Shown here piece after piece: positions 1-25,181 of a stretch of DNA of 25,181 nt; position 1 is the first letter of the stretch, and each line of letters starts with the position of its first letter. Location of the stretch: positions 1 through 25,181 of IMG/VR virus record IMGVR_UViG_3300009181_000309; one strand, written 5' to 3'. Origin of the DNA: a virus. Below the pieces are notes generated by a model. The model did not search any database, was not told the origin of the DNA, and saw only the letters and a list, made by a program, of their open reading frames with translations. The position numbers were made by a program, and so were the translations under genes.

Positions 1-2
1 CA

Positions 3-1082
3 ATTACAAAGACAGTTTCTAATAAAGCTCTTACTTCGAACGTTGCAACCATTACAACCTCAGCCACACACGGATTTGCCGTTAATGATTACGTAGTTGT
101 ATCTGGTGTAGATGCCACATTTAATGGCACATATCTAGTTGCATCAGTTCCAACAACTACAACATTCACATATGCAAAGACAGCAACAAACGTAACTTCA
201 GCGGTAGCGACAGGCTCAGCAGTAGTTTCAACAAAGCGTAGATTCGGCGGAATTGTTCGTGATGCTTCCGATGGAACAATTAAAATATTTGAGGATGCTA
301 TTACAAAACCAACTTCGACAGTTAACTTTGCAGAAGCAGGTCTTGTGTATGGAGATCTCCAGGTAGGACCCTTAACGGCAACATCTGCTACATTTACATC
401 AGCCACAATTGGCGATGTATCAAATACAGAGCTACAGTATCTAAATAACGTAAGCTCAAATATTCAGACACAGTTAGATGCTAAATTAGCTTCAGCGACG
501 GCGGCAACAACTTATGCCCCTATTGCTTCTCCAACATTAACTGGAACACCATTATCAACAACAGCGGCGGTAGACACAAATACAACTCAAATTGCTACGA
601 CAGCCTATGTAGTTGGGCAGGGATATTTGAAGTCAACTACAGCATCTTCAACATATGCCCCATTAACAGCAGCATCACTTGTTCGTCCAGTTTTAACATC
701 AGCATTTGAAACTGTAACAGCTTCTGCTACAGCAGCTACTGGTACAGTTAACGTAGACATTTCAACATCTGCAGTTAAGTACTATACTGCAAACTCATCC
801 GCAAACTGGACATTTAATTTTCGTGGTGATGGATCAACAACATTAAACTCACTTTTATCAAGTGGTCAATCAGCAACGGTAGCATTTTTAGTAACAAATG
901 GAGGAACAGCATATTATCCAACAGCCTTTCAAGTTGATGGAGTTGCTGTAACTCCAAAATGGCAAGGTGGAACAGCCCCAACATCAGGCAATGCCTCTTC
1001 AATCGATTCATATACATTTACAATAATTAAAACCGCATCAGCGACATATACAGTTATTGCTTCACAGACTAAATTTGCATAA
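3..1082 (+). CDS. Modular tail fibre protein, C-terminal 359 residues (5' end outside window)
   Basis: The frame is open from base 3, with no credible start, so the gene begins upstream of the window. The visible protein has three parts. A beta-rich module (about residues 5-75, containing VDATFNGT and TTTTFTYAK) recurs in the fibres at 4186 and 9910. A linker follows with RDASDG and a TNTEL/IQTQLDAK-type segment, often seen in fibres of marine and freshwater phages. The C-terminal domain (about 245-359, with TVAFLVTNGG and PKWQGGTAPTSG) also ends the 4186 fibre. It is probably a virion surface fibre that binds or presents receptor-binding domains; this is inferred from composition and repeats, not from a recognised catalytic motif. 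The TAA stop overlaps the AAGGAGG ribosome binding site of the next gene, so the two are probably translationally coupled. Confidence 0.85.
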   Translation: MTKTVSNKALTSNVATITTSATHGFAVNDYVVVSGVDATFNGTYLVASVPTTTTFTYAKTATNVTSAVATGSAVVSTKRRFGGIVRDASDGTIKIFEDAITKPTSTVNFAEAGLVYGDLQVGPLTATSATFTSATIGDVSNTELQYLNNVSSNIQTQLDAKLASATAATTYAPIASPTLTGTPLSTTAAVDTNTTQIATTAYVVGQGYLKSTTASSTYAPLTAASLVRPVLTSAFETVTASATAATGTVNVDISTSAVKYYTANSSANWTFNFRGDGSTTLNSLLSSGQSATVAFLVTNGGTAYYPTAFQVDGVAVTPKWQGGTAPTSGNASSIDSYTFTIIKTASATYTVIASQTKFA

Positions 1083-1092
1083 GGAGGCTTAA

Positions 1093-3228
1093 ATGCCATT
1101 ACTGGAAACTAGAGCTTCAGGGTCTGCTATATCATACGGACTAAATGCACTCAGTAATTTCTTTGACCCGTTTTTTAAATATGTATCATTAGCTTTAAGA
1201 GGCAATGGAACAAATGCTGCAACTAATAATACATTTATAGAATCTTCAAATTCAGTACAAATGACAAAAAATGGAAACGCAACTCAGGGATCATTTTCTC
1301 CATTTTTAGATGCGTATTCTGTATATTATGATGGGGCTTCCTACACACAAGTTGCACAAAATACCGCATTTCAATTTGGCACAGGCCAATTTACTATTGA
1401 GTATTGGGTAAACGTACCAAGAGACGTAAATATTCAAGGCTATTGGACAGCAATGACCTCAGTAGGTGGCGTAGGGTATAGCCAAAAGGGAATTGCAATA
1501 TATATACTAGACTCAGCTGGCACTATTGGTGGAATAGCAGTCGATATGAATAATGCTAGTGGCGGACTTAGACTTATGGATACCGTAGATATTAGAGGAA
1601 CTGGTTGGCGTCATATAGCACTAACAAGAGATGCATCTAATGTTGTTAGATTATTTTTAGATGGACAGCTTCGTCAATCGGGTACTAGTACTTTAAATAT
1701 TGATGGTTCAGGAACTTACGGCGCAGTCATAGGAATTAGTGATAGTGCATCAGCTAACTACTTTAAAGGTAATATCGCTGATTATAGAATTGTTAAAGGC
1801 ACTGCCGTATACACGTCCGAGTTTAATCCACCAAATACAAAATTAACAGCAATTTCTGGAACATCTTTCCTTGCTAATAGAACAAATAGATACTCAAAAG
1901 ACGAATCAACAAATAATTTAACTATATTTGTTGGGGGAGGAACACCAAGAGTAGTCTCTGAAACTCCATACTCAAAAGATATTTACACAACAGATACAAA
2001 GGGTGGATCCCTGTCATTTGATGGTACTGGAGACAGAATACAAATTTTTGACGGAGTAACTACAAATCCCACAGCCACTTCTTGGTTACATGCTTCTGGG
2101 TCAAAAACAGGAACTGTAGAGACATGGGTATATTTAAAAAGTCATGCTACATCATCAACTGGATATATGCACAGATCTTTCTGGAATAAAGGTAACACTT
2201 TTATGAATCTTGGAGTTCGTGAAACTGGAAAGTTTAGATTTTATTGGTATGACGGAACAAGCCAAAATTGGATAGATTCTAATAGCACAATACTTTTAAA
2301 TGAGTGGAATCATTTAGCGGCAGTTTTAAATGGATCTGCAGTAACTTTATACGTTAACGGAGTTAACTCTGGAGTAACAAGATTTGTTAACGGTGGTCAG
2401 GTGGCAACTAATGGTGCATACAATGGAATTACAGACAGCTCTAACTTTGCTCAAGGAGATCAATTTCATATAGGTGGTGGGCCAGATGGCGTTGAAGCAC
2501 AAAATTCCTGGCATGGATATATTTCAAATTTGAGATTTGTTCCTGGAACACAGGTATATACAGGAAGCTTTACACCTCCATCTGCCCCATTAACAGCAAT
2601 TTCTGGTACCACTCTATTATTTAAAGGCGAGAATGCAAAAATTATAGATCAGTCAGGCAATACACCAATTGAGACATATGGTAATGCACAACTACAAACA
2701 TCTATTACTAAATTTGGTTTATCTTCTATGTACTTTAACGGATCTGGAGATGCTTTAATATCTCACAATAATCCATTACAGTCTATAGGAACGGGCGATT
2801 TTACAGTTGAAGGTTGGTTCTATCCCTCAACATGGGCAGTAGAAGCAATGTATAGAAGACTTTGGGCTTCAGGTCTAAGCACTGCTAATGATATGTCTTT
2901 GAATATTTTTACCGATGGAAAAATTCAATATCGAAATAATGATACAGTATTAATTACCTCAACAAATTCTGTTGCTACTAACACATGGCATCATATTGCA
3001 GTAGTTCGGTCATCTGGAGTAACTACTATATGGATAAATGGTGTTTCTAATGGAACTACATCAACAAATAATAATTTAACTAGCCCAAACTCATATCCAC
3101 TTTATATAGGAAACCACCCAGCATTAATTGCAACATGGAGTGGATACATAGATGATTTTAGGGTAACAAGATTTGCAAGATATACCTCAGCATTTGCAGC
3201 TCCTGCTAGAGAAATTGAGGCTCAGTAA
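1093..3228 (+). CDS. Three-domain concanavalin/LamG-type adhesin
   Basis: A 711-residue protein with three LamG/concanavalin A-like beta-sandwich domains at roughly residues 76-240, 306-500 and 544-700. Each opens with a S(L/M/V)xF(D/N)GxGD-like strand, continues with an (F)TxExW(V/F) strand and has a W..HIAV.R-type strand (WRHIALTRD, WNHLAAVLNG, WHHIAVVRSS). Each ends in a G.I.(N/D)(L/F)R(F/V) strand followed by Y(T)S.F. The linkers between domains repeat LTAISGT. Such domains bind carbohydrate or other surface ligands, so the protein is a likely receptor-binding or virion decoration protein. The start is fixed by AAGGAGG 5 nt upstream of the ATG. The N-terminus, MPLLETRASG, loosely resembles the MP..(N)STR leader of the adhesins at 6376-8421. 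The last base of the stop is the first base of the next ATG. No signal peptide or membrane segment is seen. Confidence 0.88.
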   Translation: MPLLETRASGSAISYGLNALSNFFDPFFKYVSLALRGNGTNAATNNTFIESSNSVQMTKNGNATQGSFSPFLDAYSVYYDGASYTQVAQNTAFQFGTGQFTIEYWVNVPRDVNIQGYWTAMTSVGGVGYSQKGIAIYILDSAGTIGGIAVDMNNASGGLRLMDTVDIRGTGWRHIALTRDASNVVRLFLDGQLRQSGTSTLNIDGSGTYGAVIGISDSASANYFKGNIADYRIVKGTAVYTSEFNPPNTKLTAISGTSFLANRTNRYSKDESTNNLTIFVGGGTPRVVSETPYSKDIYTTDTKGGSLSFDGTGDRIQIFDGVTTNPTATSWLHASGSKTGTVETWVYLKSHATSSTGYMHRSFWNKGNTFMNLGVRETGKFRFYWYDGTSQNWIDSNSTILLNEWNHLAAVLNGSAVTLYVNGVNSGVTRFVNGGQVATNGAYNGITDSSNFAQGDQFHIGGGPDGVEAQNSWHGYISNLRFVPGTQVYTGSFTPPSAPLTAISGTTLLFKGENAKIIDQSGNTPIETYGNAQLQTSITKFGLSSMYFNGSGDALISHNNPLQSIGTGDFTVEGWFYPSTWAVEAMYRRLWASGLSTANDMSLNIFTDGKIQYRNNDTVLITSTNSVATNTWHHIAVVRSSGVTTIWINGVSNGTTSTNNNLTSPNSYPLYIGNHPALIATWSGYIDDFRVTRFARYTSAFAAPAREIEAQ

Positions 3229-3599
3229 TGGCAATTTCTAGACTAGCAACATCTAATCCCGCATCTAATACAGATATACTTTTGTATACTGGATCAAGAA
3301 CTATTTTGACTTCAGTTATTGCTACTAATAAATCTTCAGATCCCGCCACAATTAGAGTATGGGTTGTCCCATTAGATCAGGATGCAACTCCTGCAAATCA
3401 TGTATTTATTTCTTACAATGTTTCAATTAGCGGGAACAACAGTCTTGAGACTTTTAGATTTCCCGTTTTAACTGGAGATAAAGTTTATGTGCGGGCATCA
3501 ACAGGAGATATTTCATTTAGCCTTTCAGGTATAGATGATACAACAGTTACTGGGCTTGAGTATGCGACCTTAGAGGCGCTTATTCTGGGCTTGGCATAG
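3228..3599 (+). CDS. Small beta-sandwich virion protein, paralogue A
   Basis: A 123-residue protein of unknown function, joined to the previous gene by a TAATG overlap. It is rich in short alternating hydrophobic strands. The central pattern (an HVFISYNVSISGN strand pair, then LTGDKVYVRAS) matches the protein at 11417 (HYIAYDVAIAAND, then LATGNSIQVYAS) and, more weakly, the one at 3621. The three form a paralogous family of about 105-123 residues that sits among fibre and adhesin genes, so a role as a small structural subunit or collar of the appendages is likely. This is inference from context. Its 3' end contains the promoter region for the next gene. Confidence 0.8.
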   Translation: MAISRLATSNPASNTDILLYTGSRTILTSVIATNKSSDPATIRVWVVPLDQDATPANHVFISYNVSISGNNSLETFRFPVLTGDKVYVRASTGDISFSLSGIDDTTVTGLEYATLEALILGLA

Positions 3600-3606
3600 G
3601 AGATAT

Positions 3607-3614
3607 AGTATAAT
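3607..3614 (+). promoter_or_regulatory. -10 promoter box placed for a leaderless transcript
   Basis: The sequence AGTATAAT ends at 3614 and exactly 6 nt (AACAAT) separate it from the ATG at 3621. With the last T at -7, the A of the ATG is the predicted +1. An AGGAGA at 3598-3603 lies 17 nt from the ATG, too far to serve as a normal ribosome binding site. No convincing -35 box is seen. The same geometry recurs at 9715 and 13855. Confidence 0.6.
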
Positions 3615-3620
3615 AACAAT

Positions 3621-3935
3621 ATGGCAAATTTTGGGAATGTAAAGTCAACTTCAGTAGGAACCTCGGCGGTAAACCTAAAGGTTGTAACTACTCCTACCCT
3701 TGTTACAGGATGTAATATCCTAAACAAGACTGGATCAACTGCCTCAATATCTCTTTATGTGACAAACAACTCAGTAAATTACTACATATTTAAAAACAAG
3801 CAGATTGACGGAAATACAAATATAGAGGCAATAACAGGAAACAAGATTGTCCTCGTAAGCGGAGATACATTAAAGGCAATATCAGATGTTTCAGCTGCCT
3901 TTGATATAATTGTTTCTACATTGGACGGATTCTAA
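3621..3935 (+). CDS. Small beta-sandwich virion protein, paralogue B
   Basis: A 104-residue protein. The alternating pattern with CNILNKTGSTASISLYV, YYIFKNKQIDGN and VSGDTLKAISD places it in the same family as the proteins at 3228 and 11417 (N-terminal strand, conserved Asn after it, then a (H/Y)YI strand and a (T/S)GD.(I/L) strand). The function is unknown; a small structural subunit of the virion appendages is inferred from position. It lacks a usable Shine-Dalgarno and is probably translated from a leaderless message. The TAA stop overlaps the ATG of the next gene by one base. Confidence 0.8.
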   Translation: MANFGNVKSTSVGTSAVNLKVVTTPTLVTGCNILNKTGSTASISLYVTNNSVNYYIFKNKQIDGNTNIEAITGNKIVLVSGDTLKAISDVSAAFDIIVSTLDGF

Positions 3936-4186
3936 TGGCAACAATATCTAACCCAAATGAGGTCTCAGACCTCAGCTTTGCAAATAGCACATTTTATGGA
4001 TTTAAGATTATTGCTGATACAGGCAAGTTCTACGTTCATGTAATAAATGACGGGTCAACCGTAGAATTACCCGTGGATGACGTACTAAAAGATAATCAGT
4101 ATAGAACTTGGATTTGGACCAAAAATACTGTACAATTTAGTTGGGACGGCACAAAAAAGACACACCTTAAGATGGAGATAAAATAA
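3935..4186 (+). CDS. Small protein of unknown function in fibre operon
   Basis: An 83-residue protein, predominantly beta, with several aromatic residues (FYGFKII, FYVHVI, YRTWIWTKN, VQFSWDG). I do not recognise a family. It is coupled on both sides by one-base TAATG overlaps (with 3621-3935 and 4186-6366), so it is probably made in step with the large fibre that follows. A fibre accessory or small structural protein is the obvious guess, but nothing in the sequence proves it. An intact frame, tight packing and ordinary codon use support it as a real gene. Confidence 0.75.
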   Translation: MATISNPNEVSDLSFANSTFYGFKIIADTGKFYVHVINDGSTVELPVDDVLKDNQYRTWIWTKNTVQFSWDGTKKTHLKMEIK

Positions 4187-6366
4187 TGACACAAATTATA
4201 GATTTAGGCAAACTTAGATTTCACTGGGCAGACTCATGGAGTTCTTCCACAGAATACGAATTAAACGACGTAGTCAAATACGGTGGAAACGCATACGTTT
4301 ACACAAACGCAGTAGCTACAACTAGCAACCTCCCAACTAACACCACATATTGGAAAACAATGGTGGAAGGAATTAACTTCTTAGGTGTATATTCATCTGG
4401 CACAGCATATAAGCCAGGAGACTCAGTAACACATGGTGCAAATCTTTACCTTGCAGAAAATCCTACAACTGGAAATACCCCACCAAATGCTACATATTGG
4501 TCAAAGCTTGCAAGTGGTATTCAATACGAAGGTACATACAGCGCATCTGTAAATTATCAGAAAGATGACATTGTATCTTACGGCGGAAGCGTATATATTG
4601 CTCTTTCAGATTTTATAAACTACTTACCAACTAATGCAACCTATTGGGCAAAATTAGTAGACGGTACATATCCAGCACAAGCTGGCTTAACAAATTATAT
4701 TTTAAAGACAGATGGTACAAACGTATCATGGACAAATGCCCCAACATTAGATGATGCAACAATTGCTGACGATTTAATTGTAGGAGGAACAACATATGCT
4801 GGAAATAACGCAGATGACTTTGATGCGGCGGCAGTATTAACTGGAGCACGAGCAGTATTTGATATGGACTCATCTCCATATGGACAGGTTGCAATACACA
4901 ACTCAAACACAACATCTTCAACCGATGTTATTGCATATGCCGCAAATGGTGTAGATGCCTCTGGTTGGATTGATATGGGTATTACTGGACAAGACTTTAA
5001 TCAGGCAACATATGGAATTACGGGCCCAAATGATGGCTACATCTTTATGCAAGCCCCAGAAAAATTTACAGAATCTGTAACAAATAAAGCACTTACAAGC
5101 AATGTTGCAACGTTAACAGTTGGAACAAATGACTTTAGAGTAGGCATGCCAGTAGTTGTTACTGGAGTAGACGCTACATTTAACGGAACTTATACAATTA
5201 CAGCAGTTACTGCAACTACATTTAGCTATGCAAAAACTGCCTCAAATGTTTCTTCAATAGCAGTATCTCCTCCAGGAACAGCAGTCGCTGGTAAAACAGG
5301 AGCAGGTAATTTAGTTCTTGCAACTGGCGCAAACGGTACAGAGAATAAGATTGTATTTGCAGCAGGTGGTTATGATTCTGGCAGTACTCAAATGGAAATT
5401 GTTCCAAATAGCAAAGTTTCTATTAACATCCCAACAGCCTCAACATCTTCTACAACAGGAGCACTTGTTGTAAATGGAGGAGTTGGAATTGCGGGATCAG
5501 TTAATATTGCTGGTAACACAACAATTACAGGTAACTTAACATTCGGAGGAGGATCAACAACTACAGCAAATCTTGCAGTTTCTGATCCGCTTATTTTTGT
5601 TGGAAATGCAGCAACAGGAGACACTAATGATCTTGGTATTATTCAAGAATATCGGACTGGCGGAGCAACTAAGTATTCTGGTGTAACTCGTGACGCAACA
5701 GATGGAGTTACTAAATTCTTCAGCGGTGCTTCAACTAAACCAGTTTCAACAGTTAACTTTTCAGAAGCTGGACTTGTATATTCAAGTATTAAAACAGGAG
5801 CAGTTGATGCGGCAGCAATTACTGGTTCTGGAAACCTTACAATTGCAACAGATAAACTAGTTGTAAACTCATCAACTGGAGCAGTAACTATGGCAGGTGC
5901 GCTAGGCGTATCTGGTCTACTTACTGCAAATAGTGGAATAACTTCATCTGGGTCATTAACATTCTCAGGAGGAGCATCATTTAGCGGAACTACAGATGTT
6001 CAAGAACTTCGTGAACAAGTTGTAGACGTAACACTATCTACAAATGCTGGAACACTTGATTGGACAGCAGGTAACATTTATTATGTTGCTACTGCACCAA
6101 CTGGTAATATGACATTTAATGCAACAAATGTTCCAACTGATAATTCAAAAATTATGACTATCAACGTATTTGTTACACAAGGTTCTACTGGATATATTCC
6201 AGGAACATTCCAAATTGGTGGAGCATCACAAACAATTCGCTGGGCAGGTGGGTCTGCTCCAACAGCAACATCATCAGCAGGAAAGATTGACGTATTTTCA
6301 TTCACAATGCAGAGAACTTCTGCAGGTGCATGGCTTGTGTACGCTACTTCATCACTTAACTTCTAA
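4186..6366 (+). CDS. Modular tail fibre with N-terminal carbohydrate-binding-type repeats
   Basis: A 726-residue protein with a clear modular layout. Three repeats of about 45 residues lie at about 14-59, 66-108 and 115-158. They share the pattern W/Y..(S)..Y..(N/G)D.V.(Y/H)G...Y and end in LPTN.TYW.K, like chitin/cellulose-binding (CBM 5/12) modules. A region shared with the 9910 fibre follows (IDMGIT, DGYIFM, NLVLATG, ENKIVFAAGG, SDPLIFVGN). The VDATFNGT beta module sits at about 295-365. The C-terminal domain (about 615-726) is shared with the fibre at the left edge of the window. This is probably a long trimeric fibre with sugar-binding capacity; the trimer is inference. The gene is coupled to the previous one by TAATG, and its stop overlaps the ribosome binding site of the next gene. 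Confidence 0.85.
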   Translation: MTQIIDLGKLRFHWADSWSSSTEYELNDVVKYGGNAYVYTNAVATTSNLPTNTTYWKTMVEGINFLGVYSSGTAYKPGDSVTHGANLYLAENPTTGNTPPNATYWSKLASGIQYEGTYSASVNYQKDDIVSYGGSVYIALSDFINYLPTNATYWAKLVDGTYPAQAGLTNYILKTDGTNVSWTNAPTLDDATIADDLIVGGTTYAGNNADDFDAAAVLTGARAVFDMDSSPYGQVAIHNSNTTSSTDVIAYAANGVDASGWIDMGITGQDFNQATYGITGPNDGYIFMQAPEKFTESVTNKALTSNVATLTVGTNDFRVGMPVVVTGVDATFNGTYTITAVTATTFSYAKTASNVSSIAVSPPGTAVAGKTGAGNLVLATGANGTENKIVFAAGGYDSGSTQMEIVPNSKVSINIPTASTSSTTGALVVNGGVGIAGSVNIAGNTTITGNLTFGGGSTTTANLAVSDPLIFVGNAATGDTNDLGIIQEYRTGGATKYSGVTRDATDGVTKFFSGASTKPVSTVNFSEAGLVYSSIKTGAVDAAAITGSGNLTIATDKLVVNSSTGAVTMAGALGVSGLLTANSGITSSGSLTFSGGASFSGTTDVQELREQVVDVTLSTNAGTLDWTAGNIYYVATAPTGNMTFNATNVPTDNSKIMTINVFVTQGSTGYIPGTFQIGGASQTIRWAGGSAPTATSSAGKIDVFSFTMQRTSAGAWLVYATSSLNF
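5065..5290 (+). repeat. Inserted VDATFNGT beta module (copy 2 of 3)
   Basis: This codes for about 70 residues containing TNKALTSNVATLT, TGVDATFNGTYTIT and TTFSYAKTA. Copies 1 and 3 lie at about 3-228 and 10722-10965. Here the module sits between DGYIFM and GNLVLATG, a junction that is uninterrupted in the 9910 fibre. Confidence 0.75.
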
Positions 6367-6375
6367 GGAGGCCAA

Positions 6376-7524
6376 ATGCCTGTAATAAACAGCACAAGAG
6401 GCGTCTTTGGTTCACAATCATCACTTCTTGCCATTGGTGGCGACTCGACATTTGAAGTATTTTTATTTGGTGCAGGTGGTGGATCAGGTTCATCTAATAG
6501 AGTTAATAGCGCATATAGAACCGCTAATTATTATAGAACAAAAGAAGGTGGCGCAGGGGGAGTTGTTTTTGCTTCATATAAAATAAAAAAAGGAACATCT
6601 ATTGGATTTTCAATAGGTGGTGGTGGTCGTGGCGGAGGGCAGCAAGGCAATCCTTCAGATGCTTCTGGTGGATACAACGGTGGTGGATCAGGAACTTATG
6701 GTACATGGGATATGTCAGCTGGCGGAGGAGGATACACTTGTATTTTTGCATCTTCTATAGGAAAAAATCAAAATGGAATTATTTCTTTAGCACCTGGCGG
6801 CGGCGGAGGCGGAGGTGGACCAGGGTATCCAGCAGATTTTAAAGGACAAGCAAACGGTGGTGGTGGAATAACTACAAACGGAGTTGGAAATAACGGTGCA
6901 CGACAAATGGGATACTTCAGTGCACTTGCTGGCGGAGGAGGACTAACTGCAGGTGGAGTTGGTGGCGATGCATTGCCTGCAGCACCAACTGGAGGAGATG
7001 GACAATCGGGTTCTGCTTTAACAGGAGCTAATGCTTATCATTGGAGAAATGCTTGGGGCGGCGGAGGCGGAGGTGGAGCAGGATGGTTTGGCGGTGGTTC
7101 TGGAGCTAACGATGGAGATTCATGGGACGGAGGCGGAGGTGGAGCGGGATCCGCATTTGTTAGAGGATCTGGTCTTTCATACAATGCTGCTGGATTAACA
7201 GCAATATCTGGTGTGTCATATACAACTCATACATTTTATACTCAGACATTTGGAACTTATGGAGATGGATCAAACCCTTTATACGGAGGAGGAAGTCTAG
7301 AAATGGGTGGTCCTGCTGTTTTAAATAGTATGCGTATGCCAGTTGAAACAACTAATCCAATTTATCCAGGAAATACAGTTGGGTACGGTGGTATATTTAA
7401 TAATGGTGGAACAAATGCCTACCTAGGTAATGATGGAAGGCCAGGAGCAATAGTTTATAGAATTAATGGTGGTGCATGGACAACTGTTTCTTACAGTGGT
7501 TCAGACACAACACTATCACTTTAG
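6376..7524 (+). CDS. Glycine-rich adhesin with shared N-terminal leader
   Basis: A 382-residue protein. The leader MPVINSTRGVFGSQ is shared, with changes, by the next two genes. A body with many GGGGGG runs alternating with short hydrophobic strands follows. It has the composition of phage adhesins built on polyglycine II helices, such as the tip adhesins of T4-like phages (established for phage S16 gp38), with aromatic-rich loops that could contact receptor. The start is set by AAGGAGG 4 nt before the ATG, and the preceding TAA overlaps that site. The position directly after a long fibre gene resembles the gp37-gp38 pairing of fibre and tip adhesin, which is analogy rather than proof. The GGN-rich DNA creates reverse-strand open frames that I regard as artefacts. 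Confidence 0.85.
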   Translation: MPVINSTRGVFGSQSSLLAIGGDSTFEVFLFGAGGGSGSSNRVNSAYRTANYYRTKEGGAGGVVFASYKIKKGTSIGFSIGGGGRGGGQQGNPSDASGGYNGGGSGTYGTWDMSAGGGGYTCIFASSIGKNQNGIISLAPGGGGGGGGPGYPADFKGQANGGGGITTNGVGNNGARQMGYFSALAGGGGLTAGGVGGDALPAAPTGGDGQSGSALTGANAYHWRNAWGGGGGGGAGWFGGGSGANDGDSWDGGGGGAGSAFVRGSGLSYNAAGLTAISGVSYTTHTFYTQTFGTYGDGSNPLYGGGSLEMGGPAVLNSMRMPVETTNPIYPGNTVGYGGIFNNGGTNAYLGNDGRPGAIVYRINGGAWTTVSYSGSDTTLSL

Positions 7525-7533
7525 GAGAATAAT

Positions 7534-8418
7534 ATGCCATTTGTAAATAGCACAAGAGCAATATTTGGAGCACAGGGAAGGCTTGCAAATAATCCCCCTG
7601 CAATAATTGGAACACTAGCAAATCCAGCTACAAGTGGTGTTGCATTAAAAGATGGTGGATACGCAAGTGGTGTTTATTATATTAAAACTTCTGGAATGAC
7701 AACAGCAGTACAAGCATATGTAGATAATGATTTTTCTGGCGGAGGATGGATTCTTTGTACATATGGATATGCCGCAGATACAGCTGGAGGCACTTCAAAT
7801 AGAGTTATGCCAAATATGAATCATGACGGATCATCATTTCCTTATGATAGTTCAAATAGAGCAAGTTCAAGAGGAATACTAGCAGCACCTGGTGCACAAA
7901 AATCAACATTGTTAATTGCAAAAGCATCTACAGAATGTTTAATGGCAGCTGGAGGAAATCCTTCATCTGGAGGAATTAATAATTATACTTATGCATGGAA
8001 GTTTACAATACCATCTCCATCATCACTAACTTTTGCAAATCATTCAAATTACTATAATGGATCAATGGGAATATCTACTGTTACTGTTTATGGATTAAAG
8101 GGTGAAACTGGAACATACACTGGAAAACAATTATTGACAGAATCATTAGGTACATCATGGGGAGATTCATATCCAACTGGATATGGTCCAGTAACAATAG
8201 CTAGCGATACAGTTAGATCAGGAACATGGAACTCTGGTCCACATTTTCCATCAATTCATTCTGGTTCAAGAAATAGTGGAAGAGGAGCTGCAATTTCTTC
8301 TTCACCTGACTTAGGATTTAACGGATACTTTGAAGGCGAGTCCTACTATACATACCGTGGCTGGTATACAGCGACTTCAACTGGTTATACTGGGCAAATG
8401 TCTATCTGGTTTAGATAA
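7534..8418 (+). CDS. Fibrinogen-related-domain adhesin with shared N-terminal leader
   Basis: A 294-residue protein. It opens with MPFVNSTRAIFGAQGR, the leader shared with 6376 and 8421. From about residue 35 it has SGVYYIKTSG, a strand ending in V(D)NDF, and SGGGWIL. That order matches the start of fibrinogen-related domains (GVY.I..., CDM..DGGGW). The C-terminus GQMSIWFR also fits the closing strand of such lectin-like domains. The cysteines usual in animal members are absent from this part. It is probably a sugar- or acetyl-group-binding adhesin on the virion. The ATG is preceded by TAGGAGA, which overlaps the stop of the previous gene. The fold assignment is by motif only. Confidence 0.8.
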   Translation: MPFVNSTRAIFGAQGRLANNPPAIIGTLANPATSGVALKDGGYASGVYYIKTSGMTTAVQAYVDNDFSGGGWILCTYGYAADTAGGTSNRVMPNMNHDGSSFPYDSSNRASSRGILAAPGAQKSTLLIAKASTECLMAAGGNPSSGGINNYTYAWKFTIPSPSSLTFANHSNYYNGSMGISTVTVYGLKGETGTYTGKQLLTESLGTSWGDSYPTGYGPVTIASDTVRSGTWNSGPHFPSIHSGSRNSGRGAAISSSPDLGFNGYFEGESYYTYRGWYTATSTGYTGQMSIWFR

Positions 8419-8420
8419 CC

Positions 8421-9338
8421 ATGCCGTTTGTAAATAGTGTAAGAGGATCTTTTGGTACACAAGGAAGATTTGGTTTCGGTAGTGGATTGTTATCTTCTTC
8501 AACAGGCGGAACAATAACAACATCAGGTTCATACAGAATACATACATTTTTAATTGGTCAAACAGGAACTAACTTTACTTCTTCAGGCGCAGGAACAGTT
8601 GAATATTTAATTGTTGCAGGCGCAGGCGGCGGAGGCTGGGGAGCATCTAGCTATGATGGTAATGGCGGCGGTGGAGCTGGCGGATATCTATCTGGAACAA
8701 TAAATATTTCAGGAACATCTTATGCAGTAACAGTTGGAAATTCAGGAAGTGCTGGAACAAAAAGAACTTCTGGTGATGGATTAGGTTATGGGGGAAACGG
8801 AGGGGCTTCCTCTGTATTTTCATTTACAGCATTTGGTGGTGGCGGAGGTGGGACAGATAGTTATAATAATAATTCTGGATTAACTGGTGGCAGTGGTGGC
8901 GGAGCAAGTTGCAGTGGAAGCAGTGCAAACAATCCTCAATTCTCTGGAGCAGCAGGCACTGTTGGCCAAGGAAATCGTGGAGGAAATGTTTTAATTGGCG
9001 GAGGAGGACCTGGTGGTGGAGGCTCAGGCGGTGGCGGCGCAGGATCAGTTGGTGCAGATGGGACACAAAGTGCAAATGGTGGTAACGGTGGATCTGGATT
9101 ATCAAATTCAATTTCAGGAACAGCTTTGTTCTATGCAGCAGGCGGAGGAGGAAGCAGTTGGACAAACTCTGGTGGCACTGGAGGATCTTCAATAGGTGGA
9201 TCAGGCGCCGCAAGAGTACCTGCAATAAATGGAACTGTCGGAACAAATAATAGAGGCGCAGGCGGCGGAGCAGGAACTAATGAGTATACATCTGGACAAG
9301 GTGGCACTGGTATTGTTATAATTAGATATGCGATTTAA
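8421..9338 (+). CDS. Glycine-rich adhesin with shared N-terminal leader
   Basis: A 305-residue protein. The leader MPFVNSVRGSFGTQGRFG is the third copy in a row of the shared N-terminal motif. It is followed by a strand segment (TTSGSYRIHTF), then VEYLIVAGAGGGG and a long glycine-rich body, and closes with GTGIVIIRYAI. That architecture (SGxYxxHxF strand, VEYLxVAGGGGGG, Gly-rich core, GxVIIRY end) is the common phage glycine-rich tail-fibre domain. It is probably a receptor-binding adhesin. The gap from the preceding stop is only 2 nt and there is no clear Shine-Dalgarno, so it is likely translated by coupling. The 3' end overlaps the next gene by 11 nt. Confidence 0.83.
   Translation: MPFVNSVRGSFGTQGRFGFGSGLLSSSTGGTITTSGSYRIHTFLIGQTGTNFTSSGAGTVEYLIVAGAGGGGWGASSYDGNGGGGAGGYLSGTINISGTSYAVTVGNSGSAGTKRTSGDGLGYGGNGGASSVFSFTAFGGGGGGTDSYNNNSGLTGGSGGGASCSGSSANNPQFSGAAGTVGQGNRGGNVLIGGGGPGGGGSGGGGAGSVGADGTQSANGGNGGSGLSNSISGTALFYAAGGGGSSWTNSGGTGGSSIGGSGAARVPAINGTVGTNNRGAGGGAGTNEYTSGQGGTGIVIIRYAI
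9314..9322 (+). promoter_or_regulatory. Possible extended -10 inside 3' end of 8421 gene
   Basis: TGTTATAAT lies 5 nt upstream of the ATG at 9328, close to the leaderless spacing seen elsewhere. It is also part of the codons for the conserved VIIRY strand ending glycine-rich domains, so it could be chance. Confidence 0.35.
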
Positions 9339-9708
9339 ATCAACACAAAATATATTTAAAGATTTTGGCGAAGTCTTTGAACAATCATGGATGGACTCCA
9401 ACAAAGTTGGCATGCCACCAAAAACAGAATGGGATTATTCTCGCCAACTACAAATTGAAGATGTAGATATTTGGGAAGTTATTTATGAACAAGGCGGAGC
9501 AGTAGGAGTATATGCTGCATGGTCTCCATATGCTGAATTTTATATGGTAAGAGTTGGCTGGCAAAAAGAAGCTCAAGGATATGGAGTTGAAACATATTAT
9601 GGTCCAGGGGCACAAAAACAAGTACAAAATAGAATGCGTGAAATGAGCATTCCTTTTAGCGTTAATCAAACATGGGTAGAACCAGAAGATATGTGGTTAT
9701 ATAAATAA
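9328..9708 (+). CDS. Hypothetical protein between adhesin genes
   Basis: A 126-residue protein rich in aromatic residues and unlike its glycine- and threonine-rich neighbours in composition. It has an acidic and aromatic N-terminal half (DFGEVFEQSW, VDIWEVIYEQ), a central YAEFYMVRVGW segment and a C-terminal VEPEDMWLYK. It looks like a compact globular alpha/beta protein. I do not recognise the family. It overlaps the end of the preceding adhesin by 11 nt and is followed by a leaderless promoter. A virion accessory or adhesin chaperone is conceivable from position alone. Confidence 0.8.
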   Translation: MRFKSTQNIFKDFGEVFEQSWMDSNKVGMPPKTEWDYSRQLQIEDVDIWEVIYEQGGAVGVYAAWSPYAEFYMVRVGWQKEAQGYGVETYYGPGAQKQVQNRMREMSIPFSVNQTWVEPEDMWLYK

Positions 9709-9710
9709 TT

Positions 9711-9720
9711 GAGGTATAAT
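9711..9720 (+). promoter_or_regulatory. -10 promoter box placed for a leaderless transcript
   Basis: TATAAT at 9715-9720 is followed by exactly 6 nt (TAAACC) and then the ATG at 9727. A GAGG just before it is 12 nt from the ATG, too far for an efficient ribosome binding site. The geometry matches 3609 and 13855. Confidence 0.55.
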
Positions 9721-9726
9721 TAAACC

Positions 9727-9873
9727 ATGCCTGGATACTTGACTAATAGATATATTACCTTGAACCCCGCCGCCGATGTTCAGACGGTAGCAACAAGCGT
9801 AACAACCCTTGCCTCAAGAGTAACTGAGGCGGAATCAAGCATAGATGATCTTAGCCTTAATATAGGCGTTTAA
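9727..9873 (+). CDS. Small 48-residue protein with coiled-coil tail
   Basis: A short frame coding for a 48-residue protein that starts MPGYLTNRYITLNPAADV. Its second half has spaced hydrophobics (V, V, L, V, I, L at about heptad intervals, ending in DDLSLNIGV), suggesting a short coiled coil. It occupies the otherwise empty 200 bp between two genes and starts 6 nt after a TATAAT box. It is followed within 40 nt by the promoter and ribosome binding site of the 9910 fibre. The function is unknown; a small trimerisation or linker peptide for a fibre is a guess. Reality is supported by the promoter placement and compositional continuity, but not by any recognised homologue. Confidence 0.6.
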   Translation: MPGYLTNRYITLNPAADVQTVATSVTTLASRVTEAESSIDDLSLNIGV

Positions 9874-9880
9874 ACCTACT

Positions 9881-9904
9881 TAATGCTATAATTTCAGAAG
9901 GAGA
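9881..9904 (+). promoter_or_regulatory. Extended -10 promoter and strong RBS of the 9910 fibre
   Basis: TAATGCTATAATT (9881-9893) contains the extended -10 TGCTATAAT, and the same 13 bases occur at 20093-20105. AGAAGGAGA (9896-9904) is a strong Shine-Dalgarno 5 nt before the ATG at 9910. Predicted transcription would start near 9899, giving a leader of about 11 nt. Confidence 0.6.
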
Positions 9905-9909
9905 TACAC

Positions 9910-11415
9910 ATGGCACTTACAACAGAAATTGGTTTAGTTAAAACGGAAATAGCTTCATCGCTAGCCGCTTCTTTATATACCGCAAAAGATTTAGTATACG
10001 TAGCAAAGGCAATTGAAGCCCTAGCAAATGCTGAGACAACAACAGGTTCTTTTCAAACCGTTGGTGTAGCCTCAATTTTATATGTAGGACCAGCAGCCCA
10101 AACATTTCAAACTGCAGCGGCGCTAACTAATCCAGTAATCGTTGCACAGACATCGGCAAATAATTATGCTCAAATAGCATTTAAGAATACAAGCTCAAAC
10201 TCAAACGCTTCAACAGATTTTATTGCATACTCAAATAACGGAACAGACTCAGATGGCTATATCGATATGGGTATTACTTCATCAAGTTTTTCCGATCCAG
10301 ATTTTACTATTACAGGAGCTGGCGATGGATATATATTTATGGTCGGTGCCGCAGGCGGAGCAGATAAAGGTAACTTAGTACTTGCTACATCCGATACAGG
10401 TTCACAAAACAAAATTATTTTCGCAGCAGGCGGCTTAGCATCTGATGATACCCAAATGGTTATTACTCCAAATCAGAATGTACATATTGAAATTCCAACC
10501 CCCTCAACATCACCAACTACTGGTGCATTAACAGTTGTCGGTGGCGTAGGTATATCTGGTGATATTAATATTGCTGGTAACGTAACATTTGGCGGAGCGG
10601 GAACTACTCTTGAAACTTCAACACTAGCAGTATCAGACCCACTAATCTTTGTTGGTAACGATAACATTACAGATGCGGTAGACCTTGGCCTTGTTGCCGA
10701 GTATGCAACCACAGTATCTACTATTACAAAAGCCGTATCTAATAAGGCATTAACCTCTAATGTGGCTACTCTTACTACATCTACAACTCACGGATTTGCG
10801 GTTAACGACATTGTAGTTGTTAGTACTGTAGACGCCACATTTAATGGAACACACGTAATTACATCTGTTCCAACAACAACAACATTTACATATGTCAAAA
10901 CAGCAACTAACGTAGCTTCAACAGCTATAGCTGGTGCAACTGGCTCTGCTGTAGTAAGTCTTAAACGCAAATTTGCTGGTGCAGTAAGAGATGCATCTGA
11001 TGGAGTATTTAAGGTATTTAAAGATGCTACAACTAAGCCATCTGGCACAGTTAACTTCTCAGAAAGCGGACTGGCATTTGCAGATATGAGAGTGGCGGCA
11101 TTAACAGCATCATCTGCAACATTAACGTCTGCTGCAATCGGTTCAGTAACAAACACAGAAATTGGATATTTGAGCGGTGTTACAAGCTCCATTCAAACAC
11201 AGCTTGGAACAAAGGCTGTATATCCATCACAAACTTCTAACAGTGGTAAATACCTTACTACCGACGGAAGCGCAACATCTTGGGCAACGGTAGATGCCCT
11301 TCCAGCACAAGCAAACAACTCTGGATATTATCTAACCACAAATGGAACAGCGGCATCATGGGCAGCACTTGTCACTGATCCGAATCCACAAATATTCATG
11401 ATGATGGGAGCATAA
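9910..11415 (+). CDS. Modular tail fibre protein
   Basis: A 501-residue protein paralogous to the fibres at 3 and 4186. Its N-terminal 45 residues are alanine-rich and helical (TEIGLVKTEIASSLAAS), a possible attachment segment. A middle region matches 4186 (IDMGIT, DGYIFM, NLVLAT, QNKIIFAAGG, SPTTGALTVVGGVGISG, SDPLIFVGN). The VDATFNGT beta module follows at about 273-343, inserted after DLGLVAEY. The end has RDASDG, VTNTEIGYL and two repeats of the type (G/Y)YLTT(D/N)G.A.SWA. It lacks the C-terminal domain found on the other two fibres and ends in the hydrophobic PQIFMMMGA. It is probably a virion side or tail fibre. It has its own promoter and ribosome binding site, and a GGAG just before its stop serves the next gene. 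Confidence 0.85.
   Translation: MALTTEIGLVKTEIASSLAASLYTAKDLVYVAKAIEALANAETTTGSFQTVGVASILYVGPAAQTFQTAAALTNPVIVAQTSANNYAQIAFKNTSSNSNASTDFIAYSNNGTDSDGYIDMGITSSSFSDPDFTITGAGDGYIFMVGAAGGADKGNLVLATSDTGSQNKIIFAAGGLASDDTQMVITPNQNVHIEIPTPSTSPTTGALTVVGGVGISGDINIAGNVTFGGAGTTLETSTLAVSDPLIFVGNDNITDAVDLGLVAEYATTVSTITKAVSNKALTSNVATLTTSTTHGFAVNDIVVVSTVDATFNGTHVITSVPTTTTFTYVKTATNVASTAIAGATGSAVVSLKRKFAGAVRDASDGVFKVFKDATTKPSGTVNFSESGLAFADMRVAALTASSATLTSAAIGSVTNTEIGYLSGVTSSIQTQLGTKAVYPSQTSNSGKYLTTDGSATSWATVDALPAQANNSGYYLTTNGTAASWAALVTDPNPQIFMMMGA
10722..10965 (+). repeat. Inserted VDATFNGT beta module (copy 3 of 3)
   Basis: This codes for about 75 residues with SNKALTSNVATLT, TVDATFNGT and TTTTFTYVKTATNVAS. 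It is similar at both protein and DNA level to copy 1 at about 3-228 (shared stretches such as GCCACATTTAATGG), and is placed after DLGLVAEY rather than after DGYIFM as in copy 2. Confidence 0.75.
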
Positions 11416-11416
11416 C

Positions 11417-11749
11417 ATGCCAACAACTTATAAGGTACTAGGAAGAAAAGCTTCAGCGGCTACAACAATGGAAGAACTCTATGCAGTTCCTTCAACTACT
11501 TCAGCAGTAATTTCAACAATTACAGTATGTAATAGAGCGGCGGCAGCAAGAACATACAGAATTGCAATCAAGCCAGCAACAGGAACAACGCTAGCAACAG
11601 AACACTATATTGCTTATGATGTAGCAATTGCAGCAAATGATACAACTGCTTTGACACTTGGTCTAACACTTGCAACTGGTAATTCAATTCAAGTATACGC
11701 ATCTGCAGCAGATTTAACTTTCCAGGCTTTCGGCTCAGAGATCGTTTAA
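11417..11749 (+). CDS. Small beta-sandwich virion protein, paralogue C
   Basis: A 110-residue protein of the family seen at 3228 and 3621. Shared features are a VISTITVCN strand, HYIAYDVAIAAND, LATGNSIQVYAS and a C-terminal DLTFQAFG strand. The fold is most likely a compact beta sandwich, and small proteins of this type accompany fibres in many aquatic phages. The exact role is unknown. The start is supported by GGGAG at 11406-11410, 6 nt before the ATG, and it lies 1 nt after the stop of the 9910 fibre, so the two are probably co-translated. It occupies the same relation to a following adhesin block as paralogue A does on the left. Confidence 0.82.
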   Translation: MPTTYKVLGRKASAATTMEELYAVPSTTSAVISTITVCNRAAAARTYRIAIKPATGTTLATEHYIAYDVAIAANDTTALTLGLTLATGNSIQVYASAADLTFQAFGSEIV

Positions 11750-11767
11750 TAGGAGGAAATAACCAAT

Positions 11768-12691
11768 ATGGCTATTTCTAAAGCATCAACATCTACATTA
11801 TTAAGCGGTCAACCAAAGTCTAAAAGTTTTGTAGCATCAGCTACTTTTGAGCAAACTTCGTCTGCAGATATTTTAGTAGTTGGCGGCGGAGGCGGCGGAG
11901 GCTCTGGTATGGCAGGCGGCGGAGGCGCTGGTGGAATAAAATATGAAACACAAATCTCTTTAACAAAAAATTTTGAATATAAAATTATTGTTGGCGCTGG
12001 TGGCGCAGGTGGTCTACGTGGATCAGCCAGAGGTGGAGCTGGAATTGGAGCATTAGGAGAAAATGGCGGAGCATCAGTATTTTATGGGAAAAATGTAGAT
12101 ATATGGTGTGAAGGCGGCGGAGGCGGCGGATGCGAAGCTTATTCTATTGGAAGATCTGGAGCAAATGGCGGCGGAGGCGCTGGATATATAGTCTATTCAG
12201 CATCAACTGGTGGTTCTGGAATTTCTGGACAAGGAAATAGCGGAGGTAATGGTAGATCAGCAAGTTTAACTGGCGGAGGCGGAGGAAGTAAATTAGCCGC
12301 TGGAGAAACTCCAACTGCAAGCGTTGCTGGCAAAGGCGCAGACGGTCCTTCTTATAGCATAACTGGATCTGCTATAAATTATGGCGGCGGTGGTGGCGGA
12401 GGTGCACATGCTGGTTCTTCTGCAGGAGCAGGCGGATTAGGTGGCGGCGGAGCAGGTACTCAAGCAGATTTAAATGCAACATCGGGTTCCTCTTATCGGG
12501 GCGGAGGCGGAGGCGGTGGTGGACATTTAGGCGGCGGCGGAAATCAAGGCCAAGGCGGCGGTGGTGGAAGTGGAGTAGTTATAGTTAGATCACTCTCTCA
12601 AGCAATTTTAACAACGGGCTCTCCAGCAACTAGTACGGATGGCTTATTTTATATTTATCAATTTAATGGTGACGGGAGTGTGAAGTTTTAA
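11768..12691 (+). CDS. Glycine-rich adhesin
   Basis: A 307-residue protein with a short serine/threonine/lysine-rich N-terminus (MAISKASTSTLLSGQPKSKS). The strand ADILVVGGGGGGG opens a long glycine-rich core, which closes with GSGVVIVRSLS. A C-terminal tail of about 35 residues follows with TGSPATSTDG and YIYQFNGDGSVKF. The body is of the polyglycine-helix adhesin type. The tail corresponds to the strand that precedes the core in the 8421 protein, so the domain order is shifted. AGGAGG at 11751-11756 lies 11 nt before the ATG. The TAA stop overlaps the next ATG by one base. The likely role is receptor recognition. Confidence 0.83.
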   Translation: MAISKASTSTLLSGQPKSKSFVASATFEQTSSADILVVGGGGGGGSGMAGGGGAGGIKYETQISLTKNFEYKIIVGAGGAGGLRGSARGGAGIGALGENGGASVFYGKNVDIWCEGGGGGGCEAYSIGRSGANGGGGAGYIVYSASTGGSGISGQGNSGGNGRSASLTGGGGGSKLAAGETPTASVAGKGADGPSYSITGSAINYGGGGGGGAHAGSSAGAGGLGGGGAGTQADLNATSGSSYRGGGGGGGGHLGGGGNQGQGGGGGSGVVIVRSLSQAILTTGSPATSTDGLFYIYQFNGDGSVKF

Positions 12692-13602
12692 TGTCAATAA
12701 AAAGACTTTCTAGATCTACATCATCAGCACCAACTTTTTCTACCTCTTCTAAAACTTTTGCAAATCCAATGTCTGTAGAATACTTAGTTGTTGGCGGAGG
12801 CGGCGGAGGCGGAGGAAGACAGCATTCAGCTGGTGGTGGTGCAGGAGGATTTTTAACAGGATCAGTACAACTAACTCAAGGAATTACATACTCTATAACT
12901 GTTGGCGGTGGCGGAGCGTCACATAATGGGGGAAGTAATACAAATGGAAGTCCTGGCGCTTCTTCCACTATATCTGGATCAGGGATATCGGCTATTACAG
13001 CACTAGGCGGTGGATACGGAGCATCATATGACCAATTAGGTGGAAGTGGCGGATCTGGAGGTGGTTCTGGTGGTGCTTACGGAGGCACATCTTTGGCAGC
13101 AGGTTCTGGAACATCTGGTCAAGGCAACAATGGTGGTTCTGGTGGAGTACTTGTAAACACATCTGGTGGAGGCGGCGGAGGCGCTGGATATAATGGTTGG
13201 GCAGGTAGTGGAAATTACAATGACAGTGGCAACCAAAGCACAGGCGGCCGTGGTGGAATTGGAAAACCTAGTGCAATAACTGGATCTGCTGTTTATTATG
13301 CAGGTGGTGGCGGAGGATCAACAACAAGTGGTGGAAACACAAATAGACAACCTGGGGGGTTAGGCGGTGGAGGTCTGGGTGGCAATTATGTTACTACTGG
13401 TAATTCTGGTGATGCAAATACAGGTGGTGGTGCTGGTGGATATGGAACAGACGCTAATAATGGATCAAGAGCTGGTGGTTCTGGAGTCGTAATACTTAGG
13501 TCTTTGTCTATAGCATCTTCAACATCTGGGTCACCTCAAGTAATAACAGATGGGGATTATACTGTTTACAGATTTACTGGAGACGGTTCAGTAACATACT
13601 AA
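12691..13602 (+). CDS. Glycine-rich adhesin, tandem paralogue of 11768
   Basis: A 303-residue protein built like its upstream neighbour: a basic Ser/Thr-rich N-terminus (MSIKRLSRSTSSAPTFS), VEYLVVGGGGGGGG, a glycine-rich core, GSGVVILRSLS and a final segment with SGSPQVITDGDYTVYRF and TGDGSVTY. Core loops differ from 11768 in length and sequence while both ends align, as expected of duplicated adhesins diverging in their binding loops. It is coupled to 11768 by a TAATG overlap. It is probably a receptor-binding virion protein. The GGN-rich DNA causes reverse-strand frames that are not genes. Confidence 0.83.
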   Translation: MSIKRLSRSTSSAPTFSTSSKTFANPMSVEYLVVGGGGGGGGRQHSAGGGAGGFLTGSVQLTQGITYSITVGGGGASHNGGSNTNGSPGASSTISGSGISAITALGGGYGASYDQLGGSGGSGGGSGGAYGGTSLAAGSGTSGQGNNGGSGGVLVNTSGGGGGGAGYNGWAGSGNYNDSGNQSTGGRGGIGKPSAITGSAVYYAGGGGGSTTSGGNTNRQPGGLGGGGLGGNYVTTGNSGDANTGGGAGGYGTDANNGSRAGGSGVVILRSLSIASSTSGSPQVITDGDYTVYRFTGDGSVTY

Positions 13603-13611
13603 GGGGATATA

Positions 13612-13854
13612 ATGGCACACTTTGCAAAACTAGATGAAAACAATAACGTACTTGCAATACATGTTGTAAGTAATGATGTTATTAATATAGATGGTATTGA
13701 GTCAGAGCAGTCTGGTATCGATTTCTTAACTCAATTACACGGGCATCCTTATTGGAAACAAACTTCATATAATGGAAATTTTAGAGGTCAATACGCTTCT
13801 CCTGGATTTATATACAATTCAGATTTAGATATATTTGAAAATAATAATCAGTAG
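13612..13854 (+). CDS. Small conserved phage protein (MAHFAKLDENN family)
   Basis: An 80-residue protein opening with MAHFAKLDENNNVLAIHVVS, then IESEQSGIDFL and WKQTSYNGNFRGQYASPG. I recognise this pattern from a small protein family widespread in cyanophages and other aquatic phages, usually near structural genes and of unknown function. Members I recall carry a further C-terminal stretch rich in proline and tryptophan after the (D).F segment. This copy ends soon after DIFENNNQ, so it is shorter than usual; that comparison is from memory. The AAGGGG 5 nt before the ATG is the ribosome binding site. Confidence 0.83.
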   Translation: MAHFAKLDENNNVLAIHVVSNDVINIDGIESEQSGIDFLTQLHGHPYWKQTSYNGNFRGQYASPGFIYNSDLDIFENNNQ

Positions 13855-13860
13855 TATAAT
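13853..13860 (+). promoter_or_regulatory. -10 promoter box placed for a leaderless transcript
   Basis: AGTATAAT ends at 13860 and is followed by exactly 6 nt (AATATT) and then the ATG at 13867. There is no Shine-Dalgarno upstream of this ATG. The box directly overlaps the stop of the 13612 gene. The spacing is identical to that at 3609 and 9715. Confidence 0.62.
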
Positions 13861-13866
13861 AATATT

Positions 13867-15612
13867 ATGAGTTATCAACTGAAGGTAATTAAAGATTATC
13901 CGATTGGCTTTTGGCCGTTGGATGAGTCTTCGGGTTCTACTGCTGCCGATTCATCGGGGTGCGGTAATAATGCCACATATGTAGGATCTCCTGCATCAAA
14001 TATATTACCATTAGTTTCTGGCGGGGTATCGGGAACAAAGATTACAAATACAGCATATATAACCGTACCAGTTACAAAAGATTATTATGGGGCAACAGTA
14101 GGAGCAGGATTTGCAACTGCATATACTTCAGACAATGACTTTACTCTAGAGGCGTGGGTTAGTCCATCAATTCAAACTGTAAATCAAACTACTATCTTTG
14201 CTGATTCCGCTGACAACATAGGACTGTTCTGGGAAAAAGGAGATGTTGTATTTAAAGTATCTTCTACGGAACAAATTAGGTGGGCAGTAAGTTATTCTAA
14301 AAAAGCATTTCATTTAGTAGGAATATACTCAGTTGACTCTATTAAGTTATTTATAGATGGTAGACAGGTAGCAATTAAAACAATTGATAATAATTTTAAA
14401 TTCACAAACGCTTCCCTAGACTTACAAATTGGACCAACCTCAAATGCATCCGATTATTTTATTGTAGATGCTCCAGCCGTATATAGATATGGGCTAACAG
14501 GGGCTAAGATTGCAGAACATTTTACCGATGGCAATTACTACGTACAACCAGTTCATGTAGCCCAACCAGATGGCGGCAAAGTATTTTCTTGCTCAGACAT
14601 TAACAACCGAGTAGACTTTGATTATATATATGGAGTATCTAAGCCATGGGATGAATTAACAGATTCTAATACTTACTATGATGAAGCAGGTCAGTATGTA
14701 TCTTTTATTCCCACCGAATCTGCTACAGCAAAAACATCTATCATCCAAGACTTTTTATTTATTCCAACAGCAAGCGGATTTACAAATTCAAAAATTGAGT
14801 GGCGTAACGATTTAGGAATTGTAGTAGAAACAAGTGTGGACGGAACCAATTATCTAACTTGTGAAAATGGAGACTCTATACCTCAATATACAAAGGGATC
14901 ATTTAATTCAAGCGGTATCCTATATATTAAAATTACAATGTCTACCACAGATGCTAGCAAGTTCCTCCCAAGACTTTCATATTTCTCAATTAGATTCTAC
15001 AGAGAATCTTTGATATATGCAGATAACTCAAATAGTTATATTGGATCTAATAGTCAATTTATGGTGGGATCATTAAATTACTCCCCATTAATTAGACATT
15101 ATAATAATGGAATAAGAGCTAAATCAGGATATGGATTTGATTCTAATACTGGATTAAACATAAGTACTGTAGAAATGTTTTTTACTCCTAAAACAAATGG
15201 AGCAAACACTTTATTCTATCATGCAGCATCAGGCACTAAGTATGCCTGGAATGCCTCTCAAACGGTCTCTAAGGCCTCTATAAGCGCTTTATACGTCAAT
15301 GGGGTAGATAAGACATCCCAGACAAATGTAAACAATTTCCTGGTCGTAGGAGAGCCTCATCATATAGTTCTAGTATTTGCATCTGCAATTACAGGAGCAT
15401 TTAGATTTAATTATGAGTCTTCTGGTGGTCCCGACAATTTATATAATAATATTGCTTTGTATACTAGGGCATTGGCTGAGGCAGATGTAGACAATCATTT
15501 TGATTTATATTGTGGCAGACCCTATACCTCAATCGTAGAACCAGCCATCAATGTGACAGAAGCAGCGCCAGAATACTATGATAATGACTGGGTTGTGGTA
15601 CAAAGTATCTAA
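13867..15612 (+). CDS. Two-domain concanavalin/LamG-type virion protein
   Basis: A 581-residue protein. The first LamG/concanavalin-like domain (about 10-220) opens with IGFWPLDESSGSTAADSSG, the usual start of Laminin_G_3 domains, and has FTLEAWVSPS and LFIDGRQV strands. A central beta-rich segment (about 235-390) contains VVETSVDGTNY, as in discoidin-like or fibre collar regions. A second lectin-like domain (about 395-555) has VEMFFTPK, HHIVLVF and YTRALAEADVDNHF, the typical closing helix. It is likely a tail-associated or adhesin protein, and position just before the portal block is unusual for a tail tip gene. No ribosome binding site precedes the ATG, and a leaderless promoter is predicted. 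Confidence 0.85.
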   Translation: MSYQLKVIKDYPIGFWPLDESSGSTAADSSGCGNNATYVGSPASNILPLVSGGVSGTKITNTAYITVPVTKDYYGATVGAGFATAYTSDNDFTLEAWVSPSIQTVNQTTIFADSADNIGLFWEKGDVVFKVSSTEQIRWAVSYSKKAFHLVGIYSVDSIKLFIDGRQVAIKTIDNNFKFTNASLDLQIGPTSNASDYFIVDAPAVYRYGLTGAKIAEHFTDGNYYVQPVHVAQPDGGKVFSCSDINNRVDFDYIYGVSKPWDELTDSNTYYDEAGQYVSFIPTESATAKTSIIQDFLFIPTASGFTNSKIEWRNDLGIVVETSVDGTNYLTCENGDSIPQYTKGSFNSSGILYIKITMSTTDASKFLPRLSYFSIRFYRESLIYADNSNSYIGSNSQFMVGSLNYSPLIRHYNNGIRAKSGYGFDSNTGLNISTVEMFFTPKTNGANTLFYHAASGTKYAWNASQTVSKASISALYVNGVDKTSQTNVNNFLVVGEPHHIVLVFASAITGAFRFNYESSGGPDNLYNNIALYTRALAEADVDNHFDLYCGRPYTSIVEPAINVTEAAPEYYDNDWVVVQSI

Positions 15613-15613
15613 A

Positions 15614-15634
15614 TTTGTCACGCCCCTTGACAAA
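15614..15634 (+). repeat. Inverted repeat between adhesin array and head module
   Basis: TTTGTCA (15614-15620) and TGACAAA (15628-15634) form a perfect 7-bp inverted repeat around a CGCCCCT loop, starting 2 nt after the stop of the 13867 gene. There is no T-run after it on the + strand, so it is not a standard terminator for the array. It lies about 40-60 nt upstream of the predicted transcription start of the head module and could be a regulator binding site. Confidence 0.45.
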
Positions 15635-15658
15635 AAGCTGGACTTAGACAGTAAGTAA

Positions 15659-15667
15659 TGGTAAAAT
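15659..15667 (+). promoter_or_regulatory. Extended -10 promoter of the head module
   Basis: TGGTAAAAT (15659-15667) matches the extended -10 consensus and lies 8 nt before the ATG at 15676, which has no Shine-Dalgarno. The preceding TAA extends the match to TAATGGTAAAAT, close to TAATGCTATAAT at 9881 and 20093. A perfect TTGACA at 15627 is 29 nt away, too far to pair with it as a -35 box. Confidence 0.5.
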
Positions 15668-15675
15668 AAAGTTCT

Positions 15676-16017
15676 ATGGACATTACTAAGAAGAATACAA
15701 AATTTTTAGAAGAAGAATCAACCCTGGGCATATATGTTTGGGAAATGCCAGACGGCAGATGGATTGGAGATGATGATGGCAACTTTCTTTCGGTCACGGC
15801 CAAAAAAGGAAATAGATCCCTCATCAATGCTCTGGCTCGTGAAGTTCGCTCATATGGCATATATGAAGGCGGGCCTAAGTTTCTTTCCGCTAGGCGAAAA
15901 ATATCAGACGAAGAATTCGACCACCAAAAACAAAGACTTGATTGGGGACTAGTTCCAGATCCTTTGGATATTGGAAACTATAAAGACGAAATGAAAAAGT
16001 TGGGTAAACTAAGATGA
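15676..16017 (+). CDS. Small protein of unknown function upstream of portal
   Basis: A 113-residue, charged protein. An N-terminal lysine-rich segment is followed by GIYVWEMPDGRWIGDDDGNFLSV, an alternating beta pattern, then helical stretches rich in Arg, Lys and Asp ending in YKDEMKKLGKLR. I do not recognise a named family. It overlaps the portal gene by 4 nt (ATGA), so it is translationally coupled to it. A role in head assembly or DNA packaging is plausible, but the sequence gives no direct evidence. Confidence 0.85.
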   Translation: MDITKKNTKFLEEESTLGIYVWEMPDGRWIGDDDGNFLSVTAKKGNRSLINALAREVRSYGIYEGGPKFLSARRKISDEEFDHQKQRLDWGLVPDPLDIGNYKDEMKKLGKLR

Positions 16018-17597
16018 CAAAATTTGTAGAAGATGATGACTCTCAAGATATTGTAGTCTCAAACGTGGCGGACTGGATGAAGTTTAATACTCCAAGAGAA
16101 GAAACAAGTACCGACCTATTTAAAGTAAGCGGAGAAGAACTATCTAAAATATCAGGATTAAGTCCTGCATTTCGTCGTAAGATGAATCGTGATATACAAA
16201 AAAGATTCCAGGGTATTGATGGAGCAGAAACACAACAGAATCTATTACAGCAAGCAGTTACTGGCTATGCAATGTTTGACCTTGTTGAACCACCATATAA
16301 CCTAGATTATCTATCAACTATTTATGAAATTTCCCCATATAACTATTCAGCAATTAATGCTAAGGTTTCAAACATTGTTGGCTTGGGCCATGACTTTGTT
16401 GAGACAAGAAAAACAATGGAAGCATTTGATAATATTTCAGATGAAAAATCATTAGACAGAGCACGTAGAAAATTAAATAGACTTCGCCAAGATTTATATG
16501 ATTGGCTTGAGGATTGCAACGAAGAAGAAACTTTTACAGAAACACTTATTAAGGCCTACACAGATGTTGAAGCAACAGGAAATGGCTACATTGAAATTAG
16601 CAGAACCTCTGCTGGAAAGATTGGTTATATTGGGCATATCCCTGCAAAAACTATGAGAGTCCGTCGTCTTCGTGATGGGTTTATTCAATTGCTTTATGGC
16701 AAGGCTGTATTCTTCCGTAACTTTGGAGATCAAGAAACAGAGAACCCAATTGCAGGCGGGCTAGATAGACCTAACGAAATTATTCATTTAAAGAAATACA
16801 CACCTACAAATAACTATTACGGAATCCCAGATATTGTAGCCTCATCAAATGCTATGGCAGGAAATGAATTTGCTGGAAAGTATAACCTTGACTACTTTGA
16901 GAATAAGGCGGTTCCAAGATATATTATTACAGTAAAGGGAGCAAAGCTTTCTACAGAATCAGAGCGTAAATTACTTGAGTTTTTCCAAGTTGGACTAAGA
17001 GGTAAGAATCACAGATCTTTGTATATTCCCCTTCCTCCAGATTCTCCAGATTCTAAGACTGAATTTAAGATGGAGCCAATTGAGGCAGGCACTCAGGAAT
17101 CTTCATTTAACGTATATCGCAAATCCAATAGAGACGAAATCCTATTATCTCACCGTGTCCCAATTAATAAAATTGGAACTCCAGAAGGAGTAAATCTAGC
17201 GGTGGCCAGAGATGCCGATAAAACATTTAGAGAGCAAGTATGCCGTCCAGCCCAAATGAATTTAGAAAAGAAATTAAATAAAATTATTGAAGAAATGACA
17301 GATGCTTTAATTCTTAAATTTAATGAGCTAACCTTGACCGATGAAGATACTCAATCTAAAATTGATGAAAGATATTTAAGGATGCAGGTAGTGACCCCTA
17401 ATGAAATTAGAATTAGAATGGGCATGGTCCCAATTGATGGTGGGGATAAAGTTGTAGAATTAAAACCACAGGCACAGGCAGAAGTAAGAGCACAGGCAGG
17501 CAAGACCAGAACTAGAGATTCTGAAAGGTCTGCAAATTCCCCCGATATTTCTGGAGAGGGAAGAAATGCTCAAGGAGATGGAAGACAAGTCGACTGA
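16014..17597 (+). CDS. Portal protein
   Basis: A 527-residue protein with the layout of the phage portal family related to PBSX. Early it has an ISPYNYSAINAKVSNIVGLG segment. The central wing follows (YIEISRTSAGKIGYIGHIPA, then EIIHLKKYTPTNNYYGIPD). The stem and crown region has NLDYFENKAVPRYIITVKG, and a C-terminal helical part contains VVTPNEIRIRMGM. The dodecameric portal forms the channel at one capsid vertex through which DNA is packaged and ejected and to which the neck binds. Family length (about 450-550) fits. The last 40 residues are Arg/Asp/Ser/Gly-rich and probably disordered. The ATG overlaps the previous gene by 4 nt. Position directly before the protease and capsid genes supports the call. 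Confidence 0.93.
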   Translation: MTKFVEDDDSQDIVVSNVADWMKFNTPREETSTDLFKVSGEELSKISGLSPAFRRKMNRDIQKRFQGIDGAETQQNLLQQAVTGYAMFDLVEPPYNLDYLSTIYEISPYNYSAINAKVSNIVGLGHDFVETRKTMEAFDNISDEKSLDRARRKLNRLRQDLYDWLEDCNEEETFTETLIKAYTDVEATGNGYIEISRTSAGKIGYIGHIPAKTMRVRRLRDGFIQLLYGKAVFFRNFGDQETENPIAGGLDRPNEIIHLKKYTPTNNYYGIPDIVASSNAMAGNEFAGKYNLDYFENKAVPRYIITVKGAKLSTESERKLLEFFQVGLRGKNHRSLYIPLPPDSPDSKTEFKMEPIEAGTQESSFNVYRKSNRDEILLSHRVPINKIGTPEGVNLAVARDADKTFREQVCRPAQMNLEKKLNKIIEEMTDALILKFNELTLTDEDTQSKIDERYLRMQVVTPNEIRIRMGMVPIDGGDKVVELKPQAQAEVRAQAGKTRTRDSERSANSPDISGEGRNAQGDGRQVD

Positions 17598-17614
17598 CCC
17601 TGCTCAACCATTAT

Positions 17615-17643
17615 TTGCGTTATAGTCAATAACGCTATAAAAT
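17615..17643 (+). promoter_or_regulatory. Promoter of protease gene with overlapping palindrome
   Basis: GCGTTAT (17617-17623) and ATAACGC (17629-17635) form a perfect 7-bp inverted repeat with a 5-nt centre (AGTCA), immediately before TATAAAAT (17636-17643). TTGCGT at 17615 is 17 nt from TAAAAT, a plausible weak -35. The ATG at 17651 has no Shine-Dalgarno and lies 7 nt after TAAAAT, so the transcript may be leaderless. A dyad between -35 and -10 is typical of an operator. Confidence 0.5.
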
Positions 17644-17650
17644 TAAGCAT

Positions 17651-18949
17651 ATGAACATTGAAAAATCACTATGGTCTTCAACTGGCGATCAGATAGTTTT
17701 ATCGGTCCCCTTTACTAAAGTCAACCGTGAAAAGCGTACAGTCTCAGGTTTTGCAACACTAGACAACGTTGATCAAACTGGTGATGTCGTTACTATGGAA
17801 GCAAGCGTAAAAGCTTTTGAAAATTTCCGTGGAAACATTCGTGAGATGCATGGATCAAATGCAGTAGGCAAAATGATTTCTTTTAAACCAGAAACATACT
17901 ACGATGCAAAGGCACAAGAATTTTATAACGGAGTATATGTTGACGCATATGTTTCTAAGGGCGCTCAGGATACTTGGGAAAAAGTTCTAGACGGAACTCT
18001 AACAGGATTTTCAATTGGCGGAAAGATTATTGAATCAGACAACGAAGTTAATAAAGCAACTGGTAAGACTACAAGATTTATCAAAGATTATTCATTGATG
18101 GAACTTTCAATTGTCGACTCTCCAGCAAACGAGCTATGCAACATCTTGTCTATATCTAAGATGAACGGCGAACTAATATTTAAAGGAATAGCAACTGAAG
18201 TAAAAGCAGAAAACATTTTTTATTGTGCAGACTCAGACTCAGTATTTATTTCAACAGAATCATCATACGATTCCCCAGTTACAGGAAAGCCTGCAACACT
18301 AATTGGATGGGTAGAGTCAAACGATGTTAACAAAGCAAAAGAAATAAACAAGATTCTTGATTTACATAAAAAATCAAGATTGTCCACGCCTGAAACACAA
18401 ATTGCAAAACAGGCAGACATAGAAGGAGGTAATGAAGTGTCAGAAAACACAGAAAACACAGCAGTCGAAGAGACTGTAGTAGCAGACGCACCAGTTGTTG
18501 CTGAAGAAGCACCAGCAGTTGTAGAAGCACCAGTAGAAGACGCTCCTGCCGAAACTCTAGAAAAAGCAGCCGATGTATCAGAAGTTATGGTTGATGAACC
18601 TGATTTTGCTAAAATGCTTGGCGACCTTAAGGGATTTTTCTCAGAGACATTGAATAAGGCTTCAGAAGCAAATGCAGTACAGGTTTCAACAATTAAAGAT
18701 ACAGTTGAAACGTTCAGCAAGAGCGTAGATAGCCGAATTTCAGAGTTGGCAGAACAACACACAGCACTTTCAACAGCAGTTGAAAGCATCAAGAACACAA
18801 TTGATGGTGTACAAAAGCGTGTCGATGCAGTAGAATCAGAGACTGCAATTAAGAAGTCCTCGGACCTTGGCGGGTCTCAGGAAGTAATGATCAAAAAATC
18901 AAAGTGGAACGGTTCTTTCCTTGGTTCCGTGAACGAAATTTTTAACTAA
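17651..18949 (+). CDS. Prohead serine protease (XkdF-like) fused to a scaffold region
   Basis: A 432-residue protein. Residues 20-170 form the protease, with FTKVNREKRTVSGFATLDNV, the presumed catalytic His67 in EMHG, the presumed nucleophile Ser121 in TGFSIGGK, and YSLMELSIVDSPAN, where Glu151 or Asp156 may complete the triad. It corresponds to the XkdF-like putative serine proteases, which cut scaffold and capsid termini during head maturation. Residues 170-260 are a linker with GWVES and a lysine-rich helix. Residues 263-432 are acidic, Ala/Val/Glu-rich and then coiled coil (about 315-395), as in scaffold proteins. The nested start at 18437 falls at residue 263. No Shine-Dalgarno precedes the ATG; a promoter lies directly upstream. 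The major capsid gene follows. Confidence 0.9.
   Translation: MNIEKSLWSSTGDQIVLSVPFTKVNREKRTVSGFATLDNVDQTGDVVTMEASVKAFENFRGNIREMHGSNAVGKMISFKPETYYDAKAQEFYNGVYVDAYVSKGAQDTWEKVLDGTLTGFSIGGKIIESDNEVNKATGKTTRFIKDYSLMELSIVDSPANELCNILSISKMNGELIFKGIATEVKAENIFYCADSDSVFISTESSYDSPVTGKPATLIGWVESNDVNKAKEINKILDLHKKSRLSTPETQIAKQADIEGGNEVSENTENTAVEETVVADAPVVAEEAPAVVEAPVEDAPAETLEKAADVSEVMVDEPDFAKMLGDLKGFFSETLNKASEANAVQVSTIKDTVETFSKSVDSRISELAEQHTALSTAVESIKNTIDGVQKRVDAVESETAIKKSSDLGGSQEVMIKKSKWNGSFLGSVNEIFN
18421..18949 (+). CDS. Nested in-frame scaffold protein starting at GTG 18437
   Basis: AGAAGGAGGT at 18421-18430 is one of the strongest ribosome binding sites in the window, yet it lies inside the protease gene. 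It sits 6 nt upstream of a GTG at 18437 in the same frame, giving a 170-residue product that begins (M)SENTENTAVEETVVADAP. The product covers exactly the acidic and coiled-coil part of the protease protein and would act as the free capsid scaffold. The arrangement is that of lambda C and Nu3, where a protease gene contains the scaffold in the same frame. The nearby ATG at 18432 is out of frame and short. The interval given includes the ribosome binding site; the coding part starts at 18437. Expression is inferred. Confidence 0.68.
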
Positions 18950-18972
18950 AAAAAGGTAGGTGAAAATATAAA

Positions 18973-20028
18973 ATGAGTAATGAAAACTTAGAAAAGGCTA
19001 TCGCTGCAGGTACAACTGCAACAGGTACCTTTGCAGGAGTTACAGGCGCAGCCAACACAAGCATCCACACAGCTGGATCATCTGGCAACGCAGGTCTCCT
19101 AAACGCAGAACAATCAGCTCGCTTCCTGGACTACATGTTCGACGCTACCGTTATCGGTAAGGTCGCCCGTACAGTTCGTATGAAGTCAGACACATCTGAG
19201 ATTGATCGTATGGCCGTTGGTGAGAAGCTAATGAAGCTTGCAACCGAAGGTGACAACGACGCTTCAAACAGCGCAGTAACTTTCTCAAAAATCTCTTTGA
19301 CAACAAAGAAACTCCGCATGGACTGGGAGCTTTCAACAGAGTCTCTAGAAGATAATATCGAAGGTGCAGATCTTGAAGATCATATTGCACGTTTGATGGC
19401 AACACAGGCAGGTAACGACATTGAAGATGTAATTCTAAATGGCGATACATCCCTAACAGGCGATGCACTATACAAGTCATTTAATGGCGTTGTAAAGCTA
19501 GCAAAGACTTCAGCACACGTAGTAGAAGCTGGTGGCTCAGGCGTAAGCCGTGAGTTGTTTAACAAAGCACTCAAAGCAATGCCACGTAAGTACAAGCAAC
19601 GTCGTGCAGATCTTCGCTTCCTAGCAGGATCAAACCTGATTCAAGATTTCCTATATGCTAACAGCATTGGAACAAATCAGACAATTCCACAGGATATCGC
19701 ATCAAGCTTAATCCGTGGAGCAACACCAGCTCTAGGTGGACCAGCAGGATATGTGGCACCATTCGCATTCGGTATTCCGATTGTTGAAGTACCACTTCTT
19801 AATGAGACACAGACTGGAACATATTCAGCTCCATCAGGATCACACGGTGACGTCCACTTGACATTCCCAAATAACGTAGTTATTGGTATCAAGCGTGATG
19901 TAACTGTTTACCGCTTCTTCGAGCCTCGTAAGGACTCAATCGAGTACACAATGTATACTCGTGTTGGCGTTCAAATCGAGCAGGCAAATGCCTGGGTGGT
20001 TGTGAAGAACGTTAAGGTTGCTTCCTAA
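18973..20028 (+). CDS. Major capsid protein
   Basis: A 351-residue protein, expected to have the HK97 fold. The N-terminal 45 residues are flexible and Gly/Ala/Thr-rich (LEKAIAAGTTATGTFAG), with no long delta-domain, which agrees with a separate scaffold. The rest shows the usual capsid progression: LLNAEQSARFLDYMFDATVI, RMKSDTSEIDRMAVGEKL, a long helix DHIARLMATQAGNDIEDVILNG, an A-domain-like segment with GYVAPFAFGIPIVEVPLL, and VHLTFPNNVVIGIKRDVTVY near the end. Arginine is always CGT or CGC here, unlike the AGA-dominated neighbours, fitting very high expression. AAGGTAGGTG lies about 10 nt before the ATG, and a strong terminator follows the stop. Its place after protease and scaffold confirms the call. 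Confidence 0.93.
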   Translation: MSNENLEKAIAAGTTATGTFAGVTGAANTSIHTAGSSGNAGLLNAEQSARFLDYMFDATVIGKVARTVRMKSDTSEIDRMAVGEKLMKLATEGDNDASNSAVTFSKISLTTKKLRMDWELSTESLEDNIEGADLEDHIARLMATQAGNDIEDVILNGDTSLTGDALYKSFNGVVKLAKTSAHVVEAGGSGVSRELFNKALKAMPRKYKQRRADLRFLAGSNLIQDFLYANSIGTNQTIPQDIASSLIRGATPALGGPAGYVAPFAFGIPIVEVPLLNETQTGTYSAPSGSHGDVHLTFPNNVVIGIKRDVTVYRFFEPRKDSIEYTMYTRVGVQIEQANAWVVVKNVKVAS

Positions 20029-20049
20029 TTATAGGATTTAACTAGCTGG

Positions 20050-20079
20050 AAAGGCCCCTAATTAATTTTAGGGGCTTTT
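20050..20079 (+). terminator. Intrinsic terminator after major capsid gene
   Basis: AAAGGCCCCTA (20050-20060) pairs with TAGGGGCTTTT (20069-20079) around an 8-nt ATTAATTT loop, giving an 11-bp stem with one G-U pair and a T-run at its 3' side. It lies 22 nt after the capsid stop and just before the next promoter. Confidence 0.85.
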
Positions 20080-20092
20080 CATTTTAATTTAG

Positions 20093-20125
20093 TAATGCTA
20101 TAATTGTTTTAAGTAGAAATAGGAG
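20093..20125 (+). promoter_or_regulatory. Extended -10 promoter and RBS of the neck operon
   Basis: TAATGCTATAATT (20093-20105) is identical to the element before the 9910 fibre and includes the extended -10 TGCTATAAT. AGGAG at 20121-20125 lies 6 nt before the ATG at 20132. The promoter restarts transcription right after the capsid terminator. Confidence 0.65.
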
Positions 20126-20131
20126 ATTTGC

Positions 20132-20533
20132 ATGTCATTTGAGACATTGAAAGTAGCAGAGTTGAAAAAGATTGCAGAAGATTTTGCAGTCGATGCCGAC
20201 GGTCTAAAAAACAAAGCCGACATCATTGCCGCCCTTGCAGAAGAGGGAGTAACTTGGTCTGTATATAACAGCACTATTAAAAAGATTGAAGAAGAGACGG
20301 AAGAAATGTCAATCGAAGTATTACCAAAGTTTGATCCAAAAGCACCACAGCCAGCGGACACAGTATTAGTAAGAATGACCAGAGAGAACTTTAGATATGA
20401 TATTATGGGAATTACGTTCACAAAAGAACACCCATTCGTAGCAGTATCTGAAGATGTAGCACAAGAAATTTTTGATAAGGAGGAGGGCTTTAGATTAGCG
20501 TCTCCTAGAGAAGTACAGGAGTACTACAGTTAA
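20132..20533 (+). CDS. Small head protein with HeH/SAP-like N-terminal domain
   Basis: A 133-residue protein. Residues about 4-40 (LKVAELKKIAEDFAVDADGL then KNKADIIAALAEEGV) have the helix-extended loop-helix pattern of HeH/LEM, SAP and Rho-N-type domains, often found in small phage proteins next to the capsid gene. The C-terminal half (VLVRMTRENFRYDIMGITFT, then HPFVAVSEDVAQEIFDKEEG) looks like a small beta domain, of a type often seen in head proteins. It may help fix the capsid edge or a decoration; the function is inferred from gene order. It starts from its own promoter and has a good ribosome binding site. It is followed by a 14-nt gap to the adaptor gene. Confidence 0.82.
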   Translation: MSFETLKVAELKKIAEDFAVDADGLKNKADIIAALAEEGVTWSVYNSTIKKIEEETEEMSIEVLPKFDPKAPQPADTVLVRMTRENFRYDIMGITFTKEHPFVAVSEDVAQEIFDKEEGFRLASPREVQEYYS

Positions 20534-20547
20534 TCTAAGCCTATAAA

Positions 20548-21528
20548 ATGGCAGAGATATTAATTAATTCACAATCACCGATTGTCCATCAGATCTTTTG
20601 GAATGGTGACATTGCAGTTGCTGACGCTTTACCTGTTGTAAAAATATATGACGTAACGCTAGATGCAAGAGTTAGTCCTGCCGTAGCTCCAACAACCATA
20701 CTTGCCACAATAACCTCTACACTAGACGAAAATAACCCTGGAACATATTTCGTTAACGTACCTTATTCTCTTACAAATAGAAACAAGACATTAAAGGTAA
20801 ATTGGGAATACTCAGTAGGATCGGTGGCAGTAGTAATATCAGACGAGGTACAGGTAGTAACTCCATACATAGACTTCAACTATATTCAAGATCTTGGATA
20901 TAGCACAGATTCTTCAGACCCATCATATAAGTCCTACAAAGAATTAATTAGAGCAGAAAGATATGCTCGTAAGCAAATAGAACAATACACAGGTCAGAAG
21001 TTTTATCTCTATGACAAGACCTTGATGGTTTATGGGTATGAGTATGATACTCTTCCATTGCCAGCTAAAATTTATCAACTACACACATTGTCTGTAAATG
21101 ACATACTTCTTAGAGACAATATTAATAATATTGATAACTGGAATTTTCCAGTTCAAATTTCTGAGAGCGGATATTCAATTAGAATCAACAGAGCAGGAAT
21201 GGTAGACAATACTGTATATACTGCTAATGGAATGGTTCCCCCAAGTATTAACGATTATTCAGGAGTGTTTCATTCTGGAGTCCCTTACAAAGTATTTGCA
21301 AGATTTGGCTGGGAAAAAGTTCCTGAGAACGTAGAATTAGCAACAGCTGAATTAATGAAAGATTATTTTTCTAAAGATACTGTTTGGCGCAACAAGTACG
21401 TAAAGTCTATATCAACATTTGACTGGGACTTTGAGTATACAGGAGATGCCTACACTGGCACAGGAAATGCACTAGCAGATAATCTTTTAGCAGACTACAT
21501 CTTAACAATTAAAGCAGAGATTATATAA
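20548..21528 (+). CDS. Head-tail adaptor (connector) protein with N-terminal beta domain
   Basis: A 326-residue protein. An N-terminal beta-rich, Ig-like domain (about 1-110, with VVKIYDVTLDARVSP and NPGTYFVNVPYSLTNRNKTL) is fused to a helical adaptor domain. That domain opens with YKELIRAERYARKQIEQYTGQKF, the hallmark helix of gp6/gp15-type connector proteins, and ends with VPENVELATAELMKDYFSKD, the matching last helix. Adaptors form a ring under the portal and carry the next neck ring. Typical adaptors are about 100-200 residues, so the extra beta domain is notable. The ATG directly follows TATAAA and lacks a strong Shine-Dalgarno. The stop overlaps the next ATG by one base. Confidence 0.82.
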   Translation: MAEILINSQSPIVHQIFWNGDIAVADALPVVKIYDVTLDARVSPAVAPTTILATITSTLDENNPGTYFVNVPYSLTNRNKTLKVNWEYSVGSVAVVISDEVQVVTPYIDFNYIQDLGYSTDSSDPSYKSYKELIRAERYARKQIEQYTGQKFYLYDKTLMVYGYEYDTLPLPAKIYQLHTLSVNDILLRDNINNIDNWNFPVQISESGYSIRINRAGMVDNTVYTANGMVPPSINDYSGVFHSGVPYKVFARFGWEKVPENVELATAELMKDYFSKDTVWRNKYVKSISTFDWDFEYTGDAYTGTGNALADNLLADYILTIKAEII

Positions 21529-21956
21529 TGACTAGCATCGTAGACTCTGTCTTGTCTATGAATTTAGATGTTTATAGACAGTCTGAAATTCAAGATACCG
21601 AAACTGGAGCAATAGTAAAGGACTGGAATTACCACAGAACCTTACCCTGTCATGCTAAAGGAATAATTAGTAATACGGCTACATCGGGCTCTGGAAACAA
21701 ACAAGTTTTTTCAAACAAGTATATGGACGATCAAGTAATTCAAATAAGAACAGCAGAAAAATTAACAGCCAGAGAAAAGGTTACAAACATAAGAGATGCT
21801 GATAACAATGTAATCTGGCAAGAAATTAATTATCCAAACGATACCCCCACAGTATTTGAAGTAATGGGAACAACTCCAATGACAGATCCATTTGGAAGAG
21901 TGATTGCTTATAGTTCATCCCTAAAGAGATCGGAGAATCAGCAAATTGGACAATAG
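21528..21956 (+). CDS. Putative head-closure (stopper) protein
   Basis: A 142-residue protein, mostly beta. It includes LDVYRQSEIQDTETGAIVKD, the usual opening of phage head-closure proteins, and a middle with DDQVIQIRTAEKLTAREKV. It ends with FEVMGTTPMTDPFGRVIAYS, fitting a closing strand. The short length, small beta barrel and position after the adaptor fit the stopper ring that seals the portal after packaging. The identity comes from gene order and pattern, not a specific motif. The gene begins at a TAATG overlap and its 3' end overlaps the next gene by 11 nt if that gene starts at TTG 21946. Confidence 0.72.
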   Translation: MTSIVDSVLSMNLDVYRQSEIQDTETGAIVKDWNYHRTLPCHAKGIISNTATSGSGNKQVFSNKYMDDQVIQIRTAEKLTAREKVTNIRDADNNVIWQEINYPNDTPTVFEVMGTTPMTDPFGRVIAYSSSLKRSENQQIGQ

Positions 21957-22728
21957 TGGAATGCTGATTCAAGCAGCAAGCGGACTTGAAAGAATGATGT
22001 ATGCAAATCAAAAGGGTGTGTTGAAAGATAGCACAGTGGCTCAAATATCAGCATACGTATACTATGAGGCAGCAGTTATAGCTAAACTAACAACAAACAA
22101 AGCATTTCAAAATGCATTTAGTAAGATTATGTTTGATCAGATAAACCTTGATTTTGGAAACTATATAGACGCACTTGCTAGAAGCAAGCCTAAATCTTTA
22201 CACCATGTTTATGAATGGAAAAAAACTGGTAACAAATCAGCAAGACTATTTAAATTAAATAAGACTGGACAGGTAGGACTCTCCTTTGGAGTTAACTATG
22301 AATTCCTGCCATCTAAATCAATGGTGCCAGCATCAACTGGAAAAGGTAGACATGTGTTTATAAACAAAGCTTCAATTATGGAGCAAGGGAATCCTTTAGT
22401 AATTAGACCAAAGAATGCCGATAGACTTGTATTTGAGATTGACGGAGAAACAGTATTTATGCCCAAAGGCGCATCAGTTACTGTTAGGCGTCCTGGTGGA
22501 TCTGGGGCACGTAATCAATTTACACTGGCCCACTCAAGATTTTTTAGCGGCAGACTAGTAAATGATTCAATTAAAAAATCTGGATTCCAGAGACTATTTA
22601 ATTCAAGTATGTCAAAAGCACTTGGAGTGCCATCAGATATTAAAAGAGTTAAGTATTCTTTTTCAGCAAACACAATAAGGTCTCAGGCTGATTCAGCACT
22701 AACCTTATCATTCGGAGGTGCAATGTGA
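21946..22728 (+). CDS. Neck or minor tail protein of unknown detail
   Basis: A 260-residue protein, basic and with mixed structure. The N-terminal half is helical (LERMMYANQKGVLKDSTVAQ, VYYEAAVIAKLTTNKAFQ). A middle contains KSLHHVYEWKKTGNKSARLF, and a beta-rich C-terminal part has VFEIDGETVFMPKGASVTVR. The shape is that of the long neck proteins found between head closure and tail terminator in actinophages and related phages. The start is uncertain: TTG 21946 has GGAGA about 10 nt upstream and overlaps the previous gene, while ATG 21961 lies just after that gene's stop but has no Shine-Dalgarno. It ends in a GTGA overlap with the next gene. Confidence 0.72.
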   Translation: MDNSGMLIQAASGLERMMYANQKGVLKDSTVAQISAYVYYEAAVIAKLTTNKAFQNAFSKIMFDQINLDFGNYIDALARSKPKSLHHVYEWKKTGNKSARLFKLNKTGQVGLSFGVNYEFLPSKSMVPASTGKGRHVFINKASIMEQGNPLVIRPKNADRLVFEIDGETVFMPKGASVTVRRPGGSGARNQFTLAHSRFFSGRLVNDSIKKSGFQRLFNSSMSKALGVPSDIKRVKYSFSANTIRSQADSALTLSFGGAM

Positions 22729-23255
22729 CGGCTAACTATAAATTAGACGCAATGCTAGAGCTAAGAAAGTATCTATGGAAAGAGCTTTATACCAGAGACA
22801 TATTTGACGAGAATGACTATTGGAGCGATAACTTAAATGAGAACATTATCCCAATTATTCCAGTCCAACAGGCACCAGAATTAAATCAATTTTTAAGCGG
22901 CAAGAAGCATATTGTTTATGATAAGATCGGGATGTCCTATGAGGACAACTGGCTAATATGCTGTGAGCAGATTCTGTTTACCGTATATTCAACTTCGGTG
23001 GCAGATATAAACGAGATCAGAAACTATATGACAGATGAGTTCAGAAGAATGGACGAGTCTGCTAGAGATATAAATAAATGGGCAGGACTTTCAGATAAAT
23101 TTAAATTTTACAGCGTCCACATAGCAGACATATCCCCAACGGCTCCATCAGAGGAACTTCAGGGATTTTTCTCATCCGAGATTATCCTAGAAATAAAATA
23201 CTCTAGGATTACAGATACCAACGGAGCCTCAAGCACATTAGGCAGGTTCCTCTAA
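22725..23255 (+). CDS. Putative tail terminator protein
   Basis: A 176-residue protein that starts at GTG in a GTGA overlap with the previous gene. It opens with an alpha-helix (LDAMLELRKYLWKELYTRDIF). A mixed beta core follows with NWLICCEQILFTVYSTSVADI, and the helix EIRNYMTDEFRRMDESARDI. It ends with LQGFFSSEIILEIKYSRI, the characteristic closing strand. That layout and length match tail terminator (tail completion) proteins, whose ring caps the tail tube and joins it to the neck. Its place just before the tail tube gene supports this. The stop lies inside a weak hairpin that could reduce read-through. Confidence 0.72.
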   Translation: MTANYKLDAMLELRKYLWKELYTRDIFDENDYWSDNLNENIIPIIPVQQAPELNQFLSGKKHIVYDKIGMSYEDNWLICCEQILFTVYSTSVADINEIRNYMTDEFRRMDESARDINKWAGLSDKFKFYSVHIADISPTAPSEELQGFFSSEIILEIKYSRITDTNGASSTLGRFL

Positions 23256-23268
23256 GGTTTGCCTTTTT
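23240..23268 (+). terminator. Possible weak terminator at end of neck operon
   Basis: AGGCA (23240-23244) pairs with TGCCT (23260-23264), with an internal CCT/AGG pair around a CTA loop, followed by TTTTT up to 23268. The stem is short and interrupted and includes the stop codon of the preceding gene, so strength is doubtful. It fits the need to separate tail tube expression from the neck genes. Confidence 0.4.
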
Positions 23269-23369
23269 ACCCATAATATTATAAACTTGTACTAAGAGGA
23301 AAGAAGCCTAGCCAGCTTGAATTTAAGATTTAAATATATATATATTGAAATATAGGAGGAAACAAAACT
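23269..23369 (+). promoter_or_regulatory. Upstream region of tail tube gene with candidate promoter and RBS
   Basis: No gene is seen in this AT-rich stretch. TATAAA at 23280-23285 with TTTGCC 16 nt upstream is a candidate promoter; the (TA)n run at about 23335-23344 gives others. AGGAGGA at 23354-23360 is a strong ribosome binding site 9 nt before the ATG. The predicted untranslated leader would be about 80 nt, the longest in the window. Confidence 0.45.
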
Positions 23370-24077
23370 ATGGCACAATCCGTAGGTAATGCTAGAAATA
23401 TTCTAGTCGGTGCATCCCCGTTGTTCTTGTCAAATATTGACATCAACGACGCAGATTACATCGCAAACGCAGAAGCAGGCGTAGCAATTGCTTCAGGTGC
23501 AACAACAGTAGGAGTTCCAGCTTTCGTATCAGCAACAGGATACGCAAGCACACTCAATGCTGTAAACCAATCAGCAGGACTATTTGGATATCGCAACGTT
23601 GGTTTTACTAACAATGGTCTTCAAATTACATACAACCCAACATATGACTCAGTAACTGTAGATCAGTTGCTTGATACAGCTAAGCTGTTCAAGTCAGCAA
23701 TGGAAGTTATGATTGCAACAGAAATGTCAGAAGGTACTCTTGAGAACATTGCAACAGTATTTGGACAAGGATCATCAACTTTAACAACTTCAGGAACTGG
23801 AGTTACAAAGAAAGACGTATTGGGTCTTGAGGCAGGTGCACTTGGTGCAGCTCCAACAGAGCGTCAATTAATTGCAGTTGGACAAGCTCCAACAGCAGGA
23901 TCAACAGCATCAGAGCGTGTATATTATGCACGTCGTGTTTTGTCTGTACAACAGTCACAGCACTCTCTTGCTCGTACAACCCCAACAACATTCCCAGTAA
24001 CCTTCCGTTTACTACCAGATGCTAACTATGCTGGCTCTGAGTACGGTAAGATTATTGACCGTGTTCTAGTAGCATAA
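23370..24077 (+). CDS. Major tail (tube) protein
   Basis: A 235-residue protein with the composition of tail tube subunits: acid-poor, Ala/Thr/Gly/Val-rich beta strands with one central helix (VDQLLDTAKLFKSAMEVMIA). It opens with MAQSVGNARNILVGASPLFL and includes GYRNVGFTNNGLQITYNP, the usual first strands of this fold. It ends with FPVTFRLLPDANYAGSEYGK, a common final hairpin. Hundreds of copies stack as hexamer rings around the tape measure protein. The strong ribosome binding site, arginine coded mainly by CGT/CGC, and a private terminator all fit high expression. No sheath gene lies next to it. The order tail terminator, tube, chaperones, tape measure is canonical. Confidence 0.9.
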   Translation: MAQSVGNARNILVGASPLFLSNIDINDADYIANAEAGVAIASGATTVGVPAFVSATGYASTLNAVNQSAGLFGYRNVGFTNNGLQITYNPTYDSVTVDQLLDTAKLFKSAMEVMIATEMSEGTLENIATVFGQGSSTLTTSGTGVTKKDVLGLEAGALGAAPTERQLIAVGQAPTAGSTASERVYYARRVLSVQQSQHSLARTTPTTFPVTFRLLPDANYAGSEYGKIIDRVLVA

Positions 24078-24098
24078 TAATTTAGTTTATTAGCTATA

Positions 24099-24132
24099 CC
24101 ACAAAGCCCTCAAGAAATTGGGGGTTTTGTGG
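24099..24132 (+). terminator. Intrinsic terminator after tail tube gene
   Basis: CCACAAAGCCCTCAA (24099-24113) pairs with TTGGGGGTTTTGTGG (24118-24132) around a GAAA tetraloop. The 15-bp stem has two G-U pairs. The following TTGTATT is a poor T-tract, so termination may be partial or the hairpin may protect the message 3' end. Confidence 0.75.
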
Positions 24133-24153
24133 TTGTATTAGTATATTTCTTTT

Positions 24154-24184
24154 AGTATAATGTTTATGAGTAGATCCTAGGAGG
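24154..24184 (+). promoter_or_regulatory. Promoter and RBS of the tail chaperone genes
   Basis: AGTATAAT (24154-24161) is the same -10 form as at 3607 and 13853, here 30 nt from the start codon. AGGAGG at 24179-24184 lies 7 nt before the TTG at 24192 and decides that start. Confidence 0.55.
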
Positions 24185-24191
24185 ACCTAAA

Positions 24192-24524
24192 TTGGCAACA
24201 ACAGTATATAGCGTAGAAGAGGTACAGCTTCAAAACGGGCAGACCGTAAAGCTAAAGCCACTATCAATAGCAGAGCTTCGTAAGTTTATGCTAGCAATTA
24301 AGAAGACAGCGGAATCACAAACAGAAGATGATACATTAAACATCTTGATCGATGCTTGTGCAATTGCAATAGAAAAACAGCTACCAGAATTAGTAGCAGA
24401 CAGAGAAGCATTTGAGAACGCCTTAGATGTTCCAACCATGAATCGCATTCTAGAAGTTTGCGGAGGGATAAAGCTTGACGACCCAAACCTACTAGCGGCA
24501 GCGGTTCTGGCTGGTCAGAACTAG
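24192..24524 (+). CDS. Tail assembly chaperone, short form (gpG-like)
   Basis: A 110-residue protein starting at TTG, fixed by AGGAGG 7 nt upstream. An N-terminal beta hairpin (VEEVQLQNGQTVKLKPLSIA) is followed by helices (ELRKFMLAIKKTAESQ, LNILIDACAIAIEKQLPEL, AFENALDVPTMNRILEVCGG). This is the standard layout of the first tail chaperone of siphophages. Such proteins coat the tape measure protein during tail assembly and are absent from the finished virion. Near its end the message carries a slippery heptamer, so a fraction of ribosomes produce the longer fused form. The normal product stops at TAG 24522-24524. Confidence 0.88.
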   Translation: MATTVYSVEEVQLQNGQTVKLKPLSIAELRKFMLAIKKTAESQTEDDTLNILIDACAIAIEKQLPELVADREAFENALDVPTMNRILEVCGGIKLDDPNLLAAAVLAGQN

Positions 24525-24853
24525 ACTTAGCCGCCTTAGAGGGTGAAGTTTTTTTACTAGGACACTGGAAGAATTACCAGGAATTAGAAGAAAGTCTTTC
24601 AATGCCAGAACTTGTGAATACTTTAAAAGCTTTAAAGAAAAGAGATTACGACAGTAAAAAGTTTCAAGCTTCTTTAACTGGAGTAGACATGGGTGAGTAC
24701 GAAGAAGAAAAGAAAGCTTCTAGTTTTGAAGAAATACAACTAAGAGCAGCAGGTATAACTACCAGTGCAGATGATGTTGTATCACTTCAAGGAAGATTCG
24801 CAGCAGCAGCTGGTTTTGGAATTGGAGAAGGACTAGGATACGTGAAGGAGTAA
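24192..24853 (+). CDS. Tail assembly chaperone, -1 frameshift fusion (gpGT-like)
   Basis: Ribosomes slipping back one base at C CCA AAC (24482-24488) join 99 codons of the short chaperone to the overlapping frame, which is open from 24479 to the stop at 24851-24853. This gives a 220-residue protein. The extension begins with a flexible PTSGSGSGWSEL linker and continues with helical LEGEVFLLGHWKNYQELEES and PELVNTLKALKKRDYDSKKF segments. In lambda-like phages the fused form binds the tape measure protein through this extension. The second frame has no well-placed start of its own before ATG 24602, which lacks a Shine-Dalgarno and would remove the linker and first helix. Coordinates correspond to join(24192..24488, 24488..24853). 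Confidence 0.85.
24482..24534 (+). other. -1 programmed ribosomal frameshift element
   Basis: The heptamer CCCAAAC at 24482-24488 is phased C CCA AAC in the chaperone frame, a perfect X XXY YYZ slippery site. After a 6-nt spacer, GCGGC (24495-24499) pairs with GCCGC (24530-24534). Inside that, GTTCTG (24504-24509) pairs with CAGAAC (24516-24521) around a 6-nt loop. The -1 frame is closed just upstream (TGA 24476-24478), so the shift must occur after 24478, and this is the only good site there. Confidence 0.88.
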
Positions 24854-24864
24854 TCTGAATATAA

Positions 24865-25181
24865 ATGGCTGACGAAACAATCAGTACCCGTATAGTCGCT
24901 AACGCCGACTTCTCAGCCCTTATTGCCGATGTGCATAAGGTTACTGCCAGCCTATCAAAATTACAAGAAAAATTAGCTAGCTCTAATAAGATGATGGCAA
25001 ATCAAATTGCCGTCATGAACAGATCTTTTTCTGATACATTAAGAAGCACAGGTCAGTTCTCCACACACTTTGTAAGCCTTACTTCAGATGTAGAAAAGTT
25101 TGGTAAGAATCTCGACGGCGGAAAACTAAAGTTAAATCAATACTTTAACGCATTTAGAGATCAAACTAAAACTTCTGGCGG
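24865..25181 (+). CDS. Tape measure protein, N-terminal part (cut by window end)
   Basis: The first 105 residues of a frame that runs off the window. It begins MADETISTRIVANADFSALI, a common opening for tape measure proteins of actinophages. It continues as a helical, coiled-coil stretch (VHKVTASLSKLQEKLASSNK, then SDVEKFGKNLDGGKLKLNQY). The tape measure protein sets tail length and is later ejected with DNA. GAAGGAG at 24844-24850 overlaps the end of the fused chaperone gene and lies 14 nt before the ATG, a rather long spacing. Position directly after the frameshifted chaperone pair makes the identification secure although most of the protein is outside the window. Confidence 0.85.
   Translation, partial: MADETISTRIVANADFSALIADVHKVTASLSKLQEKLASSNKMMANQIAVMNRSFSDTLRSTGQFSTHFVSLTSDVEKFGKNLDGGKLKLNQYFNAFRDQTKTSG

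What the first reader, a model, noticed from the sequence alone, without database searches (positions are those of the whole stretch)
6376..8474. Shared N-terminal leader on three consecutive adhesins with unrelated bodies
MPVINSTRGVFGSQ (6376), MPFVNSTRAIFGAQGR (7534) and MPFVNSVRGSFGTQGR (8421) are near-identical, yet the bodies are glycine-rich, fibrinogen-related and glycine-rich. The DNA is also similar around the starts. The leader looks like a docking tag that lets different receptor-binding domains attach to one virion site, an exchangeable adhesin system. The gene at 1093 has a looser version (MPLLETRASG).
Basis: partly seen in the sequence, partly recalled or inferred. Interest (0 to 1): 0.6.

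Follow-up and report, generated by a model that had tools for sequence, protein, structure and literature searches.

The report
Snap-on tags for phage tail adhesins
A group of water-dwelling bacterial viruses appears to plug interchangeable host-gripping proteins onto the tip of one tail fibre with a shared 16-residue tag, which may explain how they change hosts and offers a simple way to find such proteins in environmental DNA.

Summary
The leader is real: MPxxNSxRGxFGxQ opens three consecutive ORFs (6376, 7534, 8421), and no shuffled window reproduces it. It recurs on adhesin-like genes in many IMG/VR contigs with unrelated bodies. The gene before the first leader gene is a fibre ending in an uncharacterised ~110-residue 'cap' (phrog_5906). 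In 66 cap loci with a readable next gene, that gene starts MP in 65, 38 of them in the strict leader class. Conversely, all 29 credible leader genes found without using the cap sit behind a cap or, by available flank, in a tandem of such genes. Behind near-identical caps, leaders stay similar while bodies are swapped. The leader is selected as a peptide (median dN/dS 0.27) and is conserved, yet predicted disordered outside a well-folded Pam3/Bxb1-like body. Best reading: a docking peptide that plugs exchangeable adhesins onto the fibre tip. Binding is not shown; AlphaFold2 on a fused monomer did not place the leader. It works like the 'conserved peptide' docking of G7C/K1-5/KP32 phages and like gp38 on gp37 in T2/S16. 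New variant of a known kind.

The parts
729..1079 (+). cap domain at the C-terminus of the first fibre (ORF 3-1082)
   Evidence: profile of 11 caps, E 4e-38, ORF residues 243-358
1093..3228 (+). adhesin-like protein with three LamG-type domains right behind the first cap; looser leader MPLLETRASGSAISYG (1093-1140)
   Evidence: Laminin_G_3 E 6e-51, 3 stretches; N-terminus read directly
4186..6366 (+). tail fibre carrying the second cap; CBM_5_12-like and tail-fibre matches near its N-terminus
   Evidence: phrog_9851 tail fibre E 7e-21; CBM_5_12 E 8e-10
6034..6363 (+). cap domain, proposed docking site for the leaders
   Evidence: phrog_5906 E 4e-12; profile E 4e-51; AlphaFold2 pLDDT about 95
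6376..6423 (+). leader 1 MPVINSTRGVFGSQSS
6424..7524 (+). body 1, Gly-rich (weak ALK/LTK type)
7534..7581 (+). leader 2 MPFVNSTRAIFGAQGR
7582..8418 (+). body 2, weakly fibrinogen-like
   Evidence: phrog_1959 E 8e-13 over residues 23-78; no Pfam hit
8421..8468 (+). leader 3 MPFVNSVRGSFGTQGR; predicted disordered
   Evidence: residues 1-10 and 12-19 below pLDDT 50
8469..9338 (+). body 3, TNF-like plus Gly-rich fold like the Pam3 fibre and Bxb1 tail tip
   Evidence: Gly_rich_2 E 1e-14; Z 15.5 and 15.2
9910..11415 (+). internal control: fibre with a shaft about 71% identical to that of fibre 3-1082 but no cap; the Gly-rich genes after it (11768, 12691) carry no leader

Best explanation
A two-part portable joint. 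The tail fibre ends in a cap domain. The adhesin genes that follow encode proteins whose first ~16 residues (MP-h-h-x-S-x-R-G-x-F-G-x-Q-[GS]-[RK], perhaps exposing an N-terminal proline after Met removal) are a docking peptide for that cap. The bodies behind the peptide are self-folding receptor-binding modules that recombination can swap while cap and leader are kept. In this phage one capped fibre is followed by three tagged adhesins, so three tips could share or compete for one fibre type. Shown: leader identity and reach, linkage to the cap in both directions, body swaps, peptide-level selection, leader outside the body fold in the one model made. Inferred: physical binding, the cap as the contact surface, trimer-on-trimer geometry, the adhesin function, several adhesins per virion.
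For: Leader-first searches: of 29 credible unique leader genes, 24 lie 4-23 nt after a cap, one (L007) has no readable upstream but its copy L011 is capped, and 4 are second genes behind another adhesin. Cap-first search: in 66 loci with a readable next gene it starts MP in 65, strict class MPhxx[ST]xR in 38, with looser variants that go with cap subtypes; other ORFs there start MP in 45 of 332. Swaps: L055 and L059 have caps 98% identical but unrelated bodies; L046 versus L049 and L044, caps 82-89% and leaders 81-94% identical, bodies unrelated. Leader distance follows cap distance (0.39, p 0.001; 0.34, p 0.0015 with shaft and body controlled), body distance does not (0.06, p 0.25). Peptide-level selection: M1, P2, R8 fixed in 36 leaders with varying codons, dN/dS 0.27. 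Leader disordered outside a confident body. Same shaft without cap goes with genes without leader. Closest solved folds of the cap are mostly phage tail and spike parts, T4 gp9/gp10 and CBA120 TSP4 among them, at weak scores.
Against: AlphaFold2 on a natural read-through fusion of cap and leader left the leader at pLDDT 41-44, not placed; it was a monomer, so this is weak. Leader distance follows the shaft (0.54) even more than the cap, and kinship is not fully removed. Cap seeds were taken from leader loci, so the cap-first count is not independent for close relatives. Exceptions in cultured phages: CRP-738, Mel-JY34, P-SSM7, CRP-3. No experiment.
Confidence: 0.72

Rival explanations
1. The leader acts inside each adhesin, in folding, oligomerisation or chaperone recognition, and its linkage to the cap is only inherited gene order.
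For: Gene order is conserved within clades; leader distance also follows body distance (0.46).
Against: The leader is kept across unrelated bodies, is disordered outside the body, and is absent from Gly-rich proteins of the same genome that do not follow a cap (11768, 12691).
Confidence: 0.12
2. The leader docks, but onto another virion part (fibre shaft, baseplate, or the small 9328-type protein), not onto the cap.
For: Leader follows shaft distance more strongly than cap distance; relatives of the small gene 9328 lie downstream in several loci; the fused model showed no cap contact.
Against: In the window the same shaft without the cap is followed by untagged genes; capped fibres with a different N-terminus (L018) still precede a leader gene.
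Confidence: 0.11
3. The leader is a DNA element: a recombination hotspot or translation-start signal that lets adhesin genes be shuffled.
For: DNA around the starts is similar in the window (31-36 of 48 nt), and bodies are clearly shuffled right after it.
Against: Codon third positions vary throughout while the peptide is fixed; median dN/dS 0.27, dS about 1.1.
Confidence: 0.05

Closest known systems
Conserved-peptide docking of secondary receptor-binding proteins on T4gp10-like domains (phages G7C, K1-5/K1E, KP32, KP34; reviewed in PMC6872550)
   Same: A short N-terminal peptide (7-29 residues) conserved across receptor-binding proteins with swapped bodies, thought to dock on a separate adaptor or anchored fibre.
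   Different: There the docking domain is near the N-terminus of the first protein or in an adaptor, and bodies are mostly tailspike enzymes; here it is the C-terminal end of a fibre, a different domain family, with non-enzymatic adhesin-like bodies.
gp38 adhesins on the gp37 tip (T2, S16, PP01; PMC12892980)
   Same: Adhesin gene directly after the fibre gene, Gly-rich receptor-binding part, N-terminus joins the fibre tip, with cognate pairing needed between N-terminus and gp37.
   Different: In PP01/T2 the exchanged N-terminal part is 113 residues and S16 gp38 has helices and a beta-helix (PMC9608196); here a ~16-residue leader, and bodies of several folds.
Pam3 gp24 fibre, TNF-like plus Gly-rich domain (PMC9608196; PDB 7YPX)
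   Same: Body 3 (8421) has this fold, Z 15.5 over 184 residues.
   Different: Pam3 gp24 docks to the baseplate by its own long N-terminal helix and uses chaperone gp25; here a short leader behind a capped fibre.
phrog_5906 (unknown function)
   Same: All 11 caps aligned match it.
   Different: No function was assigned; the link to tagged adhesins is proposed here.

Membership tests
Conserved-peptide docking on a T4gp10-like domain | Short conserved N-terminal peptide on receptor-binding proteins with diverse bodies | tested here: met
Conserved-peptide docking on a T4gp10-like domain | Partner carries a T4gp10-like domain 2/3 | tested here: inconclusive
   No sequence match. Foldseek ranks T4 gp9 and gp10 first but at E 0.16 and 0.42; VIA Z 4.2 for gp9 and the T4 baseplate chain, 4.6 for CBA120 TSP4, top row Pa223 capsid spike 6.7: too weak to claim homology.
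Conserved-peptide docking on a T4gp10-like domain | Peptide physically binds the domain | not testable with these tools
   No multimer prediction on hand; fused monomer gave no placement
gp38 tail-fibre adhesin (S16/T2 type) | Gene directly follows the fibre gene and encodes a Gly-rich protein | tested here: met
   Window 6376; many loci; ctXG6705's next gene is annotated 'tail fiber adhesin gp38'. Other bodies in the same position are not Gly-rich.
gp38 tail-fibre adhesin (S16/T2 type) | Folded N-terminal attachment domain before the Gly-rich part | tested here: not met
   Residues 1-19 of 8421 are disordered in the model and the body fold begins at about residue 26-31
gp38 tail-fibre adhesin (S16/T2 type) | S16 gp38 fold of the receptor-binding part | tested here: inconclusive
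   Not in the list for 8421; absence excludes nothing
Pam3-type Gly-rich fibre tip | TNF-like plus Gly-rich fold of the receptor-binding part | tested here: met
   For 8421 only: 7ypx_A Z 15.5, 9d93_Qb Z 15.2, next group (ALK/LTK) 8.6 and below
phrog_5906 | Profile match of the fibre C-terminal domain | tested here: met
   11 of 11 caps in A1

The most novel reading that the evidence does not exclude
A general plug-and-socket joint, used by unrelated fibres of freshwater and marine phages, lets one virion population carry several different adhesins on the same fibre type, so that host range shifts by swapping or mixing tips rather than by changing the fibre.
Probability: 0.28. Interest if true: 0.75.

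Novelty: new variant of a known kind. Interest (0 to 1): 0.52.

Why it matters
It proposes a function for an uncharacterised domain family (phrog_5906) and a sequence rule, cap followed by an MP-leader gene, that points to the probable host-recognition protein in uncultured aquatic phages, where such genes are mostly 'hypothetical'. If the joint binds as proposed, adhesin exchange and virions with several adhesins become directly testable, including in cultured cyanophages such as Syn30 and S-E7.

Tried and rejected
tblastn of a 20-residue leader against cultured phages: no match. A first degenerate DNA pattern for the own contig was mis-written and found nothing; redone. Cap search of bacterial and archaeal genomes: none, so no prophage context. 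Sequence search of PDB with the cap and with protein 7534: nothing. AlphaFold2 of the fused cap-leader chain gave no docking pose. Leader-pattern hits L002 and L005 (not at an ORF start) and L014 (MPLVNSMRSLFGPE, no cap) were set aside as chance. L074 at first seemed to lack a leader gene; its leader is there 7 nt after the cap but the ORF ends after 41 codons. The DNA-element reading was rejected on codon evidence. S16 gp38 did not appear in the fold list for 8421, which excludes nothing. Searches of the held library found no description of this leader or cap.

Full report
Observation. The three leaders stand at the starts of three complete, consecutive ORFs. A degenerate pattern for the leader core finds exactly these three sites in the window, against 0.04 expected. 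Proteins 7534 and 8421 align with each other only over about residues 1-18. The bodies are Gly-rich (6376 weak ALK/LTK type; 8421 Gly_rich_2) and, for 7534, only weakly fibrinogen-like. The window is an IMG/VR virus contig.

The leader elsewhere. DNA-pattern scans of IMG/VR with the leader alone returned leader genes in many other viral contigs, nearly all at an ATG start. A close relative of the window (L012/L022) has the same three genes; the others are more distant.

The missed partner. In the leader-first loci the gene upstream is a fibre that ends in one and the same ~110-residue domain, here called the cap. The window has two such capped fibres, 3-1082 and 4186-6366, each followed about 10 nt later by an adhesin-like gene. 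All 11 caps aligned match phrog_5906, of unknown function; there is no significant Pfam or PDB sequence match.

Reciprocal linkage. A search with cap sequences gave 67 loci. In 66 the next gene was readable (ORF of 60 aa or more, or running off the contig). It starts within -1 to +23 nt; 65 start MP, 38 of these in the strict class MPhxx[ST]xR and 27 in looser variants that go with cap subtypes, e.g. MPFISSxSARQSG after ..GSSNLGY caps and MPRRGSVGGLYAPISG after ..LANF caps; one (L080) starts MT. In the 67th, L074, the leader is present but the ORF is broken off. After removing near-duplicates 53 remain: 33 strict, 19 looser MP, 1 MT. Other ORFs in these loci start MP in 45 of 332 cases. Among 388 other ORFs, 14 start MP[FYIVL]..[ST]; 7 are further leader genes and 7 are relatives of the small window gene 9328. 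Starting from leaders, of 29 credible unique genes 24 are directly behind a cap, one (L007) is cut by the contig end but its copy L011 is capped, and 4 are second genes behind another adhesin (L015, L106, L113, L114; in L106 and L113 the start of the upstream gene is off the contig). Caveat: the cap seeds came from leader loci.

Cultured phages. Seventeen isolates or complete genomes with the cap were read, mostly Synechococcus and Prochlorococcus myoviruses, with Roseobacter CRP-3/CRP-738, Microcystis Mel-JY34, DSL-LC01 and ctXG6705. In 13 the very next gene starts MP, on Gly-rich, LamG/SPRY, YHYH or long bodies. Exceptions: CRP-3 (small ORF between, then MPFLASFGGGSARGF), CRP-738 (no MP, but GTLGGGSARG), P-SSM7 (MSP) and Mel-JY34. 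In ctXG6705 the depositors named that gene tail fibre adhesin gp38.

Swapping. L055 and L059 have caps 98% identical; L055 carries an FN3 body, L059 an unrelated one. L046 is Gly-rich while L049 and L044 are not (their starts look fibrinogen-like by eye, without a Pfam match); caps are 82-89% and leaders 81-94% identical. Over 49 pairs, leader distance follows cap distance (0.39, p 0.001; 0.34, p 0.0015 with shaft and body controlled) while body distance does not follow the cap (0.06, p 0.25). Leader also follows shaft (0.54) and body (0.46), so this test does not isolate the cap and does not fully remove kinship.

Peptide, not DNA. Over 36 leaders M1, P2 and R8 are fixed and G12 nearly so, while their codons vary; median dN/dS is 0.27.

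Structure. Full-length 8421, modelled with 24 relatives, has a confident body and a leader at mean pLDDT 44-45 over residues 1-20, although M1, P2, R8 and G12 are invariant in that alignment. A conserved but disordered terminus is what a docking peptide should look like. The body matches the Pam3 fibre and the Bxb1 tail tip at Z about 15. The cap folds confidently; its closest solved structures are mostly phage tail and spike parts, T4 gp9, gp10 and CBA120 TSP4 among them, but at weak scores, and it matches many predicted fibre proteins of aquatic phages. In a natural read-through fusion of cap and leader the leader was not placed. That neither supports nor excludes docking on a trimer.

Internal control. 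Fibre 9910-11415 shares about 71% identity over 164 residues of shaft with fibre 3-1082 but lacks the cap, and the Gly-rich genes after it (11768, 12691) lack the leader.

Mechanism. The best-supported model is a portable joint: cap on the fibre tip, leader on the adhesin, exchangeable bodies behind it. Since the Pam3 fibre is a trimer (PMC9608196), a trimer-on-trimer joint with three leaders per tip is likely, but this is inference. It works like the conserved-peptide docking described in PMC6872550 and like gp38 on gp37 (PMC12892980). Membership in either family is not established: gp10 homology of the cap is inconclusive, and no folded gp38-type attachment domain is seen in 8421.

Noticed in passing
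window 9328-9708; L018 9147-9599; L114 (minus strand); also L028, L034, L039, L041, L076, L078, L087: A 126-150 aa protein family (M[PR]xFK[ST]TxNIxxx..NWMDS..EDVDIWE..EDMWLY) lies after the tagged adhesins in several loci, once between two of them; the window copy has no Pfam or PHROG match. Possibly an assembly factor or tail part.
   Followed up: partly
window 3228, 11768, 12691: These three starts share another motif by eye (MAISRLATS, MAISKASTS, MSIKRLSRS) on a small and two Gly-rich proteins; 11768 and 12691 also share their last ~40 residues (62% identity). Perhaps a second attachment tag.
   Followed up: no
L023, L028/L015, L032, L083, L114, L106/L113: Two tagged adhesin genes in tandem behind one capped fibre also occur in these contigs, so the three in the window are not unique.
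   Followed up: partly
L051-L054, L066, L086: In this cap subtype the fibre stop and the adhesin start overlap by one base (gap -1), suggesting coupled translation, with a different leader (MPxxxxxxxxYAPISG).
   Followed up: no
window 3-1082, 4186-6366, 9910-11415: Three fibres in one contig share long shaft segments (57-71% identity) with different ends, as if fibres themselves were built by segment duplication and exchange.
   Followed up: partly
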